Shown: positions 1 to 64,000 of the stretch, in pieces
Numbering within the stretch: position 1 is the first letter of the stretch
Layout of the letters: every line of letters begins with the position of its first letter
Made by a program: the position numbers and the translations under genes
Assembly: GCF_030408775.1 (NCBI RefSeq)
Contig: NZ_CP047210.1
Coordinates: forward strand, 1,798,001-1,862,000
Length of the DNA stretch: 64,000 nt
Direction of reading: 5' to 3'
Source of the DNA: Corynebacterium fournieri
GTDB taxonomy: Bacteria > Actinomycetota > Actinomycetes > Mycobacteriales > Mycobacteriaceae
Notes under the pieces: generated by a model
Databases searched by the model: none
What the model was told of the DNA's origin: nothing
What the model saw: only the letters and a program-made list of their open reading frames with translations

Positions 1-863
1 AGGCGGGGGCGCTCGCGCAGATCGCCCAGGCCCGAATCCATGTCCAACGCGTCAGCGTAGGAGTCCAGTTCGTGCTCGAGCGCCTCAATATCGGAGATCG
101 GGTCGCGCCCAGGCTCCATCGTCGCCACATCAACGATATGGGCCAGCACCGCGGTGCGCTCGATGTGGCGCAAGAAGTCGAGGCCGAGGCCCTTGCCCTC
201 GCTGGCGCCCGGGATCAGGCCCGGCACATCCGCGATGGTGAACGTGTCGTGGCCGACGTTGACCACACCCAGGTTCGGCGCGAGCGTGGTAAACGGGTAG
301 TCCGCGATCTTCGGTTTCGCCGCGGAGAGCACGGAGATCAGCGAGGACTTGCCGGCGGACGGGAACCCCACCAGGCCCACGTCCGCCATCGACTTCAGCT
401 CCAGGATCAGATCGTGCGCCTCCCCCGGCTCGCCTTTGAGTGCGAAGCCGGGCGCTTTGCGCTTCGCCGTGGCCAAGGCGGCGTTGCCCAGGCCGCCGAA
501 ACCGCCCTCCGCCGCGATGAAGCGGGTGCCCGGCACCGTCAGGTCCGCCAGCACCTCTCCGTCCTCGCTGCGCACAACCGTGCCCACCGGCACCTCAAGC
601 ACCAAGTCCTCTCCGCGGGCGCCGTTGCGCCAGTCACCTGCGCCGTTCGCGCCGCGCTGCGATTTCAGGTGCGGGCGGTACTGGAAGTCCAGAAGGGTGT
701 GCACCTGGGTGGACACTTCGAGGACGATATCGCCGCCGTGCCCGCCGTTGCCGCCGTCCGGGCCGCCGAGCGGCTTGAACTTCTCGCGGTGGACGGAGGC
801 GCAGCCGTGGCCGCCGTCGCCTGCTTGCAGGTGCAGGGTGGCGCGATCAACGAATTGGGCCAT
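1..863 (-). CDS. obgE: Obg-family GTPase ObgE/CgtA (3' part outside window)
   Basis: Essential ribosome-associated GTPase acting in late 50S assembly and stress control. The protein starts [18 protein letters not shown] and is glycine-rich through the N-terminal Obg fold (about residues 1-158). The G domain follows, with the P-loop GFPSAGKSS at residues 166-174, then the switch region ([11 protein letters not shown]) and the [11 protein letters not shown]3 motif. About 287 codons are visible; the rest of the G domain and the C-terminal domain lie beyond position 1. It is the last gene of rplU-rpmA-obgE, the usual bacterial order. A terminator-like hairpin separates it from rpmA, so part of the ribosomal-protein transcription may stop before obgE. 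Confidence 0.96.
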
Positions 864-906
864 GGTGGGTTTGCCGCCTTTCTTTAAGACACGGACGATG
901 ATATGC

Positions 907-943
907 AAAAAGCGCCGTCGGCCCGAATGGACCGGCGGCGCCG
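907..943 (-). terminator. Intrinsic terminator or attenuator between rpmA and obgE
   Basis: Read on the minus strand, a GC-rich stem (GCGCCG pairing with CGGCGC, with further inner pairs) is followed at once by a run of five T. It lies just after the rpmA stop and 44 bp before the obgE start, so it could uncouple obgE expression from the ribosomal protein genes. Confidence 0.6.
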
Positions 944-954
944 TTAACGCGCGG

Positions 955-1287
955 TTACGCGGTGGCGGTTGCCTCTTCGTCGACAACGCCTGCTGCCTCA
1001 GCCTGCTCGAGGACCTCGGAAGCGACACCGGCGCCATCGGCCGGGACGATGTTGACGATGCGGCGCTTGCGCTTGATGCCGAACTGGACGGAGCCAGCGG
1101 TCAGCGCGAACAGCGTGTCGTCGCCGCCGCGGCCGACGTTGTCGCCCGGGTGGAACTTGGTGCCGCGCTGGCGGACGAGGATCTCGCCGGCCTTGACCTG
1201 CTGGCCGCCGAAGCGCTTCACACCGAGGCGCTTGGACTCAGAGTCACGACCGTTCGAGGAGCTGGATGCACCCTTCTTGTGTGCCAT
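955..1287 (-). CDS. rpmA: 50S ribosomal protein L27
   Basis: L27 of the large ribosomal subunit, whose N-terminal tail reaches the peptidyl-transferase centre. It starts [20 protein letters not shown], the canonical mature N-terminus with no cleavable Firmicutes-type extension. The core ([23 protein letters not shown], broken here by family convention at the usual loop) is well conserved. The protein is 110 residues, about 20 longer than most L27 proteins; the extra C-terminal part is acidic and alanine-rich ([20 protein letters not shown]). An AGGAG site precedes the ATG. It lies 20 bp downstream of rplU in the same operon. Confidence 0.97.
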
Positions 1288-1307
1288 TGTTCAAATTCTC
1301 CTAGTGG

Positions 1308-1613
1308 TTACTTGATGCCGGTGATCTTAACGGTGGTCTGCGGCTGGCGGTGGCCCTGGCGAACCTTGTAGCCGGTCTTGTTCTTGTACTTCAGAATGTC
1401 GACCTTCTTGCCCTTGCCGTGCTCAACGATCTCCGCTTCCACGGACACCTTGGACAGGGCGTCGGCACCGGAGGTGACGTCTGCGCCATCAACGAGAAGG
1501 ACCGGGGTGAGTTCGACCTTGTCGCCTGCTTCACCCTCAAGCTTCTCGACCTTGACGAGGTCGCCCTCGGCAACCTTGTACTGCTTGCCGCCGGTCTTGA
1601 CGATCGCGTACAT
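1308..1613 (-). CDS. rplU: 50S ribosomal protein L21
   Basis: L21 binds 23S rRNA in the large subunit. The protein is 101 residues, the normal family length, starts [18 protein letters not shown] and ends with the [14 protein letters not shown] signature region. It is the first gene of rplU-rpmA-obgE. The 185-bp gap to the upstream rne gene should contain its promoter and leader. Confidence 0.97.
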
Positions 1614-1640
1614 AGAGGGTTACCCCTTATCTCTACTCGC

Positions 1641-1665
1641 CCGCCCCCGGCATGCACGGGGGCGG
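1641..1665 (-). other. GC-rich hairpin between rne and rplU
   Basis: CCGCCCCC pairs with GGGGGCGG (8 bp, 9-nt loop). It lies downstream of rne and 28-52 bp upstream of rplU. No T-run follows, so it may be an rplU leader structure or a weak rne terminator; the sequence does not decide. Confidence 0.3.
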
Positions 1666-1798
1666 AAATGGAACAGTTTGAGCGCTTCGGGGCCCATCGT
1701 GAGCCTGCCGTGCCCGCATGCGTAGGCAACGAGGCGGCACGCCCCGAAACAGCGACTCGGCAAGACTACACCGGCACCTCGCGTTTTTCCAAACCGCG

Positions 1799-4612
1799 TT
1801 AGCTGCTGCGGCGTGCGGCGCGCCTGCGTCCACGTCGCGGGGAAGCTTTTGCTTGACGACGGCGTTCCGTCGCCTTGCCCTCGGAGGCCTCCTCGCGCTG
1901 CGGAGAGCTCGCCTTCGCCGTCTGCTCCGCGGATGCGCCGGACTTGCGCACGGCGCGGCGGCGGCGACGCCGTCCTGCGGCCGCAGTCGAAGCGGAGGCC
2001 GCAGCCTTCTTCTTCGGCTTGTCGTCGCTTTCCTCAGCGGGCGTGTCGTCGTAGTCCTCGCGGCGCGGGCGGTGGTCCGAGCGGGAGTTGCCGCGGGTGC
2101 GGCGCTTGCGGCGCGGAGAGTTGTCGAATTCCTGGACCGCCTCTTCGTAGCTCACCTCAGGCGCGCGTTCCTGCTGTTCCTGTGCTTCCGGCTGCTCCTG
2201 CTGCTCTTGCTGCTCCGGCACGTCGGTCTGACGTCCGCGCCCGCGGTTACCGCCGCGGCGTCCGCGCCGGCGCGTGGAGCGGCGGCGGGCCTCGCCGCTT
2301 TCCTCTTCGCGGGAATCGTCGCGGGAAACCTCGTCGGAGGCATTTTCCTCGGCGGGTTCCTCACTGAAGATGGAATTGAGCAGGTTGTCCATCTCGTCTT
2401 CGTTGAGCGGCTTGTGCTTGGAGCGGCGCGACTTGTGCGGCTGTTGCTCGCGCTCAGCGTCCCTGTCGGCGTGTTTCTTGCCACCCTTATCGGCACCCTT
2501 TTCGGAGCTCTTGCCCGCGCCTTTGTCCCTGCCGCGGGCGGTGCGGCGCTCGTCGTCACGCGTGCCGCGCTTGGAGCGCTCGTCCCGGCCGCGCTCGGAG
2601 TACGGGTCGTGCTCGACGGGGTCGTCCATGACGATGATGCCGCGGCCTCCGCAGCACTCGCATTCGGTGGAAAACGTCTCGAGCAGGCCGTTGCCCAGGC
2701 GCTTGCGCGTCATCTGCACCAGGCCCAGCGAGGTCACCTCGGAGACCTGGTGGCGGGTGCGGTCCCGGCCGAGCGCCTCGTTGAGGCGGCGCAGCACGAG
2801 CTCCTGGTTTTCGGGCAGGATCATGTCGATGAAGTCGATGATGATCATGCCGCCGATGTCGCGCAGGCGGATCTGACGCACGATTTCCTCGGCCGCCTCC
2901 AGGTTGTTGGAGGTCACCGTCTCCTCCAGCGAGCCGCCGGAGCCGGTGAACTTGCCGGTGTTGACGTCGATGACGGTCATCGCCTCGGTGCGGTCGATCA
3001 CCAGGGTGCCGCCGGAGGGCAGCCACACGGTGCGCGACAGCGCCTTCTGCAGCTGCTCGTCGATGCGGTGGACCTCGAAGGCGTCCTTGCCGTCGTGTGC
3101 GGCGCGGTCGAACTTTTCCAGCCGGTCCAGCAGGTCGGGCGCAACGGACTGCACGTAGGCGTGCACCGTGTTCCACGGCTTGCGGCCGTCCACGATCAAG
3201 GAGGTGAAGTCCTCGTTGAACAGGTCGCGCACGACCTTGACCAGGATGTTCGGCTCCTCATACAAGGTCACCGGCTTCGCGCCCTTGGAGTGCTTCTCCT
3301 TCTCGGCCTGTTCCTGGATGGCGGTCCACTGGTTGTGCAGGCGGTTCACGTCCGCCGCGATGGCTTCTTCCGGCACGTTCTCGGCCGCGGTGCGGATGAT
3401 CGCGCCGCCCTTGCCGGGCACGACGTTGTTCAGGATCTCCTTGAGGCGCTTGCGCTCCGGCGCCGGCAGCTTGCGCGAGATGCCCGCACTGCGCCCACCC
3501 GGCACGTACACCAGGTAGCGGCCAGCAAGCGAGATCTGCGTGGTCAGACGCGCACCCTTGTGGCCGACCGGGTCTTTGGTCACCTGCACCAGCACCTGGT
3601 CGCCCGACTTGAGGGCCTGCTCGATGCGGCGCGAGCGCCCGCCCAACCCAGCGGCCTTCCAATCCACTTCGCTGGCGTAGAGCACGCCGTTTCGGCCCTG
3701 CCCGATGTCGATGAAGGCAGCCTCCATGCTGGACAGCACGTTTTGCACGCGGCCCAAATAGATGTTGCCGATCATGGAGGACTGGCTTTCCGCGGTGACG
3801 AAGTGCTCCACGAGCAGCCCGTCTTCGAGCACGCCAACCTGGGTGATCCTGCCGTGGCCGTCGTGGCGGTCGCGCTCGCGCACCACCATGTGGCGCTCCA
3901 CGGACTCGCGGCGCGCCAAGAACTCGGCCTGGCTGACAATGCGGGAGCGCTTGCGCTGCTCTTCACGCTTTTCACTGCGGCGGCGACGCTGCGCCTCGAG
4001 GCGGGAAGATCCCTTGATCGCCTTGGGCTCCTCGATGACCTCGGGGGTGTGCGTATCAACGTCCTCCGGTTCCTCCCCCTGCTCAACTTCCGCCGCCTCA
4101 GGTTGCGTCGGCGCTGCCGAGCGGGTGGCGCGGCGACGCTTGCGCTCCGGGGCCTTGAACAGCGGCGCGCGGTTGCTGGTCTCCTCCGGCACCGGGGTGA
4201 CGTCCGGTTCGACGTCGGTGAGGGGATCTTCGCTTTCCGTCTCGCGCAGGTCCGCCTCGACCTTTTCTTCGATCTGGTGGATTTCGTTTTCCACGTCCTT
4301 GCGCACGCGCTGGCGGATCTTCTCGTCCGCGGCGTCCGCGGCGGCGGATGCCTCGTCGGCGGCGGGTGCGGCGGCGGTGTTCGCCAGCGCGTCGAGAAGC
4401 TGCTCCGCCTCGGCGCGCGTCAGCGTCGATTGCGCCACCTTGACCACGCCCAGTTCAGACAGCGCCACCACGAGTTCCTTCGAGGGCACGCCGAGGGCTT
4501 TCGCCAGCGCGAACACGCGGGTCTTGTCTGCAAGCTGGGAACGGTCGAACGCCGCGTAGGGGTTCTTTTCTTGCGCGTCGTCCTTTGCTGGGGATGCCTT
4601 GTGACCAGCCAA
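1799..4612 (-). CDS. rne: Ribonuclease E/G
   Basis: Endoribonuclease that processes rRNA and starts mRNA decay. The 937-residue protein begins with an IF2-N-like helical segment (RVFALAKALGVPSKELVVAL, about residues 30-50) and an acidic then Arg-rich linker. The catalytic core lies at about residues 255-670: S1 region (MIGNIYLGRVQNVLSSMEAAFIDIG), the catalytic DVNTGKFTG motif and the Zn-link cysteines in CECCGGRG. A long charged tail rich in R, E, Q and K follows, as expected for the disordered scaffold of actinobacterial RNase E. The start is a TTG at 4612, chosen because GGAGAG lies about 9 nt upstream. Confidence 0.95.
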   Translation of the reverse strand: MAGHKASPAKDDAQEKNPYAAFDRSQLADKTRVFALAKALGVPSKELVVALSELGVVKVAQSTLTRAEAEQLLDALANTAAAPAADEASAAADAADEKIRQRVRKDVENEIHQIEEKVEADLRETESEDPLTDVEPDVTPVPEETSNRAPLFKAPERKRRRATRSAAPTQPEAAEVEQGEEPEDVDTHTPEVIEEPKAIKGSSRLEAQRRRRSEKREEQRKRSRIVSQAEFLARRESVERHMVVRERDRHDGHGRITQVGVLEDGLLVEHFVTAESQSSMIGNIYLGRVQNVLSSMEAAFIDIGQGRNGVLYASEVDWKAAGLGGRSRRIEQALKSGDQVLVQVTKDPVGHKGARLTTQISLAGRYLVYVPGGRSAGISRKLPAPERKRLKEILNNVVPGKGGAIIRTAAENVPEEAIAADVNRLHNQWTAIQEQAEKEKHSKGAKPVTLYEEPNILVKVVRDLFNEDFTSLIVDGRKPWNTVHAYVQSVAPDLLDRLEKFDRAAHDGKDAFEVHRIDEQLQKALSRTVWLPSGGTLVIDRTEAMTVIDVNTGKFTGSGGSLEETVTSNNLEAAEEIVRQIRLRDIGGMIIIDFIDMILPENQELVLRRLNEALGRDRTRHQVSEVTSLGLVQMTRKRLGNGLLETFSTECECCGGRGIIVMDDPVEHDPYSERGRDERSKRGTRDDERRTARGRDKGAGKSSEKGADKGGKKHADRDAEREQQPHKSRRSKHKPLNEDEMDNLLNSIFSEEPAEENASDEVSRDDSREEESGEARRRSTRRRGRRGGNRGRGRQTDVPEQQEQQEQPEAQEQQERAPEVSYEEAVQEFDNSPRRKRRTRGNSRSDHRPRREDYDDTPAEESDDKPKKKAAASASTAAAGRRRRRRAVRKSGASAEQTAKASSPQREEASEGKATERRRQAKASPRRGRRRAARRSS

Positions 4613-4799
4613 AGTGCGTCACTCTCCAATTTTGCTCAGCCGCACCGCGCTGGGGTGGGCCGGGCGCTGGCAATATCGGTGCCGAAGCAGCCGCGCGGCG
4701 AACCCCGCAGTGCGGGACTTGTAAAAGTTTCCTGGCACCGCGTCGCGGCGCCTGCGGTGCCTATTGTGGCACAGCGCAGCACGCTACGGGGAGCGAGGT

Positions 4800-5360
4800 T
4801 TAGGTCCCCGCCAGCCGCAGCAAGTCCGCCACCGCCGCCACCGGCGCGTTGTGGTGGTGCTCCGTGACTGCGGTGCCCACCACAATCTGCAGCACGCGCG
4901 AGGCGTTGAGCTGCTCCACCCCTGCGCGCTGCAGCAGCTCGGCGATCATCTCTTTAAGCTCGACGAGGTCGCGCTCCATAGCCTCGCCCACTTCGGAGTT
5001 TTCGCGTTGCGCCTCAATGAACGCGGAAATCACGGCGCGCGCCCGCCCCGTAAGCCCGCACGCGACCACGTCGACGGTCACCTCCGCCAAGTGGACCGGG
5101 TCGGTCAGGTCGGATCCGTCCGCCACTGCACGCTCAAACGCGGCGCGGCGCCCTTCCACGAGTCGCTCGAAGCAGGTGGCCACCAGCTTGTCGCGGGTGG
5201 AGTAGTAGTAGCCGATCGAGCCCACCGGAACCCCCGCCAGCGACGCAACTTGGCGGTGGGTCACGCCCTTCAGCCCCTCCGACAGCAGCAAGTTAGTCGC
5301 CGCATCCAGGATTGCAGAGCGCTTTTCCACCGCTCGTGCCTGTTCGCTGCGGGTTGCCAC
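4800..5360 (-). CDS. TetR-family transcriptional regulator
   Basis: A 186-residue regulator. Residues 10-60 form the TetR helix-turn-helix (AILDAATNLLLSEGLKGVTH, then RQVASLAGVPVGSIGYYYSTRDKL). The C-terminal helical domain would bind an unknown ligand. It starts at GTG 5360 with AGAAAGG upstream. It is flanked by rne and ndk with no obvious target operon, so it may mainly regulate itself or a distant gene. The AT-rich upstream stretch (TATAAATAGATTTG on the minus strand) is a likely promoter. Confidence 0.9.
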   Translation of the reverse strand: MATRSEQARAVEKRSAILDAATNLLLSEGLKGVTHRQVASLAGVPVGSIGYYYSTRDKLVATCFERLVEGRRAAFERAVADGSDLTDPVHLAEVTVDVVACGLTGRARAVISAFIEAQRENSEVGEAMERDLVELKEMIAELLQRAGVEQLNASRVLQIVVGTAVTEHHHNAPVAAVADLLRLAGT

Positions 5361-5451
5361 TTCTGAGCACCTTTCTTACTTGCCGTTTACATGCAAATCT
5401 ATTTATACAATAACCCGCGGAGCCGTTTGACATTCCCCCGCTGTAGCCGTG

Positions 5452-5477
5452 AAAAAACCGCAGCCGGTTGGCTGCGG
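5452..5477 (-). terminator. Rho-independent terminator after ndk
   Basis: On the minus strand CCGCAGCC-AACC-GGCTGCGG forms a perfect 8-bp stem followed by six T. It starts 19 bp beyond the ndk stop codon. Confidence 0.85.
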
Positions 5478-5495
5478 TGTTGTGCTCGGTGGCGT

Positions 5496-5906
5496 TTAGA
5501 GGTTGGGGAACCAGATGCCAATCTCGCGCTCGGCGGACTCCGGCGAGTCGGAGCCGTGGACGACATTTTCTGCCACGGACAGGGCGAAGTCGCCGCGGAT
5601 GGTGCCCGGGGTGGCCTTGGACACCGGGTCGGTGCCGCCGGCGAGCTGGCGCCATGCCTCGATGGCGCGCTCGCCCTCGACGATGCCGGCGACCAGCGGT
5701 GCGGAGGTGATGAAGTCCACCAGCTCGCCGAAGAACGGCTTGTCCTTGTGCTCTGCGTAGTGCTTCTCGGCGGTCTCGCGGTCGGCGGTGCGCAGGTCCA
5801 GCTCCACCAGCTTGAGGCCCTTGCGCTCGATGCGGGAGATGATGTCGCCAACGTGGCCGTTTGCAACACCGTCGGGCTTGATCAGGATCAAAGTACGTTC
5901 AGTCAT
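5496..5906 (-). CDS. ndk: Nucleoside diphosphate kinase
   Basis: Transfers the gamma-phosphate of ATP to other NDPs through a phospho-histidine intermediate. It is 136 residues, the usual short bacterial length. It starts [20 protein letters not shown], and the active-site histidine lies in [16 protein letters not shown] near residue 117. The gene ends before a strong terminator and follows a small membrane-protein gene by 28 bp, with which it may be cotranscribed. Confidence 0.97.
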
Positions 5907-5934
5907 AGCCCAAAATCTTACCCCAAAGTCCTAT

Positions 5935-6240
5935 TTATGCCTCGCGTACGATGCGCGCCGCGTCCTCCGGGTTGGTGCCGCGAAACCACAGCTGCACCTG
6001 CTGCACCGCGAGCTGGAAATTGCCCTCGGACTTCATGCGCTGGACGGTGGCCCGCTGCTCGGAATCGAGCTCGGGCTCCACCTCTTCACGCAGCTTGTAT
6101 TGCTCGTAGAAGCCGAGCAAGAGAAACAGCCCGCCGGCCAGGATCGCCACAGTGCCGACCCATCCGGGCAGCGTGGTGTAGACGGCGGCGACTGCGACGA
6201 CGGAAAACACGGCCGCTAGGACAAAGCTCACGATGCGCAT
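5935..6240 (-). CDS. Small conserved membrane protein
   Basis: A 101-residue protein of unknown function. It starts MRIVSFVLAAVFSVVAVAAV and has two predicted membrane helices (about residues 3-23 and 30-50) in a short hairpin. A charged cytosolic tail follows (YEQYKLREEVEPELDSEQRATV). The frame is open further upstream, but the extension would overlap the divergent acyl-CoA synthetase gene, so ATG 6240 is preferred. Its position directly before ndk suggests cotranscription, not shared function. Confidence 0.7.
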   Translation of the reverse strand: MRIVSFVLAAVFSVVAVAAVYTTLPGWVGTVAILAGGLFLLLGFYEQYKLREEVEPELDSEQRATVQRMKSEGNFQLAVQQVQLWFRGTNPEDAARIVREA

Positions 6241-6265
6241 GGGCAATACCGTAGCCTTATGGGCC

Positions 6266-7678
6266 ATGGTGCATAGCAGTCCGCTGCCGGATATCGCACT
6301 GCCCGGCACAACCCTCGACCGCATGGTCCCGTACGACTCGGCGCTGCCCGCGCTCACGGAATTGGACACCGGGCGCAGCGTCACCTACGCCAAGCTTGGC
6401 GCGCTCGTCGGCGCCGCCGCAGCCCGCCTGGCCGGCCGCGGGGTGGGCCCCGGCTGCGTGGTGGAGGTGCGCCTGCCCAACTCCATCGACTTTGTGGTGG
6501 CACTGCTCGCCGTCGCCCGCACGGGTGCCACGGTGTGCCTTCTCGGGCACATGCTTATCGACGACGAAGCGTCCCGCCTGCGCACCCTCTCCGGCGTCAC
6601 CCACCGCATCGCACCCGGCGACCTCGCCCCGGGCAACGCGCATTTCGCCTCGGCAGCGGTGCCGGACGCGGTGGCCGTCATCCCGTTTTCCTCCGGCACC
6701 ACGGGCCTGCCCAAGGGCGTGGAGCTGACGCACCGCTCGATTGCCGCCAACGCCGCCCAGTTCAACGCCGCCCTTGCAGCAAGCGGCATCGGCGAGGGCA
6801 CGCGCGTGGCCGCTCCCCTGCCCTTTTCGCACATCTACGGGCTGAACACGCTGCTGCTGTCCTCGCTGGCGGCGCGGCGCCATGTGTTCACGGCCGCGCG
6901 CTTCGATCTGGCCGCGTTTTCCCGTGCCCACCGCGTCCACGGCATCGAGCTGAGCTTCATCGCCCCGCCGATCGCGCTGGCGCTGGCCAACTCCCCCGAT
7001 CTCGACCCGGCGGACTTCGCCGACACCGCCCACATGGTCTGCGGTGCGGCACCGCTCGATGAGGCGCTAGCCCGCCGGGTGGAGCAGCGCCTGGACACGG
7101 TCGTGCTGCAGGGCTACGGCACCACCGAATCCTCGCCGGTGACGCACGTGGGCATCGCCGGCAAATCCAACCCGGGCACCATCGGCTTCGCCCTGCCCAA
7201 CACGCGTTTCCGGGTGGTGGACCTGGACACCGGCGCCGAGCTGCCCGACGGCGAGGACGGCGAGCTGCAGGTCGCGGGCCCCCAACTCATGCGCGGCTAC
7301 TTAGACGACGCGGAAGCCACCCGCGCCGCGCTTTCGGACGGCTGGCTGCGCACCGGCGACATCGCGCGCGTGAACCCGGACGAGACCGTCACCGTTGTCG
7401 ACCGGGCCAAAGACGTGTTTAAGTACCACGGGTTCCAGATCGCCCCCGCCGAGCTGGAGGCGGTCTTGCTCACCCACCCGCTCATCAGCGACGCGGCTGT
7501 CGCGCAGCGGGGCGGGGTACCGAAGGCATTCGTCGTCAAGCGGGAAGGCTTGGACGAAGACGCCGTCATGGCGTGGGTGGCCGAGCGTGTCACCGCCTAC
7601 AAAAAAGTGCGCGAGGTCGCGTTCGTCGACGCGATCCCGCGCAACGCGGCAGGCAAGATTCTGCGCAAAGACCTCTAA
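6266..7678 (+). CDS. AMP-dependent acyl-CoA synthetase/ligase
   Basis: A 470-residue member of the ANL adenylating family, resembling 4-coumarate- and fatty-acid-CoA ligases. Visible core motifs are A3 (IPFSSGTTGLPKGVELTH), A5 (QGYGTTESSPVTH), A7 (DGWLRTGDIARVN) and A10 (PRNAAGKILRKDL with the catalytic lysine). The substrate cannot be told from sequence. ATG 6266 was chosen because upstream in-frame codons run into the divergent membrane-protein gene; GTG 6269 is possible. It is a single gene whose stop overlaps the convergent DUF4233 gene by 4 bp. Confidence 0.9.
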   Translation: MVHSSPLPDIALPGTTLDRMVPYDSALPALTELDTGRSVTYAKLGALVGAAAARLAGRGVGPGCVVEVRLPNSIDFVVALLAVARTGATVCLLGHMLIDDEASRLRTLSGVTHRIAPGDLAPGNAHFASAAVPDAVAVIPFSSGTTGLPKGVELTHRSIAANAAQFNAALAASGIGEGTRVAAPLPFSHIYGLNTLLLSSLAARRHVFTAARFDLAAFSRAHRVHGIELSFIAPPIALALANSPDLDPADFADTAHMVCGAAPLDEALARRVEQRLDTVVLQGYGTTESSPVTHVGIAGKSNPGTIGFALPNTRFRVVDLDTGAELPDGEDGELQVAGPQLMRGYLDDAEATRAALSDGWLRTGDIARVNPDETVTVVDRAKDVFKYHGFQIAPAELEAVLLTHPLISDAAVAQRGGVPKAFVVKREGLDEDAVMAWVAERVTAYKKVREVAFVDAIPRNAAGKILRKDL

Positions 7679-8100
7679 GTGCCCAAATGCTGGGTGGTGA
7701 GGTAGCCGCCGCGCATGCGCTGCAGGATCTCAGAGCGCATGCGGATGACGAAGTACCAGACAACGCCGAAGATGATGCCCACCGCGGTGACCGACCAGTG
7801 GATGAAAAATCCTGCGATGAGCGGGATCTGCAGCGCCAGGTCGATCCACAGGGCGGCCGGTTTTTTCTGGAAGAACGCCATGACCACGTGCGCCAGGCCG
7901 ATGACGGTGATGTAGACCCAGTTGAAGGTGGTCCAGTGCGCGCCGTCGTCGACTTTGAGGATCACGGTGAGGATGAGCAGCACCGTGATCGCCTCCATGA
8001 TCAGCGTGCCGGCAAGCACACCGGTCAAACCCGACATCGGGTCTTTAACGGGCTGCTTGCCGGGGCCGAGCGGGCCCATCTGCTGTGTGCGGCGTGTCAT
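7675..8100 (-). CDS. DUF4233 membrane protein
   Basis: A 141-residue integral membrane protein of unknown function with four probable helices (around residues 25-47, 60-80, 85-100 and 105-122) and a basic C-terminus (FVIRMRSEILQRMRGG). DUF4233 proteins typically follow folC in actinobacteria. Here the ATG overlaps the folC TGA in an ATGA junction, indicating translational coupling. A role linked to folate or to the membrane is unproven. Confidence 0.85.
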   Translation of the reverse strand: MTRRTQQMGPLGPGKQPVKDPMSGLTGVLAGTLIMEAITVLLILTVILKVDDGAHWTTFNWVYITVIGLAHVVMAFFQKKPAALWIDLALQIPLIAGFFIHWSVTAVGIIFGVVWYFVIRMRSEILQRMRGGYLTTQHLGT

Positions 8101-9590
8101 TGCGGGTCCTTTCCAAACATTGCGCGCGCCTCGCCGGCGGTGACCACCGAGCCGGTGATCAAGACTCCGGAGCCGGACTGCACGCCCACCTCGGCGAGCG
8201 CCTCTTCCGCCAGCTCCACGGCCAGCTCGTAGGCCGACGGGAGGTGCTCGGAGACGTGGACGCGCTCGTCGCCGAAGATCTCGCGGGCGGTATCGGCCAG
8301 CTCGTAGGCGTCGGTGGCGCGCGGTGAGGTGTTCTGGGTGATCACGACTTCGGTGAGCACCGGCTCGAGTGCCTCCATGATCCCGCGCGCGTCCTTGTCG
8401 CCCAAAATGCCCAGCACGCCGATCAGGCGGGTGAAGTCGAAGTCGCGCTCCAACGCCGCGGCCAGCGCCTTTGCGCCGTGCGGGTTGTGAGTAGCGTCGA
8501 TGAACGTCGTCGGGGTGGCGCGCACGCGCTCCAAGCGCCCCGGCGAGGTGGTGGCGGCGAATCCTTCGCGCACCGTGTCCGCGTCCAGCGTGCGCTCGGA
8601 CGAGGCGCCCAAAAACGCCTCCACCGCCGCCAACGCCACGGACGCGTTATGCGCCTGGTGCGGGCCGGACAGCGGGAGGAACACCTCCGGGTACTCGCCG
8701 GACAGGCCCTTCAGCGTGAGCGTCTGCCCGCCCACGGCCACCTCGGAGGCGGCCACGCCGAACTCCTGGCCGAAGCGGGCCACCGGCGCGCCGATTTCCA
8801 CGGTGCGCTCCAGGATCACGCGCATCGCGTCCGGGTCCTGCTGGCCGATCACGGCCACGGCATCCGCGCTGCGGATAATCCCGGCCTTCTCGCCGGCGAT
8901 CTCCCCGATCGTGTCGCCCAGGTAGTCGGTGTGGTCGAGACCGACCGGCATGATCACGTCCACGTCGGCGTCGACCACGTTGGTCGCGTCCCAGCGCCCG
9001 CCCATGCCGACTTCGACTACGGCGACATCCACCGGCGCGTCGGCGAACGCCGCGAACGCGAGGCCGACCATGACCTCGAAGTAGCTCATGGGCACGCCAG
9101 TGCGCTCGTCCACCATCTGGATGTAGGGCTCGATCTCGCGGTAGATGCGCACGAAATCGGCCGGATGGATCGGCTCGCCGTCGATGCCGATGCGCTCGGT
9201 GACCGACTGCAGGTGCGGGCTGGTCGTGCGGCCCACGCGGTTGCCGAACGAGCGCAACAGCGACTCCACCATCCGCACCGTGGACGTTTTGCCGTTGGTG
9301 CCGGCGATGTGGATGACCTTGAAGGACTTCTGCGGCTCGCCGAGAAAGTCCATGAGCAGCTCGATGCGCTCCAGCGACGGATCGATGTCCGTCTCCGGCC
9401 AGCGGGCGGTGAGCTCCGCTTCCACCTGCGCGAGCGCGACCAGGTCGGCCTCGCTCACGCCGCGCGGGGCGAGCTGGTCGTCCTCGCGGCCCTCCCCCGG
9501 CGCGCCGAGGTTGAGCGTCAGGCCCGCGTCGTTCTGCTGGATGTCGTACTGCTCGGGCAGCTCCGGCAGCTCAAAATCGTCTTGCGCCAC
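8097..9590 (-). CDS. folC: Bifunctional folylpolyglutamate/dihydrofolate synthase
   Basis: Mur-ligase-like enzyme that adds glutamate to dihydropteroate or folates using ATP. The protein is 497 residues, with the P-loop IAGTNGKTSTVRM at about residues 90-102. It also shows VVEVGMGGRWDATNVVD and the Mg-binding region around LDHTDYLGDTIGEIAGEKAGI. The C-terminal Mur-type domain contains DATHNPHGAKALAAAL. It starts with GTG 9590 immediately after the valS stop (TAA-GTG), so it is coupled to valS. Confidence 0.96.
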   Translation of the reverse strand: MAQDDFELPELPEQYDIQQNDAGLTLNLGAPGEGREDDQLAPRGVSEADLVALAQVEAELTARWPETDIDPSLERIELLMDFLGEPQKSFKVIHIAGTNGKTSTVRMVESLLRSFGNRVGRTTSPHLQSVTERIGIDGEPIHPADFVRIYREIEPYIQMVDERTGVPMSYFEVMVGLAFAAFADAPVDVAVVEVGMGGRWDATNVVDADVDVIMPVGLDHTDYLGDTIGEIAGEKAGIIRSADAVAVIGQQDPDAMRVILERTVEIGAPVARFGQEFGVAASEVAVGGQTLTLKGLSGEYPEVFLPLSGPHQAHNASVALAAVEAFLGASSERTLDADTVREGFAATTSPGRLERVRATPTTFIDATHNPHGAKALAAALERDFDFTRLIGVLGILGDKDARGIMEALEPVLTEVVITQNTSPRATDAYELADTAREIFGDERVHVSEHLPSAYELAVELAEEALAEVGVQSGSGVLITGSVVTAGEARAMFGKDPQ

Positions 9591-12329
9591 TTACGCCTCC
9601 GGCAGCTGTTCCAGACGTGCGGTGACGCGCTCGAACTCCTCCTGCGCCACCTGCTGGCGGACCTTGATCTTCTCCACGACCTGCTCCGGCGCGTTGGCCA
9701 GGAACTGCTCGTTGGACAGCTTCGCGCCGGTGGTGTCCAGCTCCTTCTGCGCCGCGGCGAGCTCCTTTTCCAGGCGCTTGCGCTCGGCGGCGACGTCCAC
9801 GGTGCCAGACGTGTCCAGCGCGACGTCGAGGTTGGCCTTGCTCAGGCGCATCTCAATGCTTGCCGACGGCTCAAAGTCCTCGCCCGGCTGCTCAACCCTG
9901 GCGATCTGGCGAACCACGTCCTCCAGCTCCGACAGGTCCGCGGAGGCGAAGTCCACGCGCGCGGGCACCTTCTGCGAAGGCTTGACGCCCTGGTCGGAGC
10001 GGAAGCGGCGCAGCTCGGTGATGAGCTTGATGGCATCTTCCACGCGGGTGCGGGCCTGTGCGTCGGTGTCCGCGCCGCCGTTGGTGTCTTGGGCCGTCGG
10101 CCAGGCGGCGACGGTGATGGTCTCCTCGCCGGTGAGCGCCTTCCACAGCACCTCGGTGACAAACGGCATGGTTGGGTGCAGCAGGCGCAGCATGACGTCG
10201 AGAACGCGGCCGAGCACGATCTTGGTGATTTCTCCCCGCTCCTTCTCCTCCGACGTCGCTTCAGCGACGTCGGAGGAGAAGGAGCGGGGGATCTGGGTCT
10301 TGGCAATCTCGAGGTACCAGTCGCACAGCTCGTCCCACGCGAAGTGGTAGAGCGCCTCGTTGGCCTTGGCAAACTGGTAGTCGTCAAGGTAGGCGTCCAC
10401 CTTGGCGCGCACCTCTTCGGCGCGGTCTAAGATCCAGCGGTCGGCGTCCGTCAGCTCCTCGCGGGCCGGCAGCTCGCCGACGTGCGCGCCGTTCATCAGC
10501 GCGAACTTGGTGGCGTTGAACAGCTTGGTGGCGAAGTTGCGGGCGGCGGTGGCGTGGTCTTCGCCGATGGGCAGGTCCACGCCCGGGTTCGCGCCACGGG
10601 CCAGGGCGAAGCGCAGCGCGTCCGCGCCGTAGCGCTCCACCCAGTCCATCGGGTCGATGCCGTTGCCCAGCGACTTGGACATCTTGCGGCCCTTTTCGTC
10701 GCGCACCAGGCCGTGCAGGTACAGGTGCTCGAACGGGACTTGAGGCCTCCGCTCCGCTCCGGCCCCAAGGACTTCAGGAGTGTTCTTGCCGGCGAAGGTG
10801 CCGAACATCATCATGCGCGCCACCCAGAAAAACAGGATGTCGTAGGCGGTGACCAGCACCGTGGTCGGGTAGAACTTCTCCAGCTCCGGGGTCTTTTCCG
10901 GCCAGCCCATGGTGGAAAACGGCCACAGCGCGGAAGAGAACCAGGTGTCCAGCACGTCCGGGTCCTGCTCATAGCCTGCCGGCGGCTGCTCGTCCGGGCC
11001 GACGCAGACCACGTCGCGCTCGCCGTTCTCGTCGGCCGGGCCGTACCAGATCGGGATGCGGTGGCCCCACCACAGCTGGCGCGAGATGGTCCAGTCGTGC
11101 ATGTTGTCCACCCAGTCGAAGTAGCGCTTCTCCATTGACTCCGGGTGGATGACGGTATCGCCCGAACGCACCGCCTCGCCGGACATCTTCGCCAGCTCGT
11201 CGACCTTGACAAACCACTGCAGCGACAGGCGCGGCTCGATCGGCTCGCCGGAGCGTTCCGAGTGGCCCACGGAGTGCACGTAGGGGCGCACCTCCTTGAC
11301 AATGCGGCCCTGCTGCGAAAGCGCCTCGCGCACGGCCACGCGGGCGTCTTCGCGGGTCATGCCGTCGAACTCGGTGCCGGTATCGGCGATGCGGCCCTTT
11401 TCGTCCATGACGATCGGCATGTCCAGGTTGTGGCGCAGGCCCATCTCGTAGTCGTTCGGGTCGTGCGCCGGGGTGATCTTCACCGCGCCGGTGCCCAGCT
11501 CCATGTCCACGTAGTCGTCGGCGATGACCTTGACTTCCATGCCTTCGCGCAGCGGGTGCTCGAAGACCTCGCCGATCAGGTGGGCATAGCGCTCGTCGTC
11601 CGGGTGGACGGCGATCGCCACGTCGCCCAGCATCGTCTCCACGCGCGTGGTGGCCACCACCAGGTGCGGCTCGTCGTCGTTGAGCGAGCCATAGCGGATG
11701 GACACGAACTCGCCGTCGACATCCTTGTACACCACCTCGATGTCGGAGACGGCGGTCTCCAACACCGGCGACCAGTTCACCAGGCGGTAATCGCGGTAAA
11801 TCAGGCCCTGGTCGTACAGCTGCTTGAAGATGGTCTGCACGGCGCGCGACAGCCCGTCGTCAAGCGTGAAGCGCTCACGCGACCAGTCCACCGAGTCGCC
11901 GATCGCACGCATCTGCGTGGTGATCGTGCCGCCGTACTGCTCCTTCCACTCCCAGACGCGGTCGATGAACTCCTCGCGCCCGTAGTCGTAGCGGTCCTTG
12001 CCCTCTTCCGCCTTGAGCTTCGCCTCCACCTTGGTCTGGGTGGCAATGCCGGCGTGGTCCATGCCCGGCAGCCACAGCACCTCGTAGCCCTGCATGCGCT
12101 TGCGGCGCACCAGGGAATCCATCAGCGTGTGGTCGAGCGCGTGGCCCATGTGCAGCTGGCCGGTCACGTTCGGCGGCGGCAGCATAATCGAGTACGCGGG
12201 CTTGTCCGAGTGGGGATCCGCCGTGAAATAACCGGCGTCCACCCAACCTTCGTACAGGTCGCGTTCGTGGTCGCCAGGCTCCCACGACTTGGGCAGTTCG
12301 TTCGCGCGGTTCAGATCGTTCTCAGTCAC
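9591..12329 (-). CDS. valS: Valyl-tRNA synthetase
   Basis: Class I synthetase that charges tRNA-Val. It is 912 residues from GTG 12329, which follows AAGATAGGG. Signatures are [18 protein letters not shown] (HIGH-type) near residue 50, [14 protein letters not shown] (KMSKS) at about 560, the editing domain between them, and a C-terminal coiled coil ([19 protein letters not shown]). An odd segment, [17 protein letters not shown], is encoded by a perfect palindrome at 10234-10289 and looks like an in-frame insertion. The frame is open 35 codons further upstream into mdh, but that extension lacks homology-like sequence. Confidence 0.97.
10234..10289. repeat. Perfect 27-bp inverted repeat inside valS
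   Basis: The arms 10234-10260 and 10263-10289 are perfect reverse complements of 27 bp, separated by only 2 bp. The palindrome is entirely coding and in frame in valS (near residues 681-699). Because both strands read almost alike it also encodes a near-identical peptide on the other strand. This resembles in-frame protein-coding palindromic elements such as those described in Rickettsia, but no second copy was noticed in this window. Confidence 0.9.
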
Positions 12330-12351
12330 GCGCCCTATCTTAACCAGCGCG

Positions 12352-13353
<1,002 letters not shown>

Positions 13354-13447
13354 CTACCCCCGTGCGGGGCAAAATTTCAGCGTGGTGCGCCCAGAAGCGG
13401 AGATCTGGTGCACGATTGAGGGGTATTTCGAGCGAAAGGGGTAGGAC

Positions 13448-14185
13448 GTGACCGACGTTGCCGACGCGACCTCCCCCGATACCGTCGTCCGCACCGCTTT
13501 GGCCGCGTTCGCCCGCAAGGGATACTCCGGGGTCAAGGTGGAAACGCTGGCCAAAAAGACCGGCATGACCAAGCGGATGATCCACTACCACTTCGGAGAC
13601 AAGCGTGGCCTCTACATCGCCGCCCTGCGCGCGGCGCTGCAGTCGCTGACCCCGCCGGAGGAGATCCTCAACCGCTCCCACGCCGTGCCCGTGGAAGGCA
13701 TGCGCCGCTTCGTGGACGCGCTCTACCACGCCTTTTTAGACCACCCGGACGCCACCCGGCTGGTGTTGCGCGAGAACCTGGAGCCTGCCGTCGAACCCGA
13801 AGACGCCGCCCAGCTCGCCGGCACGCGCGATGTCACCCTGCACGCCGAGCGGCTCCTTTTGGCCGGCCAGGACGCCGGCGCGTTCCGCCCCGGCATCACC
13901 GCCGTGGACCTGCTCACCCTGATTTCCTCGCTGTGCTTCTACCGCGTCGGCAACGCCGGCACCGCCCAGCACATTTCCCGGATAGACATGGAAAGCCGCC
14001 GCAACGTCGACGGCATGCGCCGCATGGTCATCGACACCGTACTGGCGTTTTTGACCTCCAACATCTCCTACTCCGGCTACGAGTCCTACCTGGAGGCCAC
14101 CCCGGCGCCCGCCGAGGACGCCCAGCCGGAGGAATACCCGGACGAGTACTACGACATCTACGCCGACGACGGGCGGATTGTTTAA
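13448..14185 (+). CDS. TetR-family transcriptional regulator with acidic tail
   Basis: A 245-residue regulator with a clear TetR DNA-binding domain (KVETLAKKTGMTKRMIHYHF, about residues 35-55, then GDKRGLYIAAL). The last 35 residues are acidic and tyrosine-rich (EYPDEYYDIYADDGRIV), an unusual extension. It starts with GTG and is divergent from mdh across a 142-bp region, so mdh is a plausible target. It converges with clpX, 19 bp between stops. The ligand is unknown. Confidence 0.88.
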   Translation: MTDVADATSPDTVVRTALAAFARKGYSGVKVETLAKKTGMTKRMIHYHFGDKRGLYIAALRAALQSLTPPEEILNRSHAVPVEGMRRFVDALYHAFLDHPDATRLVLRENLEPAVEPEDAAQLAGTRDVTLHAERLLLAGQDAGAFRPGITAVDLLTLISSLCFYRVGNAGTAQHISRIDMESRRNVDGMRRMVIDTVLAFLTSNISYSGYESYLEATPAPAEDAQPEEYPDEYYDIYADDGRIV

Positions 14186-14204
14186 CAGCGCCGATAAGGC
14201 GCAG

Positions 14205-15485
14205 CTACGCAGACTGCTTTTCTTCCGCCGCGACGAACTTCGGCTCGCCCTCGCCGCGGGCCACAGCCTCGTCGACGATGACCTCGGCGACATTCTCGCG
14301 GTCCGGCAGGTCGTACATGATGGGAACGAGCAGCTCCTCCATGATCGCGCGCAGGCCGCGGGCACCGGTCTTGCGCTCGGCGGCCTTGTCCGCGATCACG
14401 CCCAGCGCCCCGTCGGTGACGGTCAGCTCCGCGCCATCCATGGAAAACAGGCGCTGGTACTGCTTGACCAGCGAGTTCTTCGGCTCCGTGAGCACGCGCT
14501 TCATGGACTCGCGGTCCAAGTCGTTGACGTGCGCGATAATCGGCAATCGTCCGATGAACTCCGGAATCAGGCCGAACTTGACCAAATCGCCCGGCTGCAC
14601 CTGCGCCAGCAGGTCCGCCTCGTCGCGCTGGTCCTTCGAATCGATCTCCGCGCCGAAGCCGATGCCCTTTTTGCCCACGCGCTCCGCGACCACCTTGTCC
14701 AAGCCCGCGAACGCGCCGGCCACGATGAACAAGATGTTCGTGGTGTCGACCTGGATGAACTCCTGGTTCGGGTGCTTGCGCCCGCCCTGCGGCGGCACGG
14801 AGGCGGTGGTGCCCTCCAAGATCTTCAGCAGGGCCTGCTGCACGCCTTCGCCGGAGACGTCGCGGGTAATCGAGGGGTTCTCGGACTTGCGCGAGATCTT
14901 GTCCACCTCGTCGACGTAAATGATGCCGTGCTGCGCACGGTTGACGTCGAAATCCGCCGCCTGCAGCAGCTTCAGCAGGATGTTTTCCACGTCCTCGCCC
15001 ACGTAGCCGGCCTCGGTCAGGCTGGTCGCGTCCGCAATGGCGAACGGCACGTTGAGCATGCGCGCCAACGTCTGCGCCAGGTAGGTCTTGCCGGAGCCGG
15101 TTGGGCCCAGCAACAGGATGTTGGACTTGGCAATTTCGACATCCTCGTCGCGCTTGCGGCTAGTCACGTTTGAGGACTCCGCCTTGATGCGCTTGTAGTG
15201 GTTGTACACCGCCACGGCAAGCGTCTTCTTCGCGGTGTCCTGGCCAATGACGTACTCGTTCAAAAACGCCGTGATCTCGCTCGGGCGCGGCAGGCGGTCC
15301 GGGTCGGTCGTGTCGCCCTTCGCCTGCGCCCCGGCAAGTTCTTCCTCGATGATCTCGTTGCACAGCTCAATGCATTCGTCGCAGATGTAGACGCCGCCGC
15401 CGGCGATGAGCTTGCGCACCTGTTGCTGGCTCTTCCCGCAGAAAGAGCACTTGAGCAGGTTCGCGCTGTCGTGCGTTGTTGCCAT
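14205..15485 (-). CDS. clpX: ATP-dependent Clp protease ATPase subunit ClpX
   Basis: AAA+ unfoldase that feeds substrates to ClpP1P2. It is 426 residues. The N-terminal C4 zinc-binding domain ([13 protein letters not shown], then CDECIELC) is followed by Walker [12 protein letters not shown] near residue 120, Walker [11 protein letters not shown] and the sensor and RKH-type loop regions. It is transcribed alone here; the partner clpP genes lie 1.7 kb downstream on the same strand, separated by two plus-strand genes. Confidence 0.97.
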
Positions 15486-15605
15486 ATGCGCCTATCTACT
15501 CCCGTCTTCGGTCAATCCCCACCGAGTGTAATGGGTGCGTCAAACCCTAGCGCGCTGCCCCGACGGCTCCCCACGCACGCGTCGAAGACGCGCCACAATG
15601 GGCCC

Positions 15606-16367
15606 ATGACGTTTCTTCGCACGCAGGAATTTGGCACTCCCGACGGCGAGGCGGTGGTGCTGCTGAGCTCCATTGCCACCACCTCCGAGGCGTGGTCCGA
15701 GGTCGTCCCCGCGCTGTCGCGCTACCGCGTGATCACCGTCGACCACCGCGGCCACGGTGGCTCCGGCGTTCCCGCGCAGCGTCCCGAGGACGTGGCGACT
15801 TTGGGTGGCGATGTGCTCGCAGCGCTCGACGAGCTCGGCGTGGATCACTTCAGCGTCGTCGGGGTCTCCCTCGGCGGCGCGATCGCGCAGTGGCTCGCCG
15901 CCAACAGCCCCCGCGTGGACAAAGCCGTCTTCGCCGCCACCGCCACCTACCTCGGCGGCAAGCAGGCGTGGGAGCAAAAGATCGCCACAGCGCTTCACGA
16001 CGGCACCTCCGGCCTCACCCCCACCCTGTTGGGCAACTGGTTCACCGAGGGGTTCCGCACCGCCCATCCCGACGCGGTGCAACGCGTGGCCGACATGATC
16101 GACTCCGTGGACGACGAGGGCTACGCCCACAACGGCACCGCCCTCGCCACCTGGGATTTCGGATCACAGCTGAGAAAGATCACCTGCCCGGTGCTGACCA
16201 TCGCGGGTGCCTCCGACCCGACGTGCCCGCCGGAGAAGCTGGCTGCAATCGCAGCCGGAGTCTCCGGGCCCGTCCGCAGCATCGTGGTCGCCCCGGCGGC
16301 CCACCAAGTGGCGATTGAAAACCCGGACGCATTCAATGCAGCACTGACGCAATTCCTTGAAAGCTAA
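15606..16367 (+). CDS. Alpha/beta hydrolase, 3-oxoadipate enol-lactonase-like
   Basis: A 253-residue alpha/beta hydrolase. The nucleophile elbow is GVSLGG, the oxyanion region includes DHRGHGGSG, and the likely catalytic acid and histidine lie in AGASDPTCPPEKL and APAAHQVAIENP. Length and motif pattern resemble PcaD-type enol-lactonases, but no other protocatechuate-pathway gene is nearby, so a different small-ester substrate is possible. ATG 15606 fits the family N-terminus (MTFLRTQEFGTPDG); longer in-frame starts overlap clpX. Confidence 0.85.
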   Translation: MTFLRTQEFGTPDGEAVVLLSSIATTSEAWSEVVPALSRYRVITVDHRGHGGSGVPAQRPEDVATLGGDVLAALDELGVDHFSVVGVSLGGAIAQWLAANSPRVDKAVFAATATYLGGKQAWEQKIATALHDGTSGLTPTLLGNWFTEGFRTAHPDAVQRVADMIDSVDDEGYAHNGTALATWDFGSQLRKITCPVLTIAGASDPTCPPEKLAAIAAGVSGPVRSIVVAPAAHQVAIENPDAFNAALTQFLES

Positions 16368-16430
16368 TCCGCTAGCCTGTACACGTTGAATATTCGTGCC
16401 CACCCGCGCGCACCGAAAGGACCCGACCCA

Positions 16431-17090
16431 GTGAATCGCAGCCGCACACTTTCTGCCGTCGCCGCAGCCGCCCTGAGCGCGGCGCTGCTCACCGGTTGCT
16501 CGGACTCAAGCGCGGACGAGGCGCGCCTGCCGGAGCCGGTGCTGGACTTCCCGCAGACCAGCACCACCGCCACCCCAACCCCGACGACCACTAAGAAGGC
16601 AGACGACGAAGAGGAGGAGACGACCTCGAAGTCCTCCACCACAAAGTCGTCCGCATCTTCGACCACGACGAAGAAGTCGACGTCGACGCGCACGTCCACC
16701 AGCTCGAGCAAGAAGCGCTCCAGCAGCTCAGACAGCTCGAACGATTCCAATAACGAGGCGCGCGAGCCCGCACCGGCACCGGTGCGCGAGACCATCGTGG
16801 ACGACCGCCCGGGCGCGACCTGCGCCTGGCCCACCCAGGGCGAATCCAACGGCAACCAGGAGTACAGCACCTTCTGCGACCGCGAGTGGGCCCGCACCGT
16901 CGCCTCCGACGGTCAGGACTACTACTGGGCGGCCAAGGGCCAGGGCTGGGTCTCCGTCGACCCCGCCGACACCAACGACAACGGGGCGTGCTGGGCACGC
17001 GAAGACTTCGAAACCGCCCCAGAGGCCATCCGCAACGCAGTGGCCTTCTGCGATACCCCGGGGGCGCCGGCTGCTGAGGGAGCCGAGTAG
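16431..17090 (+). CDS. Putative lipoprotein with Ser/Thr-rich linker
   Basis: A 219-residue exported protein. GTG 16431 follows GAAAGGA. The signal peptide ends in a lipobox (SAALLTGC, Cys at about residue 22). Residues 40-120 are a low-complexity linker of Thr, Ser, Lys and Asp/Glu that would span the wall. The C-terminal 90 residues form a compact domain with four cysteines (TCAWPTQG, TFCDREW, GACWARE, AFCDTPG). No family was recognised. It stands alone before a bidirectional terminator. Confidence 0.8.
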   Translation: MNRSRTLSAVAAAALSAALLTGCSDSSADEARLPEPVLDFPQTSTTATPTPTTTKKADDEEEETTSKSSTTKSSASSTTTKKSTSTRTSTSSSKKRSSSSDSSNDSNNEAREPAPAPVRETIVDDRPGATCAWPTQGESNGNQEYSTFCDREWARTVASDGQDYYWAAKGQGWVSVDPADTNDNGACWAREDFETAPEAIRNAVAFCDTPGAPAAEGAE

Positions 17091-17116
17091 GTCCGAAGGT
17101 TTCGTCGCAAAGCGAA

Positions 17117-17146
17117 AACGCGCCCGGGAGCTACCCCGGGCGCGTT
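17117..17146. terminator. Bidirectional terminator between lipoprotein gene and clpP2
   Basis: AACGCGCCCGGG and CCCGGGCGCGTT form a perfect 12-bp stem with a 6-nt loop. It lies between the convergent lipoprotein and clpP2 genes. Confidence 0.85.
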
Positions 17147-17159
17147 GTTGTTATGCCGC

Positions 17160-17780
17160 TTACGCGTTGAGCTTGCGGTAGTCGAAGACCTGGTCGATGA
17201 TCCCGTAATCCACAGCCTCGGAGGCGGTGAGGATCTTGTCACGGTCAGTGTCGATACGCACCTGGTCCGCGGTGCGGCCAGTGTGGTGCGCCAGCGTCTC
17301 CTCCATGAGGCGGCGCATACGTTCGATCTCCGCCGCCTGGATCTCCAGATCGGAGACCTGGCCCTGTGTGCCCTGGGTAGCCGGCTGGTGGATCAGCACG
17401 CGCGAGTTCGGCAGCGCCGCGCGCTTGCCTGGCGCGCCCGCGGCCAGGATCACAGCGGCCGCAGAAGCAGCCTGGCCCAGGCACACCGTCTGCACGTCCG
17501 GGCGGACGTACTGCATCGTGTCGTAGATAGCCATCAGCGCGGTAAAGGAACCGCCCGGGGAGTTGATGTACATGGTGATGTCGCGGTCCGGGTCCTGGGA
17601 CTCCAGCACCAGCAGCTGCGCCATGATGTCGTTCGCGGAAGTGTCGTCCACCTGGGTGCCCAGGAAGACAATGCGCTCCTCGAACAGCTTGCCGTACGGG
17701 TCGATCTGCTTCGTGCCGAAGCTGGTTTCCTCCAAAAACTGCGGCAGCACGTAGCGGGAGTTGGGCATCTGGAAAGTCAT
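17160..17780 (-). CDS. clpP2: ATP-dependent Clp protease proteolytic subunit ClpP2
   Basis: A 206-residue serine protease subunit of the ClpP1P2 tetradecamer. The catalytic serine is in [16 protein letters not shown], the histidine in [10 protein letters not shown] and the aspartate in the DTDRD region. The start [18 protein letters not shown] at 17780 matches actinobacterial ClpP2 and gives a 32-bp gap to clpP1. The two are cotranscribed, as in other actinobacteria. Confidence 0.96.
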
Positions 17781-17812
17781 AGTGGGTATCTCCTTAATCC
17801 TCGTGTGCCTGG

Positions 17813-18406
17813 TTAGTCCCCGATGGCGTGCTCGCCAGCCTGGGCGGCGTTCTCGATGACGTGGTCCACGATGCCGTACTCCTTGGCCTCCATCGCGTTG
17901 AACCAGCGGTCGCGGTCCGAGTCCTTGGTGATCTGCTCGAAGCTCTGGCCGGTGTGCTCGGCGATGAGCTCCGCCATCTCGCGCTTCGTGGAGGCGAACT
18001 GCTCCGCCTGGATGGCGATGTCGGCCGCGGTGCCGCCGACGCCAGCCGACGGCTGGTGCATCATAATGCGCGCGTGCGGCAGGGCGTAACGCTTGCCCTT
18101 CGTGCCGCCGGACAGCAGGAACTGGCCCATCGACGCGGCCAGGCCCATGCCGTAGGTGGCAACGTCGCACGGGGAGTACTTCATCGTGTCGTAAATCGCC
18201 ATACCGGCAGTAACGGAGCCGCCCGGCGAGTTGATGTAGAGGTTAATGTCGCGCGTCGGGTCCTCCGCCGACAACAGCAGGATCTGGGCGCAGAGCTTGT
18301 TGGCAATCTCGTCGTCCACCTGCTGGCCCAGGAAAATAATGCGCTCTCGCAGGAGGCGCTCGTAAACGGAGTCTCCCAGGTTCATGCCTTGGGTCGGGGA
18401 AGTCAT
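17813..18406 (-). CDS. clpP1: ATP-dependent Clp protease proteolytic subunit ClpP1
   Basis: A 197-residue partner of ClpP2. Catalytic residues are the serine in [11 protein letters not shown], histidine in IMMHQPSAG and aspartate in the SDRDRW region. It starts [19 protein letters not shown] with GGAG upstream. It is first in the clpP1-clpP2 operon, with a ClgR-type box 73-86 bp upstream. Confidence 0.97.
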
Positions 18407-18478
18407 AACAGACGCTCCTTTGCTAGTTCATCCGGTAACGCCACCACCCTACTCGCGAGGTGGGCCAACTCCGAGCCT

Positions 18479-18492
18479 GTTCGCTACCGGCG
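18479..18492 (+). promoter_or_regulatory. ClgR-type operator upstream of clpP1
   Basis: GTTCGCTACCGGCG matches the GTTCGC-N5-GCG box described for ClgR in actinomycetes. It lies upstream of clpP1 in the position expected for an activator of clpP transcription. Direct evidence of binding is not available from sequence. Confidence 0.65.
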
Positions 18493-18540
18493 TACGGGTC
18501 ACTCTCCGCGGGAGTCTGGGTTCACGGGGCGGTGTGCAAG

Positions 18541-18659
18541 ATAGTTCACCGGCGGATGAACAATCCCGCAACGGGGTCTCGTGTGACCTGGGAGAAGTGA
18601 ACTATTGGTCGAACATGTGCGGAGAAATTCACGAGACGCACCCGGTAACGTGAACTATT
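18541..18659. repeat. Cluster of GTGAACTAT repeats between tig and clpP1
   Basis: ATAGTTCAC at 18541-18549 is the reverse complement of GTGAACTAT at 18597-18605, and GTGAACTATT recurs at 18650-18659. Further half-sites (TGAAC, GAAC, TTCAC) lie between. No gene is visible in the 317-bp gap 18407-18723 other than these repeats, the ClgR-like box and the tig terminator. It could be a regulator-binding array or debris of a small intergenic repeat. Confidence 0.55.
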
Positions 18660-18675
18660 CCGCCGAAACACGAAA

Positions 18676-18705
18676 GCGGCCGGGGCGAACACACGCCCCG
18701 GCCGC
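18676..18705 (-). terminator. Terminator after tig
   Basis: GCGGCCGGGGCG and CGCCCCGGCCGC form a perfect 12-bp stem with a 6-nt loop, 19 bp beyond the tig stop. On the minus strand TTTCGTGTTTC follows. Confidence 0.8.
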
Positions 18706-18723
18706 AGCTACGCCGCAGAAGGT

Positions 18724-20076
18724 TTACTTCTCCTCTGCGTCAGCCTCGTCTTCTTCGATCTCGCCGAAGTATTCGTTCGGGTCGACCTTGTTGCCGGCCT
18801 CGTCCTCGACCTGGGTACGGGAGATCGCGATGGCCAGTGCCTTGCCGCGACGCACGTCGGAGAACAGGTTGGCAATCTGGCCGGACTGCTGCAGCTGGGC
18901 CACAAATTGGTTCGGATCCATGCCGTAGGACTGCGCGGTGAACAGGATGTGGTCGGTCAGCTCCTCCTGGGAGACCTCCGGCTGCTCTTGCTCGGCCACG
19001 GCGTCGAGGAACAGCTGGGTGCGCACGGACTCTTCAGCCTGCTCGCGGGACTGCTTGTCAAACTCCTCGCGGGTGGTGCCCTGCGCCTCGAGCAGCTGGG
19101 CGAACGCGTTCTCGTCGTGCGCCATCTGGCCCAGCAGCTGGTGCAGCTGGTTGTGCACCTGCTCGTCGACGACGGACTCCGGCAGAGCGAACTCGGCCTG
19201 TGCAAGGGCGGCCTTGAGCACCTCGTCGCGGATGTCGGCGGCCTGCTGCGCCTTCGCGTTCTCCTCCACCTGATCGCGGGTGGAGTTGCGCAGCTCCTCG
19301 ACGGTGTCGAACTCGGACGCCATCTGCGCGAACTCGTCGTCGAGCTCCGGCAGCTTGCGCTCCTTGGTCTGCTGGACGGTGACCTTCACGGTGGCTTCCT
19401 CGTCCTTGTGGTCGCCGTACTGGATCTTGGAGGTGAACTCCTCGTCCTCGCCCGTCTTCAGGCCGCGAAGTGCGGTGTCCAGGCCCTTGAGCAGGTCGTC
19501 GGCGCCGACGCGGTAGGTCAGGCCCTCTGCGGAAGCCTCGTCGATCTTCTCGCCGTCGATGGTGGCCTCGAGGTCGATGATGGCGTAGTCGTCGGTCTTC
19601 AGCTTGCGCTTGGTGTCCTTCAGCTCGCCGAAGCGCTCGCGCAGCTTGTCCAGCTCGGCGTCGATCGCTTCGTCGTCAAGCTTGAGCTCCGGCACCTTCA
19701 CGGAGATCTTGGAGAAGTCCGGCACCTCGATCTCCGGGCGCACGTCCAGCTCGGCGGTGAACTCGACTACGTCGTTGTCCTCGATCTTGGTGACCTCGAT
19801 CTCCGGCTGGCCCAGCGGGTTCAGCTCGTTTTCGGAGATGGCCTGCTCGTAGCGGGTCGGCAGCATGTCGTTGACAACCTGCTCGAGGATCGGGCCGCGG
19901 CCGAAGCGCGCGTCGATAAGCTGGCGCGGCGCCTTGCCGCGACGGAAGCCCGGGATGTTGACCTGCTGGGCGATGGCCTTGTAGGCCTGGTCAATTTCCT
20001 TGCCCAGCTCGTCGAACGGCACGCTGACGTTGAGCTTCACGCGAGTGTCGCTGAGCTTGTCGACGGAAGTCTTCAC
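18724..20076 (-). CDS. tig: Trigger factor, ribosome-associated chaperone and prolyl isomerase
   Basis: A 450-residue chaperone that binds nascent chains at the ribosome exit tunnel. The N-terminal domain carries the ribosome-docking signature ([17 protein letters not shown]). It is followed by the FKBP-like isomerase domain (about residues 160-240; [15 protein letters not shown]) and a helical C-terminal chaperone domain. The tail is acidic ([12 protein letters not shown]). It starts with GTG 20076 after AGGAGAA. It lies upstream of clpP1-clpP2, a common bacterial order, but has its own terminator. Confidence 0.96.
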
Positions 20077-20127
20077 GGATTTCTCCTGTACTAGATCGAA
20101 ACAACGTTTGTCAGATGTTTATATGTG

Positions 20128-20154
20128 GCGGGCCCGCGTGAAACGGGCCCGCCT
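20128..20154 (-). terminator. Hairpin downstream of tRNA-Pro
   Basis: GGCGGGCCCG and CGGGCCCGCC form a 10-bp stem with a 7-nt loop directly after the tRNA-Pro CCA end. There is no strong T-run, so termination or 3'-end processing are both possible. Confidence 0.6.
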
Positions 20155-20155
20155 T

Positions 20156-20232
20156 GGTCGGGGCGACAGGATTTGAACCTGCGACCCCCTGCTCCCAAAG
20201 CAGGTGCGCTACCAAGCTGCGCCACGCCCCGT
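20156..20232 (-). tRNA. tRNA-Pro(TGG)
   Basis: On the minus strand the acceptor CGGGGCG pairs with CGCCCCG. The anticodon loop TTTGGGA carries TGG, and the T-arm is GCAGGTTCGAATCCTGT. The 3' CCA is encoded (ACCA at 20159-20156). Length with CCA is 77 nt. Confidence 0.95.
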
Positions 20233-20371
20233 TGCGGCAAATAACCGCACGGTATGAACCACATTCGGAAACCGCGTGTAGTTCAGGACAGTCATTGTAG
20301 CGGTGTGCGTAGGACTGCCCGCATTAAGGGCACAAAAACACCGGCCCCGCAACCGGAACCGGTGAGTTGTG

Positions 20372-20446
20372 TGGAGGGAATGACGGGAATCGAACCCGCG
20401 TCTTCAGCTTGGAAGGCTGAGGTATTAGCCACTATACGACATTCCC
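20372..20446 (-). tRNA. tRNA-Gly(TCC)
   Basis: On the minus strand the acceptor GGGAATG pairs with CATTCCC. The anticodon loop CTTCCAA carries TCC, and the T-arm is GCGGGTTCGATTCCCGT. The 3' CCA is encoded. Length with CCA is 75 nt. Confidence 0.95.
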
Positions 20447-20529
20447 ATACGCCAAATGCGCTGTTGGGAATGTTAGCGCAGCCGGTACGGTTGAACCAAA
20501 CACGTGACTAGACGCGCAAAGGAGCCACT

Positions 20530-21339
20530 GTGTTCGGACTACTTTTTCTGCTGCTCATCTTCTCTCCCGTTCTGTTTTTGCCGATGATGGGCGGGCAGCG
20601 CCAGGTGCAACCGTCGCGCCGTCAGGTGGCGCAGCAACAGCAGCTGTCCTTCGACGACGCGTACGCGGATGCGAGGCGTTGGACGGATCGTCTCGGTTCC
20701 CAGGTGCTCAACATTTCCGGCAACGACGCCGCGTCGAAGCAGGCGATGGCCGACGCGTCCGAGCGTTTCAACGCAGCATCCGCTGGGCTTAGCGACGCTC
20801 GTTCCGTCAAGCAGGCCATGCTGGCCCGCGAGTCCGCGCTGGAGGGGCTGCACTATGTCAACGCCGCTCGCGAGATCATGGGCCTTCCCGCCGGTCCGCA
20901 GCTGCCGGAGCTGGAAGGCCAGCGCCAGGCGGGACGTGTCACCGAGCAGCGTACGGTGACGCAGCAGGACGGCTCCCAGGTCACGGCCTCGCCTTACGCC
21001 ACGGAGCAGACCCCGCACTACTACCCCGGCGGTGCTGTGGCCGGCCGTCCGGTGCCGGCTGGCTGGTACTCCACCGCTTGGTGGGCCCCGGCGATGATGA
21101 CCGGCGTGTGGGCGGCGAGCTCGATGATGTTTTACTCCACAATGTTCGCTGGCATGGCCGGTGTGGCGTCCGCGGATGCGTTTGAGGCTGGCGGCTTGGG
21201 CGACGGCGCAGGCGACATGGGAGACACGGGCGACATGGGCGGCGCAGACATGGGCGACATGGGCGGAGGCGATGCTGGCGGCGACGGCGGCTTCTTCGGC
21301 GGCGACGGCGGCTTCGACTTCGGGGGATTCGACTTTTAG
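20530..21339 (+). CDS. Membrane-anchored protein with Gly/Asp-rich tail
   Basis: A 269-residue protein of unknown function. GTG 20530 follows AAAGGAGCC. A short hydrophobic N-terminus (FGLLFLLLIFSPVLFLPMM) is followed by a Gln-rich helical region (residues 25-120) and a second hydrophobic segment around residues 180-215 (WWAPAMMTGVWAASSMMFYS). The last 45 residues are almost only Gly, Asp, Met and Phe (GGDGGFDFGGFDF ending). It is a single gene between tRNA-Gly and etfB. Confidence 0.75.
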   Translation: MFGLLFLLLIFSPVLFLPMMGGQRQVQPSRRQVAQQQQLSFDDAYADARRWTDRLGSQVLNISGNDAASKQAMADASERFNAASAGLSDARSVKQAMLARESALEGLHYVNAAREIMGLPAGPQLPELEGQRQAGRVTEQRTVTQQDGSQVTASPYATEQTPHYYPGGAVAGRPVPAGWYSTAWWAPAMMTGVWAASSMMFYSTMFAGMAGVASADAFEAGGLGDGAGDMGDTGDMGGADMGDMGGGDAGGDGGFFGGDGGFDFGGFDF

Positions 21340-21405
21340 CCGTGCGTTAGACTGCACTGCGATTGCGAACCCCTGAAAAACCTTAAGAACACCGAAGGAC
21401 AAGGA

Positions 21406-22185
21406 GTGGCCGTGCGCATTGCTGTGCTGCTGAAAGAAGTGCCGGACACGTACAGTGACCGCGAGATGAACCTGGAGACGGGGTTGACGGACCGCTCCGG
21501 CGACGTCGTCGCCGACGAGGTCAGCGAACGCGCTGTCGAGGCGGCGCTGCGCATCGCGGAGGCTGGCGAGAACGTCGAGGTGGAAATCTTGAGCGTCGGG
21601 CCGGAGTCTTCGGCGGACTCGGTGCGCCGCGGCATCGCCATGGGTGCCTCCGAGGCCTACCTCGTCTCCGATGACGCACTGGCCGGCGCGGATGTGACGC
21701 TCACGGCGCAGGTGTTGGCGAAGCTCGTCGAAAAGCAGGGCTACGACCTGGTTATTGCCGGCAGCGAGTCTTCCGACGGCAGCGCGGGCGTGGTCGCACC
21801 ATTCATCGCGGAGCTGCTTGGCTGGCCCAGCCTGACCAACCTCACCGAGCTGACTGTCGACGGCGATTCCGTGCGCGCCACCCAAGCGTCCGACGCCGCC
21901 ACCGTGGAGCTGGCAGCCACCCTGCCCGCCGTAGTGTCCGTCGCCGACGAGTTCGCGGACCCGCGCTACCCCAACTTCAAGGGCCTTATGGCCGCGAAGA
22001 AGAAGGAGCTGAACACCGTCGCGCTCGCAGAGCTCGGTGTGGACCCGGCAGATTTCACGCACCCGCGCGCGATCATGGTGGGCATTGAGCGCCGCCCCGA
22101 GCGCCAGCGCGGCGAGATCATCGACGCGAACTCCACCTCGGCCGCCCGCCTGGTCGACTTCCTCGAAACCAAAAACCTCATTTAA
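21406..22185 (+). CDS. etfB: Electron transfer flavoprotein subunit beta
   Basis: Beta subunit (259 residues) of the EtfAB heterodimer, which passes electrons from acyl-CoA and other dehydrogenases to the membrane. It starts MAVRIAVLLKEVPDTYSDRE. The AMP-binding region ELAATLPAVVSVADEFADPRYPNFKGLM (positions near residues 165-192) and the YDLVIAGSESSDGSAGVV loop are typical. GTG 21406 follows AAGGACAAGGA. etfA starts 10 bp downstream. Confidence 0.94.
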   Translation: MAVRIAVLLKEVPDTYSDREMNLETGLTDRSGDVVADEVSERAVEAALRIAEAGENVEVEILSVGPESSADSVRRGIAMGASEAYLVSDDALAGADVTLTAQVLAKLVEKQGYDLVIAGSESSDGSAGVVAPFIAELLGWPSLTNLTELTVDGDSVRATQASDAATVELAATLPAVVSVADEFADPRYPNFKGLMAAKKKELNTVALAELGVDPADFTHPRAIMVGIERRPERQRGEIIDANSTSAARLVDFLETKNLI

Positions 22186-22194
22186 GGAGCACTC

Positions 22195-23124
22195 ATGACC
22201 GACATCCTCGTTGTCCCCGACCGCTCCTTCGACGGCTCCGTCGCCCCCGGTGCGGCAGAGCTGATCGGCGCCGCGTCCACGCTCGGCACCCCGGTTGTCC
22301 TAGCGGCTGACCGCACGCACGCCGAGGAACTTGGCGAGCACGGCGCCGCCGTCGTACTGGTCTCCGACGCGCCGCTCGTCGACGCCGCGGCCGCCGCCTT
22401 CGACGAGCTATACCCCGCAGCCGTGTTGTTCGCCCACACCGTGCGCGGGCGCGAGGCTGCCGGCAGGTTCGCAGCCCGCAAGGGCAAGGCGCTGCTTAGC
22501 GACGCCGTCACCGTCACCCAAGACGACCAGGGCATTGTCACGGAGCACCAGAACTTCGGCGGTGTCTACACCGCCACCGCCGCGGCGACGCACTCCGCGC
22601 CGGTGATCACACTGCGCCCCGGCGCCGTGGAAACACGCGCGGCCGCTGCCGCGCCGCAGGTTCGCGAGCTCGACGTCGATTCTTCCGGCGCACGCGCCGC
22701 CGAGGTTGTGTCTGTCACGCCGGTCGAGCGCACCTCTTCCCGCCCCGACCTGCTCACCGCCGACAAGGTCGTTGCCGGCGGCGTCTCGCTTGGCGACGAG
22801 GACATGTTCGAGCAGCTCGTCGGCGGGCTCGCGGACGCGCTCGGGGCCGCCGTCGGCGCCACCCGCTCCGCTGTCGACGAGGGCCAGGTGCCCTACGAGG
22901 CGCAGATCGGCCAGACCGGCGTGATGGTGAGCCCGAAGCTCTACATCGGCGTGGGCATCTCCGGCGCGGTCCAGCACCTGGTGGGCATGCAGACCGCGGA
23001 CACCATCGTGGCCATCAACTCCGATGAGGACGCCCCCATCTTCGACATCGCGGACTTCGGCATCATCGGCGACCTGTTCGACGTCGTGCCGGAGATCATC
23101 TCCGAGATCGAGGCGCGGAAGTAA
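22195..23124 (+). CDS. etfA: Electron transfer flavoprotein subunit alpha
   Basis: FAD-binding alpha subunit (309 residues). The C-terminal flavin domain is clear: QTGVMVSPKLYIGVGISGAV, QHLVGMQTADTIVAIN and DEDAPIFDIADFGIIGDL. AAGGAGCAC precedes the ATG. The stop overlaps the start of the downstream cytochrome b-like gene by one base (TAATG), so the three genes are one operon. This suggests the membrane protein is functionally linked to Etf electron flow. Confidence 0.94.
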   Translation: MTDILVVPDRSFDGSVAPGAAELIGAASTLGTPVVLAADRTHAEELGEHGAAVVLVSDAPLVDAAAAAFDELYPAAVLFAHTVRGREAAGRFAARKGKALLSDAVTVTQDDQGIVTEHQNFGGVYTATAAATHSAPVITLRPGAVETRAAAAAPQVRELDVDSSGARAAEVVSVTPVERTSSRPDLLTADKVVAGGVSLGDEDMFEQLVGGLADALGAAVGATRSAVDEGQVPYEAQIGQTGVMVSPKLYIGVGISGAVQHLVGMQTADTIVAINSDEDAPIFDIADFGIIGDLFDVVPEIISEIEARK

Positions 23125-24626
23125 TGCAGGTTCAGCTCCGACGAGGCTTGCCCCGCACCCCGGGCGGCGAACCCTGGCCGCCGGCCGGCACCGTTGAGGT
23201 CGCCGACGCCCCTGCCGCCGCTGCCGCTCCCGCCGACTCGCCTGCGGAGCCTGACACGCTTGACGCGCCTGCCGCAGCCGGGACCGTCGAGGTGCCGCTG
23301 CGCCGGGGCCTGCCCCGCACCCCCGGCGGCGAGCCCTGGCCGCCCGCCAGCACCGTGCACGTCGCGGCCCCGCTGGCCGCAGTTTCCGCTACGGGTGGCG
23401 CAGACGCAGTGCACTCTGAGGAGGCGGCGGTCGAGAACGCCCCGGCGGATCCAGCGCACCCCGCCCACACAGTCGAGGTTCCGCTGCGCCAGGGCCTGCC
23501 CCGCACCCCCGGCGGCGAGCCCTGGCCACCGGCCGGCACCGTGCGCGTGGCAGCTCCCCCGGCCGCCGTCGAGCCGAAAGCCGAACCGGTCACCGAACCG
23601 GCCGCTGAACCAACCCCGGCACCCGCTGCCGCCGCCACCGTTGTCGACGACGCCATAGCCAAAACTGCGCCCGAGCCGGCACCGGCTGCCAAGCCAGCCC
23701 CCAAGCCAGCCGCTGCGCCTGCGGCGAAGGAGGCGAAGGGGGCGCCGGGGCGACCGGAGGGCGTCGGCAAGCGATGGCTCCCGTGGGCATTCGGCGCCCT
23801 CGTGCTGCTGGCCGCCGCCATCGTTGGCGCGCGCTGGTACACCGGCACCGCCTCCGGCGCCGACTTCATCGCGCGCTACGACGGCATCCAGCCGCTGCCC
23901 GACAACGCCCCCGTCGGCCTGCCCGCATGGCTGAACTGGGCGCACTTTTTCAACATGTTCCTCATGGCCATGATCGTGAAAACGGGCATCGACGTGCGCC
24001 GCGAGAAGCGCCCCGCCGCCTACTGGCAACCCAAAAACGGCGGCAAGAAAATCTCGGTGACGCAGTGGCTGCACCAGTGCCTGGACGTCGCGTGGGTGCT
24101 GCTCGGCGCGGTGTTTTTCGTGCTGCTGTTTGCCACGGGCCAATGGATGCGCATCGTGCCCACAAGCTGGGACGTGATCCCGCAGGCGGTCTCCGCGGGG
24201 CTGCAGTACCTCTCCCTGGACTGGCCCGAGGAAAACGGCTGGGTCTACTACAACGCGCTGCAGGAGCTGTCGTACTTCATCACCGTCTTCGTAGCCTCGC
24301 CGCTGGCCATCGCGTCCGGTTTCCGGATGAGCAGCATGTGGCCGAAGGCGTGGAAGAAGGTCCCGGTCGCCTGGGCGCGCGCCGTGCACTTCCCCACCAT
24401 GATTTACTTCCTCGCGTTCATCGCGATCCACGTGTTCCTCGTGTTCACCACGGGTGTGCGCAGCAACCTGAACGCCATGTTCGCCGCCCGCGAGGACGCC
24501 ACCAGCTGGACCGGAACGGTGCTGTTCCTCGTCGCGCTGGCTGTCACCGCTGCCGGCTGGTTCGCCGCGCGCACCTCCGTGGTCGCGCCGCTCGCGAACG
24601 CGACGGGCAAGGTGTCCAAGCGCTAA
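23124..24626 (+). CDS. Cytochrome b/b6-type membrane protein with triplicated GGEPWP motif
   Basis: A 500-residue protein in two parts. Residues 1-210 are a Pro/Ala-rich region with three near-identical copies of LRRGLPRTPGGEPWPP-A-x-TV at about residues 5-26, 59-80 and 121-142. Residues 215-490 are a membrane domain with about five helices. Possible haem-ligand histidines lie in WLNWAHFFNM, QWLHQCLDV, RAVHFPTM and FIAIHVFLVF, as in cytochrome b561/thiosulfate-reductase-like proteins. It is translationally coupled to etfA, so it may take or donate electrons to Etf. The role of the repeated motif is unknown. The haem assignment is inferred from family resemblance. Confidence 0.8.
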   Translation: MQVQLRRGLPRTPGGEPWPPAGTVEVADAPAAAAAPADSPAEPDTLDAPAAAGTVEVPLRRGLPRTPGGEPWPPASTVHVAAPLAAVSATGGADAVHSEEAAVENAPADPAHPAHTVEVPLRQGLPRTPGGEPWPPAGTVRVAAPPAAVEPKAEPVTEPAAEPTPAPAAAATVVDDAIAKTAPEPAPAAKPAPKPAAAPAAKEAKGAPGRPEGVGKRWLPWAFGALVLLAAAIVGARWYTGTASGADFIARYDGIQPLPDNAPVGLPAWLNWAHFFNMFLMAMIVKTGIDVRREKRPAAYWQPKNGGKKISVTQWLHQCLDVAWVLLGAVFFVLLFATGQWMRIVPTSWDVIPQAVSAGLQYLSLDWPEENGWVYYNALQELSYFITVFVASPLAIASGFRMSSMWPKAWKKVPVAWARAVHFPTMIYFLAFIAIHVFLVFTTGVRSNLNAMFAAREDATSWTGTVLFLVALAVTAAGWFAARTSVVAPLANATGKVSKR

Positions 24627-24678
24627 TCTGTGGATAACCGGGTGTGTTTGTTGACGCTGCAACGGAGTTATCCACAGA
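24627..24678. repeat. Inverted pair of DnaA-box-like sequences
   Basis: TCTGTGGATAAC (24627-24638) and GTTATCCACAGA (24667-24678) are perfect 12-bp inverted repeats 28 bp apart. Each contains the 9-mer TTATCCACA, which fits the bacterial DnaA-box consensus. They lie between the cytochrome gene and the HNH gene at 24730. Confidence 0.8.
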
Positions 24679-24729
24679 ATCTTCGCGGGGTGCTTGGCGA
24701 CGTCTACAGCACCCCCTACCTTCCGGGCC

Positions 24730-25767
24730 ATGAACTTTATGTCCTTTGTCTCCGCCGGTGTGGCGGTGCTTGCCGACTTCGACCGCGACGTCGCAATGGC
24801 CGCCGGGCTGTCGCCGGGTCGGGTGCGTGACCTGGCCCGGGTGCACGAAGCGTTTTACGGCCCGACGCGCTACACCCGCAAACAAGCCGAAGCTCTCACC
24901 CTCGCCGAGGGCATGCCGATTGACCAGCTCATCCTGATTGAGAAGAAGCTGCGCGCCGTCGACGATATGGCAGAGCGCTGGCGCATCCGCCTTGATCTGG
25001 TGCGCCACCGCGGGGCCTTTCGCACACTGAGCAAACGCATCGCACGCCTGATCAACCAACCGGTCAAACCCCCAGCCGCCGCATGCCGGTTCACCCGATC
25101 ACGGGCAGGCATGCGCACCATGATCTTCACCTACAACGAACGCGACCTCGCCGATGTCGAACACACGCTTCGCGCCATGATCGACAACACCACCCCCGCC
25201 GCCGCCCAACTCGCCGACGCGCTGATGCAGCTTTTGCGCGACGGCGACACCATCCCGCAGACAACCTTCCGCCCGATCGTGTTGGTGCCGATCGCCAACT
25301 GGGCACGCATCCACGCCGGCACCGGCGACGAGGTCACACTCACCTGCACCGACGGCACCACCATGACCGGGGCGGACTACCTCGCCCACAAATTCGGCGA
25401 CGTCCTCGAAGTCGCCGCGTTTCACCCGCAGCACGGCCCGGTCAACCTGTACCAGGGGCAGCGCTTCGCCAACGCGAAGCAGAAGACGATGTCGAAGCTG
25501 TGCTGCCCGGCGTGTGCGTTTCCCGACTGCAAACACTCCGCCGAGACCACCCAAACCCACCACATCAGAGCATGGCGCTACGGCGGGATGACCAACATGG
25601 ACAACCTCGCCGAACTCTGCCCCTTCCACAACGGCGTCAACGCCGACAACCACCACGGCGCCTTCGGCTACATCAACAACCCGAACGGGCGCATCCGGTG
25701 GATCGCCCCCAACGGCACACACGTACCCATGACCACCCCCGGCGCCATGGAACTCCTCTTCGACTAA
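24730..25767 (+). CDS. HNH endonuclease-domain protein (DUF222/13E12-like)
   Basis: A 345-residue protein of a family that is often multicopy in actinobacteria. The C-terminal HNH domain is complete: zinc cysteines (CCPACAFPDCKHS), the HH of TQTHHIRAWRYGG, N in TNMDNLAELCPFH and the final histidine (residues about 255-300). The N-terminal helical region fits the DUF222-type pattern. The biological role of this family is not established; mobile-element and DNA-maintenance roles have been suggested. ATG 24730 (MNFMSFVSAG) is preferred. It lies just after the paired DnaA-box-like repeats. Confidence 0.82.
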   Translation: MNFMSFVSAGVAVLADFDRDVAMAAGLSPGRVRDLARVHEAFYGPTRYTRKQAEALTLAEGMPIDQLILIEKKLRAVDDMAERWRIRLDLVRHRGAFRTLSKRIARLINQPVKPPAAACRFTRSRAGMRTMIFTYNERDLADVEHTLRAMIDNTTPAAAQLADALMQLLRDGDTIPQTTFRPIVLVPIANWARIHAGTGDEVTLTCTDGTTMTGADYLAHKFGDVLEVAAFHPQHGPVNLYQGQRFANAKQKTMSKLCCPACAFPDCKHSAETTQTHHIRAWRYGGMTNMDNLAELCPFHNGVNADNHHGAFGYINNPNGRIRWIAPNGTHVPMTTPGAMELLFD

Positions 25768-25778
25768 CCCACACACAC

Positions 25779-26780
25779 TTACGCGAACGGGTAGGCCCGA
25801 AACGCGCGCTCGATGCCGGGCTGCGCGTACTTCGGCACGCCCGCGATATCTGCAACATTCAGGCGTCCCCCGGCGCCCTGCCACGTCGCTCTGACGACGC
25901 CGTCGATGACAACGGTTTTGCGGAACACTCCCATGTTGCCGGGTGCCACATGCTCGTGCGTCGTCCCCGTCATGGCGAAGAGGCGATCCTTGTAGCCCAA
26001 GATGTACTCGTCGAATGCGGGAAGCAGGAGGGGCCGGCGAAATGATGAGGCGGGGGTGGCCGGGAGGTCGTCGATAGGCAAAAAGTACCCGTCCGCTTCC
26101 GGCAGCTGCGACAGGGCGGTGCGGACCTCGCGCGCGGGCAGCTTCGACCACCAGCGCACGTCAGCCTCGGTCACGGGCCCGCGGGTGTTGACGTAGCGGC
26201 GCACCACCTCGTCCACGGCCGCTTGGCGGTCTCCGTTGAACGCCTCCTCCAACCCGGGGGCTGCCGGTGCGGGCCCCAGGCGCTGCGCGGCGCCGACGTA
26301 CGCGAGCACCCCCGAGGTGAGCAGGTACTGGCGCGACCGGTACACCGCGGCGCTCGTCGGCGAGGGGACCACACTGGCCACAATCCGCTGGTACCCACGG
26401 CTATCGACGGGCCCTTCGGTCACCACCGTCCTCCCAATCTCCTCCACATGGGCGGGCGTGACGCCTTCCTTGGCGGCGCGGGCTGCGAGCTGATCCGGTC
26501 CAGGCTTGGCCAAAAGTTCCGTCATCCACCGCATCTCGCTGGCCAGGCCGAGAAACACCGTGCCGCGCATGGGGTATGAGCGCACGAGCTCGCCGGCGTC
26601 CAGGCTGACGCGCACCGCATCGATGTCCCCGCCGGTGCGCAGCGCCACCGAGGAAAACACGGTGGTTTCCTGGCCCTGCATGAGCCCGAAGGCACCGACC
26701 GCCTCGGCGGGCGTGGACCAGCGCTGGGCGACGAGCCCTTGCGCGAGCAACCGCGCACGGGCCAATGGGCGCGAGACCAT
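25779..26780 (-). CDS. Winged-helix DNA-binding protein, AlkZ/YcaQ-like
   Basis: A 333-residue member of the HTH_42 family, which includes AlkZ/YcaQ DNA glycosylases that remove alkylated or crosslinked bases. The N-terminal GLMQGQETTVFSSVALRT contains a QxQ pattern like the AlkZ catalytic motif. The central winged-helix repeats include YVNTRGPVTEADVRWWSKLP, and the C-terminal beta region contains LLPAFDEYILGYKDR. Its ATG overlaps the upstream amidohydrolase stop by one base. It is the last gene of the leftward operon starting at 31356. A link to the glycosyltransferases is not obvious. Confidence 0.75.
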   Translation of the reverse strand: MVSRPLARARLLAQGLVAQRWSTPAEAVGAFGLMQGQETTVFSSVALRTGGDIDAVRVSLDAGELVRSYPMRGTVFLGLASEMRWMTELLAKPGPDQLAARAAKEGVTPAHVEEIGRTVVTEGPVDSRGYQRIVASVVPSPTSAAVYRSRQYLLTSGVLAYVGAAQRLGPAPAAPGLEEAFNGDRQAAVDEVVRRYVNTRGPVTEADVRWWSKLPAREVRTALSQLPEADGYFLPIDDLPATPASSFRRPLLLPAFDEYILGYKDRLFAMTGTTHEHVAPGNMGVFRKTVVIDGVVRATWQGAGGRLNVADIAGVPKYAQPGIERAFRAYPFA

Positions 26781-27574
26781 TACAGCGGCCGGCCCATGTC
26801 GGTGCGAGAAATGTCGACGGCTTTGCGGATCACCTCGGCAAGCGCGGCCTCCACGCGCGGGCGGGTTTCGTCCGACTCGAGCAGGTCCTTGCGCACCTCG
26901 AACATCACGGCCAGTACCGAGGTGTTGCCCGCGTAATCCACCGGCACGTACGCTCCGGCGAACGGGGTGTTGCGCTCGACGCTGAAGCCGGCGGAGCGAA
27001 AGGCGCGCGCGGCTTCGTCTGCGAGCACCGCAGGCGTGTGCACGGAATGGGTGCCGATGCACACGTCCGGCAGCAGCTTGCCGGGGTGGATGCGGTACTC
27101 GGCGGGCTGGTTGTTGTAAGAGTGCACGTCCACGATCACGGCGCAGCCGCAGTCTTGGATGCGCCCGGAGACCAGCTTCGACACCGCGTCGGCGTACGGG
27201 AAGTAGTACTCGGCCTTCAAGTCGGCGACATTCATGTCCAGCGGGCGCAGCAGGTTGCCGTCGCCAAGCTTGAGAAAGATGGCGCCGCGCCCGGTGACAT
27301 CCATGGACTCGCGCTCGTTGGAAAACCGGCCCGGGTCCGCCACTAGGCGCGACAGGTTGTTCACGATCATCCACGGCGCGCAGCCGGACTGCTCCGCGGC
27401 GGCTTTAGCCAGCTCGTCGGTGTAGTCGTCCGTCACACGGTCGAGTTCCTGCGCAATCTGCGCGTCGGTGGCGATGAAGTCCGCCGCCACCTCCGCGGGG
27501 ATCTCGCGCGAGGCGTGCGGCACGTGCATGATGACCGGGCAGGAATCACTTCCCTGGTGGATGCTGAAGTTCAT
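26780..27574 (-). CDS. N-formylglutamate amidohydrolase-family protein
   Basis: A 264-residue zinc-dependent amidohydrolase of the HutG/FGase family (PF05013 type). Family motifs seen are MHVPHASREIP near the N-terminus, ELDRVTDDYTDEL, RLVADPGRFSNERESMD and VIVDVHSYNNQP. ATG 27574 overlaps the end of the upstream glycosyltransferase by 29 bp. No histidine-degradation genes are nearby, so deformylation of N-formylglutamate is not supported by context. A role on an N-acyl group of a glycan or on another amide is equally possible. Confidence 0.75.
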   Translation of the reverse strand: MNFSIHQGSDSCPVIMHVPHASREIPAEVAADFIATDAQIAQELDRVTDDYTDELAKAAAEQSGCAPWMIVNNLSRLVADPGRFSNERESMDVTGRGAIFLKLGDGNLLRPLDMNVADLKAEYYFPYADAVSKLVSGRIQDCGCAVIVDVHSYNNQPAEYRIHPGKLLPDVCIGTHSVHTPAVLADEAARAFRSAGFSVERNTPFAGAYVPVDYAGNTSVLAVMFEVRKDLLESDETRPRVEAALAEVIRKAVDISRTDMGRPL

Positions 27575-29318
27575 GCTTTTGCAGGATATAGCGCTCGGGG
27601 GCGTCCTGCTTGACGACGGCACCTTCGGCCGCAAACGCCTCCAACCACCCCTCCATCGGGAAGGTGCCCCACTTGTCGTGGAAGCGGTTGGCGTTGGCGA
27701 CGATGTCTGCGAGGTGCTCCCACGGCGGCGAGGACACCGGGTGCCACTGGTGGTACGCGTGGGCCCCGCCCACCCAGACCAGCGGGATGCGGTGGCGTTG
27801 CAGCTCGCGGGCGAAGTCGGTGTCTTCGCCGCCGTAACCTTCGTAGCCGGGGTCGAAGCCGCCGAACCCGCGCTCGATGCGTCCCCACGTGTCGGCGGTG
27901 AGGGCGAAGGAGAGGGACCAAAACAGGTTGTAATTGTCGGCGTCGACCAACTCGCCGGGTGCGGGATTGGGGCGCGCGGGGTGCGGGTCGGGCTCGGTGA
28001 CTCGCATCTCGCCTTGCGCCATGTAGGTCACCGGACCTGCGACGACCGCCTCCGGGCGATGCTGCAGCGCGGCGGCGTAGCGCGGCACGAGCGCGTCGGA
28101 GGCCAGGCAGTCCGCGTCCAGGAACACAAGCACCTCGGCGCCGCGCTCGATGGCTACCTTGGCGCCGAGGTTGCGGGCTGCGGCCAGGTTGCGCGGGCCT
28201 TGCACCACGTAGCTTTTCGGCACGGCCTTGGCCAGCGCCTCGGCGTCGGCGAGGGCGACGGTGACGTGGTCGACTCCCATCGGCATGAGGTTGACCTGGT
28301 GGGTCAGGTGGTCTTTGCGGTTCGCATCCGCCAGCGTGACCACGCAGGTGGGTCGCTGGCCGGGATCGGCGGCCACCCCCGCAATCACCTGCGCGGCCCG
28401 GCGCGCGGCACCGTCGGTCTGCCAGCGCTTCCAATCGGTGTCGCGGCGGCGCAGCAGTTCGGGCCATTCGTCGGGTGCGGGGAAGGCGTTTCGTACCGTC
28501 GCTAAGCCAGCGAGCGCCTGGGCCCCCAACTTCTGCTCCGTGAAGGGGCGCGGCTGCGGCAAGATCACCGCCGGGGTGTCGGTCACCGCCAGATCCGCCA
28601 CCGAATTCTGCCCGCCGGCAGTCACCGCGATGCCTGCGGACTGCAACAGCTCCGTCGGATCGTCAACGTGGTTGTCGCCGCCGAGGAACGTGAAGCGGTA
28701 CTGCGGGCAGGCCTGCTGAACCGCCTCCCAGTCCGCCGGCGACCACGTCGAGCCGCCCAGCCCGGCCATCACCACCACATGGTTCGGGTCGCGCTGAACG
28801 CCGGCGCGCGGAGTCAGCCGCGAAATCCCGCCGACGGCGTGCAGCCGGTCCGCGTGCGGCTGCAGGTGCGGCGGCACCGGCACCCAGTCCGGCCACGCCG
28901 CCACAATCGCGTCAGCCTGGGCGTACGCCAGCTGGTGCGGCGCGTCGCCGCGGTATCCCGGCATCGCGTGCACCACCACCGGGATGCCCATCAGCCGCAC
29001 GAACGCGGCGACCTCGTTGGAGACATCCACGTAGAACGCCTCCGGTTCGTTGTCGGCGACCCACTGGGCGATCTGGGCGAAGCGCTCGGCAATCTGCGGC
29101 GCGCCGTACGGCGCGTAGTGCAGCGTGCCGCCGGCGGTCATGGCGCGGCCGGAGCGCAGTGGGCGCGGGGAGTCGGAAGCGTCGTCGACAAGCGTGACGT
29201 CGCCGCCGTTCGTGGACAAGATCTGGCACTCATGTCCCATCGCGCGCAGTTCGCGCTGGATGGCGCGGCAGCGGTGCATGTGCCCGGAGCCGTGGTGGTG
29301 GGCGTAAATTCCGATCAT
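27546..29318 (-). CDS. Two-domain glycosyltransferase (MurG/GT28-like fused to GT2)
   Basis: A 590-residue fusion. The N-terminal half (1-330) is GT-B-like: IGIYAHHHGSGHMHRCRAIQ at the start, VVVMAGLGGSTWSPADW and the donor-binding ILPQPRPFTEQKLGAQAL, as in MurG-type proteins. The C-terminal half (345-590) is GT-A family 2: RNLAAARNLGAKVAIERGA, LVFLDADCLASDAL (DxD) and FDPGYEGYGGEDTDFAREL. One polypeptide could add two sugars in sequence. Its ATG overlaps the stop of the upstream gene (ATGA). Substrates are unknown. Confidence 0.85.
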   Translation of the reverse strand: MIGIYAHHHGSGHMHRCRAIQRELRAMGHECQILSTNGGDVTLVDDASDSPRPLRSGRAMTAGGTLHYAPYGAPQIAERFAQIAQWVADNEPEAFYVDVSNEVAAFVRLMGIPVVVHAMPGYRGDAPHQLAYAQADAIVAAWPDWVPVPPHLQPHADRLHAVGGISRLTPRAGVQRDPNHVVVMAGLGGSTWSPADWEAVQQACPQYRFTFLGGDNHVDDPTELLQSAGIAVTAGGQNSVADLAVTDTPAVILPQPRPFTEQKLGAQALAGLATVRNAFPAPDEWPELLRRRDTDWKRWQTDGAARRAAQVIAGVAADPGQRPTCVVTLADANRKDHLTHQVNLMPMGVDHVTVALADAEALAKAVPKSYVVQGPRNLAAARNLGAKVAIERGAEVLVFLDADCLASDALVPRYAAALQHRPEAVVAGPVTYMAQGEMRVTEPDPHPARPNPAPGELVDADNYNLFWSLSFALTADTWGRIERGFGGFDPGYEGYGGEDTDFARELQRHRIPLVWVGGAHAYHQWHPVSSPPWEHLADIVANANRFHDKWGTFPMEGWLEAFAAEGAVVKQDAPERYILQKHELQHPPGK

Positions 29319-30430
29319 TTCCCTACCCTTCCAAACGCCGCCACTTGGCGGAAGATGTCTGTGTAACGCTTCGCGGTCTGCGCCAGCGAATGGTTGCGCA
29401 CCACCCACTCGCGCACCTGCGCGCGGTCCAGCTCGCGCGCTTTTTCTATCTGTGCAGCTAGCTTTGCGACGTCATCCGCCGGTGCCAGACCCACCGGCGC
29501 CGAGCGCAGCAGCTCGCCCATGCCGCCACGGTCGAAGCCGGCGACGGGGGTGCCGCACGCCATCGCCTCAAACGCGACGAGCCCGAACGGCTCCTCCCAG
29601 CGCGGCGTGGCCAGGGCGACAGCGCAGTTGGCCACGAGTTTGCGCAGCTCCGCGTGGGAGAGTTCACCGACCCACTCCGCGCCGGCGCCCAGGCGCGGCG
29701 TGATCTCGTCGCGGACGTAGCGGTGATCGCCGTTGCGGCCGGCCAGCACGAGCGGGATGTCAGCGGCGCGGCAGGCGTCGATGGCGAGGTGAGCGCCCTT
29801 TTCCGGCACGAGGCGGCCGAACCAGACCGCTGTGTCGCCGCCGGGCCCGGGGCACCACAGGTTCACGTCGACGCCGTTGGGGATGATCACCGGCTCCGTG
29901 GGCAGGCACCAGTCCCGCGCGGTGGTGCGGCTCACGGCGGCGAACCGCCCGGCGCGCAGCCCGGCGGCGGTGATCGCGGCCTGGATCTCTTCCACCATCG
30001 GGGTGTGCAGCGTGGTCAGCATCGGCAGCGGCTCCGGAGACAGCGCCGAGGGGAAAATGTAGGGGTTGAGGCTGTTGTTGTGCACCACGTCGTAGCCGCG
30101 GGCGACGAGCAGCTGGCGCAGCTGCACAAACGCGGCGTTTTCGCGCTCGCGACCGCCTTCCGGGTAGGTGGTGTCGGTGGCGTTGTCCTTGTCGTCGCCC
30201 CAGTCCACGCCAGGCAGTTCGAACGCCTTGTCGTTGCCGTCGGAACCTTGTGCGGCGAAGAAATCCACGTCGTGGCCGAGGTTGCGCAGCGCGGCCACCA
30301 TGGTGTGGCAAAACGCCTCCAGGCCACCGGCATAGGGTTCGCGCACCGGGTAGCGCGCCGGCCCGACCAGGGCGATGCGGAGTTTGTCGGTGCGCGGGTA
30401 ACGCGCCGCCGGTTGCGCAGCAACGGTCAC
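29315..30430 (-). CDS. Glycosyltransferase family 4
   Basis: A 371-residue GT-B glycosyltransferase. GGLEAFCHTMVAALRNLGHD forms the acceptor loop. VIIPNGVDVNLW, VWFGRLVPEKGAHLAIDA and the RWEEPFGLVAFEAMACGTPV signature (EX7E) mark the donor domain. GTG 30430 overlaps the upstream TGA (GTGA), so it is coupled. It is the second gene of the leftward operon. Sugar specificity cannot be read from sequence. Confidence 0.88.
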   Translation of the reverse strand: MTVAAQPAARYPRTDKLRIALVGPARYPVREPYAGGLEAFCHTMVAALRNLGHDVDFFAAQGSDGNDKAFELPGVDWGDDKDNATDTTYPEGGRERENAAFVQLRQLLVARGYDVVHNNSLNPYIFPSALSPEPLPMLTTLHTPMVEEIQAAITAAGLRAGRFAAVSRTTARDWCLPTEPVIIPNGVDVNLWCPGPGGDTAVWFGRLVPEKGAHLAIDACRAADIPLVLAGRNGDHRYVRDEITPRLGAGAEWVGELSHAELRKLVANCAVALATPRWEEPFGLVAFEAMACGTPVAGFDRGGMGELLRSAPVGLAPADDVAKLAAQIEKARELDRAQVREWVVRNHSLAQTAKRYTDIFRQVAAFGRVGK

Positions 30431-31356
30431 GCGCCCACCACCTTGGTGTAGATCTCCTCGTGCGCCCGGCGCACCTGCTGAAGCTGCTGGTCCCGGTCGC
30501 CGGCGTAAGGGATCGGCGACCGGGCAAGCAGCCGGGCCGCCGCCTGCCCGGCCGCGCGGCCGTTGCCTGTCGGGTAGACCTCCACCGCCGCCGCTGTGTC
30601 GGCCTGCCCGGCGTAGCAGCCGCAATCCGGCACCGCGACGGGAACCCCGAGGTCGCGGCACATCTCCAGCCACCCCGAATGCGTGCCTTTGGTGTACGGC
30701 AGCACGCAGGCCCCGGCCCGGCCGACGGCCGCGTAGAGCTCGGCGTCGCTCATCGGTTCGTGCACGATCATGCGCGCATTGCTGACCTGCGCCAACTTCG
30801 CTCCCCCATGCATGTACACATCCAGCGGCACCTCGCCGGCGATGTCAGCGTAGAACTGCTCGTCGGCCACCACGTTCGAGCGAAGCGACTTCACAAACAC
30901 CGCGGCCCGCGGCCCCGGGGCGGGCTCGACCGGCCCGCCGACGATCCGCGGGTGCGGGATGACCTGCACATCCGTCGCCCCGTAGTCGCGGGCGAGGACA
31001 TCGGCTGCCTGGTCCGTCAGGGTGATCAGGGCGGAGCTTGCGTCGATAAGCAACTGCAGCCGCTCATGGTGCGGGCCTTGGTCGGTCAAGTGCGGGTTGT
31101 CCAGGTCGTGGACCGTGAGCACGAGCGGCACCGGCAACGCGGCGCACAGCTGCGCGATCTGCGCGGGCGTGCGGTGCTCGAACCCGAAATGGATGTGCAC
31201 CGCGTCCACGTCGCGTCGGTGGCGCCACCATTGCGCCTCCAGCGCCGGGTGCGGCCACCAGTTGCCGTCGATGTCCGGGTCCGGGAGAAACTCCACGCCC
31301 GCGGGGCGAATGGCCTGCGTGTACGGGTGCTGCGCGGGAATGGAGAGAATCTTCAC
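30427..31356 (-). CDS. GT-B-type glycosyltransferase
   Basis: A 309-residue protein starting VKILSIPAQHPYTQAIRP at GTG 31356. It has a GT-B layout with DAVHIHFGFEHRTPAQI, LVLTVHDLDNPHL and a C-terminal domain with YTKGTHSGWLEMCRDLGVPV, similar to the donor-site loop of family 4 enzymes. It is the first gene of the leftward operon; a TATATT hexamer 7 bp before the start suggests a leaderless or very short-leader mRNA, although AGGGGA also precedes it. Confidence 0.78.
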   Translation of the reverse strand: MKILSIPAQHPYTQAIRPAGVEFLPDPDIDGNWWPHPALEAQWWRHRRDVDAVHIHFGFEHRTPAQIAQLCAALPVPLVLTVHDLDNPHLTDQGPHHERLQLLIDASSALITLTDQAADVLARDYGATDVQVIPHPRIVGGPVEPAPGPRAAVFVKSLRSNVVADEQFYADIAGEVPLDVYMHGGAKLAQVSNARMIVHEPMSDAELYAAVGRAGACVLPYTKGTHSGWLEMCRDLGVPVAVPDCGCYAGQADTAAAVEVYPTGNGRAAGQAAARLLARSPIPYAGDRDQQLQQVRRAHEEIYTKVVGA

Positions 31357-31393
31357 TCCCCTAATATAAACGTTTTCGCATAATGTGACGCCT
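31357..31393. promoter_or_regulatory. Compact divergent promoter of the glycosyltransferase cluster
   Basis: This is the only gap between the two divergent operons. It is AT-rich in GC-rich surroundings. A leftward -10-like TATATT lies at 31368-31363 and a rightward CATAAT at 31379-31384, each 6-10 bp from its start codon. With normal spacing, each -35 region would fall in or beyond the other promoter's start, so the two promoters overlap. Confidence 0.6.
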
Positions 31394-32233
31394 ATGAGTT
31401 TGCTCGTCGTTGTCGGCAACTGCCAGGCGGAGTCCACCCGCAAGCTGCTCATGTCCACCGGGCACTTCACGGGCGAGCGCATCGCGCCTGTCCACGAGCT
31501 TGAAGCGGCGGATCTGGACTGGTTTGCGCCGCTGATCCGCCGCGCCGACGTGCTCGTCACCCAGCCCATTCGCGACGGCTACCGCGGTCTGCCCGTGGGC
31601 ACCCGCCAGCTGCGCGAGCTGCTGCCGCGCACCGCCCTCCACGTGGTGGTGCCGGTGCTGCGTTTCGACGGGCTGATGCCCTACCAGGCCATCATCCGCG
31701 ACCCGGACGAGCCCTCGCTGAACCCGCCGGTGGTGCCGTACCACGACCTGCGCACGCTCGTCGCCGCCGCAGGCCACGGGCCGGCCCCTGCCCCCGATGC
31801 CGCTGCGCTGCGGCGGGCGGCCGCCATGTCCGTCGAGCAGATGCGCGTGCGCGAAACCGCCCACGGGGCCGTGACGGTGTCTGACTACCTGGAAACGACT
31901 CCTGTGTGGCACACCGTGAACCACCCGGACAACCGGACGCTGGCGTTCATGGTGTCACGCGTGCTTGAGGCTCTGGGGTGTTCCGGGGAGCCGGTGCCGC
32001 CGGACTACGAGATGCTCGGCGGGCTCGACGCCCCCGTGGAGGCGGCCGCCGCACAGGCGCTGGGTGTCGACGTGGCGGGGCGCACGGTATGGCGCGACCG
32101 GGCGGCAGGCGTCATCGACGCCGACGAGGTCCGCCGCGCGCAGCTGGAGTTCTACCGCCGACGCCCCGCGCTGGTGGCGCACGGGCTGCAGCGCCACGCG
32201 CAGCGGATCGCGAACCTAGGGTTGCTGGCATGA
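31394..32233 (+). CDS. WcbI-like polysaccharide biosynthesis protein
   Basis: A 279-residue protein beginning MSLLVVVGNCQAESTRKLL. The N-terminal GNCQ motif followed by a helix is the signature of the WcbI family, implicated in capsule polysaccharide modification (putative acetyltransferase). VVVPVLRFDGLMPYQAI and TPVWHTVNHPDNRTL also fit. ATG 31394 suits a leaderless transcript from CATAAT; GTG 31385 is possible. Its stop overlaps the next gene's start (ATGA). It may decorate a glycan made by the surrounding transferases. Confidence 0.72.
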   Translation: MSLLVVVGNCQAESTRKLLMSTGHFTGERIAPVHELEAADLDWFAPLIRRADVLVTQPIRDGYRGLPVGTRQLRELLPRTALHVVVPVLRFDGLMPYQAIIRDPDEPSLNPPVVPYHDLRTLVAAAGHGPAPAPDAAALRRAAAMSVEQMRVRETAHGAVTVSDYLETTPVWHTVNHPDNRTLAFMVSRVLEALGCSGEPVPPDYEMLGGLDAPVEAAAAQALGVDVAGRTVWRDRAAGVIDADEVRRAQLEFYRRRPALVAHGLQRHAQRIANLGLLA

Positions 32234-33117
32234 AACATCTCATCGTCGGCCCCGACGGCCACGGGGTGACCGAATACGCACTCGGGCTCGCCCGCGCCAC
32301 CGGCGCAGACGTGATCCGGGAGCGCACCTTCGGCGAGCATCCCCTGCCGGACGGGCCCATCCACGTCACGTTCACCGACCACCTCTTCGGCGACACCGCC
32401 GACACCTTGCTGACGCGCCTCGGCGGACGGCCGTTTTCAGTGAGCCTGCACGACATTCCGCAGCCGGAGGAAGGCGCCGCGCGCTTCGACCGGCGCGCGG
32501 CGGTCTACCGCACCCTCGCCGCGGCCGCCGACGCCGCCGTGGTGAACTCGCAGCACGAAGCCCGGTTCTTCGACGCCGCCGACACCGCGGTGATCCGCCT
32601 GCCCATCCCGGTGATCGACTCGCCCTTCGCCCCCGAAGACGGCACCGTCGGCGTGCTCGGCTTCCTCTACCCCGGCAAAGGCCACGAGGACCTCATCGAG
32701 GCCCTGCCCGATCGCCGCTTGCGCTTTTTGGGCGCGGTGTCTGCAGGCCACGAGCAGTGGGCGGCCGATCTCGTCCGTTCGGCGCGCCGCGTCGAACTCA
32801 CCGGCTGGCTTTCCAGCGACGCGCTCGCCGCCGAAATGGGCCGCATCGCCGTGCCGGTGTGCCCGCACCGGCACTTTTCCGCCTCCGGCTCGCTGATGAC
32901 CTGGCTGGGCGCAGGCCGCAGCGTGTTGGTGACCGACTCCGACTACGCCCGCGAGATCGACGCCTGGCTGCCCGGGCGCGTCACGCTGGTGGGGGAAGGT
33001 GGCTGGCGGGACGCCGTCGCAAAGCATGAGCCCGCGCAGCTGGACCCGCCGCGCTACGGGTGGGCCGAGGTAGCCGAACAATGGGAGGACACATGGCGTT
33101 TCGCTGGCCTGATGTAA
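32230..33117 (+). CDS. GT-B-like glycosyltransferase
   Basis: A 295-residue protein starting MKHLIVGPDGHGVTEYALGL. Features resembling a GT-B enzyme are AAVVNSQHEARFF, VGVLGFLYPGKGHEDLIEAL and VPVCPHRHFSASGSLMTWLG with AGRSVLVTD. The EX7E motif is not clear, so this is a divergent member. It is coupled to the WcbI-like gene by a 4-bp overlap and overlaps the downstream GT2 start by 25 bp. Confidence 0.7.
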   Translation: MKHLIVGPDGHGVTEYALGLARATGADVIRERTFGEHPLPDGPIHVTFTDHLFGDTADTLLTRLGGRPFSVSLHDIPQPEEGAARFDRRAAVYRTLAAAADAAVVNSQHEARFFDAADTAVIRLPIPVIDSPFAPEDGTVGVLGFLYPGKGHEDLIEALPDRRLRFLGAVSAGHEQWAADLVRSARRVELTGWLSSDALAAEMGRIAVPVCPHRHFSASGSLMTWLGAGRSVLVTDSDYAREIDAWLPGRVTLVGEGGWRDAVAKHEPAQLDPPRYGWAEVAEQWEDTWRFAGLM

Positions 33118-34199
33118 CCGTGGTCGTCCCCCACTACAACGCCGCCGACGCGCTCGCGCGAGTTGTGGAGGCGGTGCGCGCGCAAGACTACGCGGGCGCA
33201 GTCGAGATCGTCGTCGCCGACGACGGGTCCGACACCCCACCCGAACTCGACGGAGTGCGCGTGGTGCGACAAGCCGACGAAGGCTTCCGCGCCGCCGCTG
33301 CCCGCAACCTCGGCGCAGAAGCAGCGCGCGGCGAAATACTCGCCTTCTTGGACGCCGACACCGTGCCCGAACCCGGCTACCTCTCGGCGGTCGTGCCGCA
33401 CATCGTCGGCGACGCGCGCGCGGTGGTCGTGGGGGCGCGGCGCACCGGCGCGGGCGACGCGGAGCCGCAGTGGCTTGCCGACGCCTGGGCCGCCACCGAT
33501 AACCTCCGCAACGCCGACCACGCCTCCTGGCGCTACGTCATCTCCGCGGTGCTGACCTGCTCGCGCGAGTTTTTCGACACCGTCGGCGGGTTCGACGCAA
33601 CCTTCGTCGGCTACGGCGGCGAGGACTGGGAGTTCGGCTTCCGCGCCTGGAACGCCGGCGCGACGCTCGTCCACGAGCCGGCGGCCGTCGCGCACCACCC
33701 GGAGGAGGACTTCGGTGCGCGCTACGACGACCCCGAAAAGGCCACCGCCGTCAAAAACGCCGAAACCCTCGCGCTGGCCCGGCGCGTGACCCACCCGCTG
33801 GCGCGGCCGGACGGGATCGTCTTCGACACCTTCGACATGCAGGTGGAGGTTCCCGAGCTCGACGGCGAGGGCGTGCGCGACTTCGTCATCGCGGAATGGC
33901 TGAAAGTCGGCGCGTACGTGCGGGTGGCGCAGGTGCCGGCACTGTTCGCGCACGACCCGCGCGTGGGCACCGACGAGGTCGACGCGCGGGTGAACATCGC
34001 GGTCGGTGCGGGCTGGGCGCCGCAAGACCTGGATGCGCTGTTGGCTGTGGAATACGTGCTCTGCCCCGACGGCACGGTGGTGCGCACCGCCCGCGCGGCG
34101 GCACTCGGGCTCGAGCCTGCCACCGCCCACCCCGCAGACATCGGGATGACGCCGGTGACAGGCCCGCTGCAGCTGGAGCGCTACTTCGCAGGCTGGTAG
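33093..34199 (+). CDS. Glycosyltransferase family 2
   Basis: A 368-residue GT-A enzyme. The N-terminal VTVVVPHYNAADALARVV and VEIVVADDGSDTP, the DxD in ILAFLDADTVPEPGYL and the acceptor-side FDATFVGYGGEDWEFGFRAW are typical. The last 120 residues form an extra domain with no recognised family. ATG 33093 follows GGGAGGAC and lies inside the end of the previous gene. It is the last gene of the rightward operon and converges with rpiB. Confidence 0.88.
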   Translation: MAFRWPDVTVVVPHYNAADALARVVEAVRAQDYAGAVEIVVADDGSDTPPELDGVRVVRQADEGFRAAAARNLGAEAARGEILAFLDADTVPEPGYLSAVVPHIVGDARAVVVGARRTGAGDAEPQWLADAWAATDNLRNADHASWRYVISAVLTCSREFFDTVGGFDATFVGYGGEDWEFGFRAWNAGATLVHEPAAVAHHPEEDFGARYDDPEKATAVKNAETLALARRVTHPLARPDGIVFDTFDMQVEVPELDGEGVRDFVIAEWLKVGAYVRVAQVPALFAHDPRVGTDEVDARVNIAVGAGWAPQDLDALLAVEYVLCPDGTVVRTARAAALGLEPATAHPADIGMTPVTGPLQLERYFAGW

Positions 34200-34216
34200 C
34201 GCCCGGAGGCCGTTTT

Positions 34217-34684
34217 TTACGGCAGCTGCGGGGCGACGCCGGTGCGCTCGTACTCCGCCAGGATGTCGATGCGGCGCTGGTGACGCTCCTCTTCGCTCCA
34301 CGGCTGGTTCACGAACGCGTCCACGATTTTCAGCGCCTCGTCTTCGGTGTGCATGCGCCCGCCGATGCCGATGAGCTGAGCGTTGTTGTGCTCGCGGGCG
34401 AGCTTCGCGGTCTCTTCCGACCACGCCAGGGCGCAGCGAGCACCCTTGACCTTGTTCGCGGCGATCTGCTCGCCGTTGCCGGAGCCGCCGAGCACGATGC
34501 CCAGCGAGCCCGGGTCTGCCACCACGGCCTCCGCGGCGGCGATGCAGAACGCCGGGTAGTCGTCCGAAGCGTCGTACTCGTGCGCGCCGCAGTCGGTCAC
34601 CTCGTGGCCCTGAGCCTCGAGGTGGGCCTTGATCTGGTTTTTCCGCTCGAATCCGGCGTGGTCTGCTCCAAGGTAAATACGCAT
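34217..34684 (-). CDS. rpiB: Ribose-5-phosphate isomerase B
   Basis: Interconverts ribulose- and ribose-5-phosphate. The protein is 155 residues. Motifs are MRIYLGADHAGFERKNQI, the phosphate loop GIVLGGSGNGEQIAANK (the Glu acts as base in actinobacterial RpiB in place of the E. coli Cys) and LAREHNNAQLIGIGGR. It lies downstream of the Rv2466c-like gene, as in mycobacteria. Confidence 0.95.
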   Translation of the reverse strand: MRIYLGADHAGFERKNQIKAHLEAQGHEVTDCGAHEYDASDDYPAFCIAAAEAVVADPGSLGIVLGGSGNGEQIAANKVKGARCALAWSEETAKLAREHNNAQLIGIGGRMHTEDEALKIVDAFVNQPWSEEERHQRRIDILAEYERTGVAPQLP

Positions 34685-34689
34685 GCTGT

Positions 34690-35307
34690 TTAGCGTACCT
34701 GCGGCATTTCCGTGCGCGTGCGCTTGAGCTCGAAGAAGTACGGGAACTCGGCGAGGCCGACGGCGTGGTCGAACAGCTTGCCGGCCTCTTCGCCTTCCGG
34801 CACGCGGGTGATCACGGGGCCGAAAAACGCGTTGTCGCCGAGTTTGACCACCGGGGTGCCCACGTCGTCGCCGACTGCCTCCATGGCGGTGGCGTGGAAT
34901 CCGCGCAGCAAGTCGTCGGCGTCGGTGGTGTTGGCGACCTCCGCGAAGTGCTCCGGCAGCCCGACTTCGACGAGTGCTTTCGCGATGATTTCGTCGTAGG
35001 CGCCGTAGCCCTTCTTGCCGCCCTCGCCGCCGGGGTGGATGAGGGCGCCCATGGCGGTGTAGAGCTCGCCGACCTTGTCGGGTGCTTCTTCCTTGACCTT
35101 GGCAAAGACGCGCGCCGGACCCCAGTTGGCTTCCATCGCCGCGGCGTAGTCGGCCGGGATGTCGCGGCCGTCGTTAAGCACTGCCAAAGACATGGGCACC
35201 CACTCGACGGCGATGTCGCGGACCTTTTCCACTTCCTTCATCCAGCGGGAGGTCTGCCACGCAAAGGGGCAGGACACGTCGAACCAAAATTTCACTTGTT
35301 CAGTCAT
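34690..35307 (-). CDS. DsbA-family oxidoreductase (Rv2466c-like)
   Basis: A 205-residue thioredoxin-fold protein. The start VKFWFDVSCPFAW and the C-terminal GTPVVKLGDNAFFGPVITRV and FFELKRTRTEMPQ closely follow mycobacterial Rv2466c, a mycothiol-linked nitroreductase and oxidoreductase. Here the CPWC motif is CPFA, so the second (resolving) cysteine is missing. ATG 35307 was chosen to match the family. It sits between rpiB and the divergent pepN, the same order as Rv2465c-Rv2466c-Rv2467. Confidence 0.88.
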   Translation of the reverse strand: MTEQVKFWFDVSCPFAWQTSRWMKEVEKVRDIAVEWVPMSLAVLNDGRDIPADYAAAMEANWGPARVFAKVKEEAPDKVGELYTAMGALIHPGGEGGKKGYGAYDEIIAKALVEVGLPEHFAEVANTTDADDLLRGFHATAMEAVGDDVGTPVVKLGDNAFFGPVITRVPEGEEAGKLFDHAVGLAEFPYFFELKRTRTEMPQVR

Positions 35308-35340
35308 GGCGCCCACGATAGCGCGTGTAGGCTGCACAAA

Positions 35341-37746
35341 ATGAAGACAAATCTCACACGCGACGACGCGCAGCAACGCGCGTCACTGATTTCCAACGTC
35401 CGTTACGACATCACGGTGGACATCACCGGCGCCGACGAGTTCACCACCGTGAGCAAGGTGGAGTTCGATTCGAAGGCGGGGACCACGCACTTCGACCTGG
35501 TGGCGGCAGGGTTCGAGGCCACGCTCGACGGGAAAGAGACCGGCCGCGAGCTGAAGCTTGACGACGGCGCACACACCCTGGTTGTCACCTCCCACGACGC
35601 GTACAACCGCACCGGCGAGGGCCTGCACAAGTTCACCGACCCGGTGGACGACAAGGATTACCTGTACACCCAGTTCGAGCCCGCGATGGCGATGAAGGTC
35701 TTCGCCGGGTTCGACCAGCCGGATCTGAAGGCGACCTACACGGTGCGGGTGAAGGCGCCGCAGCGCTACACCGTGATCCTCAACGAGGCCGTCACCCGCG
35801 AGGACAACGGCGACGGCACCTCCACCTGGACCACCGTGATCGACTACCCGCTGTCGACCTACCTCATCGCCATCTGCGCCGGCGAGTTTGAGAAGGTCGC
35901 CGACACCTACGACGCCGGCGACGGCAGGACGATCGAGCTCGGCCTCTACGCGCGCGCCAGCCTGATCCCGCACATGGATTCGGAGCGCATCTTCCGCCAG
36001 ACCAAGGAGGGCTTCGACTTCTACCACGCCAACTTCGGCCGCAAGTACCCGTTCGGCGACAAGTACGACCAGGTGTTCTGCCCGGAGTACAACATGGGCG
36101 CGATGGAGCACGTCGGCTGCGTGACCTACCGCGACGAGTACATCTTCACTTCCGAGCCCACCCCGTACCGCCTGGAGCGGCGCAACGACACCATCCTGCA
36201 CGAGATGGCGCACATGTGGTTCGGCGACTTGGTCACCATGCAGTGGTGGGACGATTTGTGGCTCAATGAGTCGTTTGCCACCTGGTCGGCGGCCACCGCG
36301 CAGACGGCGATCGGCGAGTACGCCGACGCGTGGACGACGTTTGCGTCCGTGGAGAAGGCGTGGGCGTACCAGCAGGACCAGCTGCCGTCGACGCACCCGA
36401 TCGCGGCGGACGCGCCGGACATCGAGGCCGCGGAGCAGAACTTCGACGGCATCACTTACGCAAAAGGTGCCAGCGTGCTCAAGCAGCTGCAGGCGTACGT
36501 GGGCTACGAGGAGTTCTTCGCGGGCGTGCGCACCCACTTCGACAACCACGCCTACTCCAACGCCACCTTCGCGGACCTGCTGGGCGCGCTCGAGCAGGCC
36601 TCGGGCCGCGACCTTTCCGAGTGGGCGGAAAAGTGGCTGCGCACCACCGGCCCGTCCACCCTGCGCCCGGAGATCGGCGAGGGCTTTGCGGTGCTGCAGG
36701 ACGACCCGCGCCCCCACCGCGTGCGCGTCGGTCTGTACAAACTCGACGGGCCGGCCGGCTCCGCCGTCGTCCGCAGAATCCGCCAGGTCGAGACCGACAT
36801 CGACGGCGAGCGCACCGAGATCCCCGAGCTCGCCGGCATCGATCACGACCTGGCCATCGTCAACGACGACGACCTCACCTACGCCAAGATGCGCCTGACG
36901 CCTAAGCACCGTGATTTCGTGCTCGAGCACATCGGCCAGATCGAGGATTCGCTGGCGCGCACGCTGATCTGGTCGTCGCTGTGGGAGTCCGTGCGCGACG
37001 GCGAGCTCGCCGCCCGCGAGTTTGTCCGCCTCGTGGCGCGCGAGGCAGGCCGCGAGACGCACCCGAGCGTGCAGGAGCGCCTGCTCGCCCAGGCCACGCA
37101 GGCGGTGCGCCAGTACGTCGACCCGGCGTGGCAGGGCGAGGGCATGGATCTGCTCAACGCGGCCTTCCGCGGCGCGGAGCCGAAGGCCATCTTCGACCGT
37201 GCGCTGGCGCGCTTGACGCCGACGGAGGAGACGGTCGCCTACTTCAAGGAGCTGCTTGAGACCTCCGACAACCAGGAGGTGCGCTGGCTCGCGCTGACCA
37301 ACCTCATCGCCGCCGGTGCCCTGCCGCTGTCCGCGGCGGACGAGGAGCGCGACGACACCTCCGAGGGCACCATCTCCCGCCTGCGCGCCCGCGCCGTGAC
37401 GGACAAGCGCTGGGCCTGGGACAAGCTGGTCAACGAGGACCTGACCAACCTCGAGGCCCGCTACCTCATGGACGGGCTGACCTTCACCTACGAGGGTCTC
37501 GAGGGGCTGACCGACGAGTACTTCCGCGCCGCGCCCGCGCTGTGGGACCGCCTGACCAACGAGATGGCCCAGCGCACCCTCGAGGGCATGTACCCGCGTT
37601 GGGATGTCACCGCAGGTGCCGTCGATAAGGCGAACGAGCTTTTGCTTGGCGGCGCCCCCTCCGGCCTCAAGCGCGTCGTCGCCGAAGGCCAGGACCGCAT
37701 CAGCCGCGCTGTGCGCAACCGCGAGGTCGACGCCGCGGCCGACTAA
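35341..37746 (+). CDS. pepN: Aminopeptidase N
   Basis: An 801-residue M1-family zinc metallopeptidase that removes N-terminal residues. The zinc site HEMAHMWFGDL with the downstream glutamate in LWLNESFATW is complete (about residues 285-310). The substrate-recognition motif reads GAMEH in place of the usual GAMEN. The C-terminal ERAP1-like helical domain follows. ATG 35341 lies 7 bp after a TAGGCT hexamer, so translation is probably leaderless. The stop overlaps metB by 4 bp in convergent orientation. Confidence 0.95.
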   Translation: MKTNLTRDDAQQRASLISNVRYDITVDITGADEFTTVSKVEFDSKAGTTHFDLVAAGFEATLDGKETGRELKLDDGAHTLVVTSHDAYNRTGEGLHKFTDPVDDKDYLYTQFEPAMAMKVFAGFDQPDLKATYTVRVKAPQRYTVILNEAVTREDNGDGTSTWTTVIDYPLSTYLIAICAGEFEKVADTYDAGDGRTIELGLYARASLIPHMDSERIFRQTKEGFDFYHANFGRKYPFGDKYDQVFCPEYNMGAMEHVGCVTYRDEYIFTSEPTPYRLERRNDTILHEMAHMWFGDLVTMQWWDDLWLNESFATWSAATAQTAIGEYADAWTTFASVEKAWAYQQDQLPSTHPIAADAPDIEAAEQNFDGITYAKGASVLKQLQAYVGYEEFFAGVRTHFDNHAYSNATFADLLGALEQASGRDLSEWAEKWLRTTGPSTLRPEIGEGFAVLQDDPRPHRVRVGLYKLDGPAGSAVVRRIRQVETDIDGERTEIPELAGIDHDLAIVNDDDLTYAKMRLTPKHRDFVLEHIGQIEDSLARTLIWSSLWESVRDGELAAREFVRLVAREAGRETHPSVQERLLAQATQAVRQYVDPAWQGEGMDLLNAAFRGAEPKAIFDRALARLTPTEETVAYFKELLETSDNQEVRWLALTNLIAAGALPLSAADEERDDTSEGTISRLRARAVTDKRWAWDKLVNEDLTNLEARYLMDGLTFTYEGLEGLTDEYFRAAPALWDRLTNEMAQRTLEGMYPRWDVTAGAVDKANELLLGGAPSGLKRVVAEGQDRISRAVRNREVDAAAD

Positions 37747-38885
37747 AGCTGCGCGAGCGCCTGCTCGAGGTCGGCGATGAGGTCGGCCTCCTCCTCGATG
37801 CCCACGGAGATGCGCACCAGCTCTCCGGGCACCTCGAGGGCGGACCCGGCGACGGAGACGTGCGTCATGGTGGCGGGGTGCTCGAGCAGGCTCTCCACCC
37901 CGCCGAGAGATTCGGCCAGGCAGAACAGTTTCGTGGACAGGCAGAACTTCTTCGCCTGCTCCGTGGTCTGAAAGAGCACGGAGACCATGCCGCCGAAACG
38001 CGACATCTGCTTCGTGGCGGTCTCGTGCCCCGGGTGCGACTCCAGCCCCGGGTAACACACGCGCGCGACCTGCGGCTGGGCCTCCAGGTAGCGGGCGACG
38101 GCCTCGGCGTTGTCGCAGTGTTTGTCCATGCGCACCGCCAGCGTTTTCAGCCCGCGGCCGGTGAGGTAGGTGTCGAACGGCGACGGGTTCGCGCCGACCC
38201 AGCCGAAGAAGAAGCGCAGCTGCTCGTGGAAGCCGGGCACGCGCGCGTCGTCGCCGCAGACGATGCCGCCGACGACGTCGGAGTGGCCGCCGATGTACTT
38301 CGTGGTGGAGTGCACGACCACGTCCGCGCCCAGGTCGAATGGTTTTTGCAGGTACGGGGAGGCGAAGGTGTTGTCCACCACCAGTGTGGCCTGCTGCTTC
38401 ACAGCGGCGATCGCCTCGATGTCCGCGATGTCCAGCATCGGGTTGGTGGGCGTTTCCACCCAGATGGCCTTGGTGTTGCCCTTGACCGCGGCGGCAACCT
38501 CTTGCGGGTTGGTCATGTCTACCACGGTGTTTTCCACACCCCAGAGCGAGAACACCTGCTGGATCAGGCGGTAGGTGCCGCCGTAGGCGTCATTGGACAC
38601 CACGATGTGGTCACCGGGTTTGAGCAGGATGCGCAGGATGACGTCGATAGCCGCCATGCCCGAGGAGTAGGCCACGGCGTACTCGGCACCCTCCAACGCT
38701 GCGACCGCGTTTTCCAGCGCCGTGACGGTGGGGTTGCCCACGCGGGTGTACTCGTAGCCGCCGCGCAGCTCGGCCAGCCCGTCCTGAGCGAACGTGGTGG
38801 AGGCGTAAATCGGCGTGTTGATCGGCCCGTACAGGCTGTCGGGCTCATATCCGGCATGAATCGCATCGGTGGCAAATCCAGTCAT
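37743..38885 (-). CDS. metB: Cystathionine gamma-synthase
   Basis: PLP enzyme that condenses an O-acyl-homoserine with cysteine in methionine synthesis. It is about 380 residues. It shows IHAGYEPDSLYGPINTPIYA, YTRVGNPTVTALENAVA, the PLP lysine in VVHSTTKYIGGHSDV and CLAESLGGVESLLEHPATMTH. ATG 38885 is preferred; GTG 38891 adds two residues. It closely follows the C. glutamicum MetB pattern. No other methionine gene is adjacent. Confidence 0.95.
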   Translation of the reverse strand: MTGFATDAIHAGYEPDSLYGPINTPIYASTTFAQDGLAELRGGYEYTRVGNPTVTALENAVAALEGAEYAVAYSSGMAAIDVILRILLKPGDHIVVSNDAYGGTYRLIQQVFSLWGVENTVVDMTNPQEVAAAVKGNTKAIWVETPTNPMLDIADIEAIAAVKQQATLVVDNTFASPYLQKPFDLGADVVVHSTTKYIGGHSDVVGGIVCGDDARVPGFHEQLRFFFGWVGANPSPFDTYLTGRGLKTLAVRMDKHCDNAEAVARYLEAQPQVARVCYPGLESHPGHETATKQMSRFGGMVSVLFQTTEQAKKFCLSTKLFCLAESLGGVESLLEHPATMTHVSVAGSALEVPGELVRISVGIEEEADLIADLEQALAQL

Positions 38886-38950
38886 GCCCACAGAGACTAG
38901 ACCAAGCGGTTCATTACAAGCGCATTTTTATGCACTAGGATTGTTCTCCA

Positions 38951-39910
38951 ATGAATGCGCAATCTGAGACAACCGAGAAGGTCGACCAAGCCGTCGACGA
39001 CGTCAGCACCTGGTGGAACAACCCCGACACGCAAGACCTGCTTGTCCAACGCCCGCTGAAGATCCTGCTCATTGTGGTCATCGCGTTGGTGCTCAGCTGG
39101 CTGTTCAAGCGCGTCATCTCCCGCGCGACCCGCCACGGCATCGAGTCCAAACCGCTGCTCAGTCGCGGGGACACCGAGGATTCGTTCCAGGCACGCTCGC
39201 AGGAGGCGCGGCGCCAGCAACGGATGAAAACGCTGGGCAACGTGGGACGTTCCGTGGCGGCGATTGTGATCTGGGTGTGGGCCGCGCTGGCCATCCTGGA
39301 TCAGCTCGGCGTGAACGTCGCGCCGCTGATCGCCTCCGCCGGCGTGGTTGGCGTGGCCATCAGCTTCGGCGCGCAGTCGTTGGTGAAGGACTTCTTCACC
39401 GGCATGTTCGTCCTCATTGAAAACCAGTTCGGCGTCGGCGACACCATCCAGGTCGGCGATGTCGTCGGCGAGGTGGAGCAGATGACGCTGCGCATCACCA
39501 CGCTGCGCGACATGGACGGCACCCTGTGGTACGTCCGCAACGGCGACATCGACCTGGTGGGCAACTACTCGGACCACTTCTCCGTGGCGCGCCTGCAGAT
39601 TCCGGTGTCGCTGTTGGCGGATCCGGACGAGGTCTCGCGCATGATCGAACACGCTGCGGCCGAAGCGTGCAAGGACCCGGAGATCCACGACGTGGTCATG
39701 GCCGCCCCGGAAATGCTCGGGCCCAGCGAGTTCAACCCGAACTACGTGTCGTTCCGCCTCACAGTTAAAACGATGCCGGGCCACCAGTGGGCCGTGGCAC
39801 GGCACTTGAACCACCGCATCCTCTCCGCGCTGCGCAAGGCGGACGTGGTGCTCACCCCGATGGATTCTGTGCTGGTACAGCAGAAGGAGAGCAATGCAGA
39901 TCGGTCCTAA
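38951..39910 (+). CDS. MscS-type small-conductance mechanosensitive channel
   Basis: A 319-residue membrane protein. Helices lie at about residues 38-55 and 100-118, and the pore-lining TM3 region contains LIASAGVVGVAISFGAQSLV. It is followed by the MscS beta domain (DFFTGMFVLIENQFGVGDTI) and the WYVRNGDI motif. It would release solutes on hypo-osmotic shock. TAGGAT ends 9 bp before ATG 38951, suggesting a leaderless message. The end overlaps glbO by 17 bp, so both are cotranscribed. Confidence 0.9.
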   Translation: MNAQSETTEKVDQAVDDVSTWWNNPDTQDLLVQRPLKILLIVVIALVLSWLFKRVISRATRHGIESKPLLSRGDTEDSFQARSQEARRQQRMKTLGNVGRSVAAIVIWVWAALAILDQLGVNVAPLIASAGVVGVAISFGAQSLVKDFFTGMFVLIENQFGVGDTIQVGDVVGEVEQMTLRITTLRDMDGTLWYVRNGDIDLVGNYSDHFSVARLQIPVSLLADPDEVSRMIEHAAAEACKDPEIHDVVMAAPEMLGPSEFNPNYVSFRLTVKTMPGHQWAVARHLNHRILSALRKADVVLTPMDSVLVQQKESNADRS

Positions 39911-40307
39911 GCAGGAGCAGACGCTTTACGACGCCGTCGGTGGCGACGCGTTCTTCCACCGCCTCGTCGAAGGCTTTTACGCCCAAGTCAAACAAGACGA
40001 CCTCATCGGCCCGATGTACCCGGACGACGACTGGGAGGGCGCGCAAAACCGCCTGCGGTGGTTCCTCACCCAGTACTGGGGCGGGCCGCGCACCTACCAA
40101 GAGCAGCGCGGCAACCCGATGCTGCGCCGGCGCCACTTCCCCTTCCCCATCGGCGAGGCGGAGGCAGACCGGTGGCTAGAGCTCATGGGTAACTCCATGG
40201 AGCAGTTTTCCGACGCCGAACTGGCGCCGCCCTACCGCTCCCAAATGTGGAACCACATGCAGCGCGTGGCCTACATGATGATCAACCAGGGCCCGCGGGC
40301 CTACTAG
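39894..40307 (+). CDS. glbO: Group II truncated haemoglobin
   Basis: A 137-residue globin. The group II signature is clear: FFHRLVEGFYAQVKQDDLI, QYWGGPRTYQEQRGNP and the proximal histidine in MLRRRHFPFPI, then MWNHMQRVAYMMIN. It probably handles O2 or reactive nitrogen or oxygen species. It starts inside the 3' end of the mechanosensitive channel gene and is coupled to it. Confidence 0.93.
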   Translation: MQIGPKQEQTLYDAVGGDAFFHRLVEGFYAQVKQDDLIGPMYPDDDWEGAQNRLRWFLTQYWGGPRTYQEQRGNPMLRRRHFPFPIGEAEADRWLELMGNSMEQFSDAELAPPYRSQMWNHMQRVAYMMINQGPRAY

Positions 40308-40368
40308 CACCCGGCAAAATGCACCAACCGGTCACGTTGATTGAGTGACGGGTCACCCCCCTCAGTTT

Positions 40369-40411
40369 GTGCAGTGATGACTGCACAGTTATCGTGCAGT
40401 CATCACCGCAC
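40369..40411. promoter_or_regulatory. ArsR-type operator, 18-bp inverted repeat
   Basis: GTGCAGTGATGACTGCAC (40369-40386) and GTGCAGTCATCACCGCAC (40394-40411) are inverted repeats with one mismatch and a 7-bp spacer. They lie 18 bp before the ArsR gene start, upstream of its GGAGG. The position fits autorepression of the arsR-MFS operon. Confidence 0.8.
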
Positions 40412-40428
40412 GATCTTTGGAGGTTGCC

Positions 40429-40755
40429 ATGTCACCCCGTAGTTATCACCATCCCGATGTCGAGGATTTGTCCTTGGCTCGGGTCTTGGCCGCTTTGAGT
40501 GACCCGACGCGGTTGGAGATGGTCCGCCGCTTGTCTGACGGCCGAGAGCACGACAGTCTGGACCTGGCTGAAGACCTGCCGCGTTCGACGCTGACCTACC
40601 ACACACGCATGCTGCGTGAGGCCGGGGTGACCTGGACGCGCAGCGAGGGCCGCGCCTGCCTGATCCGCTTGCGGGACGACGACCTCGACACGCTGTTCCC
40701 AGGGCTTCTGGCCGCGATCGTCGCCAACGCCGCCACGCCGGAGCAGCCGTCGTGA
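40429..40755 (+). CDS. ArsR-family transcriptional regulator
   Basis: A 108-residue winged-helix repressor. RVLAALSDPTRLEMVRRLS and LAEDLPRSTLTYHTRMLREAG form the helix-turn-helix. No metal-binding CXC pair is present, so the inducer is probably not arsenite or cadmium. ATG 40429 follows GGAGG. It overlaps the MFS transporter by 4 bp and probably controls it through the adjacent palindrome. Confidence 0.88.
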   Translation: MSPRSYHHPDVEDLSLARVLAALSDPTRLEMVRRLSDGREHDSLDLAEDLPRSTLTYHTRMLREAGVTWTRSEGRACLIRLRDDDLDTLFPGLLAAIVANAATPEQPS

Positions 40756-41888
40756 TCGCCCGCCTGTGGCCCTTCGTGATGGGCAGCGTCGCGCTCGGAC
40801 TCGATGCTTACGTGATCGCCGGCCTCCTTCCCGCGATTGCGACCTCCTTAGGATCGACCGAGGCAACCGTGGGGCTGGGGGTGGCAGCGTTCACAGGCTC
40901 GTACGCAATCACCGGGCCCGTGCTGGCGGGGCGGGCGGGACGCACCTCGCGACGTAGCCTGGTCAATGCGCTGGCGGTGTTCACCTTGGCAAACTTGGCA
41001 ACGATGCTCGCGCCGAGCGTGGCGGTCTTCCTGGTGGCAAGGGCTGTCGCGGGCGCTGCAGCAGGGGTGTACTCGCCGTTGTCATCAGCCGTTGCAGCCG
41101 GTCTCGTGGGTGGCGAACAGCGGGGACGGGCGCTGTCGCTGGTGCTCTCCGGTCTCGCTGTAGGCACCGTGTTCGGTGTCCCGCTGGGCCTGGCCGTCGC
41201 CGGGCGCTGGGGATGGCGCGCTGCCATCGCCCTGGTCGTCGCCACCAGCGCTGCATCCTTGGGAGGGGTCCTGCTTCGTGGCGGCGAGCTGCCCCCGATT
41301 CCTGCGTCCGGGGCGCTGCAACGACTGCGGGCGGTGACGCGACCCGACAACCTGGTAACCGTCCTGGTAACGCTGCTCACCGGTATCGCCTCGCTTGGCC
41401 TCTACACCTACCTCACCGTCATTCTTGGCCACTCCAGCCTGGCCGACCACCAGACGATCGCGATCTGGGTTTGGGGACTGGGCGGGGCTATCGGCGCCCT
41501 GGGCATCGGGCGCCTGGTTGACAAGGGCAACCCCCTGCGGCTGAGCCTCATGCTTCTCACCGGTTTGGCGTGTGCCCTGGCCGGTGTGGCTCTCGGTCGC
41601 GCCCCGGTCGTGCTCTTGGGGAGCTTGTTCGTGTGGGGCCTGTGCGGGTGGGCCTCACTGGCACCGCAGCAGCATGTCCTGCTCAGCGCCAACCCGACTG
41701 ACGGAGCCACCGCGGTTGCAGCGAACGCATCGGCCAACTACCTCGGCTCTGCTCTCGGCGCGACGCTCGGTTCGCTGCTCGTGGCGCACTCGGTCAGCCC
41801 ACAAGGACTCGGCCTGACCGCCGCATCCGTCGCATGCGCGGCCGTTGTGCTCCAATTGATCCGTACGGGGATGCGCCCGCGAAAATGA
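40752..41888 (+). CDS. MFS transporter (DHA1-type drug-efflux-like)
   Basis: A 378-residue permease with about 12 helices. The helix 2-3 loop is LAGRAGRTSRRSLVNAL, and helix 5 contains SGLAVGTVFGVPLGLAVAGRWGWR, similar to motif C of drug/H+ antiporters. GTG 40752 overlaps the arsR stop. The pair with an ArsR regulator suggests inducible export of a small toxic compound, identity unknown. It ends directly against an IS481-type transposase fragment, consistent with lateral acquisition. Confidence 0.85.
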   Translation: MIARLWPFVMGSVALGLDAYVIAGLLPAIATSLGSTEATVGLGVAAFTGSYAITGPVLAGRAGRTSRRSLVNALAVFTLANLATMLAPSVAVFLVARAVAGAAAGVYSPLSSAVAAGLVGGEQRGRALSLVLSGLAVGTVFGVPLGLAVAGRWGWRAAIALVVATSAASLGGVLLRGGELPPIPASGALQRLRAVTRPDNLVTVLVTLLTGIASLGLYTYLTVILGHSSLADHQTIAIWVWGLGGAIGALGIGRLVDKGNPLRLSLMLLTGLACALAGVALGRAPVVLLGSLFVWGLCGWASLAPQQHVLLSANPTDGATAVAANASANYLGSALGATLGSLLVAHSVSPQGLGLTAASVACAAVVLQLIRTGMRPRK

Positions 41889-42025
41889 GGCATCATGCCA
41901 ACGCTGCTCTGACTCGGTGTCACCGCCAAAAAGTCGCCAAACTTGTTGTCGACCGGGGCTGGCCGATCGCTCGTAGAGGCCGTACCGCAGCCCGAACAGG
42001 ACGCCCCCGCTGGTCGTCCGATTGA
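41885..42025 (+). pseudogene. IS481-type transposase N-terminal fragment
   Basis: The frame starts MRHHANAALTRCHRQKVAKLVVDRGWPIA, which resembles the N-terminal helix-turn-helix of IS481/IS3-like transposases (HANAxLTxxxRxKVAxLVVxxGWPI). After about 30 residues the similarity stops (RGRTAARTGRP), so only a short 5' fragment remains. It is unlike the transposase of the two intact elements nearby. It marks one edge of the arsR-MFS segment. The rest of the 159-bp gap 41889-42047 shows nothing else. Confidence 0.6.
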
Positions 42026-42047
42026 TCAACGTCCCCGGGCAGTACAG

Positions 42048-42674
42048 CTAAAACAGCAGGTTGGGGCGGGTGCTGCGGTAGACGGAGCCGAACGGCGCGT
42101 CCAGGCGCACCCAGCTACCCGAGGTGGCCACGCGCAGGTGGCGGGGGATTTCAGCCGGGGCTTCGAAGCCCGGGATGAGGCCGAGTGCGGTGCAGGCGAA
42201 GATCATCCGCATGGGGATCTCCACCGGCTGCGCACTGTCCGCGTCGGCGGTGAGTACCACCCCGTCCAGCAGGGACCGCGGTGGGCCGGCCGGGCCGGAG
42301 AACTGCCGGGCCAGGTTGCGCCCCTCGTCCGCCAGGCGGCGCGCCACGCCGATGGGCACCTCTTCGCGGGCGATGAACCCGCCCGCGGGCGGCAGCGCGC
42401 CGGGCCAGGCGGCGTCGCGGGCGGGGCCCACCTCGGTGCGGCCGTCGCGCAGCGCGTCCAGGAGCGCCTGGGCGGAGACGGCGGCGCCGGGGTGGGTGGT
42501 GGTGCCGAAGGTGCGTCGAGAAGCAATGGCGTCGAAGGGCGTCGTGACGAAGATGTCGAGCTGGCCCTGCCCCACCTCTTGGAACCGCGCGATTGCCTGC
42601 GCGTCCAGCGCGAGCGCGCGCGTGAGCAAAGCGATCAGCCCGCGCGCGCCCCGCTCGATGTCAACGGCAACCAC
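42048..42674 (-). CDS. Conserved hypothetical protein
   Basis: A 208-residue protein of unknown function, with no signal peptide or membrane helix. It has an N-terminal helical region (RGLIALLTRALALDAQAIARF) and a C-terminal beta-rich part (SGSWVRLDAPFGSVYRSTRP). GTG 42674 directly follows the stop of the thioesterase gene (TAA-GTG), so it is coupled to it and may act in the same unknown pathway. Confidence 0.75.
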   Translation of the reverse strand: MVAVDIERGARGLIALLTRALALDAQAIARFQEVGQGQLDIFVTTPFDAIASRRTFGTTTHPGAAVSAQALLDALRDGRTEVGPARDAAWPGALPPAGGFIAREEVPIGVARRLADEGRNLARQFSGPAGPPRSLLDGVVLTADADSAQPVEIPMRMIFACTALGLIPGFEAPAEIPRHLRVATSGSWVRLDAPFGSVYRSTRPNLLF

Positions 42675-43088
42675 TTAGGCCCCGGCAGTCTTGGAGAGGA
42701 TGCCGATCTCCTTCTGCGTGATCTCGCGCGGCGAGGTAGTGGCGGTATCCACCGTGACCTGCACGCACTCCACCACGCAGCAGACGTTACCCTGGGCATC
42801 CTTAATTTCCTGGCGGGTGGTAAACGAGGTGTTGCCCACCTTGGCCACCTGGGTTTCCACCGTCACGTGGGTGGTGTTGGGCAGGATCGGGCGGACGTAA
42901 TCCACCTCGAGCCGGCGCACGAACACCACGAACTCGTGGCCCTGGGAGAAGAAGAACTCCTGGGCGAACGCCAGGCGCGCCTCCTGCGCCAACTCGATGT
43001 AGGCGGAGTTGGTCACGTGCCCGTAGCGGTCGAAGTCTCCCCAACGCACCGGGATGGTGTGGACGTGGACGTTGCTGGTGTCAGCCAT
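42675..43088 (-). CDS. Hotdog-fold acyl-CoA thioesterase
   Basis: A 137-residue 4HBT-type thioesterase. The active-site segment is VRWGDFDRYGHVTNSAYIEL, with the catalytic aspartate at about residue 18, and EVDYVRPI follows. It would hydrolyse an acyl-CoA; the substrate is unknown. The gene is 9 bp downstream of ettA and probably cotranscribed. Confidence 0.88.
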   Translation of the reverse strand: MADTSNVHVHTIPVRWGDFDRYGHVTNSAYIELAQEARLAFAQEFFFSQGHEFVVFVRRLEVDYVRPILPNTTHVTVETQVAKVGNTSFTTRQEIKDAQGNVCCVVECVQVTVDTATTSPREITQKEIGILSKTAGA

Positions 43089-43097
43089 GTTGTGCTC

Positions 43098-44768
43098 CTA
43101 GCGGGTGAGCTTGCGGTGGGTGACGCGAGACGGCTTCGCCGCCTCCTCGCCCAGGCGCTCGACCTTGTTGGCCTCGTAGTCGCCGAAGTTGCCCTCGAAC
43201 CAGAACCACTTGCCCTCTTCCACGTTGCCCTCCCAGGCCAGGATGTGGGTGCAGGTGCGGTCCAGGAACCAGCGGTCGTGCGAAATAACCACGGCGCAGC
43301 CCGGGAAGGCCTGCAGCGCGTTTTCCAACGAGCCGAGGGTCTCCACGTCCAGGTCGTTGGTGGGCTCGTCCAGCAGGATCAGGTTGCCGCCCTGCTTCAG
43401 CGTCAACGCCAGGTTCAGACGGTTGCGCTCGCCGCCGGAGAGCACCTTCGACGGCTTTTGCTGGTCCGGGCCCTTGAAGCCGAACGCGGACAGGTACGCG
43501 CGCGACGGCATCTCGTTTTGGCCGACGTGGATGTAGTCTAGGCCGTCGGAGACGACCTCCCACACGGTCTGCTCCGGGTCGATGTTCTCGCGGTTCTGGT
43601 CCACGTATGAGATCTTCACGGTCTCGCCGACCTCCACGGTGCCGTCGTCCGGCTCCTCCAGGCCCACGATGGTCTTGAACAGCGTGGACTTACCCACACC
43701 GTTGGGGCCGATCACGCCGACAATGCCGTTGCGCGGCAGGGTGAACGACAGGTCGTTGATGAGCACGCGGCCGTCGAAGCCCTTGTCCAGGTCCTCGACC
43801 TCCACGACCTTGTTGCCCAAACGCGGCGGGGTCGGGATCTGGATCTCTTCGAAGTCGAGCTTGCGGTACTGCTCGGCCTCTGCCGCCATTTCCTCGTAGC
43901 GCTCCAGACGGGCCTTGTTCTTGGCCTGGCGGGCCTTCGGGGAGGAGCGGACCCAGTCCAGCTCCTTCTTCAGGCGCTTCTGCAGCTTCTGGTCCTTCTT
44001 GCCGGCAACCTCGAGGCGCTCGGCCTTCTTTTCCAGGTAGGTGGAGTAGTTGCCCTCGTAGGGGTAAAGCTTGCCGCGGTCGACCTCGCAGATCCACTCG
44101 GCGACGTTGTCTAGGAAGTAGCGGTCGTGAGTAATCGCCAGCACGGCGCCCGGGTAGGTCTGCAGGTGCTTCTCCAGCCAGAGCACGCTCTCGGCGTCGA
44201 GGTGGTTGGTCGGCTCGTCCAGCAGCAGCAGGTCCGGCTCGGACAGCAGCAGTTTCGCCAGTGCTACTCGACGGCGCTCGCCACCGGACAGGTTGGTCAC
44301 CGGCGCATCCGACGGCGGGCAGCGCAGCGCCTCCATGGCCTGCTCGATCTTGGAGTCGATCTCCCACGCGTCGGCAGCGTCGAGCTCTTCTTGGAGCTTG
44401 CCCATCTCCTCCATCAGCTCGTCGGAGTAGTTGGTCGCCATTTCCTCGGCGATCTGCTCGAAGCGCTGCTTCTTCTCAAACAGCTCGCCGAGGCCTTCCT
44501 CGACGTTGCCGCGCACGGTCTTCTCCTCGTTCAGCGGCGGCTCCTGCAAAAGGATGCCCACGGTCGCGCCCGGCTGGAGGAACGCCTCGCCGTTGTTCGG
44601 CTGGTCGATGCCGGCCATGATCTTCAACAGCGACGACTTACCGGCACCGTTCGGGCCCACGACGCCGATCTTCGCGCCCGGGTAAAACGCCATGGTGACG
44701 TTGTCCAGGATGACCTTCTCGCCGATGGCTCGGCGGACATTTTTCATCGTGTAGATGAACTCAGCCAC
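43098..44768 (-). CDS. ettA: Energy-dependent translational throttle protein EttA (ABC-F)
   Basis: A 556-residue soluble ABC-F ATPase that acts at the ribosomal E site. It has two ATP-binding cassettes: Walker A GPNGAGKSSLLKI and GPNGVGKSTLFKT, with signatures LSGGERRRVALAKLLL and LSGGERNRLNLALTL. The arm and linker region (ERLEVAGKKDQKLQKRLKKE, DWVRSSPKARQAKNKARL) lies between them. The length is typical of EttA. Confidence 0.95.
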   Translation of the reverse strand: MAEFIYTMKNVRRAIGEKVILDNVTMAFYPGAKIGVVGPNGAGKSSLLKIMAGIDQPNNGEAFLQPGATVGILLQEPPLNEEKTVRGNVEEGLGELFEKKQRFEQIAEEMATNYSDELMEEMGKLQEELDAADAWEIDSKIEQAMEALRCPPSDAPVTNLSGGERRRVALAKLLLSEPDLLLLDEPTNHLDAESVLWLEKHLQTYPGAVLAITHDRYFLDNVAEWICEVDRGKLYPYEGNYSTYLEKKAERLEVAGKKDQKLQKRLKKELDWVRSSPKARQAKNKARLERYEEMAAEAEQYRKLDFEEIQIPTPPRLGNKVVEVEDLDKGFDGRVLINDLSFTLPRNGIVGVIGPNGVGKSTLFKTIVGLEEPDDGTVEVGETVKISYVDQNRENIDPEQTVWEVVSDGLDYIHVGQNEMPSRAYLSAFGFKGPDQQKPSKVLSGGERNRLNLALTLKQGGNLILLDEPTNDLDVETLGSLENALQAFPGCAVVISHDRWFLDRTCTHILAWEGNVEEGKWFWFEGNFGDYEANKVERLGEEAAKPSRVTHRKLTR

Positions 44769-44893
44769 TACGATTCCCCTTTTTGGTCAGTACGGAGGTA
44801 AATACCGCACTTAGGGTACATCACGCGCTCGGTGCCCAACCGACTCCGAGCACACGCTCAAAGCGGCAGGGCACCTCCGCGGCGGGCGGCTGT

Positions 44894-45538
44894 TTAGAAC
44901 GGAGCGCCGGTTAACTCCTTATCCTCCTCCGGGGCCTCGTCCGTTGCGGCGGCTGCATCGGCGCGGTGCATGTCCTCGGCGCTGACGCGGCGCTCCTGCG
45001 ACGGGTCCGCGGCGCCCCAGCTGCCGTGCGGCGACGGGCCCTGCTGGTCGCGGCCGGGGTTCGGGTTGGCGTTTTCGCCGTTGATCTTCTTGTCCAGCGC
45101 TTCGGCATCCATGGCGGAGGGCCTTTCGTGGCCCTCAATCGCATTGCCGGAGACGGTCGCGCGCACGGAGTTGACCTGGAAACGCGCCAGGTCGAAGGCG
45201 ATGTGCTTGGCGTTCATCTTCAGCCGCGAGCGCACGTTCGCCTCCTTGCCGTCCTCGTCCTTTTCCTCCCAGAACTCGCTGACCAGCTTGCCCACCACGA
45301 CGACGGGGAAGCCTTTGCGCAGCGACGCGCCAGCGTTGACCGCCATCTGGCCCCAGCACTCCACGTCGACGTAGAGCTGGTTGTAGTCCACCCACACCTC
45401 CTCGCCTTTGTCGTTGGTTGTCTTGCGGGCGTCGGAGGAGGCGACACGCAAGCGCAGCAGCGTGGCACCGGAGTTGAAGCGCTTGAAAAACGGCTCCGCG
45501 GTGAGGTTGCCGCAGAGGGTGAAGTCGGTGTTGGTCAT
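44894..45538 (-). CDS. ssb: Single-stranded DNA-binding protein
   Basis: A 214-residue OB-fold protein starting MTNTDFTLCGNLTAEPFFKR. The OB strands include LLRLRVASSDARK and YVDVECWGQMAVNAGASLRKG, with VVVVGKLVSEFW. A Pro/Gly/Asn-rich linker follows and the acidic tail ends in PF (EEDKELTGAPF), the partner-binding tip. The rpsF and rplI neighbours of the main ssb are absent, so this is probably a second SSB (SsbB-like). A DnaA-box-like 9-mer lies 150 bp upstream. Confidence 0.85.
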   Translation of the reverse strand: MTNTDFTLCGNLTAEPFFKRFNSGATLLRLRVASSDARKTTNDKGEEVWVDYNQLYVDVECWGQMAVNAGASLRKGFPVVVVGKLVSEFWEEKDEDGKEANVRSRLKMNAKHIAFDLARFQVNSVRATVSGNAIEGHERPSAMDAEALDKKINGENANPNPGRDQQGPSPHGSWGAADPSQERRVSAEDMHRADAAAATDEAPEEDKELTGAPF

Positions 45539-45687
45539 GGGAGCTGGTCCCCTTTCTCTGTGCGGGCGGCACAGTGTGCGGTTGGTGTGGTGGTGCGGGG
45601 GTGGCGAAGCTGACGTCGCTAAGCAATTGCCCCCTGCGCAAAGCAGAGTCGCACGAAGCCCACACCGAAAAAAGGGGTCCGCGAAAT

Positions 45688-45696
45688 TGTGGATAA
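45688..45696 (-). promoter_or_regulatory. DnaA-box-like 9-mer upstream of ssb
   Basis: TTATCCACA on the minus strand matches the general DnaA-box consensus. It is the third such 9-mer noticed in the window and lies 150 bp upstream of the ssb start, in the gap before the CopD-CtaG gene. Confidence 0.4.
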
Positions 45697-45724
45697 CTTA
45701 ACCTGAGAAATTCACAATCCGCAG

Positions 45725-47707
45725 CTAGTTCGAATTAAATTTCGCCAGCATCTCGTTGTAGCGGCGCCATTCCTCGTCGTCCGTCTCCTCCGCGCGGCGG
45801 TCAGACGCGGCAGTTTCGGCCTTATCCTCGCGCCACCACCGCATGAACAGCTCGCCGAACACGATCACCAGCGGGAACGAACCGGACGCCCACGCGATGC
45901 CGCCGCCGTCCTTCTGCACCGCCAGCAGGTCCGGATCCCACGGCAGCTCCAGAGAGCGGTAGAACTCCTCGCCCATCACTGAGCCGAGCTGCATGAGGTA
46001 GACGCCCATGAACAGGTGGAACGGCATGGACACCCACAGCCACAGCAGGCGCACCTTTGCGCCCGGGCGGCCCTCGATCTCATCCGGGCCGATGAGCTCC
46101 CAGAAATAGAGGTAGCCGGAGACCAAGAACACGGCGTTCATGATCACGTGGCCGGCGTGCTCCGAAATCATGAGCTCGTAGAACGGCTCGATGACGTACA
46201 TGGCGTAGAAGAACACCAAGAACTGGATGGTGGACACCGGCGAGAACGTCACCGCGCGCAGGAACTTCGAGCGCTGGAAGCTTTCCGCCCACAACCGCGG
46301 GTTGAACTCGCCGGCCGGGTACGCCTCGCGCACCAACGTCAGCGGCGCGCCGAGCACGAGAAACACCGGCACGCCCATGGACAGGATCATGTGCACCGTC
46401 ATGTGCGCCGAATAGGAGGCAGGCATGTGCATACCCATGCCTGAGCTCAGCGTGACGACGAGCGTTGCGCAGCCCGCGAGCCACCACAGAGTGCGCGTGA
46501 CCGGCCAGCCGTCCACCCGGCGGAGAAGGTGCAGGTAATAAGCGGCCAGGAGGATCGCGATGGCACTAAAGAGCAGTTCGGGACGCCAGGTGGTGAGCCA
46601 GTTGGTCCAGGTCAGCGGCTCGGTGAGGTTGTAGCCCATCTGGATCTGCATGCGGGTCAGGTTCGGATCCAGCGGCGGCGGGGGCGGCGTGCGGCCGAGC
46701 GTGACCGCCAGGCCGGAAATCGCCGCCATGATGAGCACCTCGCCCGCGGCCAGGCGGGTAAACGCCTTCGGCTGTCGTTCCAGCTGCGGGATGGTGCGCT
46801 CGCGGTGAATAAAGCCGATCGCGCCAAGCACGATGATCCCGACCGTTTTGATGATCAGCACCCAGCCGTAGCTGTACTGCGTGAGATCCTCCAGGCGCAC
46901 GCGCACCAGCGCGTTGACCACGCCGGAGACCGCCATGGCCAGGATGGCAAACAGCGCAATGCGGGAGTAGCGGCGGGTGGCGGCGGGGAGGGCGGGGCCT
47001 CGTCGTAAAGCATGTGCGACAAGCGCCATCAGCCCGCCAACCCAAAGCAGCATGGCCACGAGGTGCCAAATCAGCGAGTTGGTGCCGAAGTCATGCGCGC
47101 CGCCGGTGGCGGAGTGGCCGGTCAGGGCGATCGGCATAATCACCACCACCGAGCCCAAAAACAGCCACACCTGCGACCACCAGCTCGACACCGCGTAGCC
47201 GAACGCGGCGACGACAGCGGCGAACAGCGCGACAATCAGCCACACGCGCGCGTCCGCCACTTGGTCCAGCGCCTGCGACCACGCCGCCGCCTCGAACAGG
47301 ACGGTTTTGAGGGGCTGGCCGGAGACGTCGGAAAGCACCAGCGGAATCATGACCAACCCGATCAGCGCGATGCCCGCACTCGCATGGGCGCCGGTGCGCG
47401 AGGCGATGTGCCCGTCCACCGTCAAGTGCGCGCCGTTGAGGTCCTCTCCGTTCTGTCGCGGCGGAACAAGAAAGGCGGAAAGCAGAAACGAGCCGGTGGC
47501 CAACGCCATGAGCAGCCACGCCACACCCCGCAACGCCGGCAGCCCAAACGTCGTGGCCGGGCCCGGGTCAGGGATGCCCAGCTCCGCCAACGACCCGCCC
47601 GAAAACGACAACCCCACCGCGCCGGCAACTACCGCGGCGACGGCGAGCGCGGCCAGATACAACGGCCAAGCAGAGGTGACGGTGCGTGTGCGCGCAGGTG
47701 CAGTCAT
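45725..47707 (-). CDS. CopD-CtaG fusion, copper and cytochrome oxidase assembly protein
   Basis: A 660-residue membrane protein with about 15 helices. Residues 1-330 resemble CopD (copper transport; SLIWHLVAMLLWVGGLMALVAHAL). Residues 370-640 resemble CtaG/caa3 assembly proteins (MGMHMPASYSAHMTVHMILS, FYELMISEHAGHVIMNAVF and PFHLFMGVYLM with clustered His/Met). This fusion is common in actinobacteria and is thought to deliver copper to cytochrome oxidase. ATG 47707 is preferred; the frame runs open upstream through the tRNA and the IS element, which is not biological. Confidence 0.88.
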   Translation of the reverse strand: MTAPARTRTVTSAWPLYLAALAVAAVVAGAVGLSFSGGSLAELGIPDPGPATTFGLPALRGVAWLLMALATGSFLLSAFLVPPRQNGEDLNGAHLTVDGHIASRTGAHASAGIALIGLVMIPLVLSDVSGQPLKTVLFEAAAWSQALDQVADARVWLIVALFAAVVAAFGYAVSSWWSQVWLFLGSVVVIMPIALTGHSATGGAHDFGTNSLIWHLVAMLLWVGGLMALVAHALRRGPALPAATRRYSRIALFAILAMAVSGVVNALVRVRLEDLTQYSYGWVLIIKTVGIIVLGAIGFIHRERTIPQLERQPKAFTRLAAGEVLIMAAISGLAVTLGRTPPPPPLDPNLTRMQIQMGYNLTEPLTWTNWLTTWRPELLFSAIAILLAAYYLHLLRRVDGWPVTRTLWWLAGCATLVVTLSSGMGMHMPASYSAHMTVHMILSMGVPVFLVLGAPLTLVREAYPAGEFNPRLWAESFQRSKFLRAVTFSPVSTIQFLVFFYAMYVIEPFYELMISEHAGHVIMNAVFLVSGYLYFWELIGPDEIEGRPGAKVRLLWLWVSMPFHLFMGVYLMQLGSVMGEEFYRSLELPWDPDLLAVQKDGGGIAWASGSFPLVIVFGELFMRWWREDKAETAASDRRAEETDDEEWRRYNEMLAKFNSN

Positions 47708-47761
47708 GCCGCTTACCCTACTTTCGCGCTGCGCGAGGCCATAACTACAATCGCTGACACT

Positions 47762-47835
47762 GCCTCCATAGCTCAGTGGATTAGAGCATCCGGTTTCTAC
47801 CCGGCTGGTCGCGGGTTCGAATCCTGCTGGGGGCG
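47762..47835 (+). tRNA. tRNA-Arg(TCT)
   Basis: The acceptor GCCTCCA pairs with TGGGGGC. The anticodon loop TTTCTAC carries TCT, and the T-arm is CGCGGGTTCGAATCCTGC. CCA is not encoded. A TACAAT hexamer at 47746-47751 is the likely -10. The last 12 nt of the tRNA plus 4 nt beyond are the left copy of the 16-bp duplication made by the adjacent IS, so the tRNA is intact. Confidence 0.95.
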
Positions 47836-47839
47836 CTCT

Positions 47840-49271
47840 TGTCATGAGTCGCGTCATGCTTGACGCATGAGTCGCGACATGCTGGACGGACCGGCATCCC
47901 AGTTGTTTTTGTTCTGGGGTGCCGGTTTTGTTCATTTGGGGTGCAGTGGTGGGTCGCCGTGTTTCCAGTAGGCCTTTTGGTAGTCGCAGGCGGTGTCGAT
48001 GTAGTGCTCTGTGATGACTTCTCCGGTTTCGACCAGTGATGTGATGATGTGGTTGTCGGTGATGACCATGAGGATTTTCTTGTGTTTGTAGGCGCGTCCG
48101 ATGCCGAGGTGGAAGAGTTTGCCGGCGTAGCGCACGGAGACTTTGCCGTTTTTGTCGACTGTGTCGTTTCGGGTGCGCCATTCTTCTTTGGGGTTGTCGT
48201 TGGGTGTGGCTTTGACTCCGGTGGTGTATGCCTGCTGCGGGGTGCGTCTGCCTAGGGCGCGGTGGGGTCGGGTGCAGTTGTAGTATTGGCGAAACTCGTT
48301 GAGGAGTTGTTGCAGCTCATCGATGGTTTGTGCTGGGGGTCGGGCGGTGATCCATTTTTTGATGGTTTGGTGGAATCGCTCAATTTTTCCTTGGGTTTGG
48401 GGGTGGCCTGGCCGGCCGTTTTTCTGTTGGATTTTGTGTGCGACGAGCACTTTTTCGAATGCGTTTCGCCCGCCTTTGCGCCCGGCTAGGCGGGCGGTGA
48501 ACACCAGTCCGTTGTCCGTCAGCGTGGATGCTGGCGGGCCGTATGCGCCGATCAGGCGGGTGAGTTCGGCGGCGACGGCGGGGCCTGTAAATGCGGCGGC
48601 CGCGGTGATTGACAACAGGTATCGCGAGTGGTCGTCGAGGAAGTCGAGGACTTCTACCCGCGTGTTATCAGCGAGGAAGAGGTGGGTGATGTCGGCTTGC
48701 CAGCATTCGTTGGGCATCGCGGCTTCGAAGCGGATGTAGGAGCTTTTCGGCTTCTTTTGCGGCTGCGGGGTGATCAAGCCCTCGTTGGTGAGGATGCGGC
48801 GGATCGTTGAGGTTGAGGGGGCGCGTTTGCCGGCCTGTTCGAGGTGGTAGGCAATGGTTTCGGGCCCGGCGTCGAGTCCGTGTCGGGTGAGTTGTTTGCG
48901 GATGCTGATGATGTCGTTGCGTAGTGCTTCCGGGACGGCGTGCGGGTGGGTGTGCGGGGCGCGTGATTTCGGTGCGATTGCCTCGGCGCCGCCGGCGTCG
49001 TAGGCGTTGAGGATTTGGTGGACGCGTTGGCGCGAGATGCCGAATCGTTTGGCGACGTTGGTGGGTGTGCCGCCTTGGCCTCTGACGGCTCTGACGATGG
49101 CGATGTTGCGGTTAGGACTGTTCATAGTGTCAAACATGTCCCGACTCACCAGTCAAACGTCACCGACACGACTGAGGTAACCCTAAGTGTCAACTATGAC
49201 GCGACTGACCTGTCAAGGATCACAACGCCTTCCGCAGGCACACCCCGTCAAATATGTCGTGACTTCAGACA
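47840..49271 (-). mobile_element. IS481-family insertion sequence, copy 1 (in tRNA-Arg 3' end)
   Basis: A 1432-bp element bounded by TGT and ACA. The terminal inverted repeats begin TGTCATGAGTCGCGTCATG (left) and TGTCTGAAGTCACGACATA (right, reversed), with about 19 of 26 matches. A 16-bp target duplication, CTGCTGGGGGCGCTCT, lies at 47824-47839 and 49272-49287. The left duplication includes the last 12 nt of tRNA-Arg. It carries one transposase gene on the minus strand. Copy 2 at 53754-55185 appears identical at an offset of 5914 bp, so at least one move is recent. Confidence 0.95.
47932..49149 (-). CDS. IS481-family transposase (copy 1)
   Basis: A 405-residue DDE transposase. The N-terminal helix-turn-helix is TNVAKRFGISRQRVHQIL (residues 30-48). 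The catalytic triad is D153 (CWQADITHLF), D212 (TLTDNGLVF) and E257 (GKIERFHQTIKKW). The D-E spacing of 44 exceeds the usual 34-35 because of an insertion around RLAGRKGGRNAFEKV. Translation may start at GTG 49149 or ATG 49137 or 49125; the start lies within a subterminal repeat of the element, so the transposase could repress itself. The gene is antisense to the tRNA. Confidence 0.93.
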   Translation of the reverse strand: MSRDMFDTMNSPNRNIAIVRAVRGQGGTPTNVAKRFGISRQRVHQILNAYDAGGAEAIAPKSRAPHTHPHAVPEALRNDIISIRKQLTRHGLDAGPETIAYHLEQAGKRAPSTSTIRRILTNEGLITPQPQKKPKSSYIRFEAAMPNECWQADITHLFLADNTRVEVLDFLDDHSRYLLSITAAAAFTGPAVAAELTRLIGAYGPPASTLTDNGLVFTARLAGRKGGRNAFEKVLVAHKIQQKNGRPGHPQTQGKIERFHQTIKKWITARPPAQTIDELQQLLNEFRQYYNCTRPHRALGRRTPQQAYTTGVKATPNDNPKEEWRTRNDTVDKNGKVSVRYAGKLFHLGIGRAYKHKKILMVITDNHIITSLVETGEVITEHYIDTACDYQKAYWKHGDPPLHPK

Positions 49272-49287
49272 CTGCTGGGGGCGCTCT
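49272..49287. repeat. 16-bp target duplication and tRNA-Arg 3'-end duplicate
   Basis: This is an exact copy of 47824-47839. A third copy of its first 15 bases lies at 49721-49735. Together the three mark two separate insertions at the same tRNA-Arg 3' site. Confidence 0.95.
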
Positions 49288-49720
49288 GTGAAGTCTCGAG
49301 ACATCGTTCCTACGGTGTCTCGAGATTTTTTGTTTCTGGCGTGCCCCGGGGTGGGGTGTCTGGTGGTGTTTTGAGGGTTTGTGGGTGCTTGATTCCTGCT
49401 GGATTTGGCGGACCGTCGTGTGCCCCAGACGCTTTGGGATTACCTCCAAGGTGGGTTGATGCGGCATGAGCCCGTTGTGGAGCTGCATTGTGGCTTCAGG
49501 GAAGCACAGGCAGGAGCCTTTGCTTATCGACGAGCGTTCCGTCGCCGCTCAGAGCCGGTGCGTACGAGGAGCGGAACGATGTCTCACGACATGGCTTTTT
49601 GCCGTCGTGGGGCACTTCCGGCGCATTGCTTGCCCACCGGAACGATGTGGTGAGACATCCCCGCAGGACAAACCGGAACGATCTCATGAGACATGCGGAA
49701 CGATGTCACCGAACCAGACA
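49287..49720. mobile_element. Internally deleted remnant of a related IS at the same tRNA-Arg site
   Basis: The 434-bp segment starts TGTGAAGTCTCGAGACATCG and ends, reversed, TGTCTGGTTCGGTGACATCG, so it has TGT...ACA ends and shared GACATCGTTCC. It is flanked by CTGCTGGGGGCGCTC at 49272-49286 and 49721-49735. GGAACGAT followed by a CACGACAT or GAGACAT half recurs near 49571, 49639 and 49676, like subterminal transposase sites. No intact transposase frame remains. The intact copy later inserted at its left duplication. No other gene is seen between 49288 and 49934. Confidence 0.75.
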
Positions 49721-49753
49721 CTGCTGGGGGCGCTCATTTTTGCCTGTTCACCA

Positions 49754-49788
49754 CCGGCTCTCCGATATTTCGCGGAGGGCCGGTTTTT
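49754..49788 (+). terminator. Probable original tRNA-Arg terminator
   Basis: CCGGCTCTCCG and CGGAGGGCCGG form an 11-bp stem (one G-T pair) with an 8-nt loop, followed by TTTTTGTTT. It lies 19 bp beyond the third copy of the tRNA 3' end, where a terminator for the uninterrupted tRNA would be. It is now 1.9 kb from the tRNA. Confidence 0.8.
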
Positions 49789-49859
49789 GTTTGGCGGGTG
49801 CTTTCGGGGGCGGCCGGTTGCACGCCGCCGCGCCGTTTCCGTGAATGTTTTATGAGACT

Positions 49860-49880
49860 CGTATCCCACTATGCGATACG
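49860..49880. promoter_or_regulatory. Inverted repeat in the promoter region of the MHS transporter
   Basis: CGTATC and GATACG are 6-bp inverted repeats with a 9-bp spacer containing CACTATG. They lie 55 bp before the transporter start, in an AT-richer stretch, and could be a promoter-overlapping operator. Confidence 0.4.
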
Positions 49881-49934
49881 CTCGGCCCATAACGCGGGAC
49901 ACTGTCCCCATACGACGGAATGAAAGGACGGGCT

Positions 49935-51312
49935 ATGACCACAAGTGTCAAACACCACCCCACTGCCTCACCGGCGGCCACGCCCCGGGAGACCACCCCC
50001 GAGGAACGCCGTCGCGTCCGCGTCGCGTCCACCATCGGCATGACCATCGAGTTCTACGACTTCTACGCCTACGCCACCGCGGCGGTGGCAGTGTTTCCGT
50101 TCCTTTTCTTCCCCAAATCCGAGTCCAGCACGGTTTCGCTGCTGTCGTCGTTCGCCACGTTCGGCCTAGCGTTTATCGCCCGCCCGCTCGGCTCAGTGCT
50201 GTTCGGCCACTTCGGCGACAAAAATCGGCCGCAAGGCCACCCTGGTGGGCGCCCTGCTGACCATGGGCATCGCCACCTTCGTCATCGGCCTGCTGCCCAC
50301 CTACGCCCAGGCCGGCATCTGGGCACCGGCACTGCTGGCCCTGATGCGCTTCTGCCAGGGCCTGGGCCTGGGCGGCGAGTGGTCTGGTGCCGCCCTGCTG
50401 TCCACCGAAACCGCGGCGAAGGGCCGCCGCGCGTGGGCCGGCATGTGGCCGCAGCTCGGCGCGCCCTTCGGCTTCTTGCTGACCAACGGGCTGTTCCTCA
50501 TCCTGGTCACGGTGCTGGGTCACACCTCCGGCGACTTCGAGGGAGCGTTCATGCGCTGGGGCTGGCGCATCCCGTTCTTGCTGTCCATCGTCATGGTGAT
50601 CATCGGACTGTGGGTGCGCCTGCAGGTGGAAGAAACCCCGGTGTTCCAGCAGGTTGAGCAAACCGCCCAGAAGGCCGCCTCCCCGCTGGCCGAGGTGTTC
50701 AAGACCGCCTGGAAACCGCTGATCCAGGGCACGTTCATCATGGTCGGCTGCTACACACTGTTCTACATCGTGACCACGTGGTTCCTCTCCTACGGCATCG
50801 GCTCCGCCGAAGAGGGCGTGGGCCTGGGCATCGCATACCCGACCTTTTTGAAGCTGCAGCTGGTGTGCATCTTCGGATTCATGCTGGGCATCCCCGTCTC
50901 CGCGCACCTGGCCGACACCTACGGCCGCCGGTCGACGCTGGGGCTGACCTCCGTGGCCATCATCGCCTACGGACTGAGCTTCAAGTGGCTGCTCAACCCC
51001 GAGACGTTCACCATGGTCTCGCTCGGCATCTTCCTGTTCATCGGCATGGTGTTGATGGGCTTCATCTTTGGGCCGATGTCCGCGATCTTGCCGGAGCTGT
51101 TCCCCTCCAACGTGCGCTACACCGGCTCCGGAATCGCCTACAACGTCTCTTCCATCCTGGGTGCGGCGATCGCCCCGTTCATCGCCACCGCACTGAACGC
51201 AAATCACGGGCCGCAGGCGGTGGGCATCTACCTCGTCGTCGTCACCGTCATCTCGTTGGTGGCCATCCTGTCCGCGCCGGAGACCAAGCACCAGGAGATG
51301 CACGAGATCTAG
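49935..51312 (+). pseudogene. MHS-family (major facilitator) transporter, frameshifted
   Basis: A metabolite:H+ symporter gene broken by one extra base. The first frame gives MTTSVKHHPTASP through FEFYDFYAYATA-type helix 1 and FIARPLGSVLFGHFGDK. At an A5 run (50220-50224) the frame is lost; skipping one A restores the conserved GDKIGRKATLVGAL loop. It continues without stops for about 355 residues (LGLGGEWSGAALLSTE, LPELFPSNVRYTGSGIAYN). The full protein would be about 458 residues. GAAAGGACGG precedes ATG 49935. It may be a real mutation, a slippery tract or a sequencing error. Confidence 0.85.
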
Positions 51313-51429
51313 GCCGCCCTGCGCGCACGATCTGACATAAGCCGACAACAATATCCCCCCTACCAGCAGGTTTGAAACTGGACGGCCGTCCCAAATGTCA
51401 GATCGTGCGCATCCGTTGCTTTCCACACC

Positions 51430-51448
51430 GGAAAGTGTCATACTTTCC
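51430..51448. promoter_or_regulatory. Palindromic operator over the promoter of the membrane protein/regulator pair
   Basis: GGAAAGT-GTCAT-ACTTTCC is a perfect 7-bp inverted repeat with a 5-bp spacer. A CATACT -10-like hexamer (51439-51444) overlaps it, and ATG 51452 follows closely, so the message is probably leaderless and the palindrome would block transcription when bound. Confidence 0.75.
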
Positions 51449-51451
51449 CAC

Positions 51452-51871
51452 ATGGAAAACATCTCGAAAGAAGAGGCCCGCGCCGCCCTCGAGCAGGTGG
51501 ACGGCATCGAACACGCCACACAACGCAAACCGACCCCATTGTGGGTTTACGTAATCCTCGGGGCCAGCTTCGGCATCACCATCGCCGGGACAATCATGGA
51601 CTGGACGTATGTGTGGGCGCTGTTCGCGGCATCTTTCCTCGTCTCCATCGGCCTCGTTGCGTGGCAGCACAACCGCGACGTGCGCCCGAGCATGAAGCAG
51701 CCCATCCAGGAGGAGCCAAAAGTGAACTGGTTCGCAGCCCTGGCGCCCGCACTCCTCCTGCCGCTGACCTGGTTCATCCCGGAGGGCAGTGCAGTCGGCG
51801 CGATCATCGCCGGCACCATCTCCACCGTAGTCATCACGGCCGTCATGTACTACGAGGAGAAGCGCCGATGA
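51452..51871 (+). CDS. Small membrane protein paired with a winged-helix regulator
   Basis: A 139-residue protein with a cytosolic N-terminus (MENISKEEARAALEQVDGIE) and four probable helices in two pairs (about residues 30-50, 53-70, 90-105 and 110-130). No family was recognised. Its stop overlaps the downstream regulator start (ATGA), an arrangement typical of a regulator with its controlled or sensing membrane partner. Confidence 0.75.
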   Translation: MENISKEEARAALEQVDGIEHATQRKPTPLWVYVILGASFGITIAGTIMDWTYVWALFAASFLVSIGLVAWQHNRDVRPSMKQPIQEEPKVNWFAALAPALLLPLTWFIPEGSAVGAIIAGTISTVVITAVMYYEEKRR

Positions 51872-52182
51872 GCGGCATCGACCCTGTCATTCACCCTCTG
51901 GCGCGGCTGAAGATTTGTGCGACGCTCTACAGCGCGGGAGCCGTGGAGAAACAAACGTCCCGGCACGAAATGCGCTTCAGCTCCCTGAAAGACAAGGTGG
52001 ACCTGTCGGATTCGGCGCTGTCGAAGCAGCTGGCCACCTTGGAGGAGCACGGCTACGTCACGCGCTTTCGCGAGTACGGCTCGAGCCGAGCGAAGGACAC
52101 GGTGTGGGTCACGCTCACGGCAGACGGGGCGCGGGCCTTCGAAAACCACACGGCGGCGCTGCGCGAGATTGCGGGCGGGTAG
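51868..52182 (+). CDS. Winged-helix transcriptional regulator (HTH_34/MarR-like)
   Basis: A 104-residue one-domain regulator. MRFSSLKDKVDLSDSALSKQ and LATLEEHGYVTRFREYG form the helix-turn-helix and wing, with a Thr-rich C-terminal helix region (VWVTLTADGARAFENH). It is coupled to the small membrane protein and probably acts on the palindrome at 51430-51448. The ligand is unknown. Confidence 0.85.
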   Translation: MSGIDPVIHPLARLKICATLYSAGAVEKQTSRHEMRFSSLKDKVDLSDSALSKQLATLEEHGYVTRFREYGSSRAKDTVWVTLTADGARAFENHTAALREIAGG

Positions 52183-52192
52183 ATTCGTGCCC

Positions 52193-52999
52193 ATGAGTTT
52201 TCCCTCCCCCGCACCCGACCGTTTCGCGCTGATCACCGGCGCAAGCCAAGGCATCGGCGAGGCTGTCGCCCGCCAGCTCGCGGCCGAAGGCCACAATTTG
52301 ATCATCGTCGCTCGCCGTGAGGAGGTGCTGCAAAAGCTTGGCGACGAGCTCTCGCACACCCACGGCATCGATGTGGAAATCTTCGCCGGGGATCTGTCCA
52401 AGCAGCGCGACGTCGACGCGCTGCTTCAGCACATTGCGCAGCGCACGATCCACATCTGCGTCAACTCCGCCGGCATCGCCAGCTTCGGCCCGTTCATGCG
52501 CCAGGACTGGGACTACGAGACGAACCAGTTCAACCTGAACGCCACCGCGGTGTTCCGCATTACCAAGGCCGTGCTGGACCAGATGGTCCCGCGCGGTGAA
52601 GGTGCCCTGTGCAACGTCGGCTCCGCGGCCGGCAACCTGCCGATCCCGAACAACGCCACCTACGTGTTCACCAAAGCCGGCGTGAACATGTTCACCGAGG
52701 CACTGCACTACGAGCTGAAGGACTCCGGCGTGCACGTCACGCTGCTCGCCCCGGGGCCAGTGCGCGAGGCCTACATCCCGGAAGAAGAGCAGTCCATCGT
52801 GGACAAGGTCGTGCCGGACTTTTTGTGGACCACCTACGAGTCCTGCGCCGCCGACACCATCGCCGCCATGCGCAAGAACCGCCGCCGCATCGTGCCGGGT
52901 CCGCTTTCGAAGGCCATGGATGTGGTCTCCAACTACGCGCCGCGCGGCGTGTTGCCGCCGATTATGGGCAAGTTCTACGCCCAGATGGGAGAGGAATAG
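52193..52999 (+). CDS. cmrA: Mycolate reductase CmrA (short-chain dehydrogenase)
   Basis: A 268-residue SDR. It has the Rossmann motif ALITGASQGIGEAVARQLA, NSAGIASFG, the catalytic serine in GSAAGNLPIPNNATY and the YVFTKAGVN YxxxK motif. The family and position beside orn match C. glutamicum CmrA and mycobacterial Rv2509, which reduce the beta-keto group in the last step of mycolate synthesis. TAGATT ends 5 bp before ATG 52193, suggesting leaderless translation. orn starts directly after the stop. Confidence 0.85.
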   Translation: MSFPSPAPDRFALITGASQGIGEAVARQLAAEGHNLIIVARREEVLQKLGDELSHTHGIDVEIFAGDLSKQRDVDALLQHIAQRTIHICVNSAGIASFGPFMRQDWDYETNQFNLNATAVFRITKAVLDQMVPRGEGALCNVGSAAGNLPIPNNATYVFTKAGVNMFTEALHYELKDSGVHVTLLAPGPVREAYIPEEEQSIVDKVVPDFLWTTYESCAADTIAAMRKNRRRIVPGPLSKAMDVVSNYAPRGVLPPIMGKFYAQMGEE

Positions 53000-53629
53000 A
53001 TGGACATCGCCGCCAAAGACAACCGCATCGTCTGGGTCGACCTGGAGATGACGGGGCTCGATCCCGCCCGCCACGTCATCGTTGAGGTTGCAGCGCTGGT
53101 CACGGACGCGGAGCTGAACATCATCGACGAGGGCGTGGACCTGGTCGTGCACGCCACCGACGCTGAGCTCGCGGAGATGGACGACTTTGTCACCCAGATG
53201 CACTCCGAAAACGGTCTGTTGGACGACATCAAGGCGTCCGCCGTCAGTATCGAGCAGGCGGAGGATGCGGTGCTCGAGCTCGTCGAAAAGCACTGCGACC
53301 CCGCACACCCCGCCCCGCTGGCCGGCAACTCCATCGCCACCGACCGCACGTTCATCCGCGCGCAGATGCCGCGCCTCGACGCAGCGCTGCACTACCGCAT
53401 GATCGACGTCTCCACGGTCAAGGAGCTGTCGCGCCGCTGGTTCCCGCAGGCGTACTACAACCAGCCGCAAAAAGGGATGGCGCACCGCGCTTTGGCCGAC
53501 ATTGTGGAGTCCATCCGCGAGCTGGATTACTACCGCCGCGCCGTGTTCGTCCCCTCCCCCGGCCCGGATGCGCAGGCGGCAGGTGACGCCGCCCACGGCG
53601 CAACCGACGCCTACCAGCCGTTTTTGTGA
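53000..53629 (+). CDS. orn: Oligoribonuclease
   Basis: A 209-residue DEDDh exonuclease that degrades 2-5-nt RNAs, including the pGpG product of c-di-GMP turnover. Active-site motifs are [26 protein letters not shown] and the late [14 protein letters not shown] with the catalytic His-Asp. It immediately follows cmrA (no gap). Confidence 0.95.
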
Positions 53630-53675
53630 AAGCACGGTGAGGGGCTAAGGTATATCCCGCTGCAAAAACAGCGAT

Positions 53676-53749
53676 GGTGGCTGTAGTTCAGCTGGTAGAG
53701 CACCAGGTTGTGATCCTGGGTGTCGCGGGTTCGAGTCCCGTCAGCCACC
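53676..53749 (+). tRNA. tRNA-His(GTG)
   Basis: The encoded G-1 (53676) precedes the acceptor GTGGCTG, which pairs with CAGCCAC; the discriminator is C. The anticodon loop TTGTGAT carries GTG, and the T-arm is CGCGGGTTCGAGTCCCGT. CCA is not encoded. TATATC at 53651-53656 is the likely -10. The 3' 12 nt belong to the left copy of the 16-bp duplication of IS copy 2. Confidence 0.95.
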
Positions 53750-53753
53750 CCGA

Positions 53754-55185
53754 TGTCATGAGTCGCGTCATGCTTGACGCATGAGTCGCGACATGCTGGA
53801 CGGACCGGCATCCCAGTTGTTTTTGTTCTGGGGTGCCGGTTTTGTTCATTTGGGGTGCAGTGGTGGGTCGCCGTGTTTCCAGTAGGCCTTTTGGTAGTCG
53901 CAGGCGGTGTCGATGTAGTGCTCTGTGATGACTTCTCCGGTTTCGACCAGTGATGTGATGATGTGGTTGTCGGTGATGACCATGAGGATTTTCTTGTGTT
54001 TGTAGGCGCGTCCGATGCCGAGGTGGAAGAGTTTGCCGGCGTAGCGCACGGAGACTTTGCCGTTTTTGTCGACTGTGTCGTTTCGGGTGCGCCATTCTTC
54101 TTTGGGGTTGTCGTTGGGTGTGGCTTTGACTCCGGTGGTGTATGCCTGCTGCGGGGTGCGTCTGCCTAGGGCGCGGTGGGGTCGGGTGCAGTTGTAGTAT
54201 TGGCGAAACTCGTTGAGGAGTTGTTGCAGCTCATCGATGGTTTGTGCTGGGGGTCGGGCGGTGATCCATTTTTTGATGGTTTGGTGGAATCGCTCAATTT
54301 TTCCTTGGGTTTGGGGGTGGCCTGGCCGGCCGTTTTTCTGTTGGATTTTGTGTGCGACGAGCACTTTTTCGAATGCGTTTCGCCCGCCTTTGCGCCCGGC
54401 TAGGCGGGCGGTGAACACCAGTCCGTTGTCCGTCAGCGTGGATGCTGGCGGGCCGTATGCGCCGATCAGGCGGGTGAGTTCGGCGGCGACGGCGGGGCCT
54501 GTAAATGCGGCGGCCGCGGTGATTGACAACAGGTATCGCGAGTGGTCGTCGAGGAAGTCGAGGACTTCTACCCGCGTGTTATCAGCGAGGAAGAGGTGGG
54601 TGATGTCGGCTTGCCAGCATTCGTTGGGCATCGCGGCTTCGAAGCGGATGTAGGAGCTTTTCGGCTTCTTTTGCGGCTGCGGGGTGATCAAGCCCTCGTT
54701 GGTGAGGATGCGGCGGATCGTTGAGGTTGAGGGGGCGCGTTTGCCGGCCTGTTCGAGGTGGTAGGCAATGGTTTCGGGCCCGGCGTCGAGTCCGTGTCGG
54801 GTGAGTTGTTTGCGGATGCTGATGATGTCGTTGCGTAGTGCTTCCGGGACGGCGTGCGGGTGGGTGTGCGGGGCGCGTGATTTCGGTGCGATTGCCTCGG
54901 CGCCGCCGGCGTCGTAGGCGTTGAGGATTTGGTGGACGCGTTGGCGCGAGATGCCGAATCGTTTGGCGACGTTGGTGGGTGTGCCGCCTTGGCCTCTGAC
55001 GGCTCTGACGATGGCGATGTTGCGGTTAGGACTGTTCATAGTGTCAAACATGTCCCGACTCACCAGTCAAACGTCACCGACACGACTGAGGTAACCCTAA
55101 GTGTCAACTATGACGCGACTGACCTGTCAAGGATCACAACGCCTTCCGCAGGCACACCCCGTCAAATATGTCGTGACTTCAGACA
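53754..55185 (-). mobile_element. IS481-family insertion sequence, copy 2 (in tRNA-His 3' end)
   Basis: Apparently identical to copy 1 in length (1432 bp), ends and transposase. The 16-bp duplication CCGTCAGCCACCCCGA lies at 53738-53753 and 55186-55201. As in copy 1, the duplication takes in the last 12 nt of the tRNA and 4 nt beyond, and the element points the same way relative to the tRNA. The tRNA gene stays intact but its own terminator is now 1.45 kb away. Confidence 0.95.
53846..55063 (-). CDS. IS481-family transposase (copy 2)
   Basis: The 405-residue product is identical to copy 1 (D153, D212, E257; N-terminal helix-turn-helix at residues 30-48). Full identity including shadow frames suggests recent transposition or gene conversion. 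Start choices are the same as for copy 1. Confidence 0.93.
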   Translation of the reverse strand: MSRDMFDTMNSPNRNIAIVRAVRGQGGTPTNVAKRFGISRQRVHQILNAYDAGGAEAIAPKSRAPHTHPHAVPEALRNDIISIRKQLTRHGLDAGPETIAYHLEQAGKRAPSTSTIRRILTNEGLITPQPQKKPKSSYIRFEAAMPNECWQADITHLFLADNTRVEVLDFLDDHSRYLLSITAAAAFTGPAVAAELTRLIGAYGPPASTLTDNGLVFTARLAGRKGGRNAFEKVLVAHKIQQKNGRPGHPQTQGKIERFHQTIKKWITARPPAQTIDELQQLLNEFRQYYNCTRPHRALGRRTPQQAYTTGVKATPNDNPKEEWRTRNDTVDKNGKVSVRYAGKLFHLGIGRAYKHKKILMVITDNHIITSLVETGEVITEHYIDTACDYQKAYWKHGDPPLHPK

Positions 55186-55205
55186 CCGTCAGCCACCCCG
55201 AAGAT

Positions 55206-55245
55206 ACCCCGTAGCCTGCACGAACAGGTTGCGGGGTGATTTTTT
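55206..55245 (+). terminator. Original tRNA-His terminator
   Basis: ACCCCG and CGGGGT form the outer stem, CCTG and CAGG the inner one, followed by six T. It lies directly after the right copy of the target duplication, so before the insertion it closed the tRNA-His transcript. Confidence 0.8.
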
Positions 55246-55315
55246 CTGTCTCGGTGTTCCTCCGCTGCTCCCGCGAGCGTGGAATAGTTGTTGACATGTG
55301 CGCGTTATGGAGCGC

Positions 55316-56398
55316 ATGACTTCGCTTTTCGATTCCCTCGATGTGGGTCGGATGACCCTGCCAAACCGCATCATCATGGCTCCGCTGACGCGCTCACGCG
55401 CGGGCCGCGACGGAGTGCCCATCTCACTGCACGAGACCTACTACTCGCAGCGGGCCTCGCTGGGCCTGATCGTCACCGAAGGCGTCTTCCCCGCAGTGAC
55501 CCGACGGACTTTTCCGGGGCAGCCCGGTACCGACACCGCCGAGCAGATTGCCGGGTGGCGCCGCGTCGCCGACGCCGTCCACGAGGCCGACGGGCACCTC
55601 TTCATGCAGGTGATGATGGGTGGGCGCCTGTCCCACGCCAGCCTGCAGGAGGGCACGGAGCCGGTCGCGCCGTCCGCGGTGACTTCCGGCACTGCGGTCC
55701 GGGACTTCGAGTCGCGCAAAGACTGCCCTGTCCCGCGTGCCCTGGACACGGATGAGCTGCCGGGCATTATCGACGAGTTCCGCCAGGCCGCCCGAAACGC
55801 CATCGACGCCGGCATGGACGGCGTAGAGATCCACGGCGCCAACGGCTACCTGTTGCACCAGTTCCTCTCCCCGAACTCGAACTTGCGTGAAGACGCCTAC
55901 GGCGGATCCCCGGAGAAGCGGTTCCGGCTCGTCGAGGAGATCCTGCGCGCAGTGTCGGATGAAATCGGGGCGGACCGGGTGGCTATCCGCCTGTCGCCGC
56001 AGAACAACATTCAGGGCATCGAGGAAACAGATGATGCAGACGTGCTGGCCACCTACGGCGGGCTGCTTGACGCCACGGCGGACCTCGGGCTCGCCTACGT
56101 CTCGTTAATGCACGCAGAGCCCGCGGGTGAGCTGATGATCGATCTGATCAGCCGCGCCCGCGAGAACGGTCGCACCCGCGTCTTCCTCAACTCCGGGTTC
56201 GCCGAGCCGACCGACCGTGAAGCGGCCGAGCGCCTGGTGGAGCACGGAGACGCCGCCGTGGTGGGCCGGCTGGCTATCTCGAACCCGGACTTGGTGCGCC
56301 GCTGGAAAGAGGGGCTACCGGTGACCGCACCGGACGAGTCGACCTTCTACACCGGCGGGGAGAAGGGCTACACCGACTACCCCTTCTCCACGCGCTAG
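55316..56398 (+). CDS. Alkene reductase, old yellow enzyme family
   Basis: A 360-residue FMN-dependent NAD(P)H ene-reductase. MTLPNRIIMAPLTRSRA, ASLGLIVTEGVFPAVTRR, VEIHGANGYLLHQFLSPNSN and AVVGRLAISNPDLVRRW are family hallmarks. It resembles the NemA/2-cyclohexenone reductase group. ATG 55316 gives the usual N-terminus; GGAG is only 3 nt upstream, and ATG 55307 or GTG 55298 are alternatives. It is a single gene after the second IS. Confidence 0.9.
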   Translation: MTSLFDSLDVGRMTLPNRIIMAPLTRSRAGRDGVPISLHETYYSQRASLGLIVTEGVFPAVTRRTFPGQPGTDTAEQIAGWRRVADAVHEADGHLFMQVMMGGRLSHASLQEGTEPVAPSAVTSGTAVRDFESRKDCPVPRALDTDELPGIIDEFRQAARNAIDAGMDGVEIHGANGYLLHQFLSPNSNLREDAYGGSPEKRFRLVEEILRAVSDEIGADRVAIRLSPQNNIQGIEETDDADVLATYGGLLDATADLGLAYVSLMHAEPAGELMIDLISRARENGRTRVFLNSGFAEPTDREAAERLVEHGDAAVVGRLAISNPDLVRRWKEGLPVTAPDESTFYTGGEKGYTDYPFSTR

Positions 56399-56428
56399 CC
56401 GGCGCGGGGCACGCTCGGGCGAGCGACC

Positions 56429-57619
56429 CTACGGGTAGAGCGGATCCTCCGAGCCGCCGGAGCGCTGCTCCCAATCGAGGTTCCAGTACCCGAGGCCGTC
56501 GTAAGGCGTAAGCGTGCCCCCGGCGGTGTTTTTCACCACCACTGGGTCGCCGCGCTTGACAAAATTCTGGAACCACTGGGCGTTGTCGTAGGACGCGTTG
56601 ATGCAGCCGTGGGATTGGTTGTAGCTACCCATCGCGCCGATCGCCCACGGGGCGGAGTGGACGTAGATACCGGAGTACGACAGCTGCGTGGCGTAATCCA
56701 CGGGCGTGACGTAGCCGCCGGCATCCAAGGCAAGGCCGTACGTGCGCGAATCCATGGTCAGCTTTTCGTGCTCGTCGCCGACGACGTAGGTGCCGTTCGG
56801 GGTGTCGTGGACGTTGTCGGTGCCCATAGAAATGGGGAACTCCTTGACCAACTCGTCGTTGGAGTACACGCGCAGCATCTTGTCGGCGTTGTCGATGACG
56901 GTTTCAACCTTGTCGCCGATCGTGAAGCTGGTCTCACTGTCCTGCGCGCCGTAGAGTCCCTTGCCCATCTTCTGGCCGTAAATGTCGATCTTCACATTCA
57001 CCTCGGTGCCGGGCTCCCAGTAGTCCTTGGGGCGCCAGCGCACCTCGTAGGGATCGAGCCAGAAGAAAGCGCCGTCGGTGCCGTTGGAGGTCTGCACGTC
57101 GATGAGATCCTCCACCGCCTTGGTGTCCTTGATGGCAGTGTCGAAGCGGATGGTCACCGCCTGGGCCACGCCGACGACCGCGCCGTCGAGCGGCCCAACG
57201 TAGGCGTTTACCGTCGCATCCGGTGTCAGGGTGGTAAACGAGGTGACCACCTTCTGCCCTTCGGCGTCGCGCGCTTCCACGGTGTATTTGCGCCCGTAGC
57301 CGAGCGGTTCGGTGGTGGCCCATTCGGACTTGTCGTCGTTGAACTTGGCCTCGACCTCTTTGCCGTCCTCGTTGGTCATTTTCACGGTGGACAAGCCAGC
57401 GGCCGCGGTGACGCGGATCGGCTCAGTGGGCTCTACACCGGTCTCCCCGTTTGCCACGTTGACCTGAGGTGGCTTCGGCTTCGGCTTCTCGGTGGAGGTC
57501 TCCGCGTCTGTGGTTTGCGCTTGCGGCGTCAGGCGCCCGGCGTCGCCGATGGTGCAGGAAGACAGCGATGCCGCAGCAACTATCAGCGCAAGACCGCGCA
57601 CCACTCGACGGTGACCCAC
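56429..57619 (-). CDS. L,D-transpeptidase lipoprotein
   Basis: A 396-residue secreted enzyme that makes 3-3 crosslinks in peptidoglycan. The N-terminal lipobox is AAASLSSC (Cys at residue 22). Two Ig-like domains follow (about residues 50-250), then the YkuD catalytic domain with HSAPWAIGAMGSYNQSHGCINAS holding the catalytic Cys (positions around residue 345). GTG 57619 follows GAGGGGTAAG. It resembles mycobacterial LdtMt2-type proteins. Single gene. Confidence 0.93.
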   Translation of the reverse strand: MGHRRVVRGLALIVAAASLSSCTIGDAGRLTPQAQTTDAETSTEKPKPKPPQVNVANGETGVEPTEPIRVTAAAGLSTVKMTNEDGKEVEAKFNDDKSEWATTEPLGYGRKYTVEARDAEGQKVVTSFTTLTPDATVNAYVGPLDGAVVGVAQAVTIRFDTAIKDTKAVEDLIDVQTSNGTDGAFFWLDPYEVRWRPKDYWEPGTEVNVKIDIYGQKMGKGLYGAQDSETSFTIGDKVETVIDNADKMLRVYSNDELVKEFPISMGTDNVHDTPNGTYVVGDEHEKLTMDSRTYGLALDAGGYVTPVDYATQLSYSGIYVHSAPWAIGAMGSYNQSHGCINASYDNAQWFQNFVKRGDPVVVKNTAGGTLTPYDGLGYWNLDWEQRSGGSEDPLYP

Positions 57620-57819
57620 TGCTTACCCCTCACAAGATGTTGTTTACGAATCCCCAATACTTTATCCCCTCACCACTGAAAGTCCACTATTCTCACCCCG
57701 TGTGTTGAAGCACTTTGCTTAGCGACGGTTTCCCCCACCTGACCTGCCGATTTCACGCTCAGCAATGACGGTGCTACAGTTTCTTTTCGTTGCCGAGAGC
57801 AACGGAGAAAACAAAATAA

Positions 57820-57892
<73 letters not shown>

Positions 57893-57898
57893 CAAAAC

Positions 57899-57937
57899 GG
57901 CCCGGTTCGACGGTGATAATACACCGCGGACCGGGCC
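57899..57937 (+). terminator. Terminator after tRNA-Lys
   Basis: GGCCCGGT pairs with ACCGGGCC with a further inner CGGTG/CACCG pairing, followed by ACTTTATTT. Confidence 0.75.
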
Positions 57938-58017
57938 ACTTTATTTGCGCGGCAAAAAGTCACAATAAATTTCGACACAACGCTCGGTACGGTTCTCCTG
58001 AGAGTATGCTGAGCAGT

Positions 58018-58584
58018 ATGAATACTGCGTTACTCATCGTGGACGTGCAAAACGACTTCTGCCCTGGCGGCGCGTTGGCCACTGCGCGCGGCGACGAGGT
58101 GGCGTCGAAGATTGCAGAGCTCATCTCCACCCCGGACAGCCGCCCCCGAGAGTACGAGCGCATCGTGGCCACCCAGGATTGGCACATCGATCCGGGTGCG
58201 CACTTCTCGGATGCGCCGGACTTCGTGGATTCTTGGCCCGTGCATTGCCTGGCGGATTCCTACGGCTCGCAGATCCGCGGCCCGGTGGATACGGGCCTGA
58301 TCGACCAGTTTTTCAAGAAGGGCCACTACTCCGCGGCGTACTCCGGCTTCGAGGGTGTCAACGGCGAAGAGCAGTCGTTGGCGGATTGGCTGCGCGGGCA
58401 GGAGATCACGCACTTGGACGTGTGCGGCATCGCAACGGACCACTGCGTGCGCGCCACCGTCCTGGACGCGCTCAAGGAAGGCTTCGCTGTCCGGGTGTTG
58501 CGCAGCATGTGCTCGCCGGTAGACGACAAGCGCGGCGCCGACGCCCTCCAGGAGATGGTCGACGCCGGCGCCGAGCTGGTCTAG
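58018..58584 (+). CDS. pncA: Nicotinamidase/isochorismatase-family hydrolase
   Basis: A 188-residue hydrolase matching nicotinamidase, which returns nicotinamide to nicotinate for NAD salvage. The catalytic triad is D9 (LLIVDVQNDFCPGG), the lysine in FFKKGHYSAAYSGF and the cysteine in GIATDHCVRATVLDA. The metal-site TQDWHIDPGAHFSD is present. ATG 58018 lies about 7 bp after TATGCT, so it may be leaderless. Its stop overlaps the convergent DUF305 gene by 4 bp. Confidence 0.9.
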   Translation: MNTALLIVDVQNDFCPGGALATARGDEVASKIAELISTPDSRPREYERIVATQDWHIDPGAHFSDAPDFVDSWPVHCLADSYGSQIRGPVDTGLIDQFFKKGHYSAAYSGFEGVNGEEQSLADWLRGQEITHLDVCGIATDHCVRATVLDALKEGFAVRVLRSMCSPVDDKRGADALQEMVDAGAELV

Positions 58585-59180
58585 TTCGGCGTATAGCCCA
58601 ACAGCTCTTCCATCTCCCCCATTTCGGCGGTTTGGACGTCGATCATCTCCTGCGCTATCTCCTGCAGCGGCGCGTAGGCGCCACGGTCCACCTCACCTTG
58701 GGTCATTTTGATCACGTGGACGTGGTGGAAGTGCATCATTTCCAAAAAGGCGGTGCGTAGCTCGTCGCCAGTGAGCGCTTCGTACCGCGCGAGCTCTTCC
58801 GGCTGGAACATGCCGTTGGCGATGTGCCGCGAATGGAACTCCATGTCGTCTTGGATCCCCCACTCGTTGGCCCACGCGTTCATCTGCCCGTTTTCCCGCT
58901 CCTGCCCGTCCTTGATGCGCTGGGCGAGGTCGCGCACCTGCGCGTCGTCGACGTCGGAATTGAGCAGCACGTCCGACATGTCTATCGCCTGCTGGTGGTG
59001 GGGCACCATCATCCCGAGGAAGTGCACGTCGGTGTCGTTGTAGTCGCCTTCCGCGGACGTTGCGGTTTCCTCGTGCGATGTCATTGCGGCGCGTATCGAC
59101 GGCCCCGCGACGGTGAGCACGAGCACAACCGCGGCGATGACCGCCAGGGCGACCCACAGCGGCTTCTTGCTGCCTCGCAT
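58581..59180 (-). CDS. DUF305 membrane-anchored protein
   Basis: A 199-residue exported protein. An N-terminal signal anchor (PLWVALAVIAAVVLVLTVAG) is followed by a DUF305 ferritin-like four-helix domain. HFLGMMVPHHQQAIDMSDVL and MMHFHHVHVIKMTQGEV contain the His/Met clusters that in related proteins bind copper. A role in periplasmic or wall metal handling is inferred. Single gene. Confidence 0.88.
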   Translation of the reverse strand: MRGSKKPLWVALAVIAAVVLVLTVAGPSIRAAMTSHEETATSAEGDYNDTDVHFLGMMVPHHQQAIDMSDVLLNSDVDDAQVRDLAQRIKDGQERENGQMNAWANEWGIQDDMEFHSRHIANGMFQPEELARYEALTGDELRTAFLEMMHFHHVHVIKMTQGEVDRGAYAPLQEIAQEMIDVQTAEMGEMEELLGYTPN

Positions 59181-59334
59181 CTGTTCAAGTTCGTGCTCGG
59201 CTTAATCCTGAACCATTGGTACTCCCTTTCGGTCTTATTTCGAGAGTACCCCGGATCCGCGACTGGCGAGGGCGATTCGAAGAAAAGTCCCCGCCAGCTG
59301 ACATTCTCGCTTCCAAGACCCGCGGATACGAAAA

Positions 59335-59364
59335 CCGCCCGACTTGCAGCGTGAAGTCGGGCGG
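59335..59364 (-). terminator. Terminator after DUF3618 gene
   Basis: CCGCCCGACTT and AAGTCGGGCGG form a perfect 11-bp stem with an 8-nt loop; TTTT follows on the minus strand. The rest of the 219-bp gap 59181-59399 shows only the DUF305 upstream region. Confidence 0.8.
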
Positions 59365-59399
59365 TGCGGCAGTATCTGGGGTATTCCAGATGCGCTGTC

Positions 59400-59675
59400 T
59401 TAACGGTTCGCCAGCAGCTTCTGCAGCTCCTTGAGCTCGCTCTTGCGCTTACGGCCGTTGTAGGCCTTGATACCGATCAGGGCGGCAACACCGACAACAA
59501 TGCCACCGATTACTTTCTGCACCGTCTCGTCCTTCAACCAGTTCGCTGCCTCGCTCTTTGCGTTGCCCGCGAGAGTCTTCGGGCTCGTGCGGTCTGCAAG
59601 CTCGTCCAGGGTGCTGGCAAGCTGGCCGCGGGTGCGCTCGAGGTCGCGCTCGATATCGTGAATGTCTCGTGCCAC
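59400..59675 (-). CDS. DUF3618 small membrane protein
   Basis: A 91-residue protein with the DUF3618 signature (ARDIHDIERDLERTRGQLAS, then TLDELADRTSP) at the N-terminus. One membrane helix follows (KVIGGIVVGVAALIGIKAY, about residues 53-71) and a basic tail (GRKRKSELKELQKLL). GTG 59675 follows AGGAG. It is divergent from bcp. The function of the family is unknown. Confidence 0.88.
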   Translation of the reverse strand: MARDIHDIERDLERTRGQLASTLDELADRTSPKTLAGNAKSEAANWLKDETVQKVIGGIVVGVAALIGIKAYNGRKRKSELKELQKLLANR

Positions 59676-59753
59676 TTGGGAAACTCCTACGTCTACGTTG
59701 ACTTTTTCAGACTCACGTCTTTTCGTCTCCACAGTAGTGTAAAACGGGGAACC

Positions 59754-60239
59754 ATGACTGAGCCGATTAGATTGGAAAAGGGCGATATCGCCCCCGCTTT
59801 CACGCTGAAAAACGACCGCGGTGAAGACGTCTCCCTCACCGACTTTGCTGGCAAGAGGGTCATTGTGTACTTCTACCCCAAAGCCAACACCCCCGGTTGC
59901 ACCACAGAAGCATGCGACTTCACGGACAACATGGAGCAGTTCCGCGATGCTTCCGTGACCGTGTTGGGCATCAGCCCGGACCCAGTGGACAAGCTGGCCA
60001 AGTTCCGATCGGACCATGACTTGGGCGTTGAGCTGCTTTCCGACGAACCAAAGGACACCCTCACCGCATACGGCGCCTTCGGCGAAAAGAAGAACTACGG
60101 CAAGGTGGTCCAGGGCGTGATCCGATCCACCTTCCTGGTCAGTGTGGACGACGCGGGCAAGGGCACCGTCGACGAGGCGCAGTACAACGTCAAAGCCACC
60201 GGCCACGTGAGCCGCATTCTGCGCGACTGGGATATCTAG
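59754..60239 (+). CDS. bcp: Thioredoxin-dependent peroxiredoxin, BCP type
   Basis: A 161-residue thiol peroxidase. The peroxidatic cysteine is in KANTPGCTTEACDF, with the resolving cysteine five residues later as in BCP/PrxQ. LEKGDIAPAFTLKNDRGEDV and FYPKANTPG are typical. ATG 59754 is preferred because upstream in-frame codons overlap the divergent DUF3618 gene. TAGTGT about 15 bp upstream is a possible -10. Confidence 0.94.
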   Translation: MTEPIRLEKGDIAPAFTLKNDRGEDVSLTDFAGKRVIVYFYPKANTPGCTTEACDFTDNMEQFRDASVTVLGISPDPVDKLAKFRSDHDLGVELLSDEPKDTLTAYGAFGEKKNYGKVVQGVIRSTFLVSVDDAGKGTVDEAQYNVKATGHVSRILRDWDI

Positions 60240-60269
60240 GACTTTTCGTCCTGACCCCCAAAAAAGAAG

Positions 60270-60354
<85 letters not shown>

Positions 60355-60480
60355 GTCATTCGTTGGATAGTACACTGCGGGGTCTCACTACCGACAAACG
60401 CACCTGAGTACAGCGGGCAGGCCCGGGCGATATCCAACTTTCGTTTGGTCTTTCCGGCCCGGCAGGTAAACTGACCTGCT

Positions 60481-60933
60481 GTGAGCGAGGAAAACAAGGC
60501 AGTTGAGCACACCGAGGCGGTGCCTCAACGTGAACGCGTCCGCGTGCGCTGGTGGCACATCGTGCTGCTCGTTGCCGCCGCGGTGACGTGCCTTTTGCTC
60601 GCGCGGTGGCAGTGGCACCGCTACCAGTCCGGCTCGGGCACGTTCCAAAACCTGGGCTACGCGCTGCAGTGGCCGTGCTTCGCCGCATTTTTCGTCTACG
60701 CCTACCGCGCGGGTATGCGCATGGAAAACGACAAGATCGACGCGGAGAACGCGGGTCTGACCATGGATGACCTCTACGAGGCGGACCTGGTCAAATACGG
60801 CAAGCCCAAGGAGCCCACGGAAATCGACGCGGACTTTTTGCCCTCCCGCCCGGAGATGGGCGTGGACGAGTTCAACGAGCTCGTGGCACAGCGCCGAAGC
60901 ACGAACACTGAAGGTATTGAAAAGGAAAAGTGA
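60481..60933 (+). CDS. Conserved membrane protein of unknown function
   Basis: A 150-residue protein with two probable helices (WHIVLLVAAAVTCLLLARW at about residues 25-43 and LQWPCFAAFFVYAYRAGM at about 62-79). A cytosolic acidic C-terminal part follows (NAGLTMDDLYEADLVKYG). It starts with GTG 60481. It lies 6 bp upstream of the DUF3817 gene and the two are surely cotranscribed; the pairing is common in actinobacteria. Confidence 0.8.
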   Translation: MSEENKAVEHTEAVPQRERVRVRWWHIVLLVAAAVTCLLLARWQWHRYQSGSGTFQNLGYALQWPCFAAFFVYAYRAGMRMENDKIDAENAGLTMDDLYEADLVKYGKPKEPTEIDADFLPSRPEMGVDEFNELVAQRRSTNTEGIEKEK

Positions 60934-60939
60934 ATTAGC

Positions 60940-61317
60940 ATGACGCAGCCCACCCCGCAGGCCCAGCCCAATCAGGCGCCGAAGATCCACCCCGAGCGCC
61001 AGCGTCGCGTAAAGCAAGCGCTGCAATGGTTCTCCATCGCCGCGTGGGTCACCGGCGTGCTGTTTTTGCTGCTCTGTCTTCGCATGATCATGCAGTACGG
61101 CTTCGACATGAACGTCGATTACCTGTCCTGGGTTGCGCGTGTGCACGGGTTCGCGTTCGTCGCATTCCTCATGACTTCGCTCAACTTGGGGTCTAAGGCG
61201 CGCTGGTCCGCTGGCACGTGGATTTCGACGGCACTGTCGGGTGTTGTGCCGTTTATGTCCTTTATCGTCGAGGCGAAGCGCCGCAAGGAAGTCAAGGAGA
61301 CGTTCCAGCTGTCCTAA
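60940..61317 (+). CDS. DUF3817 membrane protein
   Basis: A 125-residue membrane protein of the DUF3817 family, with three helices (about residues 30-50, 66-85 and 90-110). A Pro/Gln-rich N-terminus (TQPTPQAQPNQAPK) and basic C-terminus (VEAKRRKEVKETFQ) are present. Its function is unknown. It is the second gene of a two-gene operon closed by a strong bidirectional terminator. Confidence 0.87.
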   Translation: MTQPTPQAQPNQAPKIHPERQRRVKQALQWFSIAAWVTGVLFLLLCLRMIMQYGFDMNVDYLSWVARVHGFAFVAFLMTSLNLGSKARWSAGTWISTALSGVVPFMSFIVEAKRRKEVKETFQLS

Positions 61318-61325
61318 GGAACACG

Positions 61326-61360
61326 AAAAGGCCCGGCAGGTCCGTCCTGCCGGGCCTTTT
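61326..61360. terminator. Bidirectional rho-independent terminator
   Basis: AAAAGGCCCGGCAGG and CCTGCCGGGCCTTTT form a perfect 15-bp stem with a 5-nt loop, giving T-runs on both strands. It separates the convergent DUF3817 and lipoprotein genes. Confidence 0.95.
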
Positions 61361-61371
61361 GCTTTGCAGCG

Positions 61372-61746
61372 CTACTTCTCGCCCGTCTTGTTCAACACCA
61401 TCACGCCGACTTTCTCAGCCGGCCCGTTGTCTGGGGTCAGGGTGAGAGTGTCGCCGCTGCGCTCGGCGTTGTACTTCAGATCCTGGTGGGTCAGCGGATC
61501 TTCCAGCTTGAACTCCTTGTCGTCGCGCAGGCAGTTCGCCTCGTTGGTCTCGCCATCGGTTTCGGTCATCTGCCAGTCGCAGTCCTTGCCGTCAATGTTG
61601 ACCGTGGCCTGCCCGCCACCCTTGCCCTCCTGGGTGGCGGTGATGTCGCCGGACCAGGTGCCGTCGAAGTCGCCCTTCTGGCCGCAGCCCGTCAGCAGTG
61701 CGCCGGAGGCGAGAACAGTTCCTACCAATGCAATCGTTTTCTTCAT
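61372..61746 (-). CDS. Small lipoprotein
   Basis: A 124-residue exported protein. The signal peptide MKKTIALVGTVLASGALLTGC ends in a lipobox (positions 1-21; Cys at 21). The mature part is small and beta-rich, with two cysteines (DGKDCDWQ and NEANCLRD) that could form a disulphide. No family was recognised. It lies 22 bp downstream of rdgB and probably shares its transcript. Confidence 0.82.
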   Translation of the reverse strand: MKKTIALVGTVLASGALLTGCGQKGDFDGTWSGDITATQEGKGGGQATVNIDGKDCDWQMTETDGETNEANCLRDDKEFKLEDPLTHQDLKYNAERSGDTLTLTPDNGPAEKVGVMVLNKTGEK

Positions 61747-61768
61747 AAGCCCACTGTATCCAATTGCG

Positions 61769-62368
61769 TCACCGCAGCGCGGCGAGGTGCGGCACCAGGG
61801 CGCGCAGCGCCTTGCCGCGGTGGGAACGTTCGTTTTTCTCGTCAGCGGAGAGCTCGGCCGAAGAACGGCCGGGCGCATCGGCAGGTTGGAACAGCGGATC
61901 GTAGCCGAAGCCGTTTTCGCCGCGCGGCTCGCGCAACAGCTCGCCTTCCCAGCGGCCCTCGGCGGTGTGCTCCTCCCCCGCCGAGGTAACCAGCGCACAG
62001 CAGGAGACGAACGCTGCGGCACGCTCGTTGATGTCCGCCATCTGTGCCAGCAGGAGCTCATTGTTCGCTTGGTCGTCGCCGTGGTTGCCGGACCAGCGGG
62101 CAGACAAGATGCCGGGCATGCCGTTGAGCGCCTTGACGGTCAGGCCAGAATCGTCGGCCACGCAGGGCAAACCGGTGGCCTTGGCACCCGCACGGGCTTT
62201 CAGCAACGCGTTCTGCTCGAAGGTCAGGCCGTCTTCGACAGGGTCGGGGTATGGCGAAGCGTCGTGAAGCGAGACAAGCTCCACCCCTTCAATGTTGAGC
62301 TCGCGCAGCACCTGCTCGAGCTCGCGGACCTTGCCTTGGTTCCGGGAGGCGACGAGTACCTTTACCAT
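61769..62368 (-). CDS. rdgB: XTP/dITP pyrophosphatase (Ham1/RdgB)
   Basis: A 199-residue house-cleaning enzyme that hydrolyses dITP and XTP. Motifs are [42 protein letters not shown] and [18 protein letters not shown] 62368 overlaps the rph stop by 7 bp. The rph-rdgB order is widely conserved. Confidence 0.95.
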
Positions 62369-63090
62369 CCCAGCGCCGCCTTCTGCGTCGCGATGAGCTC
62401 CTCGCAGCCCTTGGCGGCCACATCCAGCATCTCGCCGAGCTGCTCGCGGCCGAACAGGCCGTGCTCGCCGGTGCCCTGGATCTCCACGAAATTGCCGCCT
62501 TCCTGCATGACCACGTTGAGGTCCACCTCCGCGCGGGAGTCCTCCTCGTAGGGCAGGTCCAGGCACACATGCCCGTCGATGATGCCGGCGGAGACGGCGG
62601 CAATGGGTTTGAGCAGCGGCTCACCGGGGACCACGCCGCGCTCCTTCAGCACGGCGATCGCATCAGCGAGCGCGACGTACGCACCGGTAATCGACGCTGT
62701 GCGAGTGCCGCCGTCGGCCTGCAGCACGTCGCAGTCGAGCTGAATGGTGTTCTCGCCGAGTTGGCTCAAGTCCACAGCAGCGCGCAGCGAGCGGCCCACC
62801 AGGCGGGAGATCTCGTGGGTGCGGCCCTTGACCTTGCCCTTCATGGATTCGCGCGGCATGCGCTCGTGCGTGGCAGACGGCAGCATGGCGTACTCGGCGG
62901 TGAGCCAGCCTTCGCCGGAATCCTTCTTAAAGCGGGGCACTCCCTCCTCCACGGAGGCGGTGCACATGACGCGGGTGTTGCCGAACTCAACGAGCACGCT
63001 GCCCGCCGGGTTGGAGGTGAAGCCGCGGGTGATGCGCACGGGGCGCAGTTGGTCGAAGGCGCGGCCGTCAAGGCGCGAAAAATCAGTCAT
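62362..63090 (-). CDS. rph: Ribonuclease PH
   Basis: A 242-residue phosphorolytic 3'-5' exonuclease that trims tRNA 3' ends. Motifs are [73 protein letters not shown] and the C-terminal [16 protein letters not shown] 63090 is the family start; longer frames run into the MBL gene. It lies 34 bp downstream of the MBL-fold gene. Confidence 0.96.
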
Positions 63091-63124
63091 GCGCCCAAGA
63101 GTAACGCAACCTGCAACGCCCGCC

Positions 63125-63892
63125 CTACAGCTCGAAGGTGGCACCGGCCGTGCCGAGGACGACCTCGCCGTCGAACTCTGCGCGGGCCGCCTGGACGACC
63201 TCCTCCGGGTCCGTCCACGGCTGGATGTGCACCAGCACCAGGGTTTGCACTCCTGCCTCGCGGGCGATGCGGCCGGCCTCCTGCCCGGACAGGTGCATGC
63301 CCTCGGCCTTGCCCTCGGAGGTGGCACCCCACGCGGCTTCGCAGAGGAAGAGGTCGGCGTCGCGTGCGGCGTCGATAAGCGTAGGCGTAAAACCGGAATC
63401 CCCGGAGAAGCTGATCACTTTTCCGTCCGCGTCCTCGATGCGCAGCGCGTGCGATTCCGCCGCCGGGTGAACCACGTCGAACGGGGTGATGGCCAACCCG
63501 CTCAAGTGCTCCGGCCGCCCGGCGCGCCAAGCGGTGAACTCGAACGTGTCGGAAATATCGTCCAGCTCCCCCGGGCCGTCCGCGCTCATGCGGCCGAAGT
63601 GCTCAGGCGCATACGACGGTCCGATGAGGCGGTGCCGCTCGGACGCGGGGGCCGTGGGGTGGTAACGGCGCCAGACCAGGAGCGACGGGAAGTCGGCGCA
63701 GTGGTCGGCGTGGAGGTGGCTGAAGATCACGTGGGCTGCGGCAGGGTCGAAACGCTCCTGCATCGCGGCCAGCGCCCCGGCACCGAAATCCATCACAACG
63801 TCGGTTTCACCCGGCACGGAGATGACGTAGGAGGAGGCTGGGTTACCGGGTGCTGCAAGGCTTCCGGAACACCCGAGGATGGTCAACTGCAT
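63125..63892 (-). CDS. MBL-fold hydrolase, Rv1339-like (atypical cAMP phosphodiesterase family)
   Basis: A 255-residue metallo-beta-lactamase fold protein. The metal motif [40 protein letters not shown] and the late LVHIQPW are conserved. Family and position upstream of rph match mycobacterial Rv1339, reported as an atypical class II cAMP phosphodiesterase. The substrate here is inferred, and RNase Z-like relatives exist. It is first in the visible MBL-rph-rdgB-lipoprotein run, 55 bp after the gene at the window edge. Confidence 0.85.
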
Positions 63893-63947
63893 GGAAACAC
63901 TCTGCCACGAATACGCCCGAAAGTCCTATTGAAAACCTTAAATTTTC

Positions 63948-64000
63948 CTATTCGCGTCCCACTGCGCGCACCGGCGGGGCGAGGAAGCGGCGGGCCAGCG
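63948..64000 (-). CDS. C-terminal tip of a gene continuing beyond the window, possibly murI
   Basis: The last 16 codons read LARRFLAPPVRAVGRE before TAG. In mycobacteria and corynebacteria glutamate racemase (murI) precedes the Rv1339-like gene, and the ending LARRFLxP fits, but too little is visible to be sure. Confidence 0.45.
   Translation of the reverse strand, partial: LARRFLAPPVRAVGRE

Follow-up and report, generated by a model that had tools for sequence, protein, structure and literature searches.

A one-gene insertion sequence of the IS481 family in Corynebacterium fournieri very probably represents a clade that has specialised in tRNA genes: comparison of insertion sites points to a cut at a fixed place in the T-arm and to a target duplication by which the interrupted tRNA is completed. 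More tentatively, we suggest that the transposase reads T-arm (box-B) DNA through a modular C-terminal domain, that the long duplication is matched to the distance between T-loop and CCA, and that a clade with these properties has spread across Actinomycetota.

The element and its copies

Two copies lie in the window, by which we mean the whole stretch of 64,000 nucleotides that was analysed. Its relevant features are the following.

47762..47836, + strand: tRNA-Arg(tct), target 1 (ARAGORN)
47814..47823, + strand: T-arm core GGTTCGAATC, tRNA nt 52-61, the 10 nt immediately 5' of the duplication
47824..47839, + strand: left duplication CTGCTGGGGGCGCTCT, tRNA nt 62-73 plus 4; completes tRNA-Arg
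47840..49271, + strand: IS copy 1, 1432 bp, TGTCATGAGTCG..TTCAGACA (genome copy search and end comparison)
47843..47888, + strand: left end of copy 1, two tandem end repeats (like ATGAGTCGCGACATGnTTGAC), 23 bp apart
47890..47926, + strand: inverted repeat with a T-rich tail after it, close to the left end; possible replacement tRNA terminator
47932..49149, - strand: IS481-family DDE transposase, 405 aa; segment ~309-405 is the candidate target reader (ORF and family searches)
49272..49287, + strand: right duplication CTGCTGGGGGCGCTCT, copy 1; base 16 is also base 1 of the 434-bp element
49287..49720, + strand: 434-bp non-autonomous (MITE-like) element TGTGAAGTCTCG..CCGAACCAGACA, without transposase, in tandem at tRNA-Arg
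49721..49735, + strand: third copy of the duplication, 15 bp, on the right side of the 434-bp element
53677..53751, + strand: tRNA-His(gtg), target 2; sole full copy in the genome (ARAGORN)
53728..53737, + strand: T-arm core GGTTCGAGTC, 5' of the duplication
53738..53753, + strand: left duplication CCGTCAGCCACCCCGA, copy 2
53754..55185, + strand: IS copy 2, identical to copy 1 (genome copy search and end comparison)
55186..55201, + strand: right duplication CCGTCAGCCACCCCGA, copy 2

The first-pass annotation had described copies 1 and 2 as identical IS481-family elements, inserted in the same orientation and at the same offset into tRNA-Arg and tRNA-His, with a duplication of 12 nt through the discriminator plus 4 nt beyond. 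All of this was confirmed for both copies, including coordinates, duplications and sequence identity; ARAGORN puts both tRNAs on the + strand, and the transposase matches NF033577 with 259.3 bits against a cut-off of 224. Identical copies number five in the genome, four of them in tRNA 3' ends, and because two of the three outside this pair are found in tRNA-Ser(gga) and tRNA-Arg(acg) at the same offset, the pattern is more than chance. The fifth (L003) is not in a tRNA and has GGTTC at the same distance. Duplications are 16 bp long in four of the five copies and 15 bp in one (L005). For tRNA-Arg(tct) the genome has no second full copy, the next best matches being partial (84% and 76%). Since it has no second full tRNA-His either, the interrupted tRNA-His locus presumably works; in five relatives the tRNA-His loci are uninterrupted.

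Inverted TGT..ACA ends, which agree at 15 of 22 positions (L003), bracket a single transposase ORF, which in copy 1 is directed toward the tRNA. Other ORFs wholly within the 1432-bp element reach at most 146 aa and overlap the transposase in other frames or strands; the family search covered the transposase. The right end carries three end repeats, at offsets 4, 62 and 122. The hairpin near the left end was missed by the stock hairpin scan, which covers loops of 3-8 only; terminator-like hairpins occur in 29 of 49 left ends versus 43 of 196 internal segments, and are thus not universal.

Insertion sites across the clade

A search for other copies in this and related genomes, as the annotation had proposed, gave 88 distinct sites of the clade with a target duplication; 82 of them are T-arms, and there the duplications are 15-17 bp long. 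The 88 sites comprise 73 whole tRNA genes of 11 isotypes, nine tRNA 3' fragments that retain the T-arm including the T-stem, three sites with GGTTC only and three without GGTTC. By standard tRNA numbering we take GGTTCGANTC to be G52 to C61, so that the duplication begins at nt 62. This start, 9 nt past that of G53, is shared by all T-arm sites but one (81 of 82); in the exception, L074, it lies one base earlier, within a run of C. The duplication rebuilds the tRNA 3' end at these sites; it measures 16 bp in 44, 15 bp in 31 and 17 bp in seven, with one mismatch in five. Orientation is identical in 82 of 82, and a pattern scan, which TGTGAAG ends escape, gave 123 forward and no reverse T-arms in 198 hit groups. 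At 44 further loci (54 listed, ten being repeats of counted sites) a T-arm stands 15-17 nt before the left end and the duplication was not recovered.

The count of 88 excludes matches below 40% identity, none of which was at a T-arm in one survey of insertion sites, and 24 loci whose placement outside the clade rests on trees. Also uncounted are 28 rows with neither duplication nor T-arm, of which 24 have no pattern-recognisable left end, contig ends, truncation and decay being among the causes; one uncounted row, L144, is probably a distal stacked copy, while L043, L099 and L146, whose left end can be recognised but has no T-arm beside it, seem to be true exceptions or to have been rearranged. 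Where a duplication of 4-8 bp had been called, the call was discarded as a chance fit in which the real ends had been missed, and calls of 18-24 bp, which came from stacked or nested copies or from neighbouring bases shared by chance, were recomputed with limits.

Members of the clade occur in several families of Actinomycetota. Nearly identical elements make the same choice in Corynebacterium, of the Mycobacteriales, and in a Micrococcales record with Helcobacillus as its title, seven of eight lying in tRNAs. Among 72,556 plasmid records (E up to 1e-60) there was a single match, at a T-arm without a whole tRNA, and phage records gave no relative at E 1e-30. Viral contigs gave 39 loci, of which only L267 (47%) was analysed; it is a close relative, with a T-arm of tRNA-Pro at its left end.

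The target motif

The annotation's proposal that the T-arm is recognised and cut at a fixed distance is largely supported by these sites, in that the register is fixed, but the full GGTTCGANTCC does not appear to be needed. Outside tRNAs, L003, L040 and L076 have GGTTC alone in the same register without it; L080 has GGATC in place of GGTTC; and L126, a relative of 94-95%, has a perfect 15-bp duplication and no GGTTC. Copies in unrelated sequence, without the full motif beside the duplication, had been named as evidence against T-arm recognition and, read strictly, these five sites are of that kind, against 82. L106, the remaining site without GGTTC, is probably a decayed tRNA end; with it set aside, GGTTC is in register at three of five non-tRNA sites, for which chance, computed post hoc, is about 1e-8. 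Since nine sites are 3' fragments and three have GGTTC only, neither a whole tRNA nor the full GGTTCGANTCC is required, and the core signal seems to consist of GGTTC at -10 to -6, usually with C at +1.

Is this motif enough to explain the preference for tRNAs? GGTTCRANYC occurs at 103 sites in the genome; of 100 listed, 40 are in tRNAs and 60 outside, and the chance estimate used 92 of these 100, the eight left out all being placed outside tRNAs. None of the nine full-length elements of the genome is at any of the 60 listed non-tRNA sites, and the three GGTTC-only clade sites do not match RANYC. The motif alone is therefore insufficient, and selection or further context must contribute.

The clade and its transposase

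Members that target T-arms fall into a single clade (47 T-arm rows, ten unlabelled and one non-tRNA GGTTC row; SH-aLRT 100), which persisted when the C-terminal domain was removed (columns to residue 308; 54 of 90 rows, SH-aLRT 99) and when five more sister proteins were added, all of which fell outside it (SH-aLRT again 100). Sister elements are not at T-arms, and several close sisters are at palindromic sites: palindromy of the duplication is 0.53-0.88 in 13 of 26 sister sites versus 0.27 in shuffles, the other 13 being below 0.53. Because several sister groups make duplications of 14-16 bp at other sites, long duplications are probably older than tRNA targeting.

Pfam matches of the transposase are rve, rve_3 and HTH. 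All 53 aligned members have D153, D212 and E257, which are taken as the putative acidic catalytic triad from their place within the rve match. At matched catalytic-domain identity, the C-terminal segment 318-362 is 38% identical within the clade and 17% to sisters, while HTH and linker fall less; R325, R327, D329 and R340 are conserved C-terminal residues confined to the clade, and R340 lies in an insert missing from 34 of 34 sisters. By this correlation, the strongest candidate target reader is the C-terminal region (~309-405). Among the best 60 of 130 matches in a search of solved-structure sequences, which cover residues ~92-300 (the catalytic core with the residues that precede it), the C-terminal domain is unmatched.

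That the reader is instead the N-terminal HTH region, or another part of the protein, seems unlikely, although this is the strongest of the alternatives that we weighed. HTH identity also drops toward sisters, from 35% to 27%, and P60, A94, T98, H102, S137, A143, K243, R297, R301 and K313, which lie elsewhere in the protein, are clade-specific too. However, the drop in 318-362 is much steeper, and the HTH of this superfamily is expected to bind the element ends.

Structure, host factors or selection

It is less probable still that the hairpin of the T-arm, as cruciform DNA or as the tRNA itself, is recognised rather than linear sequence. The T-stem is present in every tRNA, the palindromes of several sister groups would suit such a preference, and an IS481 element of P. 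fluorescens targets REP sequences (PMC11708052). At the five non-tRNA sites, however, T-stem pairing is 2, 3, 3, 3 and 2 of 5 against about 1.9 expected, three of these sites have GGTTC in register, and the nine 3' fragments, though they keep the T-stem, lack the rest of the tRNA. The hairpin was rejected as the signal on the near-chance pairing at non-tRNA sites.

Yeast Ty1 and Ty3 are brought to tRNA genes by host proteins or transcription. Recruitment of the transposase by a host protein at tRNA genes, or by their transcription, would fit the finding that tRNAs are preferred to equal motifs elsewhere, but is quite improbable here: insertion also occurs in 3' fragments that lack the 5' half, including one on a plasmid, the choice is the same in Corynebacterium and the Helcobacillus-titled record, and the register is exact to the base. 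Random insertion, with survival of only those copies that leave tRNAs and other genes intact, can practically be dismissed, for although insertion elsewhere in compact genomes is often harmful and the 60 listed motif sites outside tRNAs hold none of the nine full-length elements, intergenic sites of any sequence would be equally harmless, so that selection alone does not give the exact register, which already contradicts it, or the fixed orientation, and sister elements are not at T-arms.

Proposed mechanism

In the favoured reading, the transposase would recognise linear T-arm DNA. Recognition would involve GGTTC, usually C at nt 62 and a further preference for tRNA context, and would be performed by the transposase itself, most likely via its C-terminal domain (~residues 309-405). 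Site comparison shows that one target strand is cut so as to part tRNA nt 61 from nt 62, ten bases past the start of GGTTC, and the other 15-17 bp further, near the CCA position or slightly beyond it; what lies between the cuts is duplicated, and the left-hand copy completes the tRNA. The duplication presumably arises when the gaps left by staggered strand transfer are repaired, the general course with DDE transposases. The unequal ends, with two repeats left and three right, may help to set orientation, and in part of the clade the hairpin near the left end may substitute for the displaced tRNA terminator. The right copy of the duplication, without GGTTC, would be no new target, and later elements would therefore land between the tRNA and older elements.

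A second element directly past the duplication was found at 13 of 88 sites, and the tRNA-proximal element is the younger in four of four informative cases. A third copy of the duplication past the stacked element was recovered at two of 88 sites, many flanks being too short to reveal one. The 434-bp transposase-less element in tandem at tRNA-Arg, absent from the first-pass annotation, is older than IS copy 1; as both its ends match L071, the second IS of the genome, it is probably an internal-deletion derivative of it. T-arm specificity is common to this derivative and the full element.

Relation to known systems

In the usual picture, bacterial insertion sequences are insertional mutagens whose target preferences are weak or simple. 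The element resembles the IS481 family (NCBIfam NF033577) in its single DDE transposase, TGT..ACA ends and length of ~1.3-1.5 kb. IS481 duplications are given as 2-15 bp, mostly 6 and ~15 bp in some members (PMC10045372), and the 15-17 bp of this clade lie at and slightly over that range. ISLxc2 of this family targets NCTAGN (PMC2516522), and the P. fluorescens element with REP targets is from strain SBW25 (PMC11708052). The word tRNA is absent from the main text of both PMC2516522 and PMC10045372, and no report of T-arm-targeting insertion sequences was found in full-text literature of partial coverage, with ISfinder outside it.

Tn7-like elements and CASTs that use tRNA attachment sites are likewise DDE systems for which tRNA genes are safe targets, but they work with several genes and a separate target selector (TnsD/TniQ or crRNA; PMC11406308), whereas here one gene serves 11 isotypes. 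A Tn7-like transposon, with its separate selector and regulator genes (TniQ/TnsD, TnsC), was rejected: the transposase, the one ORF put to the family search, is the longest wholly inside the element, and the others overlap it. Islands and prophages with tyrosine recombinases also integrate at tRNA 3' ends with the tRNA kept intact; they recombine with a carried attachment copy, whereas here a DDE transposase makes the copy afresh from the target. The annotation's likening of the element to integrases holds on the functional side but not for the enzyme; a tyrosine-recombinase integrative element was rejected, as the above-cut-off matches of the transposase are solely DDE core and HTH-type domains. 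For Ty1/Ty3 and Dictyostelium TRE, too, tRNA genes are safe havens, but these land outside the gene via RNA polymerase III factors, whereas here the T-arm region itself is cut and the gene is made whole by the duplication.

Through the position and length of its duplication, the clade makes a renewable home of a gene class that is universal and essential: the tRNA gets its tail back, and the element can therefore occupy needed genes, apparently without breaking them. It is a bacterial counterpart of the retrotransposons that seek tRNA genes, apparently with one protein. Because sisters with similar duplication lengths choose other sites, target reading by a DDE enzyme becomes testable, and if the C-terminal domain is the reader, target choice in IS481 would be a swappable module, set for palindromes or for T-arms. 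The element would then be a safe-harbour system that integrates at nearly any tRNA gene by means of a single protein. It may also yield simple tools for integration in hosts whose tRNA genes are ordinary.

Insertion sequences behind complete tRNA genes

The first-pass annotation had placed two identical IS481-family elements after complete tRNAs, each with a 16-bp duplication, and both are seen in the window:

47840-49271, IS copy 1, 1432 bp, directly 3' of a complete tRNA, 16-bp duplication on both sides
53754-55185, IS copy 2, identical to copy 1, directly 3' of a complete tRNA, 16-bp duplication on both sides

The 405-aa transposase is encoded on the minus strand, reading toward the tRNA; it matches the IS481 family model above cut-off and has a DDE core and HTH-type domains. 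Two end repeats stand in tandem at the left end of the element and three, more widely spaced, at the right. The left duplication restores the tRNA.

The own genome, a single contig of 2,389,603 bases, carries five identical copies, at tRNA-Arg(tct), tRNA-His, tRNA-Ser(gga), tRNA-Arg(acg) and the non-tRNA site L003. A different tRNA-Arg(acg) contains a further IS from the same clade, L071 (the location also called L006), whose transposase is 42% identical to that of the 1432-bp element. Both ends of a transposase-less 434-bp element match the L071 IS, and its three copies in this genome are all at tRNA 3' ends. If fragments are left out, eight of nine full-length elements in the genome are in tRNAs.

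Target sites among relatives

Genomes of the genus (242), family (301), order (298) and phylum (396) were searched at E limits of 1e-60, 1e-50, 1e-40 and 1e-40, respectively, in overlapping sets with a limited number of candidates per genome, and an additional genome-contig scan gave 35 loci. The returned loci and 100 fetched regions form the analysed set, outside which some weaker or partial places lie. For the site count, hits of at least 40% identity were kept and 24 loci designated as non-members of the clade were excluded.

Among the loci analysed, 88 distinct sites have a duplication: 73 are whole tRNA genes by ARAGORN, nine have a T-arm without a whole tRNA, three have GGTTC only, and three (L080, L126 and L106) have neither, the L106 duplication being a tRNA-Leu end that resembles that of locus L101. 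Thus, the proposed check of further copies in this and related genomes puts 82 of the 88 at T-arms. The suggested cut at a fixed distance from the T-arm is also borne out, as the duplication starts at one same base in 81 of these 82; in the exception, L074, it begins one base earlier, within a C run. Its far end varies, giving 15-17 bp. The whole tRNAs are Arg (26), Leu (12), Ser (10), Pro (6), Gly (6), Val (4), Thr (3), Ala (3), His, Trp and Lys (one each); by impression, the Arg share seems above that among tRNA genes. The nine fragment sites retain the tRNA 3' part including the T-arm, preceded by sequence that is not tRNA. Integrated islands leave tRNA 3' fragments of this kind. Of the 83 analysed loci without a duplication, 54 have a T-arm 15-17 nt ahead of the left end (10 of them repeat counted sites), and 28 rows have neither, 24 of which lack a left end recognisable by the pattern used.

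In the openly accessible literature searched, which included PMC9569102, PMC11708052, PMC2516522, PMC9208149, PMC11406308, PMC10045372 and PMC8811144, no account of an insertion sequence that targets T-arms was seen; subscription papers, ISfinder and TnPedia were outside this scope, and an earlier notice is possible.

tRNA integrity and stacking

Of 49 distinct left ends, 29 have a terminator-like hairpin (loop up to 12) on the tRNA strand, versus 43 of 196 internal control segments, the longest stems being mostly in the corynebacterial group; a stock scan restricted to shorter loops did not list the hairpin at the left end of the element in the window. Since the own genome has no second full tRNA-His, the interrupted locus presumably supplies this tRNA. 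Eleven tRNA-His loci of relatives were examined and seven matched the search pattern, of which five are element-free and two show a related left end in this position.

A second element lies immediately past the duplication at 13 of the 88 sites. In both copies of the IS duplication at tRNA-Arg(tct), base 16 is the one with which the 434-bp element begins, and the flank past that element has A in its place; thus, the 434-bp element is older, and the IS was inserted between it and the tRNA. Two subfamilies, with transposases about 42% identical, stack on each other at common tRNAs (window 47840-49720; L011, L028, L039, L058). Separately, L251 (G000:C1:1078567-1078817), a partial element related to the 434-bp one, adjoins another tRNA gene (1078830-1078903).

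What is recognised

At the non-tRNA targets L003 (GGTTCTAAAG followed by CC), L040 (GGTTCGATGG followed by CC) and L076 (GGTTCGTCGG followed by CT), GGTTC is kept at -10 to -6 from the duplication start while T-stem pairing is about that of chance, and therefore the target is best read as linear DNA. A pure motif model is another matter: among 100 listed GGTTCRANYC sites of the own genome 60 are outside tRNAs, and that none of its nine full-length elements is at these 60 counts against such a model. T60 is found in 79 of the 82 T-arm targets versus 31 of 40 motif-bearing own-genome tRNAs (Fisher p 0.002), which is only suggestive because the comparison spans genomes.

In pairs matched at 44-53% catalytic-domain identity, identity over residues 318-362 is 38% for the 714 pairs within the clade, 17% for the 218 pairs of a clade member with a sister and 17% for the 28 pairs of sisters; the respective values are 35%, 27% and 36% for the HTH and 42%, 38% and 36% for the linker. 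The clade is marked by R325, R327 and D329, each found in 54 of 55, and by R340, found in 53 of 55; R340 sits in an insert missing from all 34 sisters. By this correlation, target specificity may reside in the C-terminal domain; clade-specific positions also occur beyond it, such as P60, A94, H102, R297 and K313. Two 600-aa sister transposases (L228, L177) have, in alignment, apparent repeated C-terminal segments resembling this putative target reader.

Evolution of T-arm targeting

All transposase trees were of a quick kind, without bootstrap. Among 95 representatives, the T-arm rows all fall in one clade (SH-aLRT 100) of 58 rows: 47 T-arm, 10 unlabelled and one with a non-tRNA GGTTC. It is to be noted that a single member with a T-arm at its left end was enough for a near-identical cluster to be labelled T-arm; sites like L003 and L080 are therefore masked within this label. 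The clade is kept on residues up to 308 only (54 of 90 rows, SH-aLRT 99), and when the loci L198, L212, L203, L222 and L223 were added, all five fell outside it (55 of 97 rows, SH-aLRT 100). T-arm members are found in Corynebacterium, Nocardioides, Kribbella, Glycomyces, Micropruina and an Arthrobacter plasmid; further ones come from other families in the order and from genomes elsewhere in the class and, beyond it, in the phylum. In a record titled Helcobacillus massiliensis, seven of eight copies of a 95% identical element are in tRNAs. Helcobacillus belongs to Micrococcales and Corynebacterium to Mycobacteriales; these loci (L124-L130, L138) may reflect a recent inter-order transfer, or else the record may be contaminated or mislabelled.

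Long duplications, mostly of 14-16 bp, are likewise made by several sister groups. Palindromic duplications (at least 0.53) are found at 13 of 26 sister sites (L110, L112, L116, L123, L198, L199, L212-L216, L219, L220) and not at the other 13, and mean palindromy is 0.46 at sister sites versus 0.27 in shuffles and 0.25 at tRNA targets. The IS481 sisters L198, L212-L216, L110 and L123 are in imperfect palindromes such as CGGCGCTGACCGCCG and GATCGCTGCGCGACG, with 15-bp duplications and preceding flanks that resemble GGAGYGYTA or GGTGCGCTA, perhaps a family of genomic repeats. In another IS481 group (L199, L219, L220), the target is every time GTCGTGAGTGAGAAA and then a 16-bp near-palindrome, CAGnGTTnTAACnCTG or similar. 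Since sisters make long duplications at other sites, it is probable that the long duplication and the choice of a site are ancestral, and that the T-arm is a new target.
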